From Caulifigura coniformis (GTDB lineage Bacteria; Planctomycetota; Planctomycetia; Planctomycetales; Planctomycetaceae): a DNA stretch of 64,000 nucleotides. Below, piece after piece: positions 1-64,000 of the stretch. The stretch covers positions 6,163,439 through 6,227,438 of the forward strand of contig NZ_CP036271.1 of the NCBI RefSeq assembly GCF_007745175.1, in the 5' to 3' direction. Position numbers and translations under genes: made by a program. How positions within the stretch are numbered: the first letter of the stretch is position 1; every line of letters begins with the position of its first letter. The notes below the pieces were generated by a model. It did no database searches. It saw only the letters and a program-made list of their open reading frames with translations, and was not told the DNA's origin.

Positions 1-20
1 CCCCGGCCCCGGAGGTGCGC

Positions 21-69
21 CCGCTGCAGAGGCCTGCTTCCGCTGCGCTCCAGCAGGCCTCTGCAGCGG
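21..69. repeat. Perfect 18-bp inverted repeat (hairpin)
   Basis: CCGCTGCAGAGGCCTGCT at 21-38 is matched exactly by its reverse complement at 52-69, with a 13-nt loop. No T-run follows on either strand, so a simple Rho-independent terminator is unlikely. It could be a transposon end, a dispersed palindromic repeat or a strong RNA hairpin. Apart from this hairpin, nothing supportable lies between 1 and 361. Confidence 0.7.
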
Positions 70-361
70 ATCCTTTGACAAGCGGGTCTTTAAGTTAGAG
101 GTTGGTAGCGTCCGTGGGGGCAGGTCACGACCAGTCCGCCTTTCACATCAGCGGAGCGTTTGGAAAGCGACGCGTCGACGTCGAGTGAAGCGTTCGTGAT
201 CATTCGAAAAATCTCATTTCGTGTGATGGTTGTCTTGTATCCACAGCTGCGACGACGTACACGAAGCGTCGAGGGTCATCCGCAATGCTACTAGGTGCAT
301 TGCCGATGCTCGGACGTTCTCTCCGGCCGTCGTATGCCGCTGTGAGGGGCTGAAGGCCTAC

Positions 362-1057
362 CTAAACCGATGGGCGTTCTCGGAAACCCGACCGCAAGTT
401 GGTCGCAAGCTTCATTACAGAGCTGATGCCGGCAACCACTCTGAACATCACACGGCGAAGCCATCCGTAGCAGCGTGTGGATGAGGCTCTGCTTTCAACT
501 CCCCGCATCGGAGGGGCATTGTCTTCCCTATTCAGCGTAGCCGGAGGTCCAGGAAGAGTAGGGACTGCATCTGAATGGGACGCCAGATTCCAGAGGGATC
601 CGGTGACCTCCCGCAATGAGTGGATGGATTGATCGAACGAGCGGAGTGCTCCGAAGTGTCGCAACGCGACTTGGGTCGCGGAGCCTCTGTCATTGCACAT
701 CAGGCACAAACGGGCACGCGGGTTGACTCTGCGTAGCGCTGCGACCGCCCCCTCGTTAACGCCGGTCGACTGTGTATCGCACAATATGATTTCGATCAGC
801 GGCCAGAATCTGCCGTAGACGTCAACGCCTTCAGCGCAGTCCACCGCAGTCCAAAGGTCAAAGCCTTGGCCTCGCAGCGCCTCACCCAGGGCCCGGCGAA
901 ACGACAGCTTGCGTTCAATGAGGAGCACTCCCTTTGGCCGGCTGTCGATATCAGGCGCCCGATGCCGACTGATTTCGTGCAGCGGTGGAGATGCGTCAAC
1001 CTTCCTTCTGGAGGCGCACAGACATGGAGTGGATGGAATGAAAGGAGTATGTGGCAT
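362..1057 (-). CDS. Degenerate response-regulator receiver-like protein
   Basis: The 231-residue product has a CheY-like stretch in its first half: a beta-strand VLLIERK, a helix FRRALGEAL, then ILCDTQS where the Asp would be the phospho-acceptor. The acidic pair that normally follows strand 1 (DD) is replaced by ER, so magnesium-dependent phosphorylation is doubtful. No output domain is recognisable in the last 90 residues, which are rich in Arg and Ser and may not be a normal fold. The ATG at 1057 was preferred over an upstream ATG at 1087 because AGGA lies just before it. It is the leftmost gene of the island part seen here and has no obvious sensor kinase nearby. It may be a decaying regulator. 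Confidence 0.5.
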   Translation of the reverse strand: MPHTPFIPSTPCLCASRRKVDASPPLHEISRHRAPDIDSRPKGVLLIERKLSFRRALGEALRGQGFDLWTAVDCAEGVDVYGRFWPLIEIILCDTQSTGVNEGAVAALRRVNPRARLCLMCNDRGSATQVALRHFGALRSFDQSIHSLREVTGSLWNLASHSDAVPTLPGPPATLNREDNAPPMRGVESRASSTRCYGWLRRVMFRVVAGISSVMKLATNLRSGFRERPSV

Positions 1058-1197
1058 GATGTCCTGAAGTGTGAAGAAGAACATCACCCTCGATCGCGTG
1101 CGGGATTTGCCCAGACGAGGGGATCGGTGGTTCGGCAGAGGGAGATGATCGCGCAGACCATCTAGTGTGCCCGGCGACGCCGAGGAGAAACGCTGCT

Positions 1198-1686
1198 CTA
1201 GCAGCGCATAACGACCGTCGAGACAACGATCAAAGAATATGCCACGGCCGCCGACGTGTCGCTCGAGGTGACGCGAGACTGCAGAACCGACGCGCAGCCG
1301 GTGGGGCTCACGACAGCGGGTGCCATTGTCGAAAGCTGCGACTCCACATCAACCACTGTCCTGCCCTGCAGCGAATAGGCGGGCTGCTCCGAGGCAATCA
1401 GGATCGGAACGTGAAAGCACCCGCAAGACTTCGTGATCTGATTCTGCACGCCCCTCGATGCGGCCTCGCGGTGCGACGTGCACTGCTGCACCTCGTCGCG
1501 GCAGGCAGCGAAGAGTTCACTGGACTGTCGGGTTGCATTGCATGCATCTCTGCATGACGTACAGGAAGCCGACCCCGAATCGATACGACATAGGCCGTCA
1601 TTACTGACGCACAGATAGGCAGACACGCGGCTCCCAGTGAGGAGCTGCGTCGCAATCAGCATCAGAATGAGGAGTGATCTGATCAT
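1198..1686 (-). CDS. Secreted Cys-rich hypothetical protein
   Basis: The product (162 residues from the ATG at 1686) starts with a clear signal peptide, hydrophobic MIRSLLILMLIATQLLTG ending near SRVSA. A Cys-rich segment follows, with motifs SCTSCRDAC, CRDEVQQC and CGCFH, then a hydrophobic tail ending STVVMRC. The architecture (export signal, Cys/His cluster, hydrophobic C-terminus) is shared with three other small proteins of this island (4960-5412, 21850-22308, 23971-24411), suggesting an envelope metal-binding or metal-sensing role. An in-frame start at 1734 would add 16 residues before the signal peptide and is less likely. No family name can be given from sequence alone. Confidence 0.55.
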   Translation of the reverse strand: MIRSLLILMLIATQLLTGSRVSAYLCVSNDGLCRIDSGSASCTSCRDACNATRQSSELFAACRDEVQQCTSHREAASRGVQNQITKSCGCFHVPILIASEQPAYSLQGRTVVDVESQLSTMAPAVVSPTGCASVLQSRVTSSDTSAAVAYSLIVVSTVVMRC

Positions 1687-1811
1687 TACCAGGTGGGCTG
1701 TCGCTGCCTGAGATTGTCCTACGTCATCGACCAATAAACAACGGCTTCGCGAATAAAGAATTACTCAGGCTCTGGCAGCCTACGTGAAGGGAACTGAGCG
1801 GACGCTGCCTG

Positions 1812-1849
1812 AAAAAAAGCATGCCCCACCGATCCGATCGGTGGGGCAT
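1812..1849 (-). terminator. Rho-independent terminator of the ABC transporter unit
   Basis: ATGCCCCACCGATC (1821-1834) pairs perfectly with 1836-1849. Read on the minus strand the hairpin is followed by a run of seven T (1812-1818). It lies about 57 nt beyond the stop of the ATPase gene at 1906. Confidence 0.85.
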
Positions 1850-1905
1850 CACGAGCGCCGCTCGAAGGTCAATCTGGCCTCCATGCTTCCTTCGTAAGGC
1901 GTCGA

Positions 1906-2604
1906 TTACGCAGACTGGCGATGGCGCACCGCGACCGACTCACGACTCGTCAGCAATCCCTGGCGAAGCGTCAGCGTCTTAGAGGCGCGGGCAGCAGCAA
2001 CCGGATCATGCGTGACGGTGATCACTGTCCGGCCTTCGCCGTGGACTGTGTCAAATGCTCCAAGAACCGTCTCGCGACTTTCTGGATCGAGATTCCCCGT
2101 CGGTTCATCGGCGAGAATGATTTGGGGATCGTTGACCAAGGTCCTGGCCAGTGCGACACGTTGCTGCTGCCCAACGCTCAGTTCGGCTGGTCGATGATGT
2201 AACCGCTCTCCGAGACCGAAACGTTCGAGCGCCGCTGCGGCACGGCGCTCTTGCTCGGACCGATCCAACTGCAACAAGCAGAGAGGTATCTGCACGTTCT
2301 GCAGAGCTGTGAGGTACGGAATCAGGTTGAAAGTCTGGAAAACAAACCCCATTCGCTGACTGCGCAACGCGGAACGAGAAGTCGCAGGCAGGTCGTAGAT
2401 CGACGTATTCTCCAACCAGACTCTCCCCGAGGTCGGAGACAGCATTCCTCCGAGCAAAGACAGAAGCGTTGTTTTCCCGCTGCCGCTTGGGCCAACGATC
2501 GCGACGTAGTCGCCTTTGGCAATCGAGAGGTTCTCGCACTGTAGCGCCGTGACCTGCTCACCACGCCGGCAGTACTGTTTTATCACGTTCTCAAAACGAA
2601 ACAT
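1906..2604 (-). CDS. ABC transporter ATP-binding protein, MacB/LolD type
   Basis: This 232-residue ATPase energises the permease encoded immediately upstream. It has Walker A GPSGSGKTT (residues 38-46), a Q-loop at FVFQTFN, the signature LSVGQQQ (142-148), Walker B IILADEP (162-168) and the usual NLD after it. Length and motifs fit the LolD/MacB/FtsE family, which drives lipoprotein sorting or envelope-based export rather than classical import. An excellent ribosome site (AGGAGG) sits in the 3' end of the permease gene; the two genes are separated by one base, so translation is probably coupled. A strong terminator follows. The substrate is unknown; the island context suggests metal or periplasmic protein handling. 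Confidence 0.9.
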   Translation of the reverse strand: MFRFENVIKQYCRRGEQVTALQCENLSIAKGDYVAIVGPSGSGKTTLLSLLGGMLSPTSGRVWLENTSIYDLPATSRSALRSQRMGFVFQTFNLIPYLTALQNVQIPLCLLQLDRSEQERRAAAALERFGLGERLHHRPAELSVGQQQRVALARTLVNDPQIILADEPTGNLDPESRETVLGAFDTVHGEGRTVITVTHDPVAAARASKTLTLRQGLLTSRESVAVRHRQSA

Positions 2605-2605
2605 C

Positions 2606-3829
2606 TTAGACCTCCTGGAAGCAAAGGCAGGGATCGAGGGCGGCCGCCTTCCGTGCAGGCCACCAAGCCGAAACGAGTGCGAGGCAGGTCGCGATCACAA
2701 TCGCGAGCAGCGTGGTTGCGGGAAGGACTGACACCGCGACATGTGCCCAAGCAGGACCCGCTGAGACGGCGACGGTCAGGCCAACCACGCTGCCGATCGT
2801 TCCAGCGACGAGGCCAAGCACCAACGCCTTCCCGAGAAACAGTCTCTGGACAAAATGTGGTGTTGCCCCAAGGGCCATAAGCGTTCCGATCTCGCGCCGC
2901 CGCTCTCGAACGTTCGCAGTGATCGCTCCAGCAAGGCTGGTTCCGCCGACGATGACGAGCACCGCCAGTACGAACCACGAGGTGTTCGACATGAGCCGAT
3001 TGACTCCCACCTGCGTCTGAACCACCTGTGAGATCGTAACCACTTTGGTCTTTGGCAAGAGCTTGCGCAGCTCAGGAACGAGTCCTCCCGCTGCGTCTTC
3101 ACAGCATCCGATGACTTCGATCGCGTTACAGACTGGTCCGCTGTTGGACGCATCCTGAACCGTGTGCAGGTGCGCAAAGACTCGCGAGTCATCGACCGTC
3201 CCGGTTGTCGGAAGAATCCCGAGGATCTTGAAGGGCTTACCCAGTAGGTTCACCGTTTGACCGGTAACCGCCGCCGAGCGTTCTGCAACGTCAGCTCCCA
3301 GGATCACTTCGTTCGGTTTCAGATTCTGAATTGCGCGGTGGGTGACCAGGGAGTCCGTTCCCTCAAGTTGGGACGTCGTCAGCTTTGCCTTCTCACAGCC
3401 TTCGTGGGCTTTCGGCGCGGTGAACGCTGCGGTCGTCTGCCACGTGGTTTGAGCAGTCAACTCCGACTGGGGCAAAATGCCCGTCAGAGTCACCGGGACA
3501 TCTTCTAGACGGGCTTGTACGTTGAGCCGGGGAGAGACTTGTTCAACGCCTGTCAGGCCGGCTAGATAGATCTCTGAGACGTGCTCTTCCGGGATCGTGC
3601 CACTATTTTGATCCGCGGCATAGTAGTCCTGAAGCGTCGCTTCGGCGGGCAGGACCAGAATATTGGCTCCGAGCTGAGACAGTTGCCGCGAGACGTCATG
3701 TTCGGAAGCAACCGTTACGTGACGAATCGCAACCAGGGCTGCCACTCCAAGCAGAATCGCCAGGCCGTTTGAAAAGGCAGCCCAGGGGCGGGATCGGAGC
3801 TCGTTCCAGATTATCGACGGTAGTGTCAT
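2606..3829 (-). CDS. ABC transporter permease, MacB/FtsX type
   Basis: The 407-residue protein has the MacB plan: one N-terminal membrane helix (about residues 12-35), a large periplasmic domain (about 45-275) and three C-terminal helices (about 283-307, 330-360, 370-395) with the FtsX-type loop RERRREIGTLMALGAT. Families of this type act as mechanotransmission pumps at the inner membrane and do not form a classical translocation channel. It is the middle gene of a three-gene unit: 41 nt after the thioredoxin-like gene and next to its ATPase. The periplasmic domain carries a Cys-containing stretch (CNAIEVIGCCED) that may bind metal. No outer-membrane partner is in the unit. Confidence 0.88.
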   Translation of the reverse strand: MTLPSIIWNELRSRPWAAFSNGLAILLGVAALVAIRHVTVASEHDVSRQLSQLGANILVLPAEATLQDYYAADQNSGTIPEEHVSEIYLAGLTGVEQVSPRLNVQARLEDVPVTLTGILPQSELTAQTTWQTTAAFTAPKAHEGCEKAKLTTSQLEGTDSLVTHRAIQNLKPNEVILGADVAERSAAVTGQTVNLLGKPFKILGILPTTGTVDDSRVFAHLHTVQDASNSGPVCNAIEVIGCCEDAAGGLVPELRKLLPKTKVVTISQVVQTQVGVNRLMSNTSWFVLAVLVIVGGTSLAGAITANVRERRREIGTLMALGATPHFVQRLFLGKALVLGLVAGTIGSVVGLTVAVSAGPAWAHVAVSVLPATTLLAIVIATCLALVSAWWPARKAAALDPCLCFQEV

Positions 3830-3870
3830 GGGATAACTCTCTGAGAGGAATGGGGACGCCGGCAGTGAGA

Positions 3871-4668
3871 TTAACGGCGGCTGCCCGCGGGGCCGCTGGC
3901 TTGCGGCGCGTGGTTGTGTTTGCAGTTCTCGTCATTGCAGCACTGGCCTGCTTTATGGATGGCTGCGGCAATTTGCTCCGTGCTGGCACTGGCATCGAAG
4001 TGCCCGATGAGGGCCCCAGGCGGCGCGATCAGGACTGCATAAGGCCCATTCACCTTATTGGGCTCCAACTTCATCTGCTGGTGGAAGCGGGCCTCGGCCG
4101 GATCATCGACTCGCATTCCCACCAGGGAAATCCGGTCCTTGTACTGCGGCAGCTGCTGCACGGCGCGAACACCTTCCGGAACGTCAATCCGATCCGTCTT
4201 CGTCATGCAGACGAAGACAAGCTTCTGGTTCTGAAGTTCCTTCATGCACTGCATCATCGTCGGCGGGACAATCGCTGATGCGATGAGGTCCGGCGTGATT
4301 GTTCGCGGGAACAGTCCTGTGACGGCGCCGTTCGGCGCGAGCACTACCGCCAAAGGCATCGGAGCTCGTGAGATCCCCAGCTTCTCGACCAGAGCACGCT
4401 CGGCAGGGTCGTCGACTTTAGCCGATGTGAGAACTGCCTTTTCCCCGTGCGCCAGGAGTCCAGTCTGTGTTTGCTGGTAGAAATCGCGAGTTGCGGCGTT
4501 GTTGTCGCGATGAAAGACGACGAACGTGAATTTCCCGGACTGAGCCGACTGGTCCAGGGTCGATTGAAGCGTGCTTGCGAAGCCTGGCTGCTGAGCGGAG
4601 ACCAGGCTGGGAAGACACATTAGGCAGGCAGTCAAGATGCCCTTGAGCGGCAGGCGTGAAATCATCAT
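3871..4668 (-). CDS. Periplasmic tandem thioredoxin-like protein without CXXC
   Basis: The 265-residue product has a signal peptide (residues 1-25, cleavage near SLVSAQ) and two similar halves (about 30-135 and 138-240). Each half shows a thioredoxin-like beta-alpha pattern, a VDDPAE motif (85-90 and 188-192) and a strand with APxGAxxGxF (111-120 and 215-224). Neither half has a CXXC active site, so a disulphide oxidoreductase role is unlikely. The C-terminus carries CCNDENCKHNH, a likely metal site. A strong GGAGGAG precedes the ATG at 4668. It heads the operon with the MacB-type permease and ATPase, so it may be the periplasmic binding partner of that transporter. Confidence 0.75.
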   Translation of the reverse strand: MMISRLPLKGILTACLMCLPSLVSAQQPGFASTLQSTLDQSAQSGKFTFVVFHRDNNAATRDFYQQTQTGLLAHGEKAVLTSAKVDDPAERALVEKLGISRAPMPLAVVLAPNGAVTGLFPRTITPDLIASAIVPPTMMQCMKELQNQKLVFVCMTKTDRIDVPEGVRAVQQLPQYKDRISLVGMRVDDPAEARFHQQMKLEPNKVNGPYAVLIAPPGALIGHFDASASTEQIAAAIHKAGQCCNDENCKHNHAPQASGPAGSRR

Positions 4669-4959
4669 TTGAAACTCCTCCGTGTGGATAAGAACTTCCT
4701 TGGGAACTCGAACGTTAACCGGTGGCCTTGACGGCCTAGCCGACGGGCTGCATGCAGGCGCGTGACTTAGACACGCCTATTGGTGATTTGCACTGACGAT
4801 GTGCGATCGTCATCAGAGCTTCGCTGGCGATTGCCCAATGCATCTCGCGTACGGCGCGGATTGCGGGCCAGTCCTTGCGGAATGAGTTGCGAGCGCAACT
4901 CACTCTGGGACGTGCGCATCAGGTGAAGCGAAGCGTCGGCTGAATGCCGACGAACTGGC
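4669..4959. other. Intergenic region, no gene seen
   Basis: This 291-nt stretch separates two minus-strand genes and should hold the promoter of the thioredoxin-like/ABC unit near its left end. It contains one small hairpin, GAGTTGCG (4884-4891) paired with 4894-4901 across two bases, without a T-run. No convincing coding region or RNA gene is visible. Confidence 0.5.
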
Positions 4960-5412
4960 CTAGATCAGCCAGACTTGGGTGAGCGCGCGGCGCTCTCGGG
5001 AAGAACACGAGGGCAACTTATCTTGCGAGTTACCCCAGACCGTAAACTCAGACTGCTGCACCGACGACGCTCCGGTCACGGCACACTGGGTGATCGCCCA
5101 GACCTGAAGCCCCATGAATGGGGAAACCGTGGTGATCAGCATTTCGCCGTGCGCACAGCGATCTTCGTCGCAAGGAGCGTCATCAGAATCTTGTTCAGCG
5201 AGATGCGTCTCGCCAGACGCATCTGTCGACCGGTCGTGCCGACAGTCGGAATCGCCCAGATGACAATGATCCGATGCTGAATGCTCGTCTGCGGACGAGA
5301 CAGCGCTGCAAGCGTGCCCGACATGGCAATGGGCATGGTGCCAGCAGCACCCGAAAATGCTGTGGATCAGCATCGGGAGCAGTGCGATCAGGCTGGCAAT
5401 TTTGCCGCACAT
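4960..5412 (-). CDS. Secreted CCWHH-family Cys/His-rich protein
   Basis: From the ATG at 5412 the product is 150 residues. A hydrophobic leader runs to HSIFG, followed at once by GCCWHHAHCH and a Cys/His/Asp-rich region (HACSA, DHCHLGDSDCRHD, CDEDRCAH), then a weakly hydrophobic tail ending TQVWLI. The protein at 21850-22308 has the same layout: a leader of exactly 21 residues to HSVLG, GCCWHHDH, and the end LQVWTV. That agreement decides the start at 5412 over a TTG at 5460. The pair defines a paralogous family inside the island. A role in periplasmic metal binding or sensing is inferred from composition and context only. Confidence 0.7.
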   Translation of the reverse strand: MCGKIASLIALLPMLIHSIFGCCWHHAHCHVGHACSAVSSADEHSASDHCHLGDSDCRHDRSTDASGETHLAEQDSDDAPCDEDRCAHGEMLITTVSPFMGLQVWAITQCAVTGASSVQQSEFTVWGNSQDKLPSCSSRERRALTQVWLI

Positions 5413-5654
5413 TGGGCAGCGCGTCCGGGACAACGACAGAGCATTGACGAAAGGCGACAACGCGAGAATGGTGTCCGATATCTAGTTATCGCGTCAATGC
5501 CGGATATTCTTTGGACAATCCTGCTGAAACGCGAACTTTCTAGGCAAGCCGTTTTTCTCGGGACACGGGGACCATGGCGGAAGTCTGGCAGGCCGCCGTG
5601 GGCCGCTGTTCGGACTCTGCTGTGTCGCACTTGTCCTAGGCTGGGTGGCTGGCG

Positions 5655-5697
5655 GCAAAAAAGAAGGCGTCGACGCGTGAGTTTTGTGGTCGACGCC
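5655..5697 (-). terminator. Rho-independent terminator of the His/Pro-rich protein gene
   Basis: GGCGTCGAC (5666-5674) pairs with GTCGACGCC (5689-5697). On the minus strand the hairpin is followed by TTCTTTTTT. It lies 35 nt past the stop at 5732. The rest of 5413-5731 shows no gene. Confidence 0.8.
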
Positions 5698-5731
5698 GGC
5701 AAGACCGTTCTCGGCTCTCTTCGGGCAACGT

Positions 5732-6139
5732 TCAGTGGTGGGAGTGGCGATGTCCGAGTGAATGGGGAGGACGATGGGATTGGCCCCCGACGCTCCAGGA
5801 GCTTGGAGGCTGCCAGCTGCTTATCGGGTGATAGACGACAGGTGCCGAATACAGTGGAACCGGGGGCGGTGCGTAGACTGGGAGCGACGTGGGGCAGAGC
5901 GCGGGCGGAGGCGAATAGCTGACTGGGCTTGGAGGATACGCTACGACCGGCGGAACCGTGTTGACGGACGGTGTGGGATAGGTGTGAAGATGCCCAGCAT
6001 GATTATGCCGGGTTTGAGCATGGCCATGAGCGTGCCCGTGTGAATGGGAATGCCCGTGTGAATGCTGGGCGTCCGCAGTCGTTCCGATGGCCAGAACCAA
6101 AGCGGTTGTAAGGTAGGCAGCCATGTCTAAGGTCTTCAT
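5732..6139 (-). CDS. Secreted His/Pro-rich protein
   Basis: The 135-residue product has a signal peptide (hydrophobic AAYLTTALVLAIGTTADAQ) followed by an almost regular His/Gly/Ser block, HSHGHSHSHGHAHGHA. A long Pro/Tyr/Ser-rich stretch and a second His cluster at the very end (GHRHSHH) complete it. There is no folded domain to see. The ATG at 6139 was chosen because GGAG lies 7 nt before it; the GTG at 6145 is too close to that site. Composition suggests a periplasmic or extracellular sink for divalent metals such as Ni, Zn, Co or Cu. It diverges from another His-rich gene starting at 6654, so the two probably share a control region. Confidence 0.7.
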   Translation of the reverse strand: MKTLDMAAYLTTALVLAIGTTADAQHSHGHSHSHGHAHGHAQTRHNHAGHLHTYPTPSVNTVPPVVAYPPSPVSYSPPPALCPTSLPVYAPPPVPLYSAPVVYHPISSWQPPSSWSVGGQSHRPPHSLGHRHSHH

Positions 6140-6653
6140 CGGCACTCTCCAAGGTTTCGGCGGGGTTAGTCATCCTCTGCAGGGCAGGGCGGAAATGCGT
6201 GGAGGGTGCTACACAGGATTCTTTTCGATGGCCAAAGCTGGTGGCGATTCGTGTTACGTGCTGTGTGGATAAAGCCTTCGGATGCGCGTCGGTCCGCGGA
6301 CACGGGACCAGCAGCGTCACCGCCAGGGCGTTGTTGTAGAACGACGGCGAACTCTCGAAGACGAGATGTGCGGTCGCGTCCCGCGGTTGGCCGCTGCTGC
6401 AGCCACTGGCAACGTTGTCCTGACCGAACGACTCGAAGTTCAGCAGATCGCCCACCGCCGGTCCGGCTCAGGGTTTCCACACCGCCCGCTTCGACAAGTG
6501 GACGAATTCCTACGGCCGGCGAAGCTTGAGCCCGGTTCTTCACGAAGACGCATAAACTCCGTAGCATCGGTGGAACCGAGGTGTGCTGCAGCGTGATCCG
6601 GGGCCGTTTCGGATCGTGTGCTAGAACCTCTACCTGCGTCCCCGGAGGGCAAA
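6140..6653. other. Divergent intergenic region between two His-rich genes
   Basis: This 514-nt stretch lies between the minus-strand gene ending upstream at 6139 and the plus-strand gene starting at 6654. It must hold both promoters. Open frames exist on both strands but show no recognisable domain or ribosome site, so none is called. GGAGGG at 6644-6649 is the ribosome site of the rightward gene. Confidence 0.5.
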
Positions 6654-7445
6654 ATGTTGAAGACCTCTGCCGTTGCTTTTTGTCTGTTGGTGATTTCCGT
6701 TCCGGTTGCGGCCCAGCACCACCATCATGGCGGTCATGGTCACGGCCATACAGCTATTCACAGCGGGTCGCATTGGGGCCATTCGAACTGGTCGCACGTT
6801 GCGCCGAGCCATCAACACTACGGAAATGGTCATCACGGCACGTACTACACGACGGGGCACACTCACTTTTACACGCCGACGGTGGTTGCATACTCCACTA
6901 CTGCCAATTACGCCGCCCCTCCCGTCCAAGCGCCGGTGCAAATGGCCTTCGGATCATTTGCGCATACGGATGATCTGGCGGGCCGTCTTGGCGCTGACCT
7001 CAACAATTTCTGCCTCGATCTGCACTACAATTACCAGAACAATCCTGGGTATCGCGAGACGTATCGCGAGGCTTACGGACTGCTCCAAGTCGCGAAGCAA
7101 CTGCATCAGCAGCAGCACGCCGGCGACCGGGCCTCGATCGTCTCGCAAGTGTCGAGCATTGATCAACAGTTTCACCACATTCAGGAGGACGTGTCGAAGT
7201 TCAACCGACAGCCTTTACGTCAGATCGCGATGGGCGGGGTTGTGACCAAGGGTGAAAGCATTGAAGCGCTCATTCACCATTTAGCCTATGATGTCGGCGT
7301 CGAGCCTCATGCGCCGGAGCAAGCGCCGGCGCCGCTTGGCGCCGGCACTGAAGTCGCTCCCCCGCCATCAGACGGTTTTGGAGCGCCCGCACCTGGTCTG
7401 CTCAACGCACCCGTGTCGACTCCGCCTCCCGCGACGCTTCCTTGA
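6654..7445 (+). CDS. Secreted His-rich protein with a helical domain
   Basis: The 263-residue product has a signal peptide (MLKTSAVAFCLLVISVPVAA, then Q) and a His/Gly/Ser-rich head (HHHHGGHGHGHT and further His pairs up to about residue 75). A predicted helical domain follows at about 95-215 (LAGRLGADLNNF through SIEALIHHLAYDVGV), then a Pro/Ala-rich tail. The ATG at 6654 has GGAGGG 8 nt upstream; an in-frame GTG at 6618 has none. The combination of a metal-binding head and a helical module resembles secreted planctomycete proteins of unknown function. Being inside the metal island, metal capture or delivery is the likely job, but this is inference. Confidence 0.72.
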   Translation: MLKTSAVAFCLLVISVPVAAQHHHHGGHGHGHTAIHSGSHWGHSNWSHVAPSHQHYGNGHHGTYYTTGHTHFYTPTVVAYSTTANYAAPPVQAPVQMAFGSFAHTDDLAGRLGADLNNFCLDLHYNYQNNPGYRETYREAYGLLQVAKQLHQQQHAGDRASIVSQVSSIDQQFHHIQEDVSKFNRQPLRQIAMGGVVTKGESIEALIHHLAYDVGVEPHAPEQAPAPLGAGTEVAPPPSDGFGAPAPGLLNAPVSTPPPATLP

Positions 7446-7471
7446 GATTTCTGAAGGCGAATTACTGGTGA

Positions 7472-7500
7472 AGAGCCGGTCGCTGTGGCCGGCTCTCTTG
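7472..7500 (+). terminator. Possible weak terminator
   Basis: AGAGCCGG (7472-7479) pairs with CCGGCTCT (7489-7496), 27 nt after the stop at 7445. The downstream tract CTTG is poor in T, so termination may be weak or factor-assisted. Confidence 0.35.
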
Positions 7501-7577
7501 TCGTCCTTCACTGCCACGGCAGCTGTGGCCATGAGCAAGAATGGAGCTCGCTTCGATCGCCGTTGGCGGTCGCGGAT

Positions 7578-10022
7578 CTATTTTGGTGGGGCGGGGGCGG
7601 TGTCCCCGAAAAGCATGAATCGCTGTGCTGCCAAGCTATTCGTGCGAGAAAGGTCTGACTGACGGAGCATGCCGAACTGTACAGGCGATGCGGGCGAGAG
7701 TTGGGCCAAGACGGAGTCAAAGTGGTGTCTGAGCTGAGAACGTCGCAGCAGTGAGTTATTTTGCTGCGACCGTGGCGTCAGGAATTCGATTAGCGGATGC
7801 TCGACGGTGTTGAGCCGGGGCTGGCCATGGACCTGCCATCGACCGATCAGCAGTGATTGCAGATGCTCTGGAGTGTCTAGAAAATCGTCGGTAACTCGCT
7901 CGGCGCGTGACAATGCAAGCATCCGGTTCACCAAGTTGGTCCGATCGACCTCCAACTCGCCCTTAATTCCGATCAGCGCAACCATCGGACGGTTGCGATC
8001 GAGATGGCCCCACCAGAGCGTGCAGTCGGGAAAGATGGTTGCAAATGTGTCAGCGATGATCGCAAAGTCGCTGGCACCAAGCTGGTAGAGCGCTAGCCAC
8101 TGGCAGAAGAGCCCTCCCTCGTTGAGTCGATCTGAGACTCTGGCGAAGTGTTCTCTTGAGTAGAGATAGCCGGTCTGGCTTTCCCATGGGACGAAGAGAT
8201 CTCCCACGACCACGTCGAACGACTGTTCTGTCGACAGAAGAAAGTGACGGGCGTCGTCGACGGCGATTGTCGCACGGGGGTGGTCAGTGACGGCGAGATT
8301 TGCTTCGCCTAACAGCCGCGCTGCCTCGACGACTTCAGGGATCAATTCCACAACCGCGAAACTCTCGACTTCGTTGTGGAGGAGCGCTGCGCCGGCAGTG
8401 ATGCCGGTGCCTAAGCCGAGGAATAGGGCTTTGCGGGGCTTCGGGTGCAGTAACAACGGCAGATGTGCTTGACGACGTTCGCGGGTCAAGTCGTCCCCGG
8501 TCGAACCGTAGCGGTAATGTACGTTCTGCCGGAGTTCGCGAACGCCAGTGCGGGAGTCCTCCAATGCGTCGATCCAGCCATACGACGACTCCCATCGCCT
8601 GATTAGTCGCCGACCGCCCTCAGCTCCCTTCGACTCAGTCGAAGAAGCGATGACCAGGACGGTCACTGCGGTAGCAGATGACGTCAGGTACAGAGAAGCG
8701 ACTCGCCATCGTCTCCTGCTGACCGTGCGGAGGAGTGCTGCGACGCTCAAAAGGACCGCGAGTGTGACGAACGCGTTCCATAATCCCAGCGTTGGGAGAA
8801 GCCAGAAGCTCGTGACGAGGGATCCACAGGCAGCGGCGAGCGTATTGACCATCGTCAACCGAGCAATGTCCCGTCCGCGGTGCGACTCTGAGTAGGCAGC
8901 TTCGCTCCAAAGCGCGGGCAGGATTATGCCGAGTATGGTCGCTGGCACGAGCATCGTCTTGATGGCAAGTCCAGCGCAGGCAGCGATGTAGCTGCCAAAT
9001 CCGCCGTCCGTCTGTAGGTAGGCCAACTGAGTAATCTGTTGAAAGAGTAGAACAGAAACCGCGATCGCCACGGATCCGCTCCACATTGCGAGGCTGACCA
9101 AGTCGATTGCCGGAAAGCGACCCGTAAACCAAGACGCAAGAGTTGCTGCCATCGCAAGGCCGAACAGGAAAACAGCGAGTACGACTCCGAACGAGTAGGA
9201 ACTGTTGTGGAAGACGAGCGAGAACAACCTGAGGTACAGGACTTCAAGCGAAAGGATCGTGAAGCCCGAGATAGCGGCGGTGACGTGTCTGGAGACAGAG
9301 GCAGAAAGGCCTGCCGATACTTGAGCAGTACTGGACTGACTTGATCCGGACGGGCCTCTGGCACCACTTCCAGGGAGGATCGAGGAGGCACTCTCACCGG
9401 CCTTCCAGCTATGCGAGATCTGCGCAGCGATCACCGCGCACGCGAGCGACGTCGCGGCGGCCACCATTCCGGTACTTCGTACGCCAACATGCACGAGTAA
9501 CGTCGAGGTCGAGATCACGACGCCGAGCATCGCACCGAATGTATTCACGCCGTAAGCGAATGCCACTCGATCGAACCCCTTTCGACTTTGTGACGGCTTA
9601 ACTCCTTCAGACATAAACGGGAGAGTGGCGCCGAGTCCAGCTGTTGACGGAAGCAAGATCAGAAAGGAGATCGCAGCCTGGGACATCGCTGCGGATGTGC
9701 CGCCACGTCCATCCAACCATCGGACAACTTCCGCAGAACCGATCAGATCGAGCAGTCGCGGGATTGCGGTGGCCCAGATCGCTGTGATCACTTCAGCAGC
9801 TGCGTACCCCAGTAGCGGGCTAACTCGCGATGAATACCTTCCCCCCAGTTCATAGCCGATCGCCAATCCGCCGAAGTAAGCGGCGAGCACGACGCCAGCT
9901 GACCGAGATGTGTGGCCAAGAATTTCGCCCAGTTGCCTTGTCCAGGAGACCTCATACGCCAATCCCGCCCCGCCTGAGAGGAAGAAGAGGGCGCACAGGC
10001 TCAAATAGCGTAGTCGTGACAT
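7578..10022 (-). CDS. Multispanning membrane protein fused to a spermidine-synthase-like methyl/aminopropyl transferase domain
   Basis: From the ATG at 10022 the product is 814 residues. The first 500 residues hold many hydrophobic segments in an MFS-like arrangement, beginning LSLCALFFLSGGAGLAYEV. The C-terminal part is a Rossmann fold of the SpeE class with the AdoMet-binding loop ALFLGLGTGITAG (about 530) and DVVVGDLFVPWES (about 605). Such fused proteins are common and usually annotated as fused MFS/spermidine synthase; whether they make polyamines is unclear. The open frame extends about 210 codons further upstream, but that part runs antisense to the gene at 10259 and looks unlike protein. 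It stands alone between two small secreted-protein genes. Confidence 0.8.
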   Translation of the reverse strand: MSRLRYLSLCALFFLSGGAGLAYEVSWTRQLGEILGHTSRSAGVVLAAYFGGLAIGYELGGRYSSRVSPLLGYAAAEVITAIWATAIPRLLDLIGSAEVVRWLDGRGGTSAAMSQAAISFLILLPSTAGLGATLPFMSEGVKPSQSRKGFDRVAFAYGVNTFGAMLGVVISTSTLLVHVGVRSTGMVAAATSLACAVIAAQISHSWKAGESASSILPGSGARGPSGSSQSSTAQVSAGLSASVSRHVTAAISGFTILSLEVLYLRLFSLVFHNSSYSFGVVLAVFLFGLAMAATLASWFTGRFPAIDLVSLAMWSGSVAIAVSVLLFQQITQLAYLQTDGGFGSYIAACAGLAIKTMLVPATILGIILPALWSEAAYSESHRGRDIARLTMVNTLAAACGSLVTSFWLLPTLGLWNAFVTLAVLLSVAALLRTVSRRRWRVASLYLTSSATAVTVLVIASSTESKGAEGGRRLIRRWESSYGWIDALEDSRTGVRELRQNVHYRYGSTGDDLTRERRQAHLPLLLHPKPRKALFLGLGTGITAGAALLHNEVESFAVVELIPEVVEAARLLGEANLAVTDHPRATIAVDDARHFLLSTEQSFDVVVGDLFVPWESQTGYLYSREHFARVSDRLNEGGLFCQWLALYQLGASDFAIIADTFATIFPDCTLWWGHLDRNRPMVALIGIKGELEVDRTNLVNRMLALSRAERVTDDFLDTPEHLQSLLIGRWQVHGQPRLNTVEHPLIEFLTPRSQQNNSLLRRSQLRHHFDSVLAQLSPASPVQFGMLRQSDLSRTNSLAAQRFMLFGDTAPAPPK

Positions 10023-10116
10023 TTGTTGGCGAGAAATCGGATGGACGCTACTTGAGGAGCTGTTCACTCTCCTCTGTTCGACTTCACTTGTCGTCGAGGT
10101 GACAACAGAAGGGGAT

Positions 10117-10131
10117 CGGCAGAATCTGCCG
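10117..10131. promoter_or_regulatory. Candidate operator palindrome in a divergent promoter region
   Basis: CGGCAGA A TCTGCCG is a perfect 7-bp inverted repeat about one central base. It lies between the divergent starts at 10022 (minus) and 10259 (plus), a position expected for a dimeric repressor. No regulator for it is identifiable in the window. Confidence 0.4.
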
Positions 10132-10258
10132 GAATTCACGGCGGCTAAGAAAAACGCTCGCCAAACGCGAGTCAATCGGATTCGGCATGCGGCTCGCATC
10201 AGTGATGGACAACGCCAAACGGCGTCGAAACGACAACCCTTCACTCGGAGAAGATGCC

Positions 10259-10642
10259 ATGAAGACCACACTGATTGCCGCGTCCGCCGCACTTGCTGTT
10301 GGAATTGCTGTGACTGCGGAAGCTCAAGTTCCCTGCGGCACGGGCTATGGCAACTGGAGCAACTCGACGAGCTACTACCCGACGACGAACTTCGGGTACT
10401 CCACCAACTATGGCTACGGCGTGACGCAGCCGTACTCGGGATACTCCAGCTATCCGCAGTATGGCTCAGTTCCTTACGTCCCCACCCAGTACGGCTCGGC
10501 GTGGAACAACACGTCCGTCTACCGCGCTCCGACGTCCACCTACGACTCGGTGCATGGTGACTTTCACCGCAACACCAGCTACTCGACGAATCGCTGGAAC
10601 AATGGTTTCGGCAACTCGTTCTCCCACCATCGCAACTGGTAA
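10259..10642 (+). CDS. Secreted Tyr/Ser/Asn/Gly-rich low-complexity protein
   Basis: The 127-residue product begins with a signal peptide (MKTTLIAASAALAVGIAVTAEAQ). After it come aromatic and polar repeats such as GYGNWSNSTSYY, NYGYGV, GYSSYPQYG and a tail with His (SFSHHRNW). GGAGAAG precedes the ATG at 10259; the in-frame ATG at 10187 lacks a ribosome site. No domain is recognisable. The aromatic low-complexity composition suggests a structural or aggregation-prone surface protein. It sits opposite the spermidine-synthase-like gene and may share its control region. Confidence 0.65.
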   Translation: MKTTLIAASAALAVGIAVTAEAQVPCGTGYGNWSNSTSYYPTTNFGYSTNYGYGVTQPYSGYSSYPQYGSVPYVPTQYGSAWNNTSVYRAPTSTYDSVHGDFHRNTSYSTNRWNNGFGNSFSHHRNW

Positions 10643-10776
10643 CAGTCCCCGACATTTCACCAGGAGGACTGAACCTTGAGGGTCTCGAAAGATCGGTGCC
10701 GACTGAGGAGCGGGGAACGTACTGCGCATCATATGCTCCGCCGCTACCTCAGCCGACACGCTCCGCAAGGCCACTC

Positions 10777-13206
10777 TCATTCCGCGTAGGCCAGTAGACG
10801 CAGGGCATTCAGCACCACCAGCAATGTCGATCCCTCGTGAAAGACGACCGCGGCCCCCATTGGAAGACCAAAGATCGTTGCAGGCAGTAAAAGGGCGACG
10901 ACGCCGAGACTGAACCAAAGATTCTGGCGGATGACCCGGCTGGTTTTGCGGCTGAGGCCAACTGCAAACGGGAGGTGAGCGAGATCGTCGGCCATCAATG
11001 CTACATCCGCGGTCTCCAACGCCACATCCGACCCCGCGGCCCCCATCGCGACGCCGACGCTCGCACTGGCCATTGCGGGAGCATCATTGACTCCGTCGCC
11101 AATCATTGCGACGCCGCCATTGGCTCGTAGTTTTTTGATGGCATCGACCTTACCGTCTGGCATTAGGTCTCCCCAGGCTTCTTCGATCCCAACTGCCTTT
11201 GAGACGGCGTCCGCGACTTGCTGATTGTCACCGGACAGCATGATCAGTCGTTTGACGCCCAACTCCCGCAGCCTCGCGATCGTCTGCTGGGCTTTCGCTC
11301 GCGGTGTATCCATCAGCCCCAGCACTCCGAGATAACTGCTGCCTGAACGAACCACCATCGTGGTCCGGCCATTCCGTTCGAGTTCGGCGATCTTCGAACG
11401 AAGGCCGGAAGGCAGTTTCTCGCCATCGATCTCCGAGAACAAATCGTGCTTGCCGATGTGGACCATCGTTCCGTCGACAACCGCCTGGACTCCTCTGCCC
11501 GTGATGCTCTTGAGATCAGTGGCATGTCCAACCTTGGCGTTGCCTAAACGTCTCCGGCCCTCTTCAACAACGGCAGCGGCAAGAGGATGGTCGCTAAGCG
11601 ACTCGACGGCGACCGCCGTTCGCAAGAGTTGCTCTTCGGATTGTCCATCTGCGGCGACAACGTCAATCAGCCGTGGCTTGCCTTCCGTCAATGTTCCGGT
11701 CTTATCGAACGCGATGGCCGTGATGGTTCCGAGGTTCTCCAGCGGCCCTCCGCCTTTCACGAGGACTCCGCCTCGTGCCGCTCGTGCCACACCGCTCAGG
11801 ACGGCACTCGGTGTCGCGATCGCCAAGGCACAGGGACTGGCGGCGACGAGCACGGCCATCGATCTGTAAAACGAGTCGCGAAAGGGCTCGTCCACTACAA
11901 CCCACGCGAAGAGCAACACCACTGCCAACGCAATGACTGCCGGGACGAAGTAGCGTTCGAATTGATCCGTGAAGCGCTGCGTCGGCGATTTCTGGGTTTC
12001 TGCCTCGTTCACCATCTCGATGACACGGGCCAATGTGCTGTCCGTCGACGCCTTCGTGACCTGCACTTCGAGAGCACCGCTGCCGTTGATCGTGCCGGCG
12101 AAGACTCGATGCTCACTGCTGAGCTGGGCGCTGCTGCTCGCAACTGAGTCGGCATCCGGGACCGGCCGTTTGTCAACGGGGACACTCTCCCCCGTGATCG
12201 GGGCCTGATTGACGCTACTTTCGCCCTTGGTCACAAACCCATCGGCAGGCACCCGCTCATTCGGCTTGATGATGGCGATGTCGCCGACGACGAGCTGTTC
12301 AACCGGCAACTCCTGGATCGTACCGTTCCGCCGAACTATTGCGGTCTGTGGCGCGAGCTCAGCCAGTGCTTCGATCGCTCGGCGAGCGCGCCCCATGGCA
12401 TAGTGCTCCAAAGCGTGTCCAAGGCTAAACAAAAAGAGGAGGAGTGCCCCTTCTGGCCACTTCCCGAGAACGGCAGCGCCTCCGGCTGCGACGAGCATCA
12501 GAAAGTCGATCTCGAACCGACCGTGAATGATGTTTCCGACAGCTTCTCGGACCGTGAAGAATCCTGCCGTGATGAAGGCCCCGATGTAGAAGCTGATTGA
12601 CACCCATGAAGCGGCGACAAACAGCCCTGCTAGCCATCCGGCCACAAGTAGTGCACCGCTGATACACGTTACGATCAACTCTGTCTGCTCGCCAAACAGG
12701 CCGTTGTGATCGTGAGAGTGCTCGCCATCCGCGGCGGAAGGGCTATCGGCCAAATGTTCTGACTTTGTGCGAGGAATCACTTCATTGATGAGCGTCTGAA
12801 GGCGAGCGTCGTCCGTTGCGTCGCGGTCGAATTCGATGCGAAGCACACCGGCAGGCGACATGCCGGCTTCGATAACTCCGGGAAGGGCCTGCACGGCTTG
12901 CTCGAAGGATCTGGCCTCCCGTGCATGCATGGGAGACGCCGCGACCAAGAGGTGACCGTAACGCTGCGACAACTCGACGCCGGCTCTTTTGATGTACGCT
13001 CTAACTTCGCTCAGCGAGATCACATTGGGATCGTAGTGAACGCAAATTGAACTAGATTCGTCTCCTGCATCGTCATCTTTAAGGTGAGTGCTCTCAACGC
13101 CGGGCTTGTTCTCAAGGAGTGTCTTCAACCTCGCCAGACACGCATCTTGAGCGTCAGGAACACCGGGCAAGATCAGCCCGATTCCCATGGTGGTCTTCTG
13201 CCCCAT
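10777..13206 (-). CDS. P1B-4-type heavy-metal translocating ATPase (Co/Zn/Ni/Fe class)
   Basis: The 809-residue pump exports a divalent metal across the inner membrane using ATP. The membrane metal site is SPCALAIATPS (about residue 453), the phosphorylation site DKTGTLTEGKP (about 501), a TGRG stretch follows, the hinge is GDGVNDAPAM, and helix 8 carries HEGST (about 789). SPC plus HEG(G/S)T is the published signature of subgroup P1B-4, unlike CPC pumps for Cu or Zn. The N-terminus has two ferredoxin-like regions (about 1-75 and 85-150) lacking CXXC, then a short His patch (GEHSHDHNG). GAGG precedes the ATG. It sits 63 nt downstream of the methyltransferase-like gene and completes the efflux set with the RND operon. 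Confidence 0.92.
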   Translation of the reverse strand: MGQKTTMGIGLILPGVPDAQDACLARLKTLLENKPGVESTHLKDDDAGDESSSICVHYDPNVISLSEVRAYIKRAGVELSQRYGHLLVAASPMHAREARSFEQAVQALPGVIEAGMSPAGVLRIEFDRDATDDARLQTLINEVIPRTKSEHLADSPSAADGEHSHDHNGLFGEQTELIVTCISGALLVAGWLAGLFVAASWVSISFYIGAFITAGFFTVREAVGNIIHGRFEIDFLMLVAAGGAAVLGKWPEGALLLFLFSLGHALEHYAMGRARRAIEALAELAPQTAIVRRNGTIQELPVEQLVVGDIAIIKPNERVPADGFVTKGESSVNQAPITGESVPVDKRPVPDADSVASSSAQLSSEHRVFAGTINGSGALEVQVTKASTDSTLARVIEMVNEAETQKSPTQRFTDQFERYFVPAVIALAVVLLFAWVVVDEPFRDSFYRSMAVLVAASPCALAIATPSAVLSGVARAARGGVLVKGGGPLENLGTITAIAFDKTGTLTEGKPRLIDVVAADGQSEEQLLRTAVAVESLSDHPLAAAVVEEGRRRLGNAKVGHATDLKSITGRGVQAVVDGTMVHIGKHDLFSEIDGEKLPSGLRSKIAELERNGRTTMVVRSGSSYLGVLGLMDTPRAKAQQTIARLRELGVKRLIMLSGDNQQVADAVSKAVGIEEAWGDLMPDGKVDAIKKLRANGGVAMIGDGVNDAPAMASASVGVAMGAAGSDVALETADVALMADDLAHLPFAVGLSRKTSRVIRQNLWFSLGVVALLLPATIFGLPMGAAVVFHEGSTLLVVLNALRLLAYAE

Positions 13207-13269
13207 GATGTTTCCTCGGTTCGCAGCTGATTGGTGAATGGGACCGACTGAGCAAGGGAGGTCTCACCC

Positions 13270-13911
13270 CTACCAGACTTTCCAGATGGCGGGCAGTAGC
13301 CCCTCGCTGTGAAACTCGGCGAGGATGTGACCGGCGCCCAGCAGCAACCAGAAACACACGGCATCAACAATGTTTTTACGCATCACTCTCGGCGGAAATT
13401 CATACGTGACGGGTTCCTGATAGTTTGAAAGACGTGGCCAGAACGCAGGTGTGCTTCGTCGGTATTCCTCAAACGCCTTCCCGTGTCGTGCATGGAGGCG
13501 TCGCTCCTCGATCGCGATCAACGCCGGGTAATACAGGGCAAAGATCGCACAAAGCGCCAGTGGGAAGCTGAACGTTGACGTGCTGAAACTGACCCCAACT
13601 GCAGCCACTGCGCTGAAGAAATACAGCGGATTACGACAGAGAGAGTAGGGGCCACACGTCACAAGGTGAGTCGACTTGCGGCCAGCGATGAAAATCCCAG
13701 CCCAAAGTCGCCCCAAGGCTCCGACTGCCGTCATTACGACCGCGGTCGAGAAGAAGCACCAACCCGCGATTGTCTCCACTCCCCACCGGCTGGGGGCGCA
13801 GGTGGCCGCGACGAGTGCCACAACTGCAAACGCTGCTGTCACGGCTCGACGACGATGCTCGAAGGGAGTCTTACTTGTGATCGTACGATTCGTGCCCGTC
13901 ATGAGGCGCAT
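13270..13911 (-). CDS. Isoprenylcysteine carboxyl methyltransferase (ICMT)/PEMT-like membrane protein
   Basis: This 213-residue integral membrane protein has four or five hydrophobic segments and the ICMT-type AdoMet-binding pattern: GPYS (87-90), RNPLY (93-97), then EERRLHARHG and YRRSTPAFWP (135-159). Bacterial members methylate unknown lipids or proteins and often stand next to metal ATPases and czc genes, as here between a P1B-4 ATPase and small secreted proteins. The ATG at 13911 has AAGGA just upstream; a second in-frame ATG at 13902 is possible. A link to metal resistance is inferred only from the neighbours. Confidence 0.8.
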   Translation of the reverse strand: MRLMTGTNRTITSKTPFEHRRRAVTAAFAVVALVAATCAPSRWGVETIAGWCFFSTAVVMTAVGALGRLWAGIFIAGRKSTHLVTCGPYSLCRNPLYFFSAVAAVGVSFSTSTFSFPLALCAIFALYYPALIAIEERRLHARHGKAFEEYRRSTPAFWPRLSNYQEPVTYEFPPRVMRKNIVDAVCFWLLLGAGHILAEFHSEGLLPAIWKVW

Positions 13912-14051
13912 CGGTCCTTACTTGCGACTGGGTGCGTGGTTGCCCATGCACACGGTCGTTCTTTGACGTTGAGAACTCACGCTTAGTAAACAGAAGCCCG
14001 GAGCACTCTCGATGCACATCCCTAGCATGAGAGCGCCCCGGACTCGCCGGA

Positions 14052-14366
14052 TCAATGATGGTGACCACCACCATATCCATGGCCTCCATGGCCATAGCCG
14101 AACCCACCGTGGTTTCCGTACCCGAAACCGACTCCATGCGAGTAACCGTGGCCATATCCGTGGCCATGCCCCCCGTACGGTGCGGAATACCCGACGACTG
14201 GCCCGTAGGCAGGCATTGGATAGCCGTAGCCGTAGCCGACATACGCGGGAGCGGGCGCAACGGCGACGGGTGAGTACCCGTAGCCGCCGTATCCGTATCC
14301 ACACTGTGCGGAGGCGGTTCCTGTTGCACCAATCAACATTGCGGCGGTCAGAATCATTCTCTGCAT
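14052..14366 (-). CDS. Small secreted Gly/Tyr/His-rich protein
   Basis: The 104-residue product has a short signal peptide (MILTAAMLIGATGTASA, preceded by MQR) and a low-complexity body of GYGYGGYGY-type repeats. It ends in alternating Gly/His repeats (HGHGYGHGYSHG, then HGYGGGHHH). There is no folded domain. The His content suggests divalent metal binding, and the Gly/Tyr content resembles adhesive or aggregating surface proteins. It follows the lipoprotein gene at 14543 in the same direction, so it may be the last gene of the efflux transcript or have its own promoter. Confidence 0.65.
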   Translation of the reverse strand: MQRMILTAAMLIGATGTASAQCGYGYGGYGYSPVAVAPAPAYVGYGYGYPMPAYGPVVGYSAPYGGHGHGYGHGYSHGVGFGYGNHGGFGYGHGGHGYGGGHHH

Positions 14367-14542
14367 CGCTCTCTCCTTTGAGAATTACGCATGCAGGCAT
14401 CCGTGCCTCAAGTCAACCATCCCTGTGACACATCGCAAACCGCCACGTTGCGATGCGTGTCTTCAGAGGGCTCAAAACGCCGGCAGCGGAGCGAATTCAG
14501 GGTGGGCAGACCTAGATGATCCGTCCCGCCGCCGGCATGTCG

Positions 14543-15112
14543 TCATTTCTTGTGACTATGGTCGTGCTCGTCGTCGTGATGGTGCTCGACCTTTCCGGTG
14601 AACTGCTTCCCGGAAACCGTGACGACCAGCTTTGCGCTAGAGTTCTCTTCGTCGAGATGCCCCGCGAGCTCGGCATTGACGATATGGAACTTTGAACTCT
14701 TCCCCGCACCATCGGAGGCTTCGGGAGAAGCTGGCAGACGGAACTGCTCCGGCTTCCCTTCATGCGTCACGTTCAGAATCACCTCCGTTGATTCGATGGG
14801 GACGGCATTCTTGGCCGAGCCGTCGAGGATATAGATGGTGATTGAACCACCGTCGCCGTGGACGATCTCGGCGTGATACTCCTCATTCCCCAGTTCGACG
14901 AGGTCGCCATGGTGCGGCCCTTCGGAAGCGTGAGCATGTCCGTGGTCGTGACCATGATCCTTTTCGCCGGTCGTTGCTGGCGGAGCGGCATTGATTTTGG
15001 CTGCGTCTTGCGGCGGGGCCCCGCCGCAACCGGCGAGCGTCAGCGATGCCCAGACGACGGCTGGGCACGCCCAAGCATCTGAGTAAGTGGAAAAACGAAG
15101 AGCTCGTCGCAT
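14543..15112 (-). CDS. His-rich lipoprotein of the metal efflux cluster
   Basis: The 189-residue product has a lipoprotein signal (WASLTLAGCGG, lipobox LAGC at about residues 26-29). Next come a linker and a first His block (DHGHDHGHAHASEGPHHG), a beta-rich domain of about 100 residues (ELGNEEYHAEIVH through VVTVSGKQFTGK), and a terminal His/Asp block (HHHDDEHDHSHKK). The domain looks like a small periplasmic beta-sandwich flanked by metal-binding tails. It is 45 nt downstream of the duplicated-domain gene at 15157 in the RND operon. A metallochaperone or buffer for the adaptor and pump is a reasonable inference. Confidence 0.72.
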   Translation of the reverse strand: MRRALRFSTYSDAWACPAVVWASLTLAGCGGAPPQDAAKINAAPPATTGEKDHGHDHGHAHASEGPHHGDLVELGNEEYHAEIVHGDGGSITIYILDGSAKNAVPIESTEVILNVTHEGKPEQFRLPASPEASDGAGKSSKFHIVNAELAGHLDEENSSAKLVVTVSGKQFTGKVEHHHDDEHDHSHKK

Positions 15113-15156
15113 GTGCTGAACTTTCTTGCGGTGATGGGAGTGTTGTTAAAGATCAA

Positions 15157-15753
15157 TTAGTCAGCGTGTTTCGTCTCAAACCCCAACTTCTTCAGCCAGG
15201 CCTCACGGGCTTCGGCTACTTCGTGATTCGCCGCTTCCAAATGACGCCAGGACGTCAGGCGGAATTGGACGTCTTGCCGCCCCTGTTTGATTTCGCAGCC
15301 AAGTGCTTTCGCCACGCTGACAAATTCTGTGGCTTTTGAGACCGAGTCGAAGGATTGCGTCAGCCATTTCTCCGAGCGATATTCGACCGCTTCGCCGTGA
15401 GCTGCATCTTCATGCCCATGGATCGCGTCGAACCCGGCTTTGTCGAACCAAGCTTCCCAGTGGTCGGCGAGTTCGTCGCTCGTGAAGCTGGCCTCCTTCC
15501 AGCCTTTCAATGAATACGTGACATCCGTGTGTCCGTCGTGACTTTCAACTTTCACGTCGCACCCGAATTGCCTCACCGCGTCAGCATGGGACTTCGCTTT
15601 CGCCGAATCCTCGAATTCCATGGTCTTCGGCTTGGCGAGACGGAAGGCAATTACGTGCTGCTCAGTTGGCTCGGCAGCGTCGCAGGTCGCGAAGTGCATC
15701 ACGGTCCCGGTCAGTGCGACGATCAACGAGCGACAAAGGGTTCGGGCGATCAT
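15157..15753 (-). CDS. Periplasmic protein with two related domains, paralog of the next gene
   Basis: The 198-residue product has a signal peptide (to about residue 27) and two imperfect repeats. Its core pattern is FRL, then a helix, RQFGCDVKVESHDGHTDVTY, GWKEASF, WEAWFDKAGFDAIHGHEDA in the first half, and a shortened version (ALGCEIKQGRQDVQFRL, WRHLEA, REAWLKKLGF) in the second. The protein encoded 88 nt upstream (15841-16458) shares the pattern throughout, so they arose by gene duplication on top of domain duplication. The conserved His residues (DGH, HGHE) suggest metal binding. No known family is recognised. Confidence 0.7.
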   Translation of the reverse strand: MIARTLCRSLIVALTGTVMHFATCDAAEPTEQHVIAFRLAKPKTMEFEDSAKAKSHADAVRQFGCDVKVESHDGHTDVTYSLKGWKEASFTSDELADHWEAWFDKAGFDAIHGHEDAAHGEAVEYRSEKWLTQSFDSVSKATEFVSVAKALGCEIKQGRQDVQFRLTSWRHLEAANHEVAEAREAWLKKLGFETKHAD

Positions 15754-15840
15754 TCTGAGTTTCCGTTCTCATGGGGGGCGAGCGGGTCTCGGTTGGGGGC
15801 TTCGGCCGGGCCCCGCTCGCCCCAGCCAAAGTCGATTCCA

Positions 15841-16458
15841 TCAGTGAGCGTGTTGTGTCTGGAAGCCGTTCTGATTCAGCCAGTTCTGAAGGGCATGGGC
15901 TTGGTCGTGACTGGCGCAGGTCAAGGTGCGGGCCGTGGTGCAGCGGACGGTCAGGTCGAAGTGACCCGCATGCTGCCCTTCCTGGACCTCGCAACCGAGG
16001 GCCTTGAACAGAAGGGCGGTTTCCTGCGCCTGGGCCTGATTGTTGAAGTGCTGAGTCCGCCATGCCGGCTGCTGGAACTGGACGGCAATCGAGCCTGCAG
16101 CCGGGGCATGGCCGTGACCATGCAACGTCTCGAAGCCGGCCGACTTCAACCACGCTTCCCACTGATCGCAGAGAGCATGCGAGCCCAGCGTCACCGACTT
16201 CCATCCTCCGGTTCTTGTCCGAACATCAATGTGTCCGTCGTGCTGATCGACGGCGACCTCGCAGCCCAGCTGACGCAGTTGCTCGGCGTGCTTCTGGGCA
16301 TCGGCGGGGTTGTTGAAGTGTGACGCTTTCCATTCGACGAGTCGGAACGCGATCGTCTCAGTTCCATTCTGTTGCGCATGGAGGGGCGCGGCGTCTGCGA
16401 GAAACGCAGTCGCCAAGAGCAGCGGAAACAGGGCTCGGAGGGTGGTGAAAGTGTTCAT
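15841..16458 (-). CDS. Periplasmic protein with two related domains, paralog of the previous gene
   Basis: This 205-residue protein is exported (signal to about residue 28, LHAQ). Each half contains a FRL or FQQ strand, W-K/R-x-x-H/Q-F-N-N, a helix, LGCEV, a GH-D/FDL strand and a helix W-x-x-W/N ending GF-x-T-x-H. The matched elements FNNPADAQKHAEQLRQLGCEV and FNNQAQAQETALLFKALGCEV show internal duplication. DGHIDV and HAGHFDL carry conserved His. It lies 24 nt after the RND pump gene, so it is almost certainly co-transcribed. Function is unknown; periplasmic metal binding next to the pump is inferred. Confidence 0.72.
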   Translation of the reverse strand: MNTFTTLRALFPLLLATAFLADAAPLHAQQNGTETIAFRLVEWKASHFNNPADAQKHAEQLRQLGCEVAVDQHDGHIDVRTRTGGWKSVTLGSHALCDQWEAWLKSAGFETLHGHGHAPAAGSIAVQFQQPAWRTQHFNNQAQAQETALLFKALGCEVQEGQHAGHFDLTVRCTTARTLTCASHDQAHALQNWLNQNGFQTQHAH

Positions 16459-16481
16459 GGCATGTGGTCGATGTGATGGCG

Positions 16482-19400
16482 TTAATGGCGTTCCACATTC
16501 GTCGCGGAACCCGTATCAGTCGACCCGGTAGCACCGCCCATGCCGGTAGGTCCTCCATGAGACAAAGACTGCTCCGAAGGAGCGAACTCGCCCACTGAAC
16601 TTGCCGGAGTGGCAAGCTGCGTTGAGGGAAGGGCCGCTTCTTCATGGGGTTCGATCAGCACAACCTGCTGATCGTCTTCACTGACGACCCGTTGAGCGGC
16701 CTTGAGACCGAAGAGCCAGAAGAGGGCCGGGTGGACGAAGAAGTCGAGAAGTGTAGAACTGACAACACCACCCAGGATCACAGTGGCGACAGGGTAAAGG
16801 ATTTCTTTGCCGGGCTCGCCGGCCGCCAAAACGAGTGGCACCAATCCGATTCCAGCGGTGAGGGCTGTCATCAGCACCGGAGCCAATCGCTCCAGTCCGG
16901 CCCGGATGATCATGTGGTGCGTCCACGTCTCGCCTTCGTATTTGACGAGGTGGAGATAGTGGTTCAGCAGTAGGATGCCGTTGCGCGAAGCGATTCCGGC
17001 GAGTGAGATGAAACCCACGATGCTGGCGATTGTGAGCGTCTGCCCTGTTAAGACTAGGGCTGCTACGGAGCCGATGAAGGCCATCGGCAACGCGGCCATC
17101 ACCTGCAGCGACAGGTTGGTCGAGCGGAACATCGTGTAGAGCACGAGGAACACGCCGACCATCGCCACGGCGAACAGGGCCCCAAGGATCCGGCTGGCCG
17201 CCTGCTGGCTCTGGAACTGACCGCCATATTCCACGAAGTAGCCGGAGGGCAGCGACGCTGTAATGTTGGCAACGCGTCCTTGAATGTCCTTCACAACGTC
17301 GACCACGCCGCGGTCGGCGACGTTGCACTGCAGAACGATCCGGCGGCGGACGTTCTCGCGGTTGATGGTGTTGGGACCGCCGGATTCATAGATGTTGGCA
17401 ATGGCCTCCAGGGGAATCTTCCGTCCTTCGGGGGTGTCAATCGTCAATCGCCGCAGGCCCTCCAGGTTCTCCCGGTACTGGTTCTGGAAACGGACCAGCA
17501 GGTCGAATGTCCGTTGACCATCGAGCACTTCGGAGACCACTTCGCCATTGAGAGCTGTCTGGATGAAATCGTTCACGTACTTGGCCGACAGGCCATTGAG
17601 CAGCAGCTTGTCGCGTTTGAGTTCGATCCGGAGCTGGGGGATCAGCACCTGCGGCTCCAGGATCACGTCTTTGACGCCGGGAACTCCTTTAAGAATTGCT
17701 TCCATCTCCTGGCCTTTGCGGCGAAGCAGGTCGAGGTCATCTCCATAGATCTTGATGCCGATCTGAGCCTTCACGCCGGACAGCATGTGAGAGATCAGGT
17801 GGGAGATCGGCTGCTCGACCGCCGACACAATTCCTGGGATGTCGGCGACCGCCTCGCGAATGTCATCGATCTGCTCTTCACGAGATCGATGCGACTTCGG
17901 ATCAAGATCGATGATCAGCTCGCTCGTGTTGACGCCTTCCGCATGCTCGTCGAGTTCCGCCCTGCCGGTGCGGCGTCCCACGCGAACGACGTCGGGGACG
18001 GCAAGCAGTCGCTTGTCGACGGTCGTGGCAATCGAATTCGATAAGGCTAGTGATGTGCCTGGAGGCATCAGCACGTTCAGCTGCACCGTGCCCTCGTTGA
18101 ACGGCGGCAGGAAGTCGCGTTCCAGGTTTGCGACGAACACGCCCGAGATGGCGACGGCGATGACGACAACGGTCAGATTCAGGCGGGGCCAGGCCAAGCT
18201 GAACCGGATAACCTGTTCCGCAACTCGTTTAAGGAAGCGGAGGACGAACCCATCTTCAGCATGTCCGCCTGCCTTACCGGAACCGAGCAGCCAATAAGAC
18301 AGGACTGGAGTGACGGTTAGAGACACCAGCAGCGACGCCAGAATCGAAACGATGTAGGCGACTGCCAGCGGCGTAAACAGCCGGCCTTCCATCCCGGAAA
18401 GTGCGAACAACGGAATAAACACGAGGCAAACGATCATCGTGCTGAACACGATCGAATTGCGGATCTCGGTGCTCGCCTGAAACACCACCAGCAAGGGGTG
18501 CTTGGGATTCGCGGCGTGCCGGTTCTCGTTCAGCCGCCGGAAGATGTTCTCCACGTCGACGATGGCGTCGTCCACCAGCTCGCCGAGCGCAACGGCCAGT
18601 CCACCCAGCGTCATCGTGTTGATCGACATCCCAGTGGCCGCGAACACCAGGGCCGTGATCACGAGTGAAAGCGGAATGGCCGTCAGCGTGATGAACGTCG
18701 TGCGGATGTTCATCAGGAAGAGAATCAGGATGATCACCACCAGAATGACGCCATCCCGCAAGGCTTCGATGACGTTCTCGATGGCTCGGTCGATGAACGA
18801 CTTCTGCGAATAGAGCTGAACGACTCGAATGTCTTTGGGCAGCGACGGAAGTAGGTCCAGGATCGCCTTATCGACGTTGTCCGTGACCAGCCGGGTGTCG
18901 GCTCCGGGCTGCTTGTTGATCGTGAGGATGACTGCGGGCCCGCCTGACCAGGACGGGGCCCCGTCGGAGGTGCGCGACGCATCGCCCAGGGTGGACTCCG
19001 TTCTGGCGTTGGCGAGCACATCCTCCGACAAGGCGTCCGATCGGGTCCAGGCCGAGCTGTCGCCGCGTTTGACCTGTGGACCCTCAATGACCTTGGCCAC
19101 TTGAGCCAGTGAGACCGGCCGACCTTCCCGGATGGTCACGACGACCTGCTTCAGGTCCTCAAGCGACTGAATTCGTCCGATAGCGCGGACGAGCAATTCG
19201 TTCGGTCCCTGCTGATCGAGGTAACCGCCGGTCGCGTTTTCATTGCTCTCGATGACGGCCTTCTTCACCTCATCGAGGTTCACGCCAAATTTCAGCATCG
19301 CGTCGGGATCAACCAGCACCTGGAACTGCTTGCGGCCGCCGCCCATTGTGAAGACCTGGGCAACACCCGGGATGGTCAGCAGTCGTTGGCGCACGGCCCA

Positions 19401-19883
19401 GTCAGCGAGTGTTCGGAGTTCGAGGGCGTCCGTTTTGTTCCCGTCGCTCCACATCCCCAGCATCAGGATCTGCCCCATCACGGACGAGATCGGCGACAAC
19501 TGCGGCCGAACTCCTTCCGGCAACCGGTCCTGGACCAGCTGAAGTCGTTCCGTCACGACCTGACGGTCGTTGTAGATGTCGGTGCCAAATCCGAACTCGA
19601 CATAGATGACGGAGATGCCGACACCCGACGAACTCCGCACAGCCTCGACGCCGTTCGCTCCATTGAGAGTCGTCTCAATTGGGAAGGTAATGAGCGCTTC
19701 AACTTCCTCCGGCGCCATCCCCGGCGCCTCGGTCATCACCACCACGCGGGGGCGATTGAGGTCCGGAAATACGTCGATCGGCGTATGGAGCGCGAGATAC
19801 GTTCCATAGCCGGTGACAAACAGCGCCAGCGCGATGACGAGCATCCGCTGGTGAAGGGCAAATCGAATGACGGCGTTCAGCAT
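16482..19883 (-). CDS. Heavy-metal RND efflux pump, CzcA/CusA family
   Basis: The 1133-residue inner-membrane pump drives proton-coupled metal export through the tripartite complex with the adaptor (20195-21700) and outer-membrane factor (22391-23908). It has the first helix after FALHQRMLVIALALF, the porter domains, and the helix 4 signature GGLAVALGELVDDAIVDVENI (about residue 431). That differs from CzcA (DFGxxxDGAxxxVEN) and CusA (VDAAIVMIEN), so the metal cannot be assigned. An extra Ser/Thr/Asp-rich loop of about 45 residues (near 280-325, RSDALSEDVLAN) interrupts the porter region. Length is slightly above the usual 1040-1070 residues. A His/Glu-containing tail follows the last helix. 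Confidence 0.93.
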   Translation of the reverse strand: MLNAVIRFALHQRMLVIALALFVTGYGTYLALHTPIDVFPDLNRPRVVVMTEAPGMAPEEVEALITFPIETTLNGANGVEAVRSSSGVGISVIYVEFGFGTDIYNDRQVVTERLQLVQDRLPEGVRPQLSPISSVMGQILMLGMWSDGNKTDALELRTLADWAVRQRLLTIPGVAQVFTMGGGRKQFQVLVDPDAMLKFGVNLDEVKKAVIESNENATGGYLDQQGPNELLVRAIGRIQSLEDLKQVVVTIREGRPVSLAQVAKVIEGPQVKRGDSSAWTRSDALSEDVLANARTESTLGDASRTSDGAPSWSGGPAVILTINKQPGADTRLVTDNVDKAILDLLPSLPKDIRVVQLYSQKSFIDRAIENVIEALRDGVILVVIILILFLMNIRTTFITLTAIPLSLVITALVFAATGMSINTMTLGGLAVALGELVDDAIVDVENIFRRLNENRHAANPKHPLLVVFQASTEIRNSIVFSTMIVCLVFIPLFALSGMEGRLFTPLAVAYIVSILASLLVSLTVTPVLSYWLLGSGKAGGHAEDGFVLRFLKRVAEQVIRFSLAWPRLNLTVVVIAVAISGVFVANLERDFLPPFNEGTVQLNVLMPPGTSLALSNSIATTVDKRLLAVPDVVRVGRRTGRAELDEHAEGVNTSELIIDLDPKSHRSREEQIDDIREAVADIPGIVSAVEQPISHLISHMLSGVKAQIGIKIYGDDLDLLRRKGQEMEAILKGVPGVKDVILEPQVLIPQLRIELKRDKLLLNGLSAKYVNDFIQTALNGEVVSEVLDGQRTFDLLVRFQNQYRENLEGLRRLTIDTPEGRKIPLEAIANIYESGGPNTINRENVRRRIVLQCNVADRGVVDVVKDIQGRVANITASLPSGYFVEYGGQFQSQQAASRILGALFAVAMVGVFLVLYTMFRSTNLSLQVMAALPMAFIGSVAALVLTGQTLTIASIVGFISLAGIASRNGILLLNHYLHLVKYEGETWTHHMIIRAGLERLAPVLMTALTAGIGLVPLVLAAGEPGKEILYPVATVILGGVVSSTLLDFFVHPALFWLFGLKAAQRVVSEDDQQVVLIEPHEEAALPSTQLATPASSVGEFAPSEQSLSHGGPTGMGGATGSTDTGSATNVERH

Positions 19884-19918
19884 GAGAGTGTCTTGAGGCT
19901 ATGAGCGAGCCTGGAAGG

Positions 19919-20164
19919 TCAGCGAAAGAGAGCCTTACAACAAACGCCGTCGTCGAGCTCGCAAAGCCGGCAATGATTGCAACGAGTCGAGGTCTGACTC
20001 TTCGTTTTGGCACTATCGCCGCCATCCCGTCGGAAGACGGTTAGCAGCCGAAAGCCGGAGTCGCGACGACTGAAGTCGAGGTTCAACAGCATCCAGGCCA
20101 TCGTGAACTCGAACAGTCCGAGTATGGTTAACAGCGTATAGACTTTGACGTGATGTCTCGTCAT
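19919..20164 (-). CDS. Small membrane protein with Cys-rich tail
   Basis: From the ATG at 20164 the product is 81 residues: one hydrophobic segment (YTLLTILGLFEFTMAWMLLNL) and a basic linker, ending CNHCRLCELDDGVCC. The two closely spaced CXXC-type pairs could hold a metal. A TTG at 20185 would add seven residues. It lies between the adaptor gene (31 nt away) and the pump gene (35 nt away) and is read in the same direction, so it belongs to the operon. Small membrane subunits are known in some RND systems, but this one matches none I recognise. Confidence 0.6.
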   Translation of the reverse strand: MTRHHVKVYTLLTILGLFEFTMAWMLLNLDFSRRDSGFRLLTVFRRDGGDSAKTKSQTSTRCNHCRLCELDDGVCCKALFR

Positions 20165-20194
20165 CACCTTGGCTCCAACGTGCAAAGAGCAGGC

Positions 20195-21700
20195 TTAGTG
20201 ATTGTGTCCGGCATGCGGATCTGCACCTCCGCCGGCCTTATTCTTGAGTGCCATTTGCATCTGATGCGCGCCACGCAAGGCGACGATGTCGCCCGGAAAA
20301 ATCGAACCGTCATTTGCGATGACGACCGACCGTGAGTCGCGGTAGTCCACCTTTACCGGAACTCGATCAAAGTGATCGCCATTCTGCTGGAAGACGAAAT
20401 AGTCGGCGCCATCGCGAGCGACGGCGTCTACCGGCAATACAAGGCGGTCGGGCCATTCTTCCACCGGCACGAGCAGCTGCAGCCTCTGTCCCAAGCGATA
20501 CCGCCACTCCACGAAACGCTGCTTGTCGGTAGTACCGTTCTGCTTCTCAATCTCGTTCGGCAGGCGTACAAAAAAGGGAAGAGTCCGCGAGTCTGCATGA
20601 ATCGCGTTGGCTGAGTAGACCAATTCCAAACCGGGCACCGACTGCACCTGATTTCCGGCCTCCTCAAAGACGGCGGTGACCTTCCATCCTTCTTTGGCCG
20701 CCTTGCTTAGAAGCGGCAGGTCCTGCTCAAACGCCTGGCCTTCGATGAACAGATCAGCGAAGTCGGCCAGCACGGCGAGAGTTTCGCCTGCAGCGACGGT
20801 CTGCCCTTTGTGAACTTTGACCTCTTGGAGGATCAGCGGATGCGTCTTTGCAACGCTCGCCGAGGCTTCGGGCGCCGAGGATTGCGGTTCCCGGAATGAG
20901 ACAGGCCGAACCGCTTGGTCCGTCAACTTCAATTCCTCGTGAGAATGATCGTCGGGAAGGGGAGCGACGATCTGGAGTTCCCGGAGAAGCTTTCGCTGCT
21001 GCGTGATGTCGTCGATTTGCCGCTCTGAAAGGCCGAGCAATCGCAGCGCCTCTCGATGGGCGCCGAGCATGACCTCCAGCTTTTCCTTCGTGTACTGACG
21101 CTCAAGGAGTGTCTTCTGCGGAATCGCTCCGCCTTCAGTCGCCTTCGTCAGTCGGGCAATCTCTCGACTCTCGACGTCGATCTCGCCAACAGTCTTCAGC
21201 AGTTCAGTCTGCGTTGAGACGAGGGCCTCGGCAGTGATTCGAATCTGAAATAGGAGTGTGCCAGGTTCTACCGCTTCACCTTGAACCGCGTGGACGTGCG
21301 TAATGACGCCGGCCATTGGCGTTGAGACTTCAGCCAGAGTGCGTCCCGGTCGTTCAGTGACGATTCCGGGAACGGTGATCGTTCGCTGAAATGTCTGAAG
21401 AGCCAGTGGTCTCACGAACTCTGCGGTCAGCCCGATGTTGCCGCGAGCCTGCGGAGTGAGTTCCAGCGAATTGGTCTCGTCATGTGCATGCTCGTGTCCC
21501 TCATGGGCATGACTGTCATCCCCATGGTCGTGACCTTCGTGCTCCTCGGCCGACGATTTCGTCTTGCGGTTAGCGATCGTGGAGGAAATGAATCGTTGGG
21601 CGGAGGGCCACCAACGGTCGTAGGTTGCGACGCCGAGCACGAGGGAGGCGGTGGCGACGAAGATCCAGACCCATCCCCAGGGGATGCGCGAAGTATTCAT
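20195..21700 (-). CDS. RND periplasmic adaptor (membrane fusion protein), CzcB/CusB type
   Basis: The 501-residue adaptor links pump and outer-membrane channel. It has an N-terminal membrane anchor (VWIFVATASLVLGVATY) and a His/Glu/Asp block at about residues 52-75 (EEHEGHDHGDDSHAHEGHEHAHDE). A barrel-sandwich half-motif follows (EVSTPMAGVITHVHAVQGEAVEPGTLLF split around a helical hairpin), then a second lipoyl half with KVHKGQTVAAGETLAVLADF, beta-barrel and membrane-proximal domains, and a short His tail (GAHQ, DPHAGHNH). The strongly His-rich head is typical of CzcB-like adaptors for divalent metals. The order adaptor, small protein, pump indicates a single transcript. Confidence 0.92.
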   Translation of the reverse strand: MNTSRIPWGWVWIFVATASLVLGVATYDRWWPSAQRFISSTIANRKTKSSAEEHEGHDHGDDSHAHEGHEHAHDETNSLELTPQARGNIGLTAEFVRPLALQTFQRTITVPGIVTERPGRTLAEVSTPMAGVITHVHAVQGEAVEPGTLLFQIRITAEALVSTQTELLKTVGEIDVESREIARLTKATEGGAIPQKTLLERQYTKEKLEVMLGAHREALRLLGLSERQIDDITQQRKLLRELQIVAPLPDDHSHEELKLTDQAVRPVSFREPQSSAPEASASVAKTHPLILQEVKVHKGQTVAAGETLAVLADFADLFIEGQAFEQDLPLLSKAAKEGWKVTAVFEEAGNQVQSVPGLELVYSANAIHADSRTLPFFVRLPNEIEKQNGTTDKQRFVEWRYRLGQRLQLLVPVEEWPDRLVLPVDAVARDGADYFVFQQNGDHFDRVPVKVDYRDSRSVVIANDGSIFPGDIVALRGAHQMQMALKNKAGGGADPHAGHNH

Positions 21701-21849
21701 ATGGTGTACCGGCCGCGCGAGGGCGCGCTGGACTAACAGACGGAAGGACGCTGGGGAACTGGCCTTATGCAGGGCCAGACGAGGATCGGCGCAACTACCT
21801 GATCCAGAATGGGCTCAGGCAATCGGCATGGCGCGGCAGGAGCAGCCGA

Positions 21850-22308
21850 CTAGACCGTCCAGACCTGCAGCCAGGCGCGCAGTTCTTGCGCGGCAATCAG
21901 TGGCGGGGAGAAGTCCCGCAAGAAAACCAGCTTTTCGCTGGAAACGGCGGACGGTTGAGCTATGGACGCAGGTACGATTACCGCGCTCCACTCGACCAGA
22001 TTCAATATGGAACCGCCGTCATCAGCGATGACGTACACACAGCCCAGTTCAGCGCATCCGCCGTGCGAATGATCGCACGGTTCAGGAACATTCTGAGAAC
22101 GATCGTCTTCCGCGTCGGCGGAGTCGTCGCTGCCGCAGTCAGCTCCAAATGATCGTGTCCCGCCGTGGCCCCCGCAGCAGCCGGAGTGTTCGCTGGGCGA
22201 CTCCGTCGCCACATTGCTGCGGGTGTGGTCATGATGCCAACAGCAACCGAGGACGCTGTGGAACAGCGTCGCGGCAAGCGTCAGGGTGGTGACCAGATGG
22301 ACGAGCAT
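21850..22308 (-). CDS. Secreted CCWHH-family Cys/His-rich protein, second copy
   Basis: The 152-residue product has a 21-residue leader ending HSVLG, then GCCWHHDH and a variable acidic Cys/His region (HSGCCGGHGG, CDHSHGGCAELGC). A more hydrophobic C-terminal half ends LQVWTV. It parallels the protein at 4960-5412 in leader length, CCWHH motif and terminal residues. Here it lies between the outer-membrane factor gene and the adaptor gene of the RND operon, which ties the family to metal efflux. A CzcI/CzcE-like regulatory or binding role is only an analogy; no homology to those is visible. Confidence 0.7.
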   Translation of the reverse strand: MLVHLVTTLTLAATLFHSVLGCCWHHDHTRSNVATESPSEHSGCCGGHGGTRSFGADCGSDDSADAEDDRSQNVPEPCDHSHGGCAELGCVYVIADDGGSILNLVEWSAVIVPASIAQPSAVSSEKLVFLRDFSPPLIAAQELRAWLQVWTV

Positions 22309-22390
22309 CGGAGATGCGCAGGAAAGAAGCCAGACTACGGGATCATTCGCGACGACGACTCACGCCGTCAAGGGCAATCCGTCAATTTGC

Positions 22391-23908
22391 CTACTGACCG
22401 CTCAAAGATTGTCCGCGAAGCCCGTCATCTTCGGGAGTGTCGCTGGTCGCGTCTAGGCCACCGGACAACAAGAGCCCATCGATAGCTGCGGAAGCCTTCG
22501 CAAGGTCTCGCTTCGCATCGATCACGACCATCGTGGCATCGAAGTAGGTCCGGCGAGCAGTCAAGACTTGCAGATAGCTGAACTCCCCTGCGGAATACGC
22601 CTTTTCCGAGAGATCTAGGGACTGCTGGGCTTGCGGCAGAATCTCGGCCACGTATTGATCAACTGTCGCGAGAGCGGAATCAAATTCGTTCGCTGTCCGG
22701 GCAAGCCTTGCGCTCAGCGACATTCTGAGCCTCTGGTACTCTTGCTGGGCGCGGCAATATTCCGCATCAGCCGCTGCGATGTTCCCTTGATTTTTATTGA
22801 ACAGAGGGATGGGAAGTCCGGCTTGTACGCGGCCGAACTGCTGATCCGTTGCTAGGTCGTGGCCCAGTCCCGCCTGAAGTTCAATATTCGGTATTGGCTG
22901 CGCATTTTGCCGTTGAACATTTGCCGCAGCGCGGCACACCCGAGCGTTGGCGGCTTTGAGTTCAGGGCTACGTGAAGTCACGTCTGAATAGACGGCTTCC
23001 CAGTTTCGAGCGGCAAGGGAAGGTGCATTCGGGACAGCAAGCGAGGTTGGCTGAAGGCTACGATTGCCCACTGTTGCCGCCAGTTCATTCCAGGCCGCTT
23101 CGAAAGAATACTTGGCTCGCTGCTGGACCAGACGGACCTCGTTCCGTTGAATCTTGGCCAGAAGAATCTCTGGAACAGACCCTTCCGCAGCTTCCTTTCG
23201 CACCTCGGCGATTCGCACACCTTCCGCAAGGACGGTGTCGAATTCTGTTGCCGCGTTGAGACGCTGCTGGGCCGCGAGGGCCTCGTAGAACCGCAGTCTG
23301 ACATCCGTCAGCACTCGATAGCGCTGCGTCTCCACTTCCCAGAGCTGCGACTGCACGCTGTGTGAAAGAACATTCTGGTTCAGCTGCAACTTCCCACCGG
23401 TGATGATGTCCTGCGAGACGAAGGCACCGTACTGATCTGTCCCAGCATCACCAATCTGTTCCCCGAAGAATCCAATCGTCGGATTTGGAGCGAGGCCGAC
23501 CTGATTGCGAAATCCCATCGCCTTATACGCCGACGCGGATGCTTGGCGGATTGATGGATTCGACTCCAACGCCCAAGCCTCGAGAGTTGCGAGTGATAGC
23601 GCGTTCACATCGATCATCTCCGACGGCGCCTCCGGCGCATCGGGGGCAGATTGAGAACCTGCGTTGCTGATCTGATCGTGGGAAGCCGTCAGGATTTCAG
23701 GGTTAGTGCCCGAATGCTCAATGTCGAGCGATGCCGTGGACGCTGCAAAGAGATCGAGCTGCGGATCACGATTCGCGGCGATCTGGGTTGCCGACGGGCG
23801 AAGCGTATCGTGCGACAGGGCGGCGGCACGAGGACGACTGCCGGAACAGCCGGCGGCAAGTGACAATGCAGCGAGCCAGGCCGCTCGGGAAAGACGAAAA
23901 GTTCGCAT
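22391..23908 (-). CDS. Outer-membrane efflux factor, TolC/CzcC family lipoprotein
   Basis: The 505-residue protein begins with a lipoprotein signal (LAALSLAAGCSG) and a variable linker. Two related helical halves follow, of the outer-membrane efflux protein family, starting LSLATLEAWALESNPSIRQA (about 108) with conserved GLAPNPTIGFFGEQ and the second half ELKAANARVCRAAANVQRQNA. It forms the trimeric outer-membrane duct of the RND complex. GGAG is well placed before the ATG. It is the second gene of the operon after the His-rich protein at 23971-24411. Confidence 0.9.
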   Translation of the reverse strand: MRTFRLSRAAWLAALSLAAGCSGSRPRAAALSHDTLRPSATQIAANRDPQLDLFAASTASLDIEHSGTNPEILTASHDQISNAGSQSAPDAPEAPSEMIDVNALSLATLEAWALESNPSIRQASASAYKAMGFRNQVGLAPNPTIGFFGEQIGDAGTDQYGAFVSQDIITGGKLQLNQNVLSHSVQSQLWEVETQRYRVLTDVRLRFYEALAAQQRLNAATEFDTVLAEGVRIAEVRKEAAEGSVPEILLAKIQRNEVRLVQQRAKYSFEAAWNELAATVGNRSLQPTSLAVPNAPSLAARNWEAVYSDVTSRSPELKAANARVCRAAANVQRQNAQPIPNIELQAGLGHDLATDQQFGRVQAGLPIPLFNKNQGNIAAADAEYCRAQQEYQRLRMSLSARLARTANEFDSALATVDQYVAEILPQAQQSLDLSEKAYSAGEFSYLQVLTARRTYFDATMVVIDAKRDLAKASAAIDGLLLSGGLDATSDTPEDDGLRGQSLSGQ

Positions 23909-23970
23909 AAATTCTCCGTGGGTAAATAGGACTTGATGACATCGCGCAATCCATTGGCGGCGATGAGGTC

Positions 23971-24411
23971 CTAGACCTGGAGATGGCCCGTCGAATCCTT
24001 GGCAGAGAGAGCCAGCGCCCGGTCAGCATCACATTGAGCGATCGATTCCGTCGCGATGCCATGGTGGTGGCCGGTCGCGACACTATGCAGCCCTCGCTCC
24101 AGGAGCGATTCGCTCAATTCAACTCGAAAACTCGCGACCGACTCAGGAAGTGCTTTGAGTTCGCAGCCGGGGCAATGGCTGCGATGAATCGGCGTGGGCA
24201 GGGGGGCTTCGTCGTGATCGTGGCCGGAGCACCCGCAGTCCGATTTCGGAAGATGGCTACCGGTATGTACGTGCTGCCTTGGACTTGCTGACGACTGGCA
24301 GGAGCAACGGCAGGGCATCGCTGTGTGATGCAAGTGCATCACCAGCAAGGCGATCACGACAATGTGCCGTAAATATTGCACGTGGTTCTGTCGTCTTCCG
24401 TGACGAAACAA
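23971..24411 (-). CDS. Small exported His/Cys-rich protein at the head of the efflux operon
   Basis: The product has a hydrophobic segment (YLRHIVVIALLVMHL), then CRCSCQ, a His/Cys-rich middle (DCGCSGHDHDEAP, HRSHCPGCELK) and a C-terminal part with GHHHG and CDAD. The start is uncertain: TTG at 24411 (146 residues) or GTG at 24381 (136 residues); neither has a strong ribosome site. Its layout resembles the three other small Cys/His proteins of the island, although no motif aligns well. As first gene before the outer-membrane factor it could be a metal-responsive periplasmic sensor or chaperone; this is inferred from position. Confidence 0.55.
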   Translation of the reverse strand: MFRHGRRQNHVQYLRHIVVIALLVMHLHHTAMPCRCSCQSSASPRQHVHTGSHLPKSDCGCSGHDHDEAPLPTPIHRSHCPGCELKALPESVASFRVELSESLLERGLHSVATGHHHGIATESIAQCDADRALALSAKDSTGHLQV

Positions 24412-24981
24412 TTCACATCGTTCTTCGACTCGCGTTATCTGTTGGGGCCATGTTCAAAAGCTCTGGAAAAGAGCGGGATCGATTTCTCAGTGTTCGGGCT
24501 GGAATTGCCGGTAAAAGCCCTACATCTTCCAACGAAGGCGTCGCACTTTCTTGAGTTTCTGAAGGCAGCCACCTCCGAAGGCCACCTGTGCACGAGTGAT
24601 TTCTCGAACGAGGCTCCATCGAAAGCGAGCCGGGGAAGTGGACCGACAAGGGTTCGTCCACGAACGAGTGTCAGACAGACGATTCGGATCGTTCGGCTGG
24701 CATCAGTCGCGTTCGCCCCGAATGCTGCCGGCGTTTCGATGTTGCCGGTCGTCACCGAAACGACTCTCACAGAGGCGAGAGCTGTAGTCGCGAAGATCGA
24801 GTACAGCTACAGTTGCCCTCGACGTTCCCGAGGTCTTAGCCCGCCCCGGTTGAGCGTCGAAACCCCGCCCCAGTGGCGGGGTTTTTCACGCGCATTCGGT
24901 GCGACACAGCGTGGATAAACACGACGTCGCTGTGTTCAGCCCTGGGCGAAGAGTGATCGTCGAAGTTGGAGCGTACGGTGA
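24412..24981. other. Gap between efflux operon and integrase
   Basis: This 570-nt stretch should hold the promoter of the efflux operon close to 24412. Open frames on both strands have no recognisable domain and no good ribosome site. The only clear element is the hairpin at 24861-24886. Confidence 0.5.
24861..24886 (+). terminator. GC-rich hairpin with T-run
   Basis: AACCCCGCC (24861-24869) pairs with GGCGGGGTT (24875-24883 region) and is followed on the plus strand by TTTTT. On the minus strand the tail is only TTTCG, so it may stop transcription mainly from the left, or weakly insulate the efflux operon from integrase readthrough. Confidence 0.6.
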
Positions 24982-25977
24982 CTACCGAGATTTTCGGAGA
25001 GCACTGCGTAGATGGTCATCGGCCTGATTTAGATGGGCATACGTTTTCGCCAAAGTCTGCGTCGAGCGGTGTCCCATCAGAGTCGCAACTGTCAGAGCGT
25101 CATTCCCCGCCGCTAGTGACCGGTGAGCGAATCCGTGACGAAAGTGATATAGGCAGTAGCGGAATCCGAGTGTCTTCTCCAGCGTGCGAAATCGCATCCG
25201 GGTGATGTCTTTTGTGTATGGCTTTCCCGCCTTTGTGCGAAACAGGAGCCCCCCACTGCCAAGCAGTCGCCGAAGTATTTTTGCTGCTTCTGGAGGCAGC
25301 CAGATGACACGTGCGTAAGCTTTCCCCTTGGACTTCCACTTTGGGAAGACGATTCGAGCTTTCTTGAGATCGACATGTTGGTCTTCCAGCCGAAACGCTT
25401 CTTGTGGTCGGCAGCCAGTGATCCAAACGAAACGAACGAGGTCGGCGAAGCTGGCATCGCTTATTGCTGCAAGCACCGTCTTAAACTCGTCTCGGGAGAC
25501 GACATATTCACGGGCCGTCTCCCCTGGAAGCTTCAGCTGAGAGAGTGGCGAAACCAGCCCGTGTTCTTCGGCTGCCTTGCGGAATGCTGCCTTCACAGAT
25601 CGGAGGGCGGCTCGTCGTGAAGCTTGTGAACTCCATTGGCCGTTCACCCAGTTTCGAACGGCATCGATTGTCAAGTCGTCTGCTTTGGCAACGACGAACT
25701 GTTTCTTGAACGGTTGAAGGTACTGGCAGTACCAGTCCAGGGTTGCTTGTGATCTTTCCGCTTTCACCCAACACTGGAAGCGATCAGCGACCTCTGACGC
25801 GTAAAGCCACCCTCGCCCGGAGACTTTCGGCAGTGGCTCCTGCCCCGCTCTGAGCAGCAAGCATTGGCGATCTGCCTCCGCCTTGTCCGGGCCGAGGCGG
25901 TGTTTCACTCCTCGAACGGTGACGTACCATTCTCCACGAGCTTTGCGGAACCAGGGTTTTGGGATACGACCTGCCAT
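24982..25977 (-). CDS. Tyrosine recombinase (island integrase)
   Basis: The 331-residue protein catalyses site-specific integration and excision of the island. It has an N-terminal arm (RGEWYVTVRGVKHRLG), a SAM-like core-binding region (about 60-150) and a full catalytic set: Arg190 (TGCRPQE), His278 and Arg280 (YHFRHGF), His303 (LMGHRST) and Tyr313 (KTYAHL). The gene lies 85 nt from the 3' tRNA-Ala fragment at 26062-26108, the usual place for an integrase that targets tRNA genes. Nothing looks broken, so it may still be active. No excisionase gene was recognised next to it. Confidence 0.93.
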   Translation of the reverse strand: MAGRIPKPWFRKARGEWYVTVRGVKHRLGPDKAEADRQCLLLRAGQEPLPKVSGRGWLYASEVADRFQCWVKAERSQATLDWYCQYLQPFKKQFVVAKADDLTIDAVRNWVNGQWSSQASRRAALRSVKAAFRKAAEEHGLVSPLSQLKLPGETAREYVVSRDEFKTVLAAISDASFADLVRFVWITGCRPQEAFRLEDQHVDLKKARIVFPKWKSKGKAYARVIWLPPEAAKILRRLLGSGGLLFRTKAGKPYTKDITRMRFRTLEKTLGFRYCLYHFRHGFAHRSLAAGNDALTVATLMGHRSTQTLAKTYAHLNQADDHLRSALRKSR

Positions 25978-26061
25978 CGGATTCGTCCATTCTGTGCCAG
26001 AAGTGGCACTGAATAGTCGTCCGCAGCCAGCGAATTGCTCGGAAAAACACGATTCTTCCCG

Positions 26062-26108
26062 TGCATGGCATGCAAGAGGTCAGCGGTTCGAGCCCGCTAT
26101 CCTCCACC
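26062..26108 (+). other. attR-like 3' half of a tRNA-Ala(GGC) gene
   Basis: The segment holds an anticodon loop ATGGCAT (anticodon GGC), the AGAGGTC variable region, a perfect T-arm (AGCGG, TTCGAGC, CCGCT) and the acceptor 3' strand ATCCTCC with discriminator A. No matching GGAGGAT or D-arm occurs upstream, so the tRNA is truncated on its 5' side. CCA is not encoded. This is what tRNA-targeted integration leaves at the integrase-proximal end. Confidence 0.8.
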
Positions 26109-26112
26109 TTCA

Positions 26113-26146
26113 AAGCCCTGAGTCGGAAACGACTTAGGGCTTTTTT
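26113..26146 (+). terminator. Original terminator of the target tRNA-Ala gene
   Basis: AAGCCCTGAGTCG pairs with CGACTTAGGGCTT around a GAAA tetraloop, followed by TTTTTT. It begins 5 nt after the tRNA fragment. From here to 26394 no gene is supported. Confidence 0.9.
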
Positions 26147-26394
26147 CGTTTGGAGCGCGGGTGGACGCGATCGAGCATCGCTCCCCCCGGACGCGAACGC
26201 CGCTTGTTTGCCACATTGCTGCTGAACCTCGAATGAATCTCAATGCCCGGCGGGAGCGTTTTGAGAGATCTGCGACGGTTTGATGGGAGGCTTGTTCGCG
26301 GAGTCTGCTTCTTCCTCCATTTTCATCACGCCGGAGTCGCCGGTGTTCACGCGGTGGGGCTGGAACGTGCGGTTTCGAGAACGGTTGAGATTCT

Positions 26395-28092
26395 CTACGG
26401 CGCTGGTGCCTCTCTGGGCGTGATGCCCTGAACGGGCTCTACGGGTCGCTCGGCCGAGGGCGGCAACGGGGTGCGTTGCTTGAGGGCCATGGCCTGGGCC
26501 TGTCGGCTGAAGTCGATCGACTCTCCGAGGATCCGCATCGATTCCTGGTCGGCGTGGAAGCCATTCGAGTTTTCGCTGCTGACAAAGTCGAGTCGCCACA
26601 TCGCCTGCTTCTGCAGTTCCAGAATGGGAGCCATGACCTCTTCCGGCGCGCCGGCCGACTGGGCCTCGCGGATGGCGTCCAGCATGTCCGTCATCGCGAC
26701 GGCCGCGCGTTCGAGCTGCGAGGCGGTGCGTTTCTGGATGGTCTGCACTTTGTCGAGCAGTTCGGCTTCAGGGACGTTGTGACAGACCTGGCAGGCGCGG
26801 TTGATGTTGAGGAGGGGACTGCGGACCCAGTGACTGCTCACTTTCATGGCGCCCTGGCGTTCGTAGGGCATGTGGCAGTCAGCGCAGCTGACTCCGCTGC
26901 GGGCGTGGATGCCCTGGCTCCACATTTCAAATTCCGGATGCTGCGCCTTGAACGCCGGGGCCCCGGTTTCGCCGTGCTTGAAATCCAGGAACTTCGAGCC
27001 ATCCGGGAAAAGATGCTCGTTGTAGGTCGCCTCAATCTGTTCGATCTTCAGCCCCTTGTTCCACGGGAAGAACAGGGTTTCCTTCGACGCGCAGTAGTAT
27101 TCGACGTGGCACTGTCCGCAGACATAGCTCCGTAGTTCCTGCCGCGAGGCGTGCACATTGGGGTCGTAGGGGGTCGTACGATTGCCCTTTCGCCAGCGTT
27201 CTATGCTCGGGAGATGAGGAACGCTGTCGTCGCTCGCGGCGAGAGCCGCGATGCCCTTGATGAAGCCAGGCCGGGTGACGCGGATCTGCATTGATGTCGG
27301 GTCGTGGCAGTCGATGCAGCCGACGGGATGGGCGTCGCCGACATGCGGATCACCGCTCGCCGGCGGTTTTGCCGGCTGGCTGGCCTTGTCGGGCTCGAGG
27401 GCCATAACGGGCGCAGCGCCGCCCGGAAACAGGGCCAGGGATTCGCCGGGAGTGCCGTCGGGAGTCTTGAGAAGTTCAGTATGGGCCGCGGCGTAGTCCA
27501 GTTTTCCGGCCACTTCGAATCCCTTCATGACGGCGGCCCAGTTGAAGTCGCCGGCGAGGGCTTTTTCGTCGGCCGGTTCTCCGAGGGCTTCCAATCCGAG
27601 CCGGCGGTACGTCGGAATAATGGAAGCGTGGCAGTGGAGGCAGGCGCCGCTTTGCGGGCGCTTCGTCACTCGTTCCGTCACTTCCTGATCGAGCAGCATG
27701 TAGGCGTGGCCCCGTGCCTCGCGGTAGTCGATGCTGAAGGCGTAGCCGGCGTACAGCCGCTTGAGCCAGGGGTGTTCTTCGAGCTTGCTCGCGGGCATGG
27801 CGCTCGATCCCCCGTGCACGGTCTCGCTGTCGTCGACCGTACGACGGTAGGTCTCGAACTGCGTTGGCCAGTTGGCGCCCCAGGGGACCGGATCGGTGCT
27901 GATTTCGTTGACTTCAACGACCCGGACGAACGGCTGGCGCGATTCCTGTCGGTGCTCGAAGATCGTCACCAGCAGCGCCGTCACGCCGAAAGTGGCGACA
28001 ACGACGGCGGCGAACAGGGCGGCCGCCAGGTACCATCCACGCGATGAGCGAGGTTTTTCCACGGCCGGAGTCTGCGGGCTGTCGGAGGTCAT
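26395..28092 (-). CDS. nrfA: Ammonia-forming cytochrome c nitrite reductase, catalytic subunit (NrfA) with CXXCH haem 1
   Basis: The 565-residue enzyme reduces nitrite to ammonium by six electrons in the periplasm (DNRA). A membrane anchor or uncleaved signal lies at residues 21-45. Five haem motifs are present: CLHCH (151-155), CIDCH (259-263), CGQCH (325-329), CADCH (403-407) and CQVCH (434-438). In classical NrfA the active-site haem uses CXXCK; here the first motif ends in His, as in a known minority type that needs no special NrfEFG lyase. A Pro/Ala/Gly-rich insert lies near residues 205-255. Start ATG 28092 has AAGGAAG upstream and lies 38 nt after nrfH; the open frame continues upstream but is not plausible protein. 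Confidence 0.92.
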   Translation of the reverse strand: MTSDSPQTPAVEKPRSSRGWYLAAALFAAVVVATFGVTALLVTIFEHRQESRQPFVRVVEVNEISTDPVPWGANWPTQFETYRRTVDDSETVHGGSSAMPASKLEEHPWLKRLYAGYAFSIDYREARGHAYMLLDQEVTERVTKRPQSGACLHCHASIIPTYRRLGLEALGEPADEKALAGDFNWAAVMKGFEVAGKLDYAAAHTELLKTPDGTPGESLALFPGGAAPVMALEPDKASQPAKPPASGDPHVGDAHPVGCIDCHDPTSMQIRVTRPGFIKGIAALAASDDSVPHLPSIERWRKGNRTTPYDPNVHASRQELRSYVCGQCHVEYYCASKETLFFPWNKGLKIEQIEATYNEHLFPDGSKFLDFKHGETGAPAFKAQHPEFEMWSQGIHARSGVSCADCHMPYERQGAMKVSSHWVRSPLLNINRACQVCHNVPEAELLDKVQTIQKRTASQLERAAVAMTDMLDAIREAQSAGAPEEVMAPILELQKQAMWRLDFVSSENSNGFHADQESMRILGESIDFSRQAQAMALKQRTPLPPSAERPVEPVQGITPREAPAP

Positions 28093-28130
28093 TGCAGGGG
28101 CTTCCTTTTCGCTCAGCAATCGATCGGATG

Positions 28131-28640
28131 CTATCGCAGCGCATGCCCGACGTCGGTGTGGCAATGCACACACGTTGGAGACTCGCCGTTCCGGTCCACC
28201 ATCAGAATCTCGTGGACGTAATCCTTGTGGCAGTGAATGCAGGTCCCCTGTGTGACGCGATGATTTCGCGGCTTGATGGTGATCGGATCGTGGAAGTTGC
28301 CCAGAGTGAAGGCCAGCGAGTGGAAGAATCCGTTGTCCCCTTTCACAACCCATTTCCCGATCGGATCGTGAGGGAGATGGCAGTCGTTGCAAACCGCGAC
28401 ATGCCGGTGGCTCGATTTCTGCCAGGCGTCGAAATGGTCCTGCATCACGTGGCAGTTCACGCACATCGTGGGGTCGCTGCTCAGGTAGCTCCAGCCTTTC
28501 CCGTAGCCGAATGTGAATGCCCCGATGCCGCTCAGGATGCCCAGCAGGATGACCAGCATGCCGATGGCGGTGCGGCTCCGCGAGCGTTGAACTCTTGGAA
28601 TCAGTGGAGGCATCGAGTCGCTGGAGGGCGAGGGTGTCAT
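28131..28640 (-). CDS. nrfH: Cytochrome c nitrite reductase small subunit, quinol dehydrogenase (NrfH)
   Basis: The 169-residue NapC/NirT-family protein takes electrons from menaquinol and passes them to NrfA. It has one membrane helix (about 25-45) and four CXXCH haem motifs: CVNCH (60-64), CNDCH (84-88), CIHCH (134-138) and CVHCH (157-161). DPTMCVNCHVMQ matches the family's first-haem region, where Met is the unusual ligand. It precedes nrfA directly in one operon. An AGGAAATC site supports the ATG at 28640. No nrfEFG or maturation genes are visible nearby. Confidence 0.92.
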   Translation of the reverse strand: MTPSPSSDSMPPLIPRVQRSRSRTAIGMLVILLGILSGIGAFTFGYGKGWSYLSSDPTMCVNCHVMQDHFDAWQKSSHRHVAVCNDCHLPHDPIGKWVVKGDNGFFHSLAFTLGNFHDPITIKPRNHRVTQGTCIHCHKDYVHEILMVDRNGESPTCVHCHTDVGHALR

Positions 28641-28821
28641 CCTGATTTCCTGACCTGTGCACGCATTTGCTGAGGCGTGGTCTCTGAGTCAACGTCCCAG
28701 ATGATCGGCCTCGATGTTACCAGCCGGCATGTAGCGGGCCAGTGCTTCGCGGCTTAACGCGTCTCGGCGTGAGATCGTTTCTCATCGCAGGGAATTCGTA
28801 GCGAACGGAAAGACGACGTCG

Positions 28822-29721
28822 TCAGTCGTCGTCCAGCTTGTGGCGGGCTTCCGCCAGCTGCGCCTTCTGGGTTTGGTCAAGTTCGGGGTACTTCAGGTCC
28901 AGAGAACCGAGCGTCGTGGCGATGATCTCGGCAACGAGGGTCCGCGTGGCCCATTTGTTGTCGGCCGGGATCACGTACCACGGGGCGTGTTCGGTGCTTG
29001 TTTCCGAGAGAGCCTTTTCGTAGGCATCCTGGTAGGCGTCCCAGAATCCCCGTTCGGTGAGGTCCGCTGCCGAGAACTTCCAGTTCTTCTCTGGACGATC
29101 CAGCCTCTCGAGAAAGCGTTCCTTCTGGGCCTTTTTCGAGACATTCAGAAAGAACTTCAGGATGACCGTGCCGTTCCGGACGAGGTGCTGCTCGAAGGCA
29201 TTGATGTCTTCATAGCGTGCCGCCCAGAACTTCTTTCCTCGCTTTTCATCAGGCAGCTGCTGCGTCTGGAGCAGCTCGGGATGCACACGGACGACGAGCA
29301 CGTCTTCATAGTAGGAGCGGTTGAAGATTCCGATCCGACCACGCTCGGGCAGAGACTTCATGTACCGCCAGAGGAAGTTGTGATCGAGGTCTTCGGCCGA
29401 TGGTCTTTTGAAACTGAAAACCTGGCAGCCCTGCGGATTGACGCCTGACATGACGTGCTTGATCGTCCCGTCCTTGCCGGCCGCATCCATGGCCTGAAAA
29501 ATCACGAGGAGGGCATATCGGTTGTCGGCGTACAACAGTTCCTGCGCCTCTGCGAGTTCGGCGAGATTTCTCTCGAGAACTTCGCGGGCGCGGGCCTTGA
29601 CGTCATCCTTGTCGAGTTCTTTCAGCTGCTTCGTCTGCGCCCAGCCGGTGTCGCGATCCTGCAACCGGAATTTCTTTCCCGGTTCGACACGGAGGGCTTC
29701 AAGGATGTCCTTCTTGAGCAT
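28822..29721 (-). CDS. Polyphosphate kinase 2 family protein (PPK2)
   Basis: The 299-residue enzyme transfers phosphate between polyphosphate and nucleotides. It carries the PPK2 Walker A DAAGKDG (79-85), the lid/Walker B region FNRSYYEDV (133-141), [16 protein letters not shown] and NWKFSAADL. Length and motifs fit single-domain PPK2, which usually makes NTP from NDP or NMP; which substrate cannot be told from this. It is the last gene of a minus-strand run with glycosidases (28822-35586), placed to supply nucleotide triphosphate for sugar metabolism. GAGG precedes the ATG. Confidence 0.92.
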
Positions 29722-29787
29722 AGATGTCGCCTCGTGAAATGGCGGCCGCGCAGCGGTCGCCGCGCGAAGAATCGGGACAACGGACGC

Positions 29788-30438
29788 TCAGGTGACAGGC
29801 AGCCCCTTCTGCTTCTGAAATTCACGGCGGGTTTCAGCGCCGATGAAGTGGTAGGTCTGCCCTTCGTGCTGCAGGGAGTCGGCAGCGGCGTACTTTGGGA
29901 ACTGCGTTCCGCTGATCGGGTCGGTGACAGTTTTTCCCTTGAGGTAGAACTGGTTCTGGTGGAGTGCCAGGTAGGTCTGCACGAACTCGACAATCCGGTC
30001 GTCAAGCCATTGACCGACGGCCGCTTCATCGACCTGGTCGAGGGGAAACTCCATCCGGCGATGAGGCTCGAATTTCATCAGGATGGGGAGGACGTGCAGG
30101 TTGTAGTCCAGGATCACATTGCGGACTTCGAAGTCGGGCAGGGCGGAAAACGTGAGTGCGATCTCGGCGAGCGGCGACTTGAACGCGAACTTTGCGGCCT
30201 TCTGCAGCGGCGTGATCGCCGGCCTAACTTGGACTTTCTGGCCGAACTTCTGGGCGAGCGCCTCCAGACGCGGTCCCCAGACTTTCTTCAGCTGTTCGCA
30301 GACATCCTGAAACTTCGCAATGCGCTGCTCTTTCGCCTGATGCGCCTGAACTTGTTCCTCCTGGAACTCCTTGATCGATTTTTCAACGGTTGCGAACTCG
30401 GCGTCGATTCGGCTGAGAAGTGTAGAGAGATCGGACAT
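29788..30438 (-). CDS. Hypothetical protein with coiled coil and Cys-less YHS-like C-terminus
   Basis: The 216-residue product begins with a predicted coiled coil (about 1-55, KSIKEFQEEQVQAHQ and so on), a central alpha/beta region (75-165), and a C-terminal segment TDPISGTQFPKYAAADSL followed by EGQTYHFIGAETRREF. The latter resembles a YHS domain (metal-binding DPVCGM, then Y-F-C) but the Cys residues are replaced, so metal binding by that motif is unlikely. It lies 66 nt after the GH13 gene and 66 nt before PPK2, co-directional with both. A good GAGG site supports the ATG at 30438. Function unknown. Confidence 0.75.
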   Translation of the reverse strand: MSDLSTLLSRIDAEFATVEKSIKEFQEEQVQAHQAKEQRIAKFQDVCEQLKKVWGPRLEALAQKFGQKVQVRPAITPLQKAAKFAFKSPLAEIALTFSALPDFEVRNVILDYNLHVLPILMKFEPHRRMEFPLDQVDEAAVGQWLDDRIVEFVQTYLALHQNQFYLKGKTVTDPISGTQFPKYAAADSLQHEGQTYHFIGAETRREFQKQKGLPVT

Positions 30439-30504
30439 GGATGACCTCGATATCGGGAACCTGAATCGCGACGGTGGACCGCCGACGTACGAAAGCCTCA
30501 GCGA

Positions 30505-31992
30505 TCAACTTTGCTTCAGCGGCTCCATCCAGAACAGCGACACCTTCCAGGCAGTCGCATCAATAAACAGGCCGGTCGAGGCGAGCTCGGAGCCGCGTCG
30601 ATCGTAAACTTCCTCAGTGAACAGGTCGACGAGACGCCATTCGTGACTCGTGGAAACGAGGTCGTGGAGTCGCAGGCGACATTGGCTGGCATGCGGGGCA
30701 TAATTCACGATCACCAGCGCCTGCTCACCCTCCGCTCCGATCCATCGGTACGCAATGAAACAATCGTTCGTCGGGTTTCCGTCCCACGCGGGAGAGCACT
30801 CCAGCAGCTGCCAGTGGCCGCTGCGAAAGAGGGGCCGCTTCAGGACGTCGAGCAGCCGGCGGTAAAAGCTCCGGAGTTCTTCGTCGACTGTCTCGGCCGG
30901 GGCCCGGCCGAGGTGCGGCGACAAGTGGACTTTCCTCCCCTCGAACTGGCCGTCCTGGAAGAACCGCAGACCGGGCGAGAAGAACGTAATGACCGCTGCG
31001 GCTTCATGTGGGCCGTGAGGCAGCGTGGCTGCCGCGCGGGGTTCGTCGTGGTTCTCGAGGAATCTCGCCAGCTTGTTCTGAAATGCGAGATCGGCGTGGA
31101 GGTGGCCGCGAACCGGAGCGGCATGCAGATCGCGGAGCCGGTCGTAGAGCCGCTTGTCATACGTGTAGTCAAAGCCCTGCTGCTGCAGTTCCCACTCAAG
31201 ATCCCAATACACCTCCGCCATCAGGGTGAAACCAGGGACCGCGGCTTTGACGGCCTGAATGGCCTTCGGCCAGAAGAGATCCGGCCGCAGACCCCACGTC
31301 CGCTCGAACACGTCCGGTAGCAGCAGCATGGCCATATCGCAGCGGACGCCGTCGCAGAGCTTCGCGATCGTCTGGAGTTCAGCGAGCATCGCCTCCTGAA
31401 CGGCCGGCGCCGCGTAGTTCAGTTGCAGCGCGTCGGGCCAGCCCGGGAAATAGGGATCTCGACCAAGTGCGAAGATCCGTTCCTCCGATCTCCGCCGGAT
31501 TCGCACGTAGTTGCGGGGTTGCTCGGCGAGCAGATTCTCATTGCCGGCGATGTAGTATTCGGGATGCGATTCGACCCACGGATGATCGAGCCCGGTGTGA
31601 TTGGGAACGAAGTCGAGCATCAGCTTGAGGCCGCGGCGGCTCATCCGCGAGCGAAGCCGGCTCAGCGCCGCGTTGCCGCCGAGGCTCGTGTGGACCTGAT
31701 AGCCGGTAATCGCGAATCCCGATCCGGGAATGTCGTCGTCCATCAAGTCGAGAAGGGTCCGCTCGAATCCGGCCCGCCATTCCGGATTGGTTCGCGACAC
31801 CTCGCGGCTGGCCGTTCCCGTCTGCCAGACGCTGAGCAGCCAGATCCAGTCAAAGCCGTTGTTCGCCCATTCCTCCAGCGACGCATCGGGGATGTCATCG
31901 AGCGTCGCCGGGCGTCCAATCTGACGCGACAGGTCGGTCAACCACGCTCGGGTGTTGACCTGGTACAGCAGCGGGCAGTTCGTCGTGGTCAT
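30505..31992 (-). CDS. GH13-family alpha-amylase-like glycosidase
   Basis: The 495-residue cytoplasmic protein has the GH13 TIM-barrel motifs: region I LMLDFVPNHTG (about 124-134), region II GVRCDMAM with nucleophile Asp219, region III LMAEVYWD with acid/base Glu260, and region IV FLENHDEPRA with Asp316. All three catalytic acids are present, so it should be active on an alpha-glucan, trehalose-like or glucosyl substrate. There is no signal peptide and no carbohydrate-binding domain. Its start overlaps the stop of the upstream membrane gene by ATGA, so the genes are translationally coupled. Confidence 0.88.
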   Translation of the reverse strand: MTTTNCPLLYQVNTRAWLTDLSRQIGRPATLDDIPDASLEEWANNGFDWIWLLSVWQTGTASREVSRTNPEWRAGFERTLLDLMDDDIPGSGFAITGYQVHTSLGGNAALSRLRSRMSRRGLKLMLDFVPNHTGLDHPWVESHPEYYIAGNENLLAEQPRNYVRIRRRSEERIFALGRDPYFPGWPDALQLNYAAPAVQEAMLAELQTIAKLCDGVRCDMAMLLLPDVFERTWGLRPDLFWPKAIQAVKAAVPGFTLMAEVYWDLEWELQQQGFDYTYDKRLYDRLRDLHAAPVRGHLHADLAFQNKLARFLENHDEPRAAATLPHGPHEAAAVITFFSPGLRFFQDGQFEGRKVHLSPHLGRAPAETVDEELRSFYRRLLDVLKRPLFRSGHWQLLECSPAWDGNPTNDCFIAYRWIGAEGEQALVIVNYAPHASQCRLRLHDLVSTSHEWRLVDLFTEEVYDRRGSELASTGLFIDATAWKVSLFWMEPLKQS

Positions 31993-32780
31993 GGTGCAGA
32001 GTTCTCGATCTGAAGCTTGCGACCGAGGTCGATCATCAACTGGGGGCCAATTCGCAGAGTGCCTTCGGTCGGTCGGTCCAGGTCGGCAACCAGCGTCAGG
32101 ATGGTGGAGAACGTCAGCACGACGGCGATCAATGCCGGCGACCGTCTCGACCGGCTCAGCCCTTCAAGGTAGCCGAGGACTCCCATCGACAGCACCGTCA
32201 CCACGACAAGGGCCAGCCAGACAATCCCGGGCAGGCGTCCCTGAAGTCCGAACGTGACTCGTTTGGTGTGCAGGTCGATCACGTCGTTGAGCGAACTGAT
32301 GAACAGTGCGGTCACCGCCGATCGATCCGTCTCGGCCGCCCTCAGGGCGAATGCCCAGAGCTGGTCATGAATCTTTTCCGATTCCTGGATGGCGGGCCAC
32401 ATGGTCTCCGGCGTCCTGGCGTTCATCCGGATCTCGACATACTTGCGAAGCCCGGTCTGAATCCTCGCGCACTGGTCGGGTGGGAGAGTCTGCGAACGCA
32501 GGAAACAGGTGCCGATCGCATTGACCTCGTCAATCAGAGCCGACCGTCGTTCTTCGAATCTCGCCCCAGTAAAGCCGAACGTGAACGCCAGAAAGAAGGC
32601 GAGCAGACCCAGCGCGGCCGCGGACATGGCGCCGACCGGGGCTTCCTTTTCATCGGGCGTTACATCCCGCCGGAACCGGCCGAGTCGGTAGCCCAGTTCG
32701 ATCACGCAGTGAACGACAGCCACCGTCAGGGGGAAGAACGCCCACAAAGGAATCGCATCCATCCAGGTGAAGCCAGGCAT
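31989..32780 (-). CDS. DUF4239-like (bestrophin-like) membrane protein
   Basis: The 263-residue protein has two N-terminal helices (about 12-32 and 50-72), a long soluble helical middle with RFEERRSALIDEVNAIGT, and two C-terminal helices (about 185-205 and 215-235). The motif LGLLAFFLAFTFGFTGARF is typical of the DUF4239 or bestrophin-like family, sometimes proposed as channels. It overlaps the GH13 gene by 4 nt. AGGAG precedes its ATG. The role in a glycosidase operon is unknown. Confidence 0.78.
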   Translation of the reverse strand: MPGFTWMDAIPLWAFFPLTVAVVHCVIELGYRLGRFRRDVTPDEKEAPVGAMSAAALGLLAFFLAFTFGFTGARFEERRSALIDEVNAIGTCFLRSQTLPPDQCARIQTGLRKYVEIRMNARTPETMWPAIQESEKIHDQLWAFALRAAETDRSAVTALFISSLNDVIDLHTKRVTFGLQGRLPGIVWLALVVVTVLSMGVLGYLEGLSRSRRSPALIAVVLTFSTILTLVADLDRPTEGTLRIGPQLMIDLGRKLQIENSAP

Positions 32781-32859
32781 CAGGCACGCTCCTGATGATC
32801 TGGAGAAAGGCCGGTCGGCTCCGGAGACGTCGTCCTCTCGAAACCTGGCAGAGGGGACA

Positions 32860-35586
32860 TCAGCGATCTCCTCCCGCGACCGGCGTGCCCGGCCTCTGGA
32901 AGTAGGCGTGGCGTCCTCCCTCGAGCGCCGAATCAGCCGTCATCGAACCGAACAGGTCGAGAATCCGGGCGACGACTCCCGTCCAGCCCGTCTGGTGGCT
33001 GGCCCCGAGACCCGCCCCGTTGTCGCCGTGAAAGTACTCATAGAACTGGATGAAGTCGCGCCAATTCGGATCTTCCTGGAACTTTCGCGCGCCGCCATTG
33101 ACGGGCCGCCGCCCGTGACCGTCCCTGGTGAAGAGGCCCACGAGGCGCCGGCCGATTTCCTCCGCCACCTCGTAGAGGTTCATCAGCCGGCCCGACCCAG
33201 TCGGGCATTCGATCAGGAAGTCCTTTCCGAAGTAGGAGTAGTAATTCAGAAGGGCGCGGAGAATCAGCAGGTTGACAGGCATCCAGATCGGACCCCGCCA
33301 GTTGGAGTTGCCGCCAAACATCCCGGTATCGGACTCCGAAGGCAGGTATGCGACGTGGTAGTCCTGGCCTCCCGCATTGAAGATGAAGGGGTGTTCCGCG
33401 TGATGTTTCGACAGCGACCGGATGCCGTAGTCGCTGAGAAACTCCTGTTCATCCAGCATCCGGGTCAGCACACGCCGCAGTCGCTGCTCGTTGAGGATCG
33501 AGGCAAGGCGTCGTCCACGCGCGCCGGTCGGCCGTGGGTCGTGAATGAACTGCACCAGTTCGGGACGTGCGTTGAGGAATCGCTCGAAAGGGATCTGGAG
33601 TTCCGGCCGCTTCTGAAAAAGCTTGCCGTCATAGACCGTCGCTGCGCAGAGCGGGAGCAGTCCCACCATGGAACGGACCTTGAGACGTTCCGAGCGGCCG
33701 TCAGGGAGGCGGAGGACGTCGTAGAAGAATCCGTCATCGTCGTCCCACATTCCACCTTCGCCGCCGATGCTGTACATCGACGACGAGATCCACAGGAAGT
33801 GCTCCGTGAACTTGACGGCCATGTCGGAATAGTCGTCATCGGTCATCGCCAGCTCGGCAGCGATCTCGAGCATGTTCTGGCTGAACAGGGCCATCCATGC
33901 AGTGCCGTCCGCCTGTTCGAGGCATCCGCCCGTCGGCAACGGCGCACTGCGGTCGAACACGCCGATGTTGTCGAGACCCAGGAAGCCTCCCTCGAAGACG
34001 TTGCGGCCCGTGCGGTCTTTCCGATTAACCCACCAGGTGAAGTTCAGGAGCAGTTTCTGAAAGCAGGATTTCAGCCAGTCTTTGTCCCCCTGGCCGGTTC
34101 TTCCCTGGTCGAGCCGATAGGTGAAGATTGTCGACCAGGCATGGACGGGCGGATTGACGTCGCCGAAATTCCATTCATAGGCCGGGATCTGGCCGTTGGG
34201 ATGCATGTAGCGTTCCCGCAGCATCAGCTTGAGCTGTTGTTTGCCGAATTCGGCATCGACCAGGCTGAGTGCAATGACGTGGAACGCGAGATCCCACGCG
34301 GCGTACCAGGGATACTCCCACTTGTCCGGCATCGACAGGATGTCGCCGTTGTACATGTGGTGCCAGTGATCGTTCCGCGGGGCTGTTTTCCGCCCCGGCT
34401 TGAACGGGTCGCTGCCGCGTTCCTCGAGCCACCGGTCGACGTCGTAGAAGTAGAACTGCTTCGACCAGAGCATGCCGGCACAGGCCTGTCGGTAGACGAG
34501 ACGTTCGTCGTCAGAAAGCGTTGACGGCATCAGCGCGTCGTAGAATTCGTCAGCTTCGTGACGCCGTTTCGCCAGGGTGCGTGAGAAGGAACTCCCGAAT
34601 GGGGCCCACCCGTGCCCCTGCGGCTCCGCCGTGAGTCGCAGGCGAACGACGCGCTCGGCCTGCGCCGGAACATCAAGTTGATAGCGGGCGGCGGCCTTGG
34701 TGCCGTTGCCTTCCGGGTTCACGGCGCCCTGCTCCCCGCAGCAGATGGCGCGGTGGAAGGCGTCTTTGACGAATGGAGACCGGTTGGGCACGCCGAAGAG
34801 GCGTTCGGAATTGGTCTCGTTTTCAGTGAACAACAGCTCGGGCTCGCCCTCACAGGCCAGGAGATAATCTCCCAGTTGCGAGTGGCGGGCGCGGATGGCG
34901 GCGCCTCCGTCAGCCTGCCTGACGGTGGAGAACACCGGTCGCGGTCCGTCAGCCCCCCAGGACCATGTGTTGCGAAACCAGAGCGTCGGCAGAAGCTCAA
35001 GGGCCGCGGATTCCGATCCGCGATTCGCGACGGTGATCTGGATCAGAATGTCGTCCGGTCCCTGCTTCGCGTAGTCGACCGTCACGTCGAAATAGCGGTC
35101 GTCGTCGAAGATGCCCGTGTCGAGCAGTTCGTACTCCGGATCGTGGCGGTTTCGCCCGCGGTTCGTGTCGACAAGGTCGGGATAGGGATATGCCCTCTGG
35201 GGATACTTGTAGACAAACCGCATGGAGGAATGAGTGGGAGTGCTATCGACATAGAAGTAGTACTCCTTCACATCCTCGCCGTGGTTCCCTTCGCTGTTGG
35301 TCAGGCCGAACAGTCGCTCCTTCAGGATCGGATCGTTCCGGTTCCAGAGTGCGAGCGCGAAGCAGAGGTACTGCTGGTCGTCAGAGATTCCGGCGAGTCC
35401 GTCCTCGCCCCAGCGATAGGCACGCGATCGGGCCTGGTCATGCGAGAAGTAGTTCCAGGCATCGCCGTTGTCGCTGTAATCTTCGCGGACGGTGCCCCAT
35501 TGCCGCTCGCTGAGGTAAGGCCCCCACTTCTTCCATGCCGCGATCCCCTGCCTGGCCTCATCGAGCCGTGCCGACTCCGCAGACAT
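32860..35586 (-). CDS. GH63-like glucosidase (MGH1-type)
   Basis: From the ATG at 35586 (GAGG 5 nt upstream) the product is 908 residues. It has an N-terminal beta-sandwich region (about 60-420) with conserved WNYFSHDQARSRAYRWGEDG, and an alpha/alpha-toroid C-terminal region. Family-like stretches there include WYAAWDLAFHVIALSLVDAEFGK, HPNGQIPAYEWNFGDVNPPVHAW, EGGFLGLDNIGVFDRS and GNSNWRGPIWMPVN. GH63 includes processing glucosidase I and bacterial enzymes on mannosylglycerate, glucosylglycerate or small alpha-glucosides. There is no signal peptide, so an intracellular sugar is likely. It is the first gene of the five-gene run ending with PPK2. Confidence 0.87.
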   Translation of the reverse strand: MSAESARLDEARQGIAAWKKWGPYLSERQWGTVREDYSDNGDAWNYFSHDQARSRAYRWGEDGLAGISDDQQYLCFALALWNRNDPILKERLFGLTNSEGNHGEDVKEYYFYVDSTPTHSSMRFVYKYPQRAYPYPDLVDTNRGRNRHDPEYELLDTGIFDDDRYFDVTVDYAKQGPDDILIQITVANRGSESAALELLPTLWFRNTWSWGADGPRPVFSTVRQADGGAAIRARHSQLGDYLLACEGEPELLFTENETNSERLFGVPNRSPFVKDAFHRAICCGEQGAVNPEGNGTKAAARYQLDVPAQAERVVRLRLTAEPQGHGWAPFGSSFSRTLAKRRHEADEFYDALMPSTLSDDERLVYRQACAGMLWSKQFYFYDVDRWLEERGSDPFKPGRKTAPRNDHWHHMYNGDILSMPDKWEYPWYAAWDLAFHVIALSLVDAEFGKQQLKLMLRERYMHPNGQIPAYEWNFGDVNPPVHAWSTIFTYRLDQGRTGQGDKDWLKSCFQKLLLNFTWWVNRKDRTGRNVFEGGFLGLDNIGVFDRSAPLPTGGCLEQADGTAWMALFSQNMLEIAAELAMTDDDYSDMAVKFTEHFLWISSSMYSIGGEGGMWDDDDGFFYDVLRLPDGRSERLKVRSMVGLLPLCAATVYDGKLFQKRPELQIPFERFLNARPELVQFIHDPRPTGARGRRLASILNEQRLRRVLTRMLDEQEFLSDYGIRSLSKHHAEHPFIFNAGGQDYHVAYLPSESDTGMFGGNSNWRGPIWMPVNLLILRALLNYYSYFGKDFLIECPTGSGRLMNLYEVAEEIGRRLVGLFTRDGHGRRPVNGGARKFQEDPNWRDFIQFYEYFHGDNGAGLGASHQTGWTGVVARILDLFGSMTADSALEGGRHAYFQRPGTPVAGGDR

Positions 35587-36137
35587 CTGAACCTCACAGC
35601 GGTCGCTCTTCGCCGGCCGGCCCACTCGCGTGAATCGGGCAGGACGCCAGCGGAATGATCCCGCGTCAATGCAGAGCAGTTGCTCGCCAGAGTGCAGGCA
35701 CGCCGGCGGGTTCACGTGGCTCCGAGTGACGGTTGCAGTACACCTCTCGAACGCCTGAAAGTCGCAACTGAAGTAGAGACTCCACGAAGAGCAGAAAGCC
35801 AGGGCGAAGTTGTTCGTCGACCCCTTCGCGAGCGGATCCTCATGCGATTCCGCCGAGTTCCGCCGCTGCACGTCGTTGTATCGTCGCCGCGGAAAAACGT
35901 CTCTCACAATCCCGCGATTTTTCTCCGTTCCTGGCGAGATTCTCGCGTGGGAGTCCTGGCCGGCGGCACCAGTCCGACTCCCTCGGGCAGGCATCCCCGG
36001 GGGGCCGCAACGGCAATGATCGCCCTGCCGTCATGTTAGCTCTTGCCACTTGCAATCGTCGCTGCCACTGGATTTACTGGCAGGCAGAACGACGCCTTTC
36101 TCGAGGAAGCGTTCATGTCTTCAATCAGGGTGCTGGA
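35587..36137. other. Divergent intergenic region
   Basis: The 551-nt stretch separates the leftward glucosidase run from the rightward efflux and phosphoketolase run and must hold both promoters. The glucosidase frame stays open upstream to 35994 but is rich in Arg and lacks family similarity. No RNA gene or clear operator is visible. Confidence 0.5.
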
Positions 36138-37331
36138 ATGATCTGCACATCGTTTCACTCCCCTCGTCGGCATTGCTCACTGTGGTGCAGCCTGCTGATC
36201 GCGGGTTGTTCATCTGCGGCCGCCAGGCCCCAGCCTGAGCCCCCCAAGGTGACCGTCCGCCACCCGGAGTTGCGCCAGGTCGTCGACTCGAAGGACTACA
36301 ACGGCACGGCGGCGGCTTCCGCGACTGTCGAAATCCGCTCCCGTGTCCGCGGCTACATCCAGGACGTCCATTTCGTGGACGGCCAGAACGTAAAGGCCGG
36401 GGAACTGTTGTTTGAGCTCGATCCCAGGCCGTTCCAGCTCGAGATTGACGCCGCCCGGCAGCAGTTGGCTCTGGACCAGGCCCAGCTGGAGGCCTCGCAG
36501 CTGGACGAGCAGCGTCAGAAGGACCTGATGGCGAAGATGGCCGGGACCAGGGCCGACCTGGAGAAGGCCGTCGCGACCCGGAAGAGCTGGGAGGCGAAGA
36601 TCCAGATCGCCCAGGAATTGATCCGCCAGAAAGAGCTGGATCTCGAATACTCCCGCATCACCGCGCCGATCAGCGGGCAGCTCAGCCGGGCGCAGCTTAC
36701 CAAGGGAAACCTGGTGAACGCCGGAGGTTCCGATCCCTTACTGACGACTCTGGTTGCGATCGACCCGATCTATCTCTACTTCAACGTCGATGAGCGAACG
36801 CTCCTGGAATATCGGGCTCATCGCGCCAGCAAAGAGAAGGCCGGCCAGTTGCCGCCCGTGAACGAAGCCGGCATTCCGTTCGAGTTCGGACTCGAGACCG
36901 AAACCGGCTTCCCGAACAAAGGCGTGATCGACTTCGCGGAGAACACGATCGAGGCATCCACGGGCACGCTGCAGATTCGCGGGCGGGCCGAAAACGCCGA
37001 TCGGCGGTATGTGCCCGGTTCGCGGGTTCGCATACGCATCGCCACGGGTGATCCGTATGAGGCGGTCTGCGTCCCGGAGATCTCGATTCTCAGCGACCAG
37101 GACAAGAAGTACGTCCTGACTCTGAACGCGGAAAAGGTGGTGGTCCGGCGGGACGTGCTGTTGGGAACGCTGCTGGATGACGGAATGCAGGTCATCCGGA
37201 CACCCCCGGATTCGAAAACGCCGCTGACGCCTGACGACCTGGTGATCACGGTGGGGTTGCAGCGGGCGCGGATCAACTATCCCGTGCAGCCGATGAACGA
37301 GCAGGGAGAGGCGCTCGCGCTCGCGAAGTAG
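36138..37331 (+). CDS. RND efflux periplasmic adaptor, AcrA/MexE type (lipoprotein)
   Basis: The 397-residue adaptor has a lipoprotein signal (SLWCSLLIAGCSS). Lipoyl halves follow (VEIRSRVRGYIQDVHFVDGQNVKAGELLFELDPRPF split by the hairpin, and ITAPISGQLSRAQLTKGNLV), with a helical hairpin at about 105-180, then beta-barrel and C-terminal domains. It should dock the pump encoded 60 nt downstream to an outer-membrane factor, which is not present nearby and may be shared. AGGGTG lies 7 nt before the ATG at 36138; an in-frame ATG at 36033 would put a non-hydrophobic segment before the lipobox. Confidence 0.9.
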   Translation: MICTSFHSPRRHCSLWCSLLIAGCSSAAARPQPEPPKVTVRHPELRQVVDSKDYNGTAAASATVEIRSRVRGYIQDVHFVDGQNVKAGELLFELDPRPFQLEIDAARQQLALDQAQLEASQLDEQRQKDLMAKMAGTRADLEKAVATRKSWEAKIQIAQELIRQKELDLEYSRITAPISGQLSRAQLTKGNLVNAGGSDPLLTTLVAIDPIYLYFNVDERTLLEYRAHRASKEKAGQLPPVNEAGIPFEFGLETETGFPNKGVIDFAENTIEASTGTLQIRGRAENADRRYVPGSRVRIRIATGDPYEAVCVPEISILSDQDKKYVLTLNAEKVVVRRDVLLGTLLDDGMQVIRTPPDSKTPLTPDDLVITVGLQRARINYPVQPMNEQGEALALAK

Positions 37332-37391
37332 GCCGGTCGAGTCGCTGTTCGTGAGGCTGTCTTCGATAGGTCCTGCGCAGGAACGCGCTGC

Positions 37392-40300
37392 ATGCTCTCG
37401 CATTTCTTCATCGATCGTCCGATCTTCGCGACGGTGCTCTCGGTCGTGATCGTGATCGTGGGATCGATCGCGCTGATGGGGCTGCCCATTGCCCAGTATC
37501 CGGACGTGGCCCCGCCCACCGTGCAGGTGACGGCGAACTACCCGGGGGCCAACGCGGCCACCGTCGCCGAAACCGTCGCGACGCCGATCGAACTCGAAAT
37601 CAACGGCGTCGAGCGCATGCTCTACATGGGCTCGAAGTCGACGAACGACGGCCAGATGAACCTGGACGTCACCTTTGAGCTGGGGACGAACCTCGACACG
37701 GCCCAGGTGCTGGTTCAGAACCGCGTGGCTGTCGCCGAAGCGAAGCTGCCGGAAGAAGTGAAACGCACCGGGGTGACGACGAAGAAGAAGTCGCCCAGCA
37801 TCCTGATGTGCGTCAACCTGATCTCACCCGGTAACAAGTACGACCAGCTGTATCTCAGCAACTATGCCGCGCTAAACGTGAAGGATGAGCTGGCGCGGAT
37901 TAAGGGGGTCGGCGACGTCGCGTACCTGGGGCCTCGCGATTACAGCATGCGGGTCTGGCTCGACCCCAACAAGCTCGCAACCCGACAGATGACCGTCGCC
38001 GAAATCATCAAGGCGATCAGGGAACAGAACGTCCAGGTGGCCGCGGGCCGACTCGGGGCGCCTCCGATTCCCGAAGGAGCGACCATCGGATTCCAGCGTC
38101 CGATCAATACGAAAGGACGGTTGTCGACGGCCGCGGACTTTGAGGACATCGTCGTCCGCTCGGGCGACGCCGGGCAGCTCGTCTACCTGCGGGACGTCGT
38201 GCGCGACCGCGTCAAGGACGCGCAGGGCAACATCGTTTCGGCGGGCGTCGAACTCGGCGCCAAGAACTACGACGTCAACAGCTATCTGGATGGCGAGCCG
38301 TCGGTGACGCTCGCGGTGTTTCAGCTCCCCGGCTCGAATGCCCTGGAAACGGCCAAGGCGATCAGGGCCAAGATGGACCAGCTCGCCGAGAGCTTTCCCG
38401 CGGGCGTCGAGCATCGCATCGAATATGACACGACTGTCTTCGTTGAGGAATCGATCAACAGCGTGTACCACACACTGATCGAGGCGATCATCCTCGTCTT
38501 CATTGTCGTGCTCGTGTTCCTGCAGAACTGGCGGGCGACGGTCATCCCGATGGTCGCGGTGCCGGTGTCGCTGATCGGCACATTCGCGGCCATGTCATTC
38601 CTCGGATTCTCGCTCAACAACCTGTCGCTCTTCGGCCTCGTGCTGGCGATCGGCATCGTCGTGGATGACGCGATCGTTGTGGTCGAAAACGTCGAGCGTT
38701 TGATGGCCACCGGCATGTCACCGCGGGAGGCCAGCCGGCAGGCGATGAATGAAGTGACCGGTCCGGTGATCGCGATTGCACTCGTCCTGTGCGCCGTGTT
38801 CGTCCCGACTGCCTTCATGGCCGGCATCTCCGGGCAGTTCTACCGTCAGTTCGCCCTGACGATCGCGGCATCGACGGTGATCTCGGCATTCAATTCACTC
38901 ACGCTCAGCCCCGCATTGTGCGCCCTGATGCTCAAGCCGCACGCCCACGGTGAACATGCCAAACGTCCCGATGCCCTTCCGCGGCTTGCGATCGTGCTGA
39001 TCGGAGTGCTCATTGCCAATATGTTTCTGGCGGCGCCGATCGCCCGGGCCATGGGGTATGAGATCGCAGGTCACGACGGCGAGTCGCACAATCCGCCGCC
39101 GGCCTGGTTAACGCCCCTGGTGCTGCTGGTCGGAGGCGTGCTCGGGTACGTCGCGGCGGTCGCCATCAACAAGGCCCTGGCCGTTTTCTTCAACCTCTTC
39201 AACAAGGCATTCGACGTCTCCATCGCGGCCTATGGCGGCGTTGTCCACCTGTTGCTGCGGCTGTCGGTGATCGTGTTGCTGGTCTACGGCGGCCTCATGG
39301 CGGCGACCGTGTACGCGGCGACAACGGTTCCCCAGGGATTTATCCCGGAGCAGGATAAAGGCTACCTGATCGTCAACGTCCAGCTTCCTGACGGGGCGAG
39401 CCTGGCGCGGTCGGACGCCTTGATTCGCAGGTTGAGCAAGGTGGTGCGGGAGACGCCGGGTGTGGCGCACACGATCGACCTCGCGGGGTATTCGACCGTG
39501 CTCAGCACGAACATCAGCAATGCCGGTGGGATGTTCGTGATTCTGAAACCTTTTGAAGAACGGGCCGGGCATAGCGATGTCAGCGCTCCGTCGATTCTCT
39601 CGGCGCTCCGCAAGGAGTTTCAGAATTTCCCGGAGGCCCAGATCGCCATCTTCGGAGCCCCGCCGGTGGAAGGTCTGGGGAGCACCGGCGGCTTCAAGAT
39701 ACAGATTCAGGATCGCCGCAACGCTGGGCTCAAGGCCCTGCAGGGGGGCGTTCAGAACCTCGTCGAACAGGGGATGTCGACCTACGGAGGCCAGTTGAGC
39801 GGGCTGTTCAGTACCTTCAGCGTCACGCAGCCGCAGGTGTTCCTTGATATCGACCGCGAGAAAGTGAAGTCCGAGGGGGTCTCGCTTGAGGACGTGAACC
39901 TGACGCTGCAGACATTCCTTGGCAGCTCGTATGTGAATGATTTCTCGTTCCAGAATCGCAGCTGGCAGGTGAACGTGCAGGCCGATCCGGCCTTCCGGAT
40001 GCAGGCGGCCGACATCGGCCGCCTGGAAGTGCGTAACGACCGCGGCCAGCGCGTTCCGCTGAGCACGCTGCTCACGATTCGAGACGTGACCGGCCCCGCG
40101 ATCGTCAATCGGTATCAGCTCTATCCGTCGGCGGAACTTTCGGGCAACACGCAGCCGGGCGTCAGTTCGGGACAGTCAATCGAAATCATGGAGACGCTCG
40201 CCAGGGAACAGCTGCCGACGACGCTCGGTTCCGAATGGACCGAACTGACGTACCAGCAGATCCTGGCGTCGAAGGATCTGCTCACCAAGCTCGTGTTTCC

Positions 40301-40850
40301 GCTGGCCGTGGTGTTCGTGTTCCTGGTGCTCGCGGCCCAGTACGAAAGCTGGACTCTACCGGCCTCAATTCTGCTGATCGTGCCGATGTGCATCCTGGCG
40401 GCGCTGGCAGGCGTCGTGATTGCGAAGCTCGACAACAACATCTTTGTCCAGATCGGGCTGGTCGTGCTCGTGGGGCTCGCGGCCAAGAACGCCATCCTGA
40501 TCGTCGAGTTCGCCAAGCAGCTGCAGGACCAGGGGCACCCACTCCTGACGGCGACGGTCGATGCCTGCAAGCTCCGGCTGCGGCCGATCCTGATGACGTC
40601 GTTCGCCTTCATCCTTGGCGTGGTCCCGCTCGTCCTTGCCAAGGGGGCGGGGGCGGAAATGCGGGCCACACTGGGAATCGCCGTATTCAGCGGAATGCTC
40701 GGAGTCACGGTCTTCGGCATTTTGTTCACGCCGGTGTTCTACTTCGTCATTCGCAAGCTGACCGGGAACTCCGGGACTGCGAAACCGCCTGAGCCCCACC
40801 CGACAAACCCTGTCCCGCACGAGGCGCATGAACCGGCCCCGGTCGGCTGA
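37392..40850 (+). CDS. Multidrug RND transporter, HAE-1 family (AcrB/MexF type)
   Basis: The 1152-residue inner-membrane pump exports hydrophobic compounds by proton antiport. It starts MLSHFFIDRPIFATVLSVVI as in AcrB homologs and carries the helix 4 proton-relay pair in LAIGIVVDDAIVVVEN (about 423). It also has the conserved FMAGISGQFYRQFALTIA and a second set of helices ending VFGILFTPVFYFVIRKL. An extra segment of about 100 residues with further hydrophobic helices after KPHAHGEHAKRPDALPRL (about 520-620) makes it longer than the usual 1040. The HAE type separates it from the metal pump in the island. Confidence 0.93.
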   Translation: MLSHFFIDRPIFATVLSVVIVIVGSIALMGLPIAQYPDVAPPTVQVTANYPGANAATVAETVATPIELEINGVERMLYMGSKSTNDGQMNLDVTFELGTNLDTAQVLVQNRVAVAEAKLPEEVKRTGVTTKKKSPSILMCVNLISPGNKYDQLYLSNYAALNVKDELARIKGVGDVAYLGPRDYSMRVWLDPNKLATRQMTVAEIIKAIREQNVQVAAGRLGAPPIPEGATIGFQRPINTKGRLSTAADFEDIVVRSGDAGQLVYLRDVVRDRVKDAQGNIVSAGVELGAKNYDVNSYLDGEPSVTLAVFQLPGSNALETAKAIRAKMDQLAESFPAGVEHRIEYDTTVFVEESINSVYHTLIEAIILVFIVVLVFLQNWRATVIPMVAVPVSLIGTFAAMSFLGFSLNNLSLFGLVLAIGIVVDDAIVVVENVERLMATGMSPREASRQAMNEVTGPVIAIALVLCAVFVPTAFMAGISGQFYRQFALTIAASTVISAFNSLTLSPALCALMLKPHAHGEHAKRPDALPRLAIVLIGVLIANMFLAAPIARAMGYEIAGHDGESHNPPPAWLTPLVLLVGGVLGYVAAVAINKALAVFFNLFNKAFDVSIAAYGGVVHLLLRLSVIVLLVYGGLMAATVYAATTVPQGFIPEQDKGYLIVNVQLPDGASLARSDALIRRLSKVVRETPGVAHTIDLAGYSTVLSTNISNAGGMFVILKPFEERAGHSDVSAPSILSALRKEFQNFPEAQIAIFGAPPVEGLGSTGGFKIQIQDRRNAGLKALQGGVQNLVEQGMSTYGGQLSGLFSTFSVTQPQVFLDIDREKVKSEGVSLEDVNLTLQTFLGSSYVNDFSFQNRSWQVNVQADPAFRMQAADIGRLEVRNDRGQRVPLSTLLTIRDVTGPAIVNRYQLYPSAELSGNTQPGVSSGQSIEIMETLAREQLPTTLGSEWTELTYQQILASKDLLTKLVFPLAVVFVFLVLAAQYESWTLPASILLIVPMCILAALAGVVIAKLDNNIFVQIGLVVLVGLAAKNAILIVEFAKQLQDQGHPLLTATVDACKLRLRPILMTSFAFILGVVPLVLAKGAGAEMRATLGIAVFSGMLGVTVFGILFTPVFYFVIRKLTGNSGTAKPPEPHPTNPVPHEAHEPAPVG

Positions 40851-40963
40851 GTGGTCATCGACAGAAGGAATCTCCGTCTGCGACCGCGGTTCGGTCGTCC
40901 GTGCCCGCCGGTGCGACCCGAAACCGTCTGCAGAATCATGAACCTGAGAGATGAAAGAGAGAC

Positions 40964-43408
40964 ATGCCGACGCCCGCTACCAAAGGCCAATCCGGAATGC
41001 AGAGCCTGAAATCCGATGCGCTGACCAGGGAAGAGCTGCGTCTGATCCATGCGTGGTGGCGTGCCGCGAACTACCTGTCGGTCGGACAGATCTATCTCTT
41101 TGACAACCCCCTGCTGAAAGAACCGCTGACTCTCAAACACGTCAAGCCGCGGCTTCTGGGGCACTGGGGAACTACGCCGGGGTTGAACTTTATCTATGCC
41201 CACCTGAACCGCGTGATCAAACGCGACAGCCTGAGCGTTCTGTATATCGCCGGTCCGGGGCACGGCGGTCCGGGGCTCGTCGCCTGCAACTACCTCGAAG
41301 GAACTTACAGCGAGGTCTACCCGAATATCACGGAAGACTGCGCGGGCATGAAGCGACTGTTCAAGCAGTTCTCATTTCCCGGCGGAATTCCCAGCCACGT
41401 GGCGCCGGAGACTCCCGGTTCGATTCACGAGGGGGGCGAACTGGGGTACGCGCTGTCGCATGCTTTCGGCGCGGCGTTCGACAATCCCGACCTGATCGTG
41501 GCGTGCGTCATTGGAGACGGGGAAGCGGAAACGGGGCCTCTCGCCACCGGCTGGCATGGCAACAAGTTTCTGAATCCTGCCCGCGACGGCGTCGTTCTGC
41601 CGATCCTGCATCTCAACGGTTACAAGATCGCCAATCCCTGCGTCCTGGCTCGTATCAGTCACGACGAACTCGAATCGCTGATGAAGGGATACGGCTACAC
41701 GCCCTACTTTGTCGAAGGCAGCGATCCCGAGAAGATGCACCAGCAGATGGCCGAGACGCTCGACCTGGTCGTAGCTGAAATCAAGTCGATCAAGGCAGAG
41801 GTCCGGAACGGATCGACCCGGCGCCCGTTGTGGCCGATGATCGTCCTTCGGAGTCCGAAAGGCTGGACTGGGCCGAAGGAGGTCGACGGCAAGAAAACGG
41901 AAGATTACTGGCGGTCTCACCAGGTGCCGATGGGCGATATGGCCCACCCCGGACACGTCAAGATCCTGGAAGACTGGCTTCGCAGCTACAAGCCGGAAGA
42001 GCTGTTTGACGGCGACGGACGCCTGGTCGAAGAGCTGCGCGAGCTCTCCCCCACAGGCGAGCTGCGGATGAGCGCCAACCCGCACGCAAACGGCGGCGTC
42101 CTGCTCAGGGATCTCCGTCTCCCGGATTTCCGCGACTACGCGGTCCCGGTGACGTCTCCCGGCGCCGGCAACGCCGAATCGACGCGGGAAATGGGCCGCT
42201 TCCTGCGGGACGTGATGAAGCTGAACCTGGACTCTGCCAACTTCCGGCTGTTCAGTCCGGACGAGAACAACTCCAACCGCTGGCAGGACGCGCTGGAAGT
42301 GACCAATCGCACCTGGATGGCCGAGAAATATGACTACGACGACCATCTCGCCTGCGATGGCCGGGTGATGGAGATGCTGAGCGAGCATCAATGCCAGGGA
42401 TGGCTCGAAGGCTACCTGCTCACGGGGCGGCATGGCTTTTTCTCCTGCTATGAAGCCTTCATTCACATCATCGATTCGATGTTCAACCAGCACGCCAAAT
42501 GGCTGAAGGTGTGCAATCAGATCCCCTGGCGGAGGTCGGTCGCGTCGCTCAACTATCTGTTGTCGAGCCACGTCTGGCGGCAGGATCACAATGGATTCAG
42601 CCATCAGGATCCCGGCTTTATCGACCACGTCGTCAACAAGAAAGCGGAGGTGATCCGTGTCTACCTTCCGCCCGATGCGAACTGCCTGCTGTCGGTGACT
42701 GATCACTGCCTTCGCAGCCGCAACTACATCAATGTGGTGGTTGCCGGAAAGCAGCCGGCGCCGCAGTGGCTCACGATGGACGAGGCGGTCAAGCACTGCA
42801 CGGCCGGCATCGGCATCTGGGAGTGGGCCAGCAACGACAAGGGGTATGAGCCCGACGTCGTGATGGCCTGCTGTGGAGATGTCCCGACCCTGGAAACTCT
42901 GGCGGCCGTCGACCTGCTGCGACGTCATCTGCCCGATCTCAAGGTCCGCGTGGTGAACGTCGTCAACCTGATGAAGCTCCAGTCGGACCGGGAACATCCG
43001 CATGGGCTCACGGATGCCGAGTTCGACGTCCTGTTCACCAGGGACAAGCCGGTGATCTTTGCGTTTCACGGTTATCCCTGGCTGATTCACCGGCTGACCT
43101 ACCGCCGCACGAATCACAACAACCTGCATGTGAGGGGTTACAAGGAGGAGGGGACGACGACGACCCCGTTCGATATGTGCGTGCTCAATCAGATCGATCG
43201 CTTCCATCTGTTCGCGGACGTGATTGACCGGCTTCCGCAACTCGGCTCGAAGGCCGCATACGCCAAGCAGGCGATTCGCGACCGGCTGCTCGACCACAAG
43301 TCGTGGATCGAGGAGCACGGCGAAGATCACCCCGATATCGTCGGCTGGCGGTGGAGCGGCACCCCAGCGTCGGTCGCTCGGTCATCGACCGAAGGCGATA
43401 ACGTCTGA
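40964..43408 (+). CDS. xfp: Xylulose-5-phosphate/fructose-6-phosphate phosphoketolase
   Basis: The 814-residue TPP enzyme cleaves xylulose 5-phosphate or fructose 6-phosphate with phosphate to acetyl phosphate plus a shorter sugar phosphate. It shows family blocks [37 protein letters not shown], the TPP motif [30 protein letters not shown] and [15 protein letters not shown]. Length is typical. The product acetyl phosphate is the substrate of the fused protein encoded at 43928-46246, so the two should work in series as a carbon-efficient route to acetate/ATP or acetyl-CoA. The upstream gap to the RND pump is 113 nt. Confidence 0.95.
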
Positions 43409-43456
43409 AACGGACGACTCCCTGGCGGTCCTTCCCCTGACTGGAGCGAACCGTGA

Positions 43457-43768
43457 GTGTTTCGTCCGAACTTCATCATGGTCTCGGACGCATTCGTCGT
43501 CGTTCCAGGGGGCATCGGAACGGTGCTGGAAACCATGATGATCTGGCAGCTGCTGCAGGTGCGAAGAATGAATGAGTGCCCGCTGATCCTCGTCGGCCCG
43601 ATGTGGCAGGGACTGATCGAGTGGAGCCGGTCGGCCATGCTGAGGCCCGAGTTCCCGCTCGCCAGTCCGGAAGATTTCGAGATCCCGCTCTGTGTGACGG
43701 ATGGTCAGGCCGCGATCGATCAGTTGCGAGCTCACCACGCGGCCTGGCAGGCGACAGCCAATGCGTGA
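43457..43768 (+). pseudogene. Truncated LOG-family (lysine-decarboxylase-like) remnant
   Basis: The 103-residue frame carries the C-terminal half of the LOG family, with SDAFVVVPGGIGTVLET (PGGxGTxxE motif) and the helix MMIWQLLQVRRMNECPLIL. The N-terminal nucleotide-binding half with GGxxGLM is missing, and only 48 nt separate this frame from phosphoketolase, so there is no room for it. LOG proteins act on nucleoside monophosphates (cytokinin-type phosphoribohydrolase). A GTG at 43457 could start a short product, but loss of half the domain argues for a remnant. Confidence 0.65.
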
Positions 43769-43927
43769 ATGGCATCAGGGGATTGCGTCGACCGTGACAG
43801 GCGTGTCAGCCGCTCGACCCTCTATCATTCCACTCGCGAATCAAATGCCGTCCCATGCCGATCGACAGCCGTAAAGACATGACAGGAACCGCTGTGGTGG
43901 AGCGGACTCATTTTCCGTGAGACATCG

Positions 43928-46246
43928 ATGAGCCCTTCAGAGATCGTCACGTATCTCAAGAACTCCGTCCGGGTGTTCCGCGATTTCACCGCGGACGAGC
44001 TGCAAACCCTGGTCGATGGCTCGCAGGCGAAATCCTTCGAGACCAGCGAGTTCATCCTGCACCAGGGACACGAAGCACGGTGTTTCGGGGTCGTCCTCGG
44101 CGGGACCATCGACGTCTCGATTCCGGGCGAAGGAGGAGTGCGGAAGTCGCTCGGCCTGCTGCGCGTCGGCGAGACGTTCAACGAATTTGCGCTGATGACG
44201 GGCGACGCCATGCCAGCCGACTTGATCGCCCGGTCGCGCTGCGACGTCCTCTTGATTCCTGTGGCGCAGTTTCAGTCGATCATCCTCACGAAGCCGGAGT
44301 CGATCCACGCCCTCTCGAAGACCATTGCGAACCGCATCCAGTCGGTCCTTGCAGATCCGCAATCCGCCGCGGCAGTAAATCGCACTGTTGAAGACCCTTA
44401 CGGTCTGCAGCTCAAAGGAGAGCGAGCCGAAAAGATCCTCGTCATCAACTGCGGCTCGTCCTCGCTCAAGTACACCTTCTACGACACGGCCGACGAATCC
44501 CGCACGGTCCGTGGCAAGGTCGAACGCATCGGCATCAGCGGCACGCGACTCCGTCAGCAGGGCGCGGGCGGCGAAATCGAACGGCAGCTCTCCACGGCCG
44601 GATTTCCCGAAGCGTTCGAAGCCATGGTGGCCGAACTCACCTCCCATGGTGCCGGAGTGATCCACGGTGCCGGCGACGTGAGCGTTGTCGCCCATCGTGT
44701 CGTTCACGGCGGCGAGAAATTCACAGAAGGGACACTGATCACTGAGGACGTTCTCGCAGACATTGAAGCCCTGAATTCCCTGGCCCCTCTGCACAATCCG
44801 GTGAATGTCGCCGGCATCCGCGAGATGCGACGGTTGTTCCCTGCGGCGCCGCATATCGCCGTGTTCGACACCGCCTTTCACCATACGCTCCCCGCCTTTG
44901 CCTACTTGTACGGGCTCTCCTACGAGTACTACGAAAAACATGCCATTCGGCGCTATGGTTTCCACGGAACCTCGCACCAATATGTCAGCCTGCGGACCGC
45001 GCAGTTTCTGAACCGCCGGCCGAACGAACTCCGCCTCGTCTGCTGTCACCTGGGCAATGGATCGTCGGTATGCGCCATCGATCACGGCCGCTCAATGGAT
45101 ACGTCGATGGGGTTCACACCGGCCGAAGGGCTGATCATGGGGACGCGGTGCGGCGATATTGATGCGGGCGTGATCGCGTTTCTCGAGAGGAACGAGCACC
45201 TCACGGCGACGCAGACCGAAGATCTCCTCAACAGGAAGAGCGGACTCCTGGGCCTGTCGGGCATCTCCAGCGACATGCGCGAAGTGCAGCAGGCGGCCGA
45301 GGAAGGCAACCCGCGCGCCCTGGTCGCCCTGAAGGCGTACTGCTACCGCGTCCGGAAGTACATCGGCGCCTATGCGGCTTCGATGGGAGGAATGGACGCC
45401 GTCGTCTTCACCGGTGGGATCGGGCAGGGGAGCGCGGCAGTCCGGGCGATCGCGTTGCAGGGCCTCGACTGCATGGGCGTCGTCCTCGACAGGCAGCGAA
45501 ATCGCGAAGCTGACGGCTTCGGCGACGTCCAGCGGATCTCGACCGACGATTCCCCCGTCAACGTCCTTGTCGTGCCGGCCGACGAAGAGCGAATGATGGC
45601 GAGAGAGGCGCTCCGCACCCTCAGCCGCTCGTACCTGACACAGGCGATCACCGCGCGGAACCAGCAGCCGTTCCCGGTCGAGGTGTCGGCGCATCACATC
45701 CATCTCGCGCAGGAGCATGTCGATCGGCTCTTCGGGCACGGGCATCAACTCACGCGAATCTCCGATCTGTCGCAGCCTGGGCAGTACGCATGCCAGGAGC
45801 AGCTGACGATCGTTGGACCAAAAGGACGCATTGAACGCGTCCGCGTCCTGGGTCCGGCACGAAAGCAGACGCAGATTGAGATCGCCATGACCGAGCAGTT
45901 CCGGCTCGGAATCCATCCTCCGATTCGTGAGAGCGGCGATATCGCCGGCACGCCTGGCTGCACTCTGGAAAGCACGACGGGACGGATTGAAGTGGAGTGC
46001 GGTGTGATCTGTGCGATCAGGCACATTCACATGACTCCCGAAGATGCGCTCCGTTACGGAGTGCGCGACAAATCCATCGTGCGGGTGCGGATCGCGGGCG
46101 ATCGGGAACTGGTGTTTGGCGATGTCCTCGTTCGCGTCGATCCGGCATTTCGGCTCGCCATGCATATCGACACCGACGAGGCGAACGCCGCCAATGTCAG
46201 GACCGGCGCGCAGGGATACATCGTGGACATCCAGGGGGAAGGCTGA
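43928..46246 (+). CDS. Three-domain fusion: cyclic-nucleotide-binding domain, acetate kinase, PduL phosphotransacylase
   Basis: The 772-residue protein has three parts. Residues 1-140 are a CNB/Crp-type sensory domain (ILHQGHEARCFGVVLGGTIDV, FNEFALMTGDAMPADLIARS). Residues 168-555 are a complete acetate kinase: NCGSSSLKY, HRVVHGGEKF, HNPVNVAGI, FDTAFHHTLP, GFHGTSHQYV, CHLGNGSS, GTRCGDIDAG, FTGGIGQ and PADEERMMARE. Residues 575-772 are a full PduL domain with HHIHLA, GPKGRIERVRVLGP, SGDIAGTPG, IRHIHMTPEDA and HIDTDEANAA, including the zinc-binding His pairs. AckA makes ATP and acetate from acetyl phosphate; PduL makes acetyl-CoA. With phosphoketolase upstream, one polypeptide would control the fate of acetyl phosphate, perhaps gated by a nucleotide ligand. 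Confidence 0.92.
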   Translation: MSPSEIVTYLKNSVRVFRDFTADELQTLVDGSQAKSFETSEFILHQGHEARCFGVVLGGTIDVSIPGEGGVRKSLGLLRVGETFNEFALMTGDAMPADLIARSRCDVLLIPVAQFQSIILTKPESIHALSKTIANRIQSVLADPQSAAAVNRTVEDPYGLQLKGERAEKILVINCGSSSLKYTFYDTADESRTVRGKVERIGISGTRLRQQGAGGEIERQLSTAGFPEAFEAMVAELTSHGAGVIHGAGDVSVVAHRVVHGGEKFTEGTLITEDVLADIEALNSLAPLHNPVNVAGIREMRRLFPAAPHIAVFDTAFHHTLPAFAYLYGLSYEYYEKHAIRRYGFHGTSHQYVSLRTAQFLNRRPNELRLVCCHLGNGSSVCAIDHGRSMDTSMGFTPAEGLIMGTRCGDIDAGVIAFLERNEHLTATQTEDLLNRKSGLLGLSGISSDMREVQQAAEEGNPRALVALKAYCYRVRKYIGAYAASMGGMDAVVFTGGIGQGSAAVRAIALQGLDCMGVVLDRQRNREADGFGDVQRISTDDSPVNVLVVPADEERMMAREALRTLSRSYLTQAITARNQQPFPVEVSAHHIHLAQEHVDRLFGHGHQLTRISDLSQPGQYACQEQLTIVGPKGRIERVRVLGPARKQTQIEIAMTEQFRLGIHPPIRESGDIAGTPGCTLESTTGRIEVECGVICAIRHIHMTPEDALRYGVRDKSIVRVRIAGDRELVFGDVLVRVDPAFRLAMHIDTDEANAANVRTGAQGYIVDIQGEG

Positions 46247-46253
46247 GGCTCCA

Positions 46254-48089
46254 TTGAAGGCTTCCCTTGCCGGGATATCGGACGCGATCTCGTGGGCCCT
46301 CCATGGGGTTCGCGAACGGTTGCGCGACGTGTTTGTCTGCTCGCTGGCGTTCGAGATTCTGAATCTCGCCGTGCTTGCGCCTCTTGCTGCCGCCGGCTTC
46401 CGCCTGTTGATGCAGCGCTGGGGCAGGGCCTCCGTCGGCAACTTCGAGATCGCGTTGTTCCTGCTGTCGCCTCCCGGACTGGCCGCCCTCGTCGGCATCG
46501 GCAGCCTGATCGTTGCGACGCACTTCCTGGAGGTGGCGGGGTTGATGCGACTTCTGGCGGACCGGCGACTGCACTGGTGGTCGGCTTTCGGCAGCGCGGC
46601 CGGGCTGTTCTATCGCATCGTTCAGCTCGGGCTCAGGCAGGTCGCCGTCTATCTGTTGCTGGCAGTCCCGTTCCTCGCGGCGATCGGCATCGTCTACCTG
46701 TCGCTCTGGTCCGGCCGCGACCTGAACGGCCTGATCATTCTCCGACCCGCGGAGTTCTGGATTGGCGCCGGGCTCGGGGCGGCCATTGCGGGGATCTATG
46801 TGCTGCTTGCGGCCCGGCAGTTTCTGCGATGGCTCTTTGCCATCCCGGTCCTGCTGTTCGAGTCTTCGCAGTCGTCCCGCGCGGCTCTCCAGCGCAGCAC
46901 CGAACTGACGCGCGGCCGACTTCCGGTGCTGGCGGCCGCAATCGCCTCCTGGGGATTCATTCAGGTCTGTTCCGCGGGACTCGTCGTCGCCCTTGCCAAG
47001 ATCGTTGCGGAGTGGATCCTCGGCAGGATCGGGAATTCACTGACAGTCGCGCTCCCCGTCACCGCGGTGCTGCTCCTGGCGAATGCGGCTGTCCTCATGG
47101 CATTATCGATGTTTGGGTGGGCAACCTTCTCGGCGCTGGTGCTGGGGTTGTACAGGCAGGCCGCCGGAGAAGTCCTCATTGCCAGGGAAGCGATTCTGCC
47201 TGAAGAGCTTCCGTCGCGGATTCCACTGCGATGGGTCGCTGTCACGGGGCTCGTGGCGCTCTGCGTCGGCGGACTGATCGTCAGCGGCGGATTGCTGGGT
47301 CAATTGCAGCTTGGCGAAGCCGTGCAGATCACGGCTCACCGGGCCGGTGCGCTGCGCGGACCTGAGAACAGTGTGGCGGCCGTGCGGCAGGCCATTGCGG
47401 ATCGGGCCGACTGGGCCGAAATCGACGTGCAGCGCACGGCGGATGACAAACTGGTGGTGATGCACGACATCGACCTCGCCCGGATCGGAGGCGGCAAGCG
47501 CAGGGTCGATCAGGCGACCCTCGCGGAAATCCAGTCGCTCGATATCGGAAGTCCGTTTGGACCGCAGTTCGCCGGCGAAAAGGTTCCCACCTTTGCAGAA
47601 GTGCTCGCGGCCGCCGGCAGGGAACTCCGGTTGAATGTCGAACTCAAGCCGCACGGCAGGGGCGATGTCGGGCCTCTGACGGAGAGGGTGGTGGCGGCGA
47701 TCCAGAATGCGGGGCTCGTCGATCGCTGCCGAATCTGCTCGCAATCGTATGAGAGCCTGCAACGGGCCCTCGAACTCGAGCCGCGGTTGCAGGTCGGCTT
47801 TATCGCCGCCGTCGCAGTGGGCGACCTGGCCCGGCTGGATGTGGACTTCCTGATGGTCGGCGCCGATCGGGCGAAGCGAGCCCTGATCGATCGGGCCGCC
47901 CTCCAGGAGATGGAGGTTCACGCGTGGACGGTGAACTCGGCCGATCAGGTGGCGCCGTTGATCGACGAGGGAGTCGCCAACATCATTACGGACGATCCCG
48001 TGTTGATTCGGCAACGTCTGAACGAAGTGCAGGCGCTCAGCCCGGTCAACCGGCTGCTCCTGCGTGCCCGTCATGAACTGATGCGCTGA
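46254..48089 (+). CDS. Membrane-anchored glycerophosphodiester phosphodiesterase (GdpD family)
   Basis: From a TTG at 46254 the product is 611 residues. The first 350 residues form a multi-helix membrane domain of the GdpD-associated type. The last 250 form the GDPD TIM barrel, with AHRAGALRGPENSVAAV (catalytic His-Arg and Glu-Asn), EIDVQRTADDKLVVMHD, LNVELKPHGRGD and a C-terminal AWTVNS. It should hydrolyse glycerophosphodiesters to glycerol 3-phosphate and an alcohol. TTG was chosen because GAGG lies 5 nt upstream and the frame further up overlaps the preceding gene; an ATG alternative exists only far inside the previous CDS. It follows that gene by 7 nt, so it is co-transcribed. Confidence 0.85.
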   Translation: MKASLAGISDAISWALHGVRERLRDVFVCSLAFEILNLAVLAPLAAAGFRLLMQRWGRASVGNFEIALFLLSPPGLAALVGIGSLIVATHFLEVAGLMRLLADRRLHWWSAFGSAAGLFYRIVQLGLRQVAVYLLLAVPFLAAIGIVYLSLWSGRDLNGLIILRPAEFWIGAGLGAAIAGIYVLLAARQFLRWLFAIPVLLFESSQSSRAALQRSTELTRGRLPVLAAAIASWGFIQVCSAGLVVALAKIVAEWILGRIGNSLTVALPVTAVLLLANAAVLMALSMFGWATFSALVLGLYRQAAGEVLIAREAILPEELPSRIPLRWVAVTGLVALCVGGLIVSGGLLGQLQLGEAVQITAHRAGALRGPENSVAAVRQAIADRADWAEIDVQRTADDKLVVMHDIDLARIGGGKRRVDQATLAEIQSLDIGSPFGPQFAGEKVPTFAEVLAAAGRELRLNVELKPHGRGDVGPLTERVVAAIQNAGLVDRCRICSQSYESLQRALELEPRLQVGFIAAVAVGDLARLDVDFLMVGADRAKRALIDRAALQEMEVHAWTVNSADQVAPLIDEGVANIITDDPVLIRQRLNEVQALSPVNRLLLRARHELMR

Positions 48090-48104
48090 ACGCGATCCCG
48101 GGGC

Positions 48105-49238
48105 CTATTCCACCTTCGGGGTCCTGGCCTTGCGCAGCGCTTCCACGTAGGCCTGCGGGAGCATCTCGTTCGTCCACCACCTCGGTCGCTCAGAGTAGAT
48201 CCAGACATACTCGTCGCTGACATCCAGCGCGGAGCGGACGGCCGATTCGAACGCGTCGGGCGTGAAATGGTTGGTGGAGAAGTTCTCGAGATCCCAGCCG
48301 CCCCGGCGGTGGTCGATCCACAGGCCGAAGCCGGCGGAGACCTGCCGCTGATACTTCTCCGGAACAGCCGTCTGCTTGAGGGCCGTCTTCGTGATGCTGT
48401 CGTGCGCCTCCTGAAACTGCTTCCGATCCTTGTACGGATAGGAAAACTCCCAGCCGTCGACGACGACGGTCTCCGGCGCGCAGGCATCCAGAACGCCGTC
48501 GAGAAAGTCGGCCAGGAGACCATACGGCGCCGTGGAACGATCGCGCGGCGTGTCGGCCCGCCGGAAGCTCATCTCGTAGCCGAACGTCAGCAGGATCGTG
48601 ATGTCCGCGAACTCGCGATTGATCGACTGAATCCACTCCCGGCCCCGTTGGCGAACTTTGGTCCGGTAGTCATCGAACGATCTCGCGTCGCGGTTCTTGT
48701 GCTGGCGGTAATCGAACAGCGTGACGGCCCCGTCGTACTGTTCGGTGTCGAACATGAAGCCCTTGCAGCCTCCCTCTCGGGCGATGCGCGCGGCGACGGC
48801 GAAGTTGTTGAGCACGCTGGTCCAGGCCTTGTCGTCAAACCAGTCGACTTTGCCGGGGGTCACGTTCACCCTCAGGAAGCGATCGGTGAATCGCTGGAAC
48901 GGCGTCGCCTTCAGGTCGTCGATCGCCTGCCGGAAGTCATCCACTGTGAACTTCCGATCGCCCCAGACTTCCCAGGAAAGCTGTTCACCCATTGCAGTTT
49001 TGGCGTGGAACACCAGCCCATCGAAGGGGAGCTTCTCCATCGCCTCGATATTCGCCCGCATGAACTTCGTATCCGGCTCGTCCCATCCCCATTCGATGAT
49101 CTTCTTTCCCCGGATCGCCTCCTTTGCGGGAACGGTCTGTGCCCCGGCCGGGGCGACCACGACGAGGCACAGCCAGGTCAACAGCAGGACGAGCACTGTT
49201 GCTCGTTGGCGAAACACGTTGCCCGGCTTCGAGATCAT
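48105..49238 (-). CDS. Secreted hypothetical protein, possibly TIM-barrel glycosidase-like
   Basis: From the ATG at 49238 the product is 377 residues with a clear signal peptide (RATVLVLLLTWLCLVVVAPAGAQ). The body has WGWDEPDTKFMRANIEAMEKLPFDG, a FDTEQYDGAV motif, ITILLTFGYEMSF and VVVDGWEFSYPYKDR, a succession of strands ending in acidic residues as in TIM-barrel hydrolases. FDTEQY may hold catalytic acids. I cannot place it in a named family. It converges on the GdpD gene with a 15-nt gap. Upstream in-frame ATGs (49268, 49358) add residues without improving the signal. Confidence 0.65.
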   Translation of the reverse strand: MISKPGNVFRQRATVLVLLLTWLCLVVVAPAGAQTVPAKEAIRGKKIIEWGWDEPDTKFMRANIEAMEKLPFDGLVFHAKTAMGEQLSWEVWGDRKFTVDDFRQAIDDLKATPFQRFTDRFLRVNVTPGKVDWFDDKAWTSVLNNFAVAARIAREGGCKGFMFDTEQYDGAVTLFDYRQHKNRDARSFDDYRTKVRQRGREWIQSINREFADITILLTFGYEMSFRRADTPRDRSTAPYGLLADFLDGVLDACAPETVVVDGWEFSYPYKDRKQFQEAHDSITKTALKQTAVPEKYQRQVSAGFGLWIDHRRGGWDLENFSTNHFTPDAFESAVRSALDVSDEYVWIYSERPRWWTNEMLPQAYVEALRKARTPKVE

Positions 49239-49394
49239 GATTCGATATCCGAAAGGAGGCATCAGCATCGGACTTTCGGCGAGAATACGGACTGAAGCCC
49301 GGTCCCGCACGTGCCTGCGAGGAATCCGCTTCTGCGGCTCGCCCTGTCTCCTGTTCACCGAAATCTTCTTGACGGGGCCGTTGTCTTCGTGTAT

Positions 49395-49427
49395 TTAACC
49401 AAAGAGGTAAATAACCGATTGGTTTAA
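49395..49427 (+). promoter_or_regulatory. ArsR-family operator overlapping the promoter of the HTH/SRPBCC pair
   Basis: TTAACCAA (49395-49402) and TTGGTTTAA (49419-49427) form an interrupted inverted repeat, and AACC-N4-GGTT (49413-49424) forms a second, overlapping one. The A+T-rich block stands out from its G+C-rich surroundings and ends 5 nt before the ATG at 49433. This fits autoregulation by the ArsR-type protein encoded next. Confidence 0.65.
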
Positions 49428-49432
49428 TAGTG

Positions 49433-49810
49433 ATGCTGGAAGACCCACTCAGCGCGACCTTCGCGGCCCTTGCCGATCCGACACGTCGGGCGATCCTGTC
49501 CCGGCTGTCGAAAGGCGAAACGTCCGTCAGCGACATCGCGAAACCCTTTGCGATGTCGCTTCCCGCCGTCACCAAACATCTCAAGGTGCTGCAGCGCGCC
49601 GGCTTGGTCTCCCAGGGGCGGCGAGCCCAATGGAGGCCCTGCCGGCTCGATCCCAGGCCACTTCGTGAAGTGGCCGACTGGGTCGAGCAGTACCGGCAGA
49701 TGTGGGAGCAACAGCTCGACCGCCTGGAAGACTTCCTCCGGGAGCTCCAGGAGGCCCCGGCGAAAGCGGCTCCTCCCAAGCAGGCTGTACCGAAACGTAA
49801 GTCGAAGTGA
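49433..49810 (+). CDS. ArsR-family winged-helix transcriptional regulator
   Basis: The 125-residue protein has the ArsR HTH: LADPTRRAILSRLSKGE, VSDIAKPFAMSLPAVTKHLKVLQRAGLV (recognition helix within), and the wing GRRAQWRPCRLDP. It lacks the ELCVCDL metal site of ArsR/SmtB, so it belongs to the non-metal subgroup found beside SRPBCC/AHSA1 genes. A Lys/Pro-rich tail ends it. An operator-like repeat lies directly upstream, implying autorepression. The ATG at 49433 directly follows an in-frame GTG at 49430. The next gene begins 34 nt after its stop. Confidence 0.9.
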   Translation: MLEDPLSATFAALADPTRRAILSRLSKGETSVSDIAKPFAMSLPAVTKHLKVLQRAGLVSQGRRAQWRPCRLDPRPLREVADWVEQYRQMWEQQLDRLEDFLRELQEAPAKAAPPKQAVPKRKSK

Positions 49811-49844
49811 GAGCCATGTCAGTTCCAGAAACGAGGTATCTGTG

Positions 49845-50351
49845 ATGCAAACGGCGAACACTGTATTTCCTTCCGGCGGCGCGGCTGGCGAGGTCCACAT
49901 CGTTCGGACGATCCATGCGCCGCGCGATCGAGTTTTCGCAGCCTGGACGACCCGGGAGGCGCTCGAACGCTGGTATGCCCCACATGGCTGCACGATCCGG
50001 TTTCGCAGCTACTCCCCTGCGCCCGGTGGAACGCTGCTCAGCTGCATCACGACCCCGGACGGCCATGAATGCTGGTGCACCGGTGAGTACGAAGTCTTTT
50101 CTCCGCCGGACAGGCTGGTGATGACGATGTCGGTCTGCGACCGGGATGGAAACATTGTTGAGCCCACGGTCGTCGGCATGGACCCCGCCTGGCCCGTCAC
50201 GACGCGGGTCACGGTCCTGTTCGAAGACCTCGGGGCCTCGACCCGCATCACCCTGCACCAGACGGTCGATGAATCGCTCGCCAAGCGGACCGGAGCCCAT
50301 CCCAGCTGGCTGCAGATGCTCGATCGCCTGGACGAGCAACTGGCGGCCTGA
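49845..50351 (+). CDS. SRPBCC/AHSA1 (START-like) domain protein
   Basis: The 168-residue protein fits the AHSA1 family: IVRTIHAPRDRVFAAWTTREALERWYAPHG at the first helix, a beta-sheet with GEYEVFSPPDRLVMTMS, ending in a long C-terminal helix (PSWLQMLDRLDEQLAA). Such proteins bind hydrophobic ligands in a helix-grip cavity and are commonly partnered with ArsR-type regulators, as here. An in-frame reading further upstream overlaps the regulator gene in another frame and is not the start. The ligand is unknown. Nothing else is seen between 50352 and 50568. Confidence 0.9.
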   Translation: MQTANTVFPSGGAAGEVHIVRTIHAPRDRVFAAWTTREALERWYAPHGCTIRFRSYSPAPGGTLLSCITTPDGHECWCTGEYEVFSPPDRLVMTMSVCDRDGNIVEPTVVGMDPAWPVTTRVTVLFEDLGASTRITLHQTVDESLAKRTGAHPSWLQMLDRLDEQLAA

Positions 50352-50568
50352 GTCGAGTTGTCGGAGGCCGCCGGGGGGCCGGCGATCCTCGACGCTGGCT
50401 TAAGCTGACCGGCAAAATGCTGTCACAGGAAGAGCCGGATTCCGCCTGGCTCAGTCCGGGCCGTTCGCCGCGCCGTTCGCGTGCATGCGAACGGCAGTTC
50501 GGCGAGGCGTGTCCGGGACGACATTCGTCGTCGGCACGTCATTTTCCTGTCACCGGAGGCTGCACAGC

Positions 50569-52248
50569 ATGAACGTTCGTCAGTGCCTGATCGCGTCGAT
50601 TCCGGCGGCGATCGTCGCCGGAGTCTGGCTGTCGGGGTGGGAAGCGCCCGCCGAAGAGTCGGGACGTCCTGTTGCACTCAGAATGGACGGCCTCGGGCCC
50701 CATCGTCGCGAGGTCACGGCTGCGAATGCCGAGGCGAAGCAGTGGTTCAACCAGGGGCTGATGCTCCTGTACGCCTTCAACCACGACGAGGCGATTCATG
50801 CGTTCCGGGCGGCCGTCGACGCCGACCCCGGATGCGCCATGGCGCACTGGGGCATCGCTCTCGCGGTCGGGCCGCACATCAATTTCCCATTGATGACGCC
50901 CCAGAAGTCGGCGCTGGCCTGGAGCGAGCTGCAGCTCGCGCGGCAGCACTCCGCGAACGGAACGGAAGTCGAAAAGGCGCTCATCGAGGCCCTGGCCTCG
51001 CGGTATGCGGAGAAACCGCCTGAAGACCGTGTTCCCCTGGACAAAGCCTATGCGGAGGCGATGCAGAGGGTCTGGCAGAAGTTTCCAGGCGATGCGGATG
51101 TCGGGGCGCTCTACGCCGAAGCGGTGATGGATCTCCGTCCGTGGGATCTCTGGCCGACTGATGGGGAAGCCCGTCCCGAACGGGAGACGGCCATCGCTGT
51201 GCTCCGGAAGGTTCTCGAGCTTTCGCCCGCGCATCCCCTGGGATGCCACCTGTATATCCATGCGGTCGAAGCGGGCCCGAACCCCGGAGAGGCGTCGGAG
51301 GCGGCTGACCGACTGCGCACGGCTTCGCCCGGACTGGGGCATCTGGTTCATATGCCATCGCACATCGATGTGCGGACGGGGCGCTGGCAACAGGCGGTGG
51401 AGGCCAATGAACGGGCGATCCGCGCCGACAACGACTATCGCGGCCGTCGTCCGGAACAGGACTTCTACCGCATCTACATGGCACACAATCGCCACATGCT
51501 GGCGTTCGCGGCCATGATGCAGGGGCAGAGCGCCCGGGCCGAGGCTGAAGCCCGGCAGATGCTCGCGGACATTCCCGAGAGCTGGCTGGCGGTGCCCGAG
51601 AACCTGGCGATGGCGGACGGCTTTTTTGCCGCGCCGATCAAGGTGCTGGTGCGGTTCGGGAAATGGGACGCCGTTCTGGCAGAGCCCGAACCGGTCGGCA
51701 ATCGTCCGATTGCCCACGCGCTGTGGCGGGAGGCCCGGGGCGTGGCGCTGGCCGCAAAGGGGCAAGTGGCTGAGGCGCGGGCCGAGCAGCGGCGATTCCG
51801 GGACGCCGTCAGGGCGGTGCCCGAGGAGGCGCGGTTCGGAAACAATTCCGGGATCGATCTGCTCAAGGTGGCGGATGCGCTTCTGGAGGGGGAGATCCTG
51901 GTGAAGGAAGGGAAGATGGAAGAGGGGATCGCGAAACTGCGCGAGGCGGTCCGACTGGAAGACCTGCTGCGGTACGACGAGCCTCCCGGCTGGATCATTC
52001 CGGTCCGGCATGCCCTCGGAACCTGGCTGATCAAAGCCGGGAAGCCAGAAGAAGCGGAAGCGGTCTACCGAAAGGATCTGGAGACCTGGCCCCACAACGG
52101 CTGGTCACTGTTCGGCCTGTCTCAGTCGCTGGACCGGCAGGACAAGATGGACGACATGCGGCTGGTTCGCGCGCGGTTTCAGGAGGCCTGGCGCTCCGCG
52201 GATGTGGAGTTGAAGTCGTCCTGCTTCTGCCAGACTGAAACGCCCTGA
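50569..52248 (+). CDS. Secreted tetratricopeptide-repeat protein
   Basis: From the ATG at 50569 (GGAGG 9 nt upstream) the product is 559 residues with a short signal (CLIASIPAAIVAGVWLSGW). Residues 55-130 form clear TPR units (AKQWFNQGLMLLYAFNHDEAIHAFRAAVDADPGCAMAHWGIAL), and further helical repeats follow up to a final TPR near 500-535 (GTWLIKAGKPEEAEAVYRKDLETWPHNGWSLFGLSQSL). The block CHLYIHAVEAGPNPGEAS with HMPSHID recurs in a conserved family of large bacterial TPR proteins of unknown function. It ends with SCFCQTETP. No operon partner is evident. Confidence 0.85.
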   Translation: MNVRQCLIASIPAAIVAGVWLSGWEAPAEESGRPVALRMDGLGPHRREVTAANAEAKQWFNQGLMLLYAFNHDEAIHAFRAAVDADPGCAMAHWGIALAVGPHINFPLMTPQKSALAWSELQLARQHSANGTEVEKALIEALASRYAEKPPEDRVPLDKAYAEAMQRVWQKFPGDADVGALYAEAVMDLRPWDLWPTDGEARPERETAIAVLRKVLELSPAHPLGCHLYIHAVEAGPNPGEASEAADRLRTASPGLGHLVHMPSHIDVRTGRWQQAVEANERAIRADNDYRGRRPEQDFYRIYMAHNRHMLAFAAMMQGQSARAEAEARQMLADIPESWLAVPENLAMADGFFAAPIKVLVRFGKWDAVLAEPEPVGNRPIAHALWREARGVALAAKGQVAEARAEQRRFRDAVRAVPEEARFGNNSGIDLLKVADALLEGEILVKEGKMEEGIAKLREAVRLEDLLRYDEPPGWIIPVRHALGTWLIKAGKPEEAEAVYRKDLETWPHNGWSLFGLSQSLDRQDKMDDMRLVRARFQEAWRSADVELKSSCFCQTETP

Positions 52249-52652
52249 AGGGGCATGGCGGCCTGGCGGAGCAAGAACGGCAGTAGCAAGACGTTCGGGG
52301 CCAGGGGGTGGTGCTGTTTTCTTGCCCTGTTTCCCCGTGGACTTTGAGAATGATGCCTGGCCGTGCCCCGGCGCCGGCGGTTTGGGCGGACCGGCCGGTC
52401 AGGTTCGAGTGTGCGATGTGGTTCTTCGTGGTCGTGTGCATTTTTCCCTCCAATACAGCGTGAGGGGTTGCGCACGGCCCGGGTGGGAGTTTTCCTGAGG
52501 GGAAATGCGGCCGGAACGCGAAGCAGCCCGGCTGGTTCACTTCAAAAGGAAGCCCCATCGTTGGTTCCGGCGAATCTCCGGGGCCGGGCCCGTCGATCAC
52601 CGACCAGCCGGGCTGCCTGAGAGGCGACGGCCCCGAAAAGCCGCCAGGGCGA

Positions 52653-52735
52653 GTCACTTTCTCACAACAGGTCGTCTGTCGTCACCGCAGGGCATTTTGC
52701 GGCAACGACGAACTGGCCCATCTTGAGAAAGTGAC
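52653..52735 (-). repeat. Hairpin-forming repeat, copy A
   Basis: The ends GTCACTTTCTCA (52653-52664) and TGAGAAAGTGAC (52724-52735) are exact reverse complements. Inside, CCGCA and TGCGG pair around ...GGGCATTT.... Copy B at 53062-53156 is clearly related, sharing GGTCGTCT, CCGCA, CTGCGGCAA or TTGCGGCAA, TTGGCCCATCTTGA. Confidence 0.7.
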
Positions 52736-53061
52736 CAGCCTTGCGCGCAACTCTCAGGCACGGGCGGGGATCGGGAACAGTGCGGAGGTGTTTGACGCCG
52801 AGGGGGGCAAGGAGGGCGCGATGTGTGGGTGGTACTGTACTCCTCGCCCTCTTTCTTCCCCCTGAAGTCTTGCGGAGGGATCGGGAGAACGTGGGTGGTG
52901 CGGATATGGAGTCGGCCGGGTCCGGGGTGTGTGACGACAGGTTGACGGTGGTTGTGTTCATGGGATCCTCCATCATGACGGGGGCGGTTGCGCGGGTGGG
53001 CCCCGTACTCGGTACTCGATACTCGGAAGTGCTTTGGAGGGTGGGGATTGGGGTGGGGTGA

Positions 53062-53156
53062 GTCACTTTTTGAAGTCGGTCGTCTTTCGTCTCCGCAAGT
53101 CCTTCTGCGGCAATGACGCACGCCAACGGCGAATTGGCCCATCTTGAAGAAGCGAC
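53062..53156 (-). repeat. Hairpin-forming repeat, copy B
   Basis: GTCACTTTTTGAAG (53062-53075) pairs imperfectly with CTTGAAGAAGCGAC (53143-53156), and CCGCA/TGCGG forms the inner stem as in copy A. Several stem positions differ between the copies on both arms together, which suggests that pairing is kept. Confidence 0.65.
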
Positions 53157-53300
53157 CAGCCCTGGAAAAGCCGCAGGGACTCTTGGAAACGCGGGCCCTT
53201 TCCGTTACTTTACGCGGCCCAAAACAGATTCTCTACGGCCCGCAAGTGTGTTGGCGGGCGGTAAGTGTTGATCGTACATCGACTTGCGGCAAAGACGGCC

Positions 53301-53702
53301 ATGAGCACCCTGAAGAAGAACAAGCGGATCAAGCTCGCCAAGCAGCTCGAGATTTATGGCGACCTGAAGCCGACGACCGGAAACAGCATTACCCGTCGCG
53401 GTAAGGCGAAGTACCTCGGAGGCAACGGCCGCAAGACGACCGGCATCTCCCGTCGGGTCTTCAAGAAGAACCTTCAGTGCGTTCGCGTGCAGGAAGACGG
53501 CATCGTCGTGCGTCGCCGGGTTCCGGTCAGCCTGCTGCGGAGCGGCCTGGTGCTGAAGCCGATTGTTCGCGAGCCGTTCACCATCGACGAGCCGATCCGC
53601 TCGGAAACCCCGAAGAAGGGGGAGGCCAAGAAGGGCGACAAGAAACCCGAAGCCAAAAAGGCCGAGGCCAAGACGAAGAAGGCCGAACCGAAGAAGAAGT
53701 GA
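53301..53702 (+). CDS. rpmB: Ribosomal protein bL28 with long Lys-rich tail
   Basis: The 133-residue protein has the bL28 core at about residues 28-100: [55 protein letters not shown]. The usual N-terminal CXXC pairs are absent; a basic helix-like segment ([20 protein letters not shown]) stands instead. The last 35 residues are a Lys/Ala/Glu/Pro low-complexity tail ([20 protein letters not shown] and on), making it nearly twice the usual length. The ATG at 53301 was preferred over a GTG at 53265. A strong terminator follows, so it is probably monocistronic. Confidence 0.82.
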
Positions 53703-53732
53703 GTCGGCGACGACTTTCAGAGGCGAAATTCC

Positions 53733-53764
53733 AGCATGGCCCTTTCCGGGGCCATGCTTTTTTT
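53733..53764 (+). terminator. Rho-independent terminator after bL28
   Basis: AGCATGGCCC (53733-53742) pairs with GGGCCATGCT (53749-53758) and is followed by seven T. It lies 31 nt after the stop codon at 53702, between two convergent genes. Confidence 0.9.
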
Positions 53765-53774
53765 GTGGCCCCTG

Positions 53775-55217
53775 TTATTCCTGCCGACCGGCCGGCGCCA
53801 GGGCCCGCAGGAGGCCTTCCACCTTGTGCAGGGTTTCGTTGTACTCGGATTCGGGGTCGGATTGGGCCGTGATTCCGCCGCCAGCCGGGAAGTGCAGCAC
53901 GTTTCCAGTCTGCGTGAACGTGCGGATCAGGATGCTGCTGTCGGCCTCGCCGTTGAACCCGAGATAAAACAGGGTTCCGCAGTACGGCCCGCGGGGGACC
54001 TGTTCGAGTTCCGTGATGATTTCCATGGCGCGGATCTTCGGCGCGCCGGTGATCGATCCTCCCGGAAAGGTCGCCGCCAGCAGGTCAAAGAAATCAAACC
54101 CAGCTCGCAGAGTGCCGCGGACTTCGGACACCAGGTGCTGGACTGTTTCGTACGTTTCGACGCCGCACAGCTGCGGGACGCGGATGGATCCCGGGCGGCA
54201 GACGCGCGACAGGTCGTTGCGGAGCAGGTCGACGATCATCACGTTCTCGGCCCGGTCCTTGTCGCTTTCGCGGAGCTCGTCGCGGGTGAAGAGATCGGCC
54301 TCGACGCCGGCCCGACGGGCCCGCGTCCCCTTGATCGGCCGCGTTTCAACTTCCGCTCCGCTGAGTCTGAGGAACCGCTCTGGAGACGCGCTGATCACCT
54401 GAAGGTCGCCGGCGTCGTAGTAGGCTGCAAAGGGGGCCGGATTCACGGCGGCGAGCCGGGCATAGAGTTCGGCGGCCGGCATCGTGACAGGCGCGGAGAA
54501 TCTCTGGGAGAGATTGGCCTGGAAGATGTCTCCCGCATGGATGTAGCGGACGACGCGCTGGACGGCTTGAACGTAGCCCGGGCGATCGAAGTTGCTTCGC
54601 AGTCCCGGCAGACGCGCGAACACATCCGATGGGCTGGAGGGCGCCGGCGCTGAACGGGGGGCGAGATCCTGGCCGGGCCGGTCGGGTTCGTTCAGTGCCG
54701 CCTTGATCGCCGCGAGGCGAGCAGCCGAGTCGCAGCCGCGCTCGCTGTCGAGGGGCTGCACGATGATCCAGGCGCGATTGTCGAGGTGGTCCCAGGCGAG
54801 AACCCAGTCGTACAGGCCGAGCGAGATGGCCGGCGCCACCGAGTTCCCCAGCGAGGGGAGGCGTTCCCACAGCTGCCCGGCTTCGTAGCTGAGAAGGCCG
54901 ACGATTCCCCCCTGGAACGGCGGAAGCCCCGGAACGGAGGGGGCTGAAGGGCGCGCGAGCCAGTCGCGCGTGGGCTGAAAGACGCCTGTGGTCCGATCGG
55001 ACGTGGTCCCATGGCCTGCGCGGGTGTCCGCCAGCGTCTCCAGGCTGATTTCGGCCGTCCGGACAGGATCCGCCGTCAGGAACGAATACCGTCCGAGTCC
55101 CGGTCGCTGGAGCGTGCTTTGAAACAGCGCCGCCCTCGGCCAGGTCTGGAGGCGGGCCAAAGCCAGCTCCGGGCGGGGCGGGAGAGGGAGTTCAACGACG
55201 AGGGGGACGTCACTCAT
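53775..55217 (-). CDS. pabB: Aminodeoxychorismate synthase component I (PabB; chorismate-binding family)
   Basis: The 480-residue enzyme converts chorismate with ammonia to 4-amino-4-deoxychorismate for folate, with a PabA-type glutaminase not seen here. It has the N-terminal half (GRYSFLTADPVRT) and the catalytic half with FSAPVTMP, ISASPERFLRL, the PIKGTRARR motif, DRAENVMIVDLLRNDL, FPGGSITGAPKIRAMEII and GGGITAQSDPESEYNETLHK. PIKGTR is typical of PabB, which uses the Lys, and separates it from TrpE (PIAGTR). It could also be fused or bifunctional, but no glutaminase or lyase domain is present. Confidence 0.9.
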   Translation of the reverse strand: MSDVPLVVELPLPPRPELALARLQTWPRAALFQSTLQRPGLGRYSFLTADPVRTAEISLETLADTRAGHGTTSDRTTGVFQPTRDWLARPSAPSVPGLPPFQGGIVGLLSYEAGQLWERLPSLGNSVAPAISLGLYDWVLAWDHLDNRAWIIVQPLDSERGCDSAARLAAIKAALNEPDRPGQDLAPRSAPAPSSPSDVFARLPGLRSNFDRPGYVQAVQRVVRYIHAGDIFQANLSQRFSAPVTMPAAELYARLAAVNPAPFAAYYDAGDLQVISASPERFLRLSGAEVETRPIKGTRARRAGVEADLFTRDELRESDKDRAENVMIVDLLRNDLSRVCRPGSIRVPQLCGVETYETVQHLVSEVRGTLRAGFDFFDLLAATFPGGSITGAPKIRAMEIITELEQVPRGPYCGTLFYLGFNGEADSSILIRTFTQTGNVLHFPAGGGITAQSDPESEYNETLHKVEGLLRALAPAGRQE

Positions 55218-55335
55218 ACGGCAGAGTTATACGCCGGTCGCCGGCGATTCCACATTCTCATCGACGGCGTCTTTTGGGCCTCGTTCGAAGGAGTCACCTC
55301 GCGCCCCTCCGGGAACGTGGCTTCGTCGCGTCGTC

Positions 55336-55374
55336 CAAAAAGAAAACAGCTCCGCTTCGATGGAAGCGGAGCTG
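55336..55374 (-). terminator. Rho-independent terminator of the inverse autotransporter gene
   Basis: CAGCTCCGCTTC (55347-55358) pairs perfectly with GAAGCGGAGCTG (55363-55374). On the minus strand TTTTCTTTTT follows. It lies 38 nt past the stop of the gene at 55412. Confidence 0.92.
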
Positions 55375-55411
55375 GGTCGGGATTTGAAGCGTTCCAGCCT
55401 GCGTCCAGCCC

Positions 55412-58400
55412 TTACGGGAAGATCGCGGGCAGCGTCGGATCGGGCAGCGTTCCGACCGGCACGGTGAGCCAATCGAAGGCGTTGAAGCCCGAGTAGATCA
55501 GGTTGAACTGGTTGTTTCCGATGTTGTTGCCGAACGCATCCGGAGCCGAGCCGTCGAGTTCGATCCGCAGCGTGGAGGAACCGAAGCCAGGGAACGGCAG
55601 TTCGCCAAGGATCGGGTCGCCAATATTCCGCGTGGCATCGCGGAGGATGGCCGGGTTGGTGAACGGCGGGTTCGGTCGGTCGACGTTCGTGGCTCCGGGG
55701 ATGCCGACGTTGGTGTTGTTGTAGAACACCGAGAAGTTTTCGCCGGAGACGTCGATCGATCCGCCGCGGTTGTTGCGGAACTGGAGGTCGAGGCGGATCA
55801 AAGGATCGCCGAAGCTTCCGGTCGCCGGCGACTGGGTGGAGATGAACCCGTCCATGTAGACGTCGCGACCGACGTTTCCGGAGAGCTGGTTGTTCTCGAT
55901 TTCGGCGATCACACCGCCGAGGCCGAGGTTCCAGTTCGGGGCCGAGGTCAGCGAGGTGTCCTCGAAGCCCGACGTTCCGACGCGAACCACCAGGCCGCCG
56001 AGGGTGCTGTAGGAATCCTCGCCATCGGCATCTTCCGCGACGCCGCCGTTGTTGTTGATGAGGTTGTTGGTCAGCCGCATCTCCGTGACCGGTCCTGGGC
56101 CCGGAACGTCGTTCACCCAGTTGATGAAGAACGGTGCGATAGGCCCCGGAGGAGTGTTTCCACCGGCTCCGAGGTTTGTGCCTCCGATGTGTCCATAAGA
56201 GTACATCTCGTGGTTGCTGTCGAAGTCAGCCAGCCAGGAGTCGGCCGTGTATCCAGTGAACGGCGTTCCCTGGGCAGCTCCGCTGGTGCCGAGCACGGTC
56301 ACGTTGAGCGCGGCGTTGACGACGTAGAAGCCTTCCCGCGAGTTGCCAGAGATGTTGTTCCCGTCCCAGAAGGTTTCCAGGTGGGAGCCTTCGGCGGTGA
56401 GGATGTTCACGCCGCGACCGTTGTTGTTGATGATGCGGTTGTTGTTGGCCTCAAGGATCGTCTGTGCTCCGGCGGCCGTAACGATCTCGACACCGTCGCC
56501 GATGATGTTGACCGCGTTCGATGTACCGGCCTGCTGGATCTGGAAGAGACCCGAGTAGAGGCCGTTCTGCGAGACGAGGTTGTTGTTGAACTCGATGCGT
56601 GCGATGGCGCTCGAGCCCTGCGTGTTCTGCACGTTGAAGCCGTCTTCGCCGTTGGAGACGATGTCGTTCCCGAGGATCGAGATCCGCGTCGTCCGCGGTT
56701 CGCCGGCCACCGTGCTCGGCACAGGCGACTTGTCGAGGTAGACGTGGATTCCGTCTTCCGCGTTTCCGGCGATCCGGTTGTTGAGGATCGAGAGGATCGG
56801 AAGTTCCAGAGTTCCGTCGCCGTCGGTGTCGATCAGGAAGCCGCCGTTGTTGAAGCCTTCCAGGACGCCGCCAGGGTTGTCCGGATCGATGAAGTCGATT
56901 CGGCCGAGGGCGATGCCGTGGCCTTCCGTGACGACGTCCAGGACACCGTCGCCATCCGCGTCTTCGCCCGCGTCGAGGATTCCGTTGCGGTTAGTGTCCT
57001 CGTTGAGGAGGAAGCCGTTGTTGGTGATGGTGTTGAGTTCCCAGACACCGGTGATCGCACCATTGTCTCCGCCGTTGAGCGGCGATGCGACGTCGCGGCC
57101 GGCGCCGATGAAGTCGTGCGTGTCGGTGAAGGTCCGGGCTTCGATGCCGCTGAGGCGGTTGCCGGAGATCGTGTTCTCACGAATGTTGACTTCGAGCAGG
57201 GCACTGGCCTCGGCCCGCAGCTGGATGCCGCGTCCCGCGGTCCCCTGGGTGCCGTCGGTCAGGAAGCCGTTGTTCAAGAGAAGGTTGTTCGTGATCTCGA
57301 AGTTCAGCACTTCCTGCGGACCGAACGGAATTCCGCCGTTGTTGGCCGCGATGTCGATGCCGTCGTTGAGGTTGTTGACGATGTCGTTGTCGTTGATGAC
57401 GAAGTTGTCGATCACGGAGCTGTCGTTGCGGCGGACCTGGATGCCTTCGTCGTTGTTGGCGATCAGGTTGCCCTGGTAGGCCTCGCCCTGGTAGGTCATG
57501 GCTCCGATGAACAGGCCGTTCAGCTCTGCGTCGTCGACCGTGCTGCCGACGCCGGCGAGGTCGGAGATCGAGGTGTCGCCGTTGACTTCGACATAGATGC
57601 CGGCGCCATCGTTTCCGTCGGCGACGTTGTACGTGTCGGGATCGGCGAGGTCGACGCCGGTGCCGGTCGGGTTCACACCGATGATGTTTTCGGCGATGAG
57701 GCCTTCGAGGTAAGCGGCCGGCTGGACGTTCGTCGTCGGATCGACCGGCGGAACGCCGTTGTCCTGTTCCGAACCGTTCAGGATGAGGGCGATGCCCTGG
57801 CCGGCGAACCGCGGATCAATCGCGTCAAACGTGTTGATGATGGTGTTGCGGGTGATGACGACCTTCGCCTCGACGGCGTCGCCTTCGAGCGGCGTTCCCG
57901 TTCCGGGGGCCGGCCGGTCGTCGGAGGCGGTGAAGATCAGGCCGATCGCCGCGTCGGCGTTGCCGTCGAACAGGTTGTTGTCGATGACCAGGTCGAGCGT
58001 GCCGCCGCGGATTTCGCCGCCGATGCCGAACGAGGTGTCGTCGTTGGTCTCGCTGCCGAGGAACTGGTTGCCTGAGATCACACCGGAGATCGTGGCGTTG
58101 GTGGCGTCGAACAGGATGCCTGCACTGCCGGAGACGCGGCGGTCGAAGGTCGTTCCCGAGATCGTGCCGAGGTCGATGATGCCGCCGTCGCCCGCGACCC
58201 GCAGGATCGCACCGAGGTTGCCGGTGGCGTTGGCGATCGAGAGCTGATCGACGTTGATCACGCCGCCATCGTTGGCCTCGAGGACGATTGCGTCCTGGCC
58301 GTTGTTGCTGACGTTGTTGCCGGCCCCGATCGACACGTTCGCGACCGATCCGACGCCGTCGGCGACGACGCGGACGCCCGAGCCGGCGTTTCCGGTCATC

Positions 58401-60757
58401 GTGTTGCCGACGAATCCGAGGTCGATGACGCCGTTGCCGTTCGTGTCGACTGTCGTTTCCGAACTCGGCACGAACAGGGTTCCGCCGTTGGCGGCTTCCA
58501 TGCGGACGCCGTCGCCGGCGTTGGAGTTGAACTGGTTCTGGGCGACGGTCGAGAGGGTGAGCGTGCCGTTGTCCGCCAGGGCGACGAATCCGGCCGAAGT
58601 GGTGTCGGTGTTGGAGTTCAGCGTATTGCCGATGACGTTGACCATGAAGTCGCCGCCGTTGAGAGCGGTGACCTTCAGGTTCGTGTCGTTTCCGGTCGCG
58701 GTGTTGTTGAGGATGCCGGTGGGCCGGGTCAGCGAGTTCTGGTCGGTCGCCGAGATGACGCCGGTGTTCTCGGCGACGATCGCGATGCCGACGCCCGGAT
58801 CAATCACGCCGTTGAGGTTGGAGTCGACCGTTTCGCCGACGACGCCCGTGACGGTGTTGTTGGCGACGAGCAGGTCGAGGTCGCCCGCCTGATGCCGGAC
58901 CTGGATGCCGGCGGTCGCGGGGGCCTGGCCGGCCACAGTGACGTTGGTGATGCGGCCGTAATCTTCGTTGACCAGCCCCAGGAGAGGGGTGGTGTCGGAC
59001 GTGATGTCGATGCCGACGTTCTGCGTGGCGATCGACAGGCTGTTGAGGTTGAAGCTGTCGATGCCCGTGCCGCGGATGCCGGCGGCCGTTGCGCCGCCAT
59101 CAATCTGGAACGCGGAGACCTCGTTCATGTTCGCGAGCGTGACGACGTCGACGCCCGGATTGCCGGTGTTCGTCAGCAGCGGAGCATTCGTGGAGGGCGT
59201 GTAGGGCAGCTCGAACTGTCCGGCGACGCCGTTCAGAATCGCGCTGATCGTGTGCCGCGTGCCGTCGGCGCGGAGCGAAGCGCCCAGGAGCCGCTGGCGG
59301 TCGAACAGCGTGACGCCGGTATTCAGGTTGGTGTCCGAGCTGTCGTTCCGGGCCTGAACCAGGATGATGTCGTAGTCGGACTGGATCCCGTCGGCGAGTG
59401 ACTCGAACTCGAGGATCGACATGTAGGGGGACTGGACGAACCCGGTTCCCGGGGCCGTCGCATTCGGATCGATATGGGCGATCCGGAGCGGATTGCCGTC
59501 GTTGGGATCGATCGCGAGGGTCTGCGTGGTGACCGACTGGGTGCCGGCGGCGACGCGGTAGTTACGCTTGTCCGATTCGGTCAGAGCGTCGCGGACGCGT
59601 TTCGGGCGGAACCAGCGGGACGGGGCTCCGTCCGGCAGGGTGAATTCCATGTTGACGGAGAGGTTTCCGCCGAAGATCTCGTCGCTGGTGACGAGCGTGT
59701 TGATCAGGAAGTCTTCGGTGACCTGGGCCTCGACGCGGGCGCTCACGCCCATCGAGTTTTCGGCCTTGTCGGCGTGGAGGTAGTAGGTGCCGACGCCCGC
59801 TTCCCAGCCGTAGCGGCCGAGGTAGGGCAGGGGCATCGATGCTTCGAGATCGAAGCGGCGGTACGCGGTTTCGAGCTGGGAGACGATGTTCAGGCCGACG
59901 TTGTCGTCGACGAAGAACGTGCTTCCGACGGCGGCGCCGTACTGATCGGTGGTGCTGCCGATGGGCAGGGCGAATCCGCCGCGCCAGGTGAGATACTTGC
60001 CGACGCTGGCGAAGTGGGCACCCAGCTGGTTGTACCAGGAGTGGTGTCCGCCGTCGCCGTCCCACCAGAAGGTGGCCGACCAGACGCGGTTGTCGTCGGG
60101 GGTGTAGAAGCGGTAGCCGACACCGAGGTTGGCCATTCCGCGGCCATCGTTGGTGACGTTGGCCCGCGGCTGGATGTACCAGAGGGCGTCCGAGCCGCTG
60201 GTTCCGAGCGGGACGAAGGCGTTGAGCGACGTGTAGCCGTTGTTGGCGCCGTAGATTTCGCCCTGCACGTGCTGGGCGCGGTAGAGGATCTGCGTCACGT
60301 CCTGGGTCGCGGCGTAACCAACGCCCTGTCCCTGTTCGTAATGCTGCAGGGTGCGGTCGGCCAGCCTGGGGGCGTTCTGGTAGGCGTTGTATGGGGTGAC
60401 GTACTGCTGGGCCGGCACGGCGTACTGGGGTTGAGCCGGGGCCGCGTACTGGGCCTGGGCCATGCGGCTGGGGCCGGCGGCCATCGAAGCGGATGGATCG
60501 CTCAGGCCGACGATACCCTGGGCCTGGGAGACAGAGGCGGCGCCTCCTCCCAGTTTGACGACCCCCTCAGCTCCGGGCGTCTGACCCCACGCGGTGGTTC
60601 CGACCGCTCCCGAGAGCATGGCGACGCCGAGCGCCGCCCGCATGCGGGGCATTCTCAACATCCGGGAAGGCCGACGGGTGGTGAACCCCAGCGACCGAAC
60701 GGCGCCGGTTCCGCGATTCATCAGCCTGTTCAGCCAGCTCTTCCAGGTCGCGTTCAT
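55412..60757 (-). CDS. Inverse autotransporter-like barrel fused to a long beta-helix surface protein
   Basis: The 1781-residue product has an extended signal region (about residues 1-58: a basic head with Arg pairs, then AALGVAMLSGAVGTTAWGQ). A Gln/Ala/Tyr/Pro linker follows, then a beta-barrel at about 155-380 of the inverse-autotransporter type (VGYRFYTPDDNRVWSATFWWDGDG, GRYGWEAGVGTYYLH). The long remainder is right-handed beta-helix-like, with repeated Asn-rich turns (NNTVTGVVGE, NTMTGNAGSG, ENNQLSGNVG) and calcium-like DTNRNGILDAGEDADGDG inserts. The barrel would sit in the outer membrane and expose the helix. No LysM or Ig-like repeats are visible. It is monocistronic with a strong terminator. 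Confidence 0.82.
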   Translation of the reverse strand: MNATWKSWLNRLMNRGTGAVRSLGFTTRRPSRMLRMPRMRAALGVAMLSGAVGTTAWGQTPGAEGVVKLGGGAASVSQAQGIVGLSDPSASMAAGPSRMAQAQYAAPAQPQYAVPAQQYVTPYNAYQNAPRLADRTLQHYEQGQGVGYAATQDVTQILYRAQHVQGEIYGANNGYTSLNAFVPLGTSGSDALWYIQPRANVTNDGRGMANLGVGYRFYTPDDNRVWSATFWWDGDGGHHSWYNQLGAHFASVGKYLTWRGGFALPIGSTTDQYGAAVGSTFFVDDNVGLNIVSQLETAYRRFDLEASMPLPYLGRYGWEAGVGTYYLHADKAENSMGVSARVEAQVTEDFLINTLVTSDEIFGGNLSVNMEFTLPDGAPSRWFRPKRVRDALTESDKRNYRVAAGTQSVTTQTLAIDPNDGNPLRIAHIDPNATAPGTGFVQSPYMSILEFESLADGIQSDYDIILVQARNDSSDTNLNTGVTLFDRQRLLGASLRADGTRHTISAILNGVAGQFELPYTPSTNAPLLTNTGNPGVDVVTLANMNEVSAFQIDGGATAAGIRGTGIDSFNLNSLSIATQNVGIDITSDTTPLLGLVNEDYGRITNVTVAGQAPATAGIQVRHQAGDLDLLVANNTVTGVVGETVDSNLNGVIDPGVGIAIVAENTGVISATDQNSLTRPTGILNNTATGNDTNLKVTALNGGDFMVNVIGNTLNSNTDTTSAGFVALADNGTLTLSTVAQNQFNSNAGDGVRMEAANGGTLFVPSSETTVDTNGNGVIDLGFVGNTMTGNAGSGVRVVADGVGSVANVSIGAGNNVSNNGQDAIVLEANDGGVINVDQLSIANATGNLGAILRVAGDGGIIDLGTISGTTFDRRVSGSAGILFDATNATISGVISGNQFLGSETNDDTSFGIGGEIRGGTLDLVIDNNLFDGNADAAIGLIFTASDDRPAPGTGTPLEGDAVEAKVVITRNTIINTFDAIDPRFAGQGIALILNGSEQDNGVPPVDPTTNVQPAAYLEGLIAENIIGVNPTGTGVDLADPDTYNVADGNDGAGIYVEVNGDTSISDLAGVGSTVDDAELNGLFIGAMTYQGEAYQGNLIANNDEGIQVRRNDSSVIDNFVINDNDIVNNLNDGIDIAANNGGIPFGPQEVLNFEITNNLLLNNGFLTDGTQGTAGRGIQLRAEASALLEVNIRENTISGNRLSGIEARTFTDTHDFIGAGRDVASPLNGGDNGAITGVWELNTITNNGFLLNEDTNRNGILDAGEDADGDGVLDVVTEGHGIALGRIDFIDPDNPGGVLEGFNNGGFLIDTDGDGTLELPILSILNNRIAGNAEDGIHVYLDKSPVPSTVAGEPRTTRISILGNDIVSNGEDGFNVQNTQGSSAIARIEFNNNLVSQNGLYSGLFQIQQAGTSNAVNIIGDGVEIVTAAGAQTILEANNNRIINNNGRGVNILTAEGSHLETFWDGNNISGNSREGFYVVNAALNVTVLGTSGAAQGTPFTGYTADSWLADFDSNHEMYSYGHIGGTNLGAGGNTPPGPIAPFFINWVNDVPGPGPVTEMRLTNNLINNNGGVAEDADGEDSYSTLGGLVVRVGTSGFEDTSLTSAPNWNLGLGGVIAEIENNQLSGNVGRDVYMDGFISTQSPATGSFGDPLIRLDLQFRNNRGGSIDVSGENFSVFYNNTNVGIPGATNVDRPNPPFTNPAILRDATRNIGDPILGELPFPGFGSSTLRIELDGSAPDAFGNNIGNNQFNLIYSGFNAFDWLTVPVGTLPDPTLPAIFP

Positions 60758-61198
60758 CGATTGCTCCGGCGTCCTGCCGCACGTGCCCCCAGATCACTCT
60801 GTCTGCGTGGCGTTCCGGCGTGGTGAGCGTCGGGACAATCCGCGCACTGCCCCCGCATCCGCGGGTTCAGTCCGTACAGAGTGACTCTGCCGAAAATGGC
60901 AGTTCTTCTGGTTTTTCGGATATCGCGGGTCGCGAAGTTGAGGGCGAATGTTCAACTGCGCAGAGTTTGACGACGGTTCCGTTTGTGACGGACGTGCCGG
61001 TTATGCTGGCGTTTCGGCGTAAAGGCTGTCTGGGTAATGGTTAGTGCGCGTTCTTTGGCGGCGATGGAGCTGGCGTGATCCGCGGCCGTTGACAATGCGT
61101 TCGGGACACGGTGGGAATCCTTCGTGCGTCCGCGTACGCTCTGGGCGCGGGCTTCCGTCGGAGGCTGCCCGACATCAACCTTTCAAGGATCTGCAACA
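60758..61198. other. Divergent intergenic region
   Basis: This 441-nt stretch lies between the leftward autotransporter gene and the rightward lipoprotein gene. It contains a small palindrome CAGAGT G ACTCTG (60877-60889) and a TTGACA-like box at 61089-61094 without a convincing -10. AAGGAT at about 61186 is the ribosome site of the lipoprotein. No gene is seen. Confidence 0.45.
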
Positions 61199-61375
61199 AT
61201 GAAGACGTCATTCGCCGTGCTGTCGCTGGCCGGACTTGCTTTGACCGCTGCGGGCTGCGCCAAGCCGGAAGAACCGAAGCCGACCACGCCGCCGGCTGCT
61301 GAGACCCCCGCTGCTGACGCTCCGGCCGCCACGCCGCCGGCCGCTCCCGCCGAAGCCCCGGCGACCGCCCCCTGA
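61199..61375 (+). CDS. Small Pro/Ala/Glu-rich lipoprotein
   Basis: The 58-residue product is almost entirely a lipoprotein signal (MKTSFAVLSLAGLALTAAGC, lipobox TAAGC with Cys at residue 20) plus a Pro/Ala/Thr/Glu low-complexity tail. AAGGAT lies 8 nt before the ATG at 61199. Such short lipoproteins are common in planctomycetes and may act as surface spacers. It has its own terminator, so it is monocistronic. Confidence 0.75.
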   Translation: MKTSFAVLSLAGLALTAAGCAKPEEPKPTTPPAAETPAADAPAATPPAAPAEAPATAP

Positions 61376-61413
61376 TCCGGCAGCGTCTGCCGGTGATGAC
61401 TGTGAGAAGAAAG

Positions 61414-61442
61414 ACACCCCGCGAATCCCGCGGGGTGTTTTC
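61414..61442 (+). terminator. Rho-independent terminator after the small lipoprotein
   Basis: ACACCCCGCG (61414-61423) pairs with CGCGGGGTGT (61429-61438), followed by TTTTC. The reverse strand has TCTTTCTT after the hairpin, so it may also serve the convergent acyl-carrier gene. Confidence 0.85.
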
Positions 61443-61470
61443 GTTCAGGGAGGGGATTTTCGAGAAACGC

Positions 61471-61854
61471 TTATGGGCTCGCCGATTCGCCGGCCGCGTC
61501 GGCCACGATCTCCCAGATCGCTGCCACGGAGAACAACTGCTGCCAGTGAAATGGGCCCGTGGGTAGCTTTTCGGCCATGAGTGGAAAGGCCTGCTCGATT
61601 CGGCGGCGAGATTCCGGCAGAAGAACTCCCGTCTCGTCGACTTCCCAGTCGCTGGCGGAGAGTCTCGAGAACTGCGGGGTGACGCCAAGGGCCTGACGAC
61701 ATCGAAAGCCGAGGTCGATAATGTCGATCGATTCCCCGCCGAGGTCGGCAAAGAAGTTCGATTCGGGAGTCACTTCCTCCAGATCAACGGCGAGCGTGTC
61801 GGCGACAATCTCGCGAACCGCTTCCCACGAAACGACTTTCAATTCGCTCATCAC
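61471..61854 (-). CDS. Acyl-carrier-protein-like protein
   Basis: The 127-residue protein has an ACP fold in its first 80 residues: a helix VREIVADTLAV, the loop TPESNFFADLGGESIDIIDLGFRC with Ser at the DSL position (GGES), and a further helix. A C-terminal 45-residue extension is not part of a normal ACP. It should carry a phosphopantetheine arm on that Ser. No fatty-acid or polyketide genes are next to it, so its pathway is unknown. It lies 32 nt downstream of the recombinase gene and co-directional with it. Confidence 0.8.
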   Translation of the reverse strand: MMSELKVVSWEAVREIVADTLAVDLEEVTPESNFFADLGGESIDIIDLGFRCRQALGVTPQFSRLSASDWEVDETGVLLPESRRRIEQAFPLMAEKLPTGPFHWQQLFSVAAIWEIVADAAGESASP

Positions 61855-61886
61855 TGTTCTCCAGGGGCTTGGTCAATGGGAAAGGG

Positions 61887-62558
61887 CTACTCGGGGGCGA
61901 CGCGGAGCAGTTCGGCGCCGACTTGATCGGCGAGGGTGGAGTAGTCCTCGGTGACGAACTGCTGATAGATGGCGGTGACCATGGGGTGGGCATGTCCGAG
62001 CTGACGCTGGGTAAAGAGCAGGTTCCCGCCGGTACGCTTGTAGGCCAGATAGCCGTAGGTGTGACGCAGAAGTTGAACGCTGGCCCGCTCTCCGAGACCG
62101 TGACTCGACAGAATCTTCACGACTCGGCGGTATAGGACCGTGCGGTCGAACGGTCGGCCCTTCTCCGACAGAATCAAAGCCTGGTTCTCATCTTTTGCAT
62201 CCATCCCGGTGGGCAGAAACCGCGACCTGGGACCTGATATGTACTGCTTGGCGAGCCGCGCCAGCAGCCTGGGAATGTGAACCTTTCGGTCTTCGGTGCG
62301 AGTGCCAGCGACGCAGAAGAAGGGGCGTCGCGAGCCGAGGTCCGCATCGACGAGCCGGAGATTACAGAACTCGCTGTTCCGCAGGCCTGAGAGCGACAGG
62401 CAGGCGACAATGAGTTGATCGAGAAGGGCCGAATCCCGGTCACTCCGGACGGCCGTGCCGATGGCACAAGCCAGACTTTCGATCAGGTCGCCGAGTTCCT
62501 GCTCGTCGAGGAACATTTCGCGTGTGAGGATCCAGGGCGTTTTCGACATTGTGCTCAT
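61887..62558 (-). CDS. Minimal tyrosine recombinase (catalytic domain only)
   Basis: The 223-residue protein resembles the XerC/XerD catalytic domain: Arg60 in LSGLRNSEFCNLR, Arg165 in QLLRHTYGY, His189 in RQLGHAHP and Tyr198 in TAIYQQF. The His of the HxxR box is replaced by Gln162. There is no room for the usual 100-residue core-binding domain. The ATG at 62558 lies inside a 14-bp repeat; the frame also opens at 62594. It may be a domesticated or partner-dependent recombinase, or a remnant. No tRNA gene or inverted ends mark a mobile element here. Confidence 0.75.
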   Translation of the reverse strand: MSTMSKTPWILTREMFLDEQELGDLIESLACAIGTAVRSDRDSALLDQLIVACLSLSGLRNSEFCNLRLVDADLGSRRPFFCVAGTRTEDRKVHIPRLLARLAKQYISGPRSRFLPTGMDAKDENQALILSEKGRPFDRTVLYRRVVKILSSHGLGERASVQLLRHTYGYLAYKRTGGNLLFTQRQLGHAHPMVTAIYQQFVTEDYSTLADQVGAELLRVAPE

Positions 62559-62605
62559 TTCTGATCTGTGTTGTGCGAAATGGTGACAGCGCATTTCTGA
62601 TCTGT
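62556..62605. repeat. Direct 14-bp repeat at the recombinase start
   Basis: CATTTCTGATCTGT occurs at 62556-62569 and again at 62592-62605, 36 bp apart. Read on the minus strand each copy is ACAGATCAGAAATG and ends in an ATG, both at or near possible starts of the recombinase. It could be an operator, a recombination core or a small duplication. Confidence 0.7.
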
Positions 62606-62680
62606 CAAGAGATTCTCGCCGCGCAGGAGAAGTCTGACGCTGCGTGAGCGCCTAAGATTCCATTCCTGCTCCCGCGTCCT

Positions 62681-63559
62681 GTGACCAATCGCAAAGCCTT
62701 GTCTTCTCTTCCCCAGTACCGTTCGCATTCCCGCAAGTACGAACTCAACCGGTTCGTCTATCCGGTCCTGTCACGCCGCAGCCGCGGGATCTCGATCGGC
62801 GTCAACCTGAATCCCGACAAGGTCTGCAACTTCGACTGCATCTACTGCCAGGTCGATCGTCGGAGCGAAGCGGAGACGCGGTTCGTCGAACTCGACCAGG
62901 TGCTCGAGGAGCTGGCGCATGTCGTCGATCTCGTCGTGACGGGTGAACTGTTTCGGGACGAGAAGTTCCAGAGCGTGCCGCCAGATCTGCGCCGGCTGAA
63001 CGACATCGCTTTTTCGGGAGACGGGGAGCCGACGACCTACCGGAATTTCGACGAGATCATCAGCCGCGTGGCGCAGTTCAAGCGGGCCCGCGGTCTCGAC
63101 GACGTGAAGATGGTGCTGATTACGAACGCCACCATGTTTCACCGGCCGCCGGTCGTGCGGGGCCTGGCGATCCTGGACAAGAACAACGGCGAAGTCTGGG
63201 CCAAGCTCGATGCGGGGACGGAGCCGTATTACAAACTCATCGATCGCACGGTGATTCCGTTCCAGCGCGTGCTCGACAACATCCTCTCGGCGTCGAAGCT
63301 GCGGCCGATGGTGCTGCAGAGCCTGTTCATGCGGGTGAATGGCGAAGCGCCCTCGAGCGCGGAGATCGCGGCGTATGTGCAGCGGATCCGGGACGTCATT
63401 GCGGGGGGGGGCCAGATCAAGCTGGTGCAGGTCTATACTGTCGCGCGTCCGCCGGCCGAGAGCTTCGTCAGTTCGCTGAGCGATGCCGAAGTCGACGCCA
63501 TTGCCGATCAGGTTCGCCGCGGGACGGGGCTGCCGGCCGAGTGCTACTACGGCGGGTGA
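62681..63559 (+). CDS. Radical SAM protein, COG0731-type
   Basis: The 292-residue protein starts at a GTG (62681). It has the [4Fe-4S] motif CNFDCIYC (Cys49, 53, 56) within GVNLNPDKVCNFDCIYCQVD, followed by FSGDGEPTTYRNFDEI (GGE-like) and later strands with KMVLITNATMF and EVWAKLDAG. The arrangement is that of the Fe-S oxidoreductases of the COG0731 group, related to wyosine-type tRNA enzymes, but bacterial members have no settled substrate. No neighbours hint at its job. Nothing else is seen from 63560 to 63688. Confidence 0.85.
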   Translation: MTNRKALSSLPQYRSHSRKYELNRFVYPVLSRRSRGISIGVNLNPDKVCNFDCIYCQVDRRSEAETRFVELDQVLEELAHVVDLVVTGELFRDEKFQSVPPDLRRLNDIAFSGDGEPTTYRNFDEIISRVAQFKRARGLDDVKMVLITNATMFHRPPVVRGLAILDKNNGEVWAKLDAGTEPYYKLIDRTVIPFQRVLDNILSASKLRPMVLQSLFMRVNGEAPSSAEIAAYVQRIRDVIAGGGQIKLVQVYTVARPPAESFVSSLSDAEVDAIADQVRRGTGLPAECYYGG

Positions 63560-63688
63560 TGCCGCTTCGCTCCGGGGGGCGGGCGTGACCTGTGCCTGAC
63601 AAGCCGGCGCCGCTAGTCTGGATTGCACGCAGGTGCTGCGTGGAACTCTGAATTTGGCAGGCTGTCTGGCCAGGCGGGAGGCGACCCG

Positions 63689-64000
63689 ATGCGGCTGATC
63701 CCCTTCGTTCTTGGGCTCTTGTTCTTCGTCGTGACGCGCGGGGCGCTGGCGGCGCCCCCCGGGACGTCGACCAGCGACCTCATCACCCAGGGGATCGGCC
63801 AGCGTTATTCGCGAACTCCCGGCCCGCTGGGGTTCACCAACTGGCCAGTTCCGCTCCATCACATCGTCGCCGCGACGATGGCCTCAGCCCTCTCCCCTGA
63901 CGGACGTCTGCTCGTCACGGGGGGCGGTTACAACGCCAACGGAGGGCGTCTGATCATCCGGGACCTCGAAACGAAGTCGACGATTCTCACGCGGCAGACG
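63689..64000 (+). CDS. Start of a secreted WD40-like beta-propeller protein (cut by window end)
   Basis: The 104 visible residues begin with a signal peptide (RLIPFVLGLLFFVVTRGALA) and, after a linker, the first propeller blade SALSPDGRLLVTGGG with RLIIRDLETKS, typical of WD40-type repeats. GGAGG lies 7 nt before the ATG at 63689. The frame is open to the end of the window, so length and other domains are unknown. Planctomycetes often carry large secreted propeller proteins of this kind. Confidence 0.75.
   Translation, partial: MRLIPFVLGLLFFVVTRGALAAPPGTSTSDLITQGIGQRYSRTPGPLGFTNWPVPLHHIVAATMASALSPDGRLLVTGGGYNANGGRLIIRDLETKSTILTRQT

Follow-up and report, generated by a model that had tools for sequence, protein, structure and literature searches.

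Acetyl phosphate serves cells as an energy carrier and also as a signal. Acetate kinase (AckA) and the PduL-type phosphotransacylase act on it one after the other in a single reversible pathway, acetyl-CoA <-> acetyl phosphate <-> acetate + ATP. A cyclic-nucleotide-binding (CNB) domain joined to an enzyme of acetyl metabolism is known from the mycobacterial lysine acetyltransferase Rv0998, which is cAMP-regulated. In the accessible part of their paper, Erbilgin et al. 2016 note fusions of AckA and PduL (Ack-PTAC) and propose substrate channelling (PMC4784909). Here we describe a protein in which a CNB domain precedes both enzymes, encoded in a 64,000-nucleotide stretch of the Caulifigura coniformis genome (the window). 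A first-pass annotation had taken this three-part form to be undescribed. Since AckA-PduL fusions have been in print since 2016 (accessible part of PMC4784909), only the CNB part can be new; for that part the claim stands as far as the open-licence literature was searched, where no CNB-AckA-PduL protein is named in the titles and abstract openings found. The accessible part of a paper on acetate activation in Kuenenia (PMC3477478) treats acetyl-CoA synthetase and shows no fusion. The features of the locus are:

40964..43408, + strand: phosphoketolase Xfp, 814 aa, with XFP_N, XFP and XFP_C; a possible source of acetyl phosphate
43457..43768, + strand: remnant of a LOG/TIGR00730 gene, 103 aa, covering profile positions 49-130 of 131 only
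43928..46246, + strand: CNB-AckA-PduL fusion gene, 772 aa (ORF, Pfam, NCBIfam)
44030..44287, + strand: CNB domain, residues 35-120, with Glu86 kept and Met95 at the phosphate-binding Arg site
44432..45604, + strand: acetate kinase domain, residues 169-559, with every hallmark catalytic residue tested
45674..46198, + strand: PduL-type phosphotransacylase domain, residues 583-757, with both metal sites and the phosphate-contacting Arg
46044-48089: GDPD gene, supported by Pfam

The fusion gene has no internal stop (ORF check of the window) and lies exactly where the first-pass annotation had placed it. Its three domain calls were also right, all of them exceeding the Pfam or NCBIfam cut-offs: cNMP_binding (PF00027; E 6.9e-14, 52 bits against 27.5), Acetate_kinase (PF00871; E 2.5e-143, 477.9 bits against 22) and PTAC (PF06130; E 7.4e-78, above the curated cut-off) in Pfam, and TIGR00016 for AckA (472.8 bits against 293.4) and NF011652 for PduL (265.3 bits against 209) in NCBIfam. 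A single ORF thus carries AckA followed by PduL, as defines a bifunctional AckA-PduL fusion. Structure searches with predicted models of the protein recovered all three folds, the AckA part matching 1g99 with a TM(target) of 0.89 and the PduL part 5cuo_A with 0.92. The full-length model has a mean pLDDT of 78.5 and a pTM of 0.59, and the placement of the domains relative to each other is poorly determined in it. Because AckA precedes PduL, and PduL stops some 15 aa short of the C-terminus, the PduL part probably carries no encapsulation peptide. The host genome (G000) is one contig, 99.91% complete, so joining of contigs is not the cause of the architecture; together with 80 other loci encoding CNB, AckA and PduL this rules out a local fusion or assembly error. 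A codon-usage gene caller misplaced one gene of the window, calling an antisense ORF at 47103-48074 instead of GDPD.

Both catalytic motif sets, reported as complete in the first-pass annotation, proved so on alignment at every residue tested. Numbered by alignment to M. thermophila AckA, the window protein has Asn7, Ser10, Ser11, Ser12, Lys14, Arg91, Val93, Leu122, His123, Asp148, His180, Asn211, Pro232, Gly239, Arg241, Gly331 and Glu384, among which we also take His123, Asp148 and His180 to be hallmarks. The roles of most of the AckA hallmarks are given in the accessible parts of PMC4390882 and PMC6461089. The PduL part has His48, His50, Arg103, Glu109, His157, His159 and His204 in mapped numbering (H590, H592, R645, E651, H699, H701 and H746 of the fusion); the metal ligands and Arg103, whose roles are described in the accessible part of PMC4784909, are kept in all aligned rows that cover them.

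Relatives were sought among named genomes by a scan that requires exact 8-residue words; it gave 446 candidate stretches, of which the best 80 were kept. All 80 kept loci encode CNB, AckA and PduL, although an in-frame stop interrupts the PduL part of L017, and L023 and L054 begin at a contig edge. They span Planctomycetota including Brocadia, Verrucomicrobiota, Spirochaetota, Fibrobacterota, a Hydrogenedentes MAG, Myxococcota or 'delta' MAGs, a Bacteroidota MAG and Alphaproteobacteria. The largest number (L029-L083) forms what we call the Rhodocyclales branch, mostly Rhodocyclales genera with some titled Beta-, Gamma- or unspecified Proteobacteria; among 200 genomes sampled from the order to which Dechloromonas agitata belongs, 3 had the fusion. 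The architecture, which the first-pass annotation had wished to see looked for in relatives, is thus common among the best 80 of 446 stretches, though in the host and its relatives from genus, family and class it occurs in 1 of 59 genomes, the host itself. Spread by descent within these ranks is therefore not seen. Occurrence of the fusion is patchy. Of 392 genomes sampled from the phylum, 20 passed a cut of 1e-155: ten three-part proteins (host included), one CNB-AckA without PduL (L124), four complete AckA-PduL proteins without CNB (L125, 607 aa; L127, L128 and L129, 599-602 aa), two truncated by the end of a contig (L126, L130) and three with AckA only (L131-L133).

An 80-row AckA tree unites the CNB-bearing proteins with L125 and L126 in a single group (99/97). 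The window protein belongs to a 15-row set (100/99) whose members come from Verrucomicrobia, Schlesneria, a 'delta' MAG and the Brocadia type; its nearest relative there is L004 at 76% identity, and it stands apart from the AckA proteins of its family. From this place in the tree we infer horizontal transfer of the fusion. L127 and L129 fall outside the main group, at a place that is moderately supported, and the AckA-PduL fusion has therefore probably arisen at least twice. Among 32 proteins outside the Rhodocyclales branch, pairwise distances of the domains are correlated (CNB-AckA r 0.83, AckA-PduL 0.85, CNB-PduL 0.75), with 0 of 999 permutations as high, which indicates that the three domains have travelled largely as one unit.

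The host genome holds two further genes for these enzymes, a point against the fusion as its Ack-Pta route:

612467-613657: separate AckA
4338251-4338901: separate PduL, beside bacterial microcompartment (BMC) shell genes

A profile search of the complete host genome gave no match to canonical Pta (PF01515). The only two BMC shell matches (PF00936; C1:4337377-4338127) adjoin the separate PduL, the fusion at C1:6207366 being about 1.87 Mb away; a microcompartment role for the fusion was rejected on these grounds. Given that PF01515 finds no match and that the other PduL sits beside the only shell genes, the fusion is likely the cytosolic Ack-Pta route of the host. Of the 26 genomes in the intact-kinase set, 13 give no match to PF01515 at 1e-10. 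In 14 of the 26 no AckA other than the fusion was found; most of the genomes compared are MAGs, so that this count may be overstated.

We therefore think it quite probable that the fusion is a bifunctional AckA/PduL enzyme, likely acting as a cytosolic Ack-Pta route, whose CNB domain does not bind cyclic nucleotides in the usual way. With activities and flux direction both predicted, the PduL part would interconvert acetyl-CoA + Pi and acetyl phosphate + CoA, and the AckA part of the same chain would interconvert acetyl phosphate + ADP and acetate + ATP. The protein would probably be oligomeric, with a high local concentration of acetyl phosphate, some of which may also come in from the adjoining phosphoketolase. 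The CNB would be a recruited module that has lost its usual cyclic-nucleotide binding, most likely acting allosterically or in oligomerisation, with another ligand or with none at all. Any regulation is likewise presumptive. The two enzymes had been thought to use acetyl phosphate for opposite ends. As consecutive steps of one reversible pathway they offer such a choice only where acetyl phosphate comes from outside, for example from Xfp.

The gap between Xfp and the fusion, put at 520 nt before, measures 519 nt. It contains the 103-aa ORF that matches only the C-terminal part of the LOG/'lysine decarboxylase' profile, and Brocadia-type loci have a full-length LOG homologue directly upstream of the fusion. 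L149 (the genome of L009 with a longer flank) carries, on one strand, Xfp, a beta-CASP nuclease, transketolase, RpiB/transaldolase/PGI, LOG and the fusion; within the Brocadia-type family the order transaldolase/PGI-LOG-fusion is kept in L153, L155 and L156 and is not found in L154. The LOG remnant of the window may be a leftover of such an L149-like arrangement. The sugar-phosphate context with phosphoketolase that had been read from the window is thus borne out, both here and by the transketolase/transaldolase cluster of L149. Co-occurrence with Xfp, which had also been suggested, holds in part. Of 35 fusion genomes, 10 have a strong full-domain match (E < 1e-160); counting three more, whose weak matches of 23.9-46.7 bits still exceed the cut-off, raises this to 13 of 35. 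It is close to the fusion in three genomes, those of the window, L006 and L149; in L006 it lies on the other strand, split over two ORFs, with PPK2 between it and the fusion. A conserved Xfp operon as a rule was rejected: across 81 fusion loci (the window and L004-L083), whose flanks differ and whose contigs are often short, Xfp is within the available flanks of the window and L006 only. Other neighbours of the fusion include malate/lactate dehydrogenase, pyruvate kinase, serine dehydratase and glycogen phosphorylase, and unrelated genes too, such as transporters and a peptidase; the neighbourhood is often one of central carbon metabolism, with no fixed partner. No neighbour gene is conserved, the largest neighbour cluster spanning just 14 loci, and an FNR-type box (<=2 mismatches) in 78 upstream regions gave 7 matches against 12.47 expected from first-order resampling, which is no signal. 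Since Xfp adjoins the fusion here and is near it in three genomes only, acetyl phosphate made by Xfp can feed the fusion in the window, and this is not its general job. These counts bear on a stronger reading: cAMP or cGMP, bound by the CNB, would make it steer Xfp-made acetyl phosphate either to ATP and acetate or to acetyl-CoA. The domain content, the adjacency of Xfp in the window and the L149 cluster favour such a gate, whereas the strong Xfp match in just 10 of 35 genomes counts against it.

The separate model of the CNB domain (mean pLDDT 85.3) has as best match the cGMP-bound CNB-B of PKG II (5bv6; Z 19.8, rmsd 2.2, 144 residues), in a search that reports likeness of fold and says nothing on which ligand fits. 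This match and the retained Glu86 are what a cyclic-nucleotide gate can draw on, but Met95 aligns with the phosphate-binding Arg of PKA, and Arg is absent from this site in all 91 fusion members (97 aligned, 6 with gaps). The alignment is sound here because four other CNB proteins have the Arg, three from relatives, one of them a mechanosensitive channel (Pfam), and one from the host genome, a CNB-FHA protein. The AckA-PduL fusions that lack a CNB speak against the gate as well. With the Arg absent in 91/91, ordinary sensing of cAMP or cGMP is unlikely; control of both activities by cyclic nucleotides, as first proposed, is weakened, and we regard the gated branch point as very improbable. The check for a conserved pocket, asked for in the first-pass annotation, comes out divided: the domain has the CNB fold and, in the window, the Glu of the phosphate-binding cassette, and lacks the Arg of a cNMP receptor. 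The same Arg is absent from a second kind of CNB fusion, with an aspartase/fumarase-type lyase:

4820052-4821917 of the host genome, and L016:4107-5963: CNB + aspartase/fumarase-type lyase fusion

What the altered pocket does can be read in two further ways. The domain may be purely structural, a ligand-free dimerisation module that, with its C-helix, ties the AckA and PduL parts together. The predicted models place a long C-helix at residues 123-154, in which Arg136 is invariant in 29 aligned proteins, and the CNB changes fastest of the three domains. Besides the universal loss of the Arg, 38 of the 55 Rhodocyclales-branch proteins have lost the pocket Glu, which we take to be a ribose contact, and 17 have kept it. 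This reading nevertheless seems doubtful to us, since the Glu is kept in 26 of 26 proteins of the window and L004-L028, and Asp or Glu occupies position 98, one past a conserved Ala, in 88 of 91 members, a hint of either a ligand or a fixed contact. As these two positions are under constraint, the pocket may hold a small ligand, even an unusual nucleotide. The second reading, that the CNB senses a different small molecule such as a nucleoside or central metabolite, takes its model from kinetoplastid PKA after the same loss of Arg: T. brucei PKAR, with Thr318 or Asn442 at the Arg position, binds purine nucleosides (accessible part of PMC10959531). Thr or Ile stands there in 69 of 91 fusion members, and guanosine-bound T. 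cruzi PKAR (6hyq) is a structural neighbour of the window CNB (Z 17.8, rmsd 3.0, 144 residues), but many cNMP-bound domains rank level with it or above. At the position of PKA Ala202, where the trypanosome pocket has Glu, 88 of 91 members have Ser or Ala and only L021 and L024 have Glu; with this defining residue absent in 89/91, the ligand of trypanosome PKA is not predicted for the fusion, and we hold the sensing of another small molecule to be about as doubtful as a purely structural role. Most members shown have a DPYG/A linker between CNB and AckA, which L121 and L122 do not.

An unexpected variation is seen in the Rhodocyclales branch, where residues on the ATP side of the kinase are replaced and the acetate side and PduL are intact (55/55). 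Outside the branch (42 rows) each AckA hallmark site has at most four exceptions, gaps aside. Within it, Ser12 is Gln and Glu384 is Asp in 55/55, Lys14 is His or Arg in 55/55, Ser10 is Ile or Leu in 49/55, Asn211 is Ile or Val in 52/55, and Gly239 is Pro and Gly331 is Asp in 49/55 each. Asn7, Arg91, Val93, His123, Asp148, His180, Pro232, Arg241 and all PduL ligands are unchanged in 55/55. A further AckA is present in 9/9 genomes of the branch that were searched, against 12/26 in the intact-kinase set (Fisher p 0.005, a value that ignores shared ancestry and genome incompleteness). The group includes polyphosphate accumulators. With the ATP-side replacements and the further AckA in 9/9 genomes, the branch kinase seems to have kept the acetate-kinase fold and given up the normal use of ATP. 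According to the accessible part of PMC4390882, single variants of M. thermophila AckA at Asn211, Gly239 and Gly331 lose activity about 6- to 200-fold, and the PPi-using AckA of E. histolytica also differs at these three positions. A changed phosphoryl donor is therefore as possible as a pseudo-kinase. It is conceivable, if rather unlikely, that the CNB was re-tooled for a ligand other than a cyclic nucleotide and that the branch AckA is now a non-ATP module controlling an intact PduL. We are equally guarded about what that module would be, an acetate/acetyl-phosphate sensor or a kinase using PPi or polyphosphate.

The fusion matters as one protein that would both make and consume acetyl phosphate, with a sensor fold stripped of its usual ligand contact. 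It offers a direct handle on the setting of acetate flux in such bacteria as planctomycetes, anammox bacteria and Rhodocyclales, as well as on the ways in which a CNB domain can switch ligand; the altered-kinase branch is a natural test of an acetate kinase losing or changing its phosphoryl donor.

Compared with known systems, the window protein resembles most closely the fusions of Erbilgin et al. 2016, in which two PF06130 signatures are joined to acetate kinase; the accessible part of that account (PMC4784909) has no N-terminal CNB, altered pocket, Xfp/pentose-phosphate context or altered kinase site as in the Rhodocyclales branch. The Pta-AckA pathway (PF01515 + PF00871) runs the same two consecutive reactions through acetyl phosphate, whereas the fusion has PduL in place of Pta, on one chain, in a genome with no PF01515 match. 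In Rv0998 (4avb/4avc), too, a CNB is joined to an acetyl-metabolism enzyme, in its case a GNAT lysine acetyltransferase, and its CNB aligns with that of the window at Z 18.1 (rmsd 2.8, 135 residues); the enzyme differs, and 4avb/4avc are complexes with acetyl-CoA and cAMP, whereas the fusion is without the Arg. The kinetoplastid PKA regulatory subunit also has a CNB without this Arg, with Thr or Asn in its place (accessible part of PMC10959531), but the protein described here is a bacterial enzyme fusion. Finally, the CNB-lyase fusion likewise sets an Arg-less CNB before an enzyme of central metabolism; its enzyme is another one and its CNB in L016 is 21% identical to that of the window fusion, yet in L016 and L017 its gene lies directly upstream of the AckA-PduL fusion.

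Throughout the Rhodocyclales branch of the CNB-AckA-PduL fusion (L029-L083), the ATP-side residues of AckA are replaced in 55/55 proteins; the acetate-side residues and PduL are intact. Moreover, all nine of the genomes searched from this branch carry an additional AckA. In Dechloromonas agitata (G084), a weak XFP_N match (46.7 bits), contained in a 795-aa frame, starts approximately 270 bases past a separate AckA and may represent a divergent phosphoketolase-like gene.

G084:C1:1585381-1586211, weak XFP_N match
G084:C1:1583954-1585111, separate AckA

The canonical phosphate-binding Arg of the CNB pocket is present in CNB domains of other proteins from relatives (L109:3158-5377, L108:1061-2533 and L107:1484-2404), of which the L109 protein, the only one of these three scanned, is a mechanosensitive channel by Pfam.

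We also observed a second type of CNB-enzyme fusion, joining CNB to an aspartase/fumarase-type lyase. It was identified in 4 of the 35 genomes encoding CNB-AckA-PduL, two of which carry two copies. A DcuA/DcuB transporter gene adjoins the lyase gene in the four loci listed, and in L016 and L017 the CNB-AckA-PduL gene lies directly downstream of it.

G000:C1:4820052-4821917 (L112:550-2418, minus strand in L112), CNB-lyase fusion of C. coniformis
L016:4107-5963, CNB-lyase fusion
L017:4115-5971, CNB-lyase fusion
L151:2720-4906, CNB-lyase fusion

Upstream of the CNB-AckA-PduL gene in L008 and L149, a 1096-aa fusion of RpiB, transaldolase and phosphoglucose isomerase was found. A full-length LOG/TIGR00730 gene (241-281 aa) precedes CNB-AckA-PduL in the Brocadia-type loci L149, L153, L155 and L156; the window holds a truncated one.

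L008:1099-4389, RpiB-transaldolase-phosphoglucose isomerase fusion (Pfam)
L149:8012-11302, RpiB-transaldolase-phosphoglucose isomerase fusion (similarity)
Window 43457-43768, the truncated copy, which retains just the C-terminal part of LOG/TIGR00730

Lastly, two-domain proteins exist. L124:1519-3204 (minus strand), from a genome of the same family as Brocadia, encodes a 561-aa CNB-AckA protein without the PduL part, whilst L125, L127, L128 and L129 encode AckA-PduL fusions without CNB. Those of L127-L129 look like the product of a separate fusion event.
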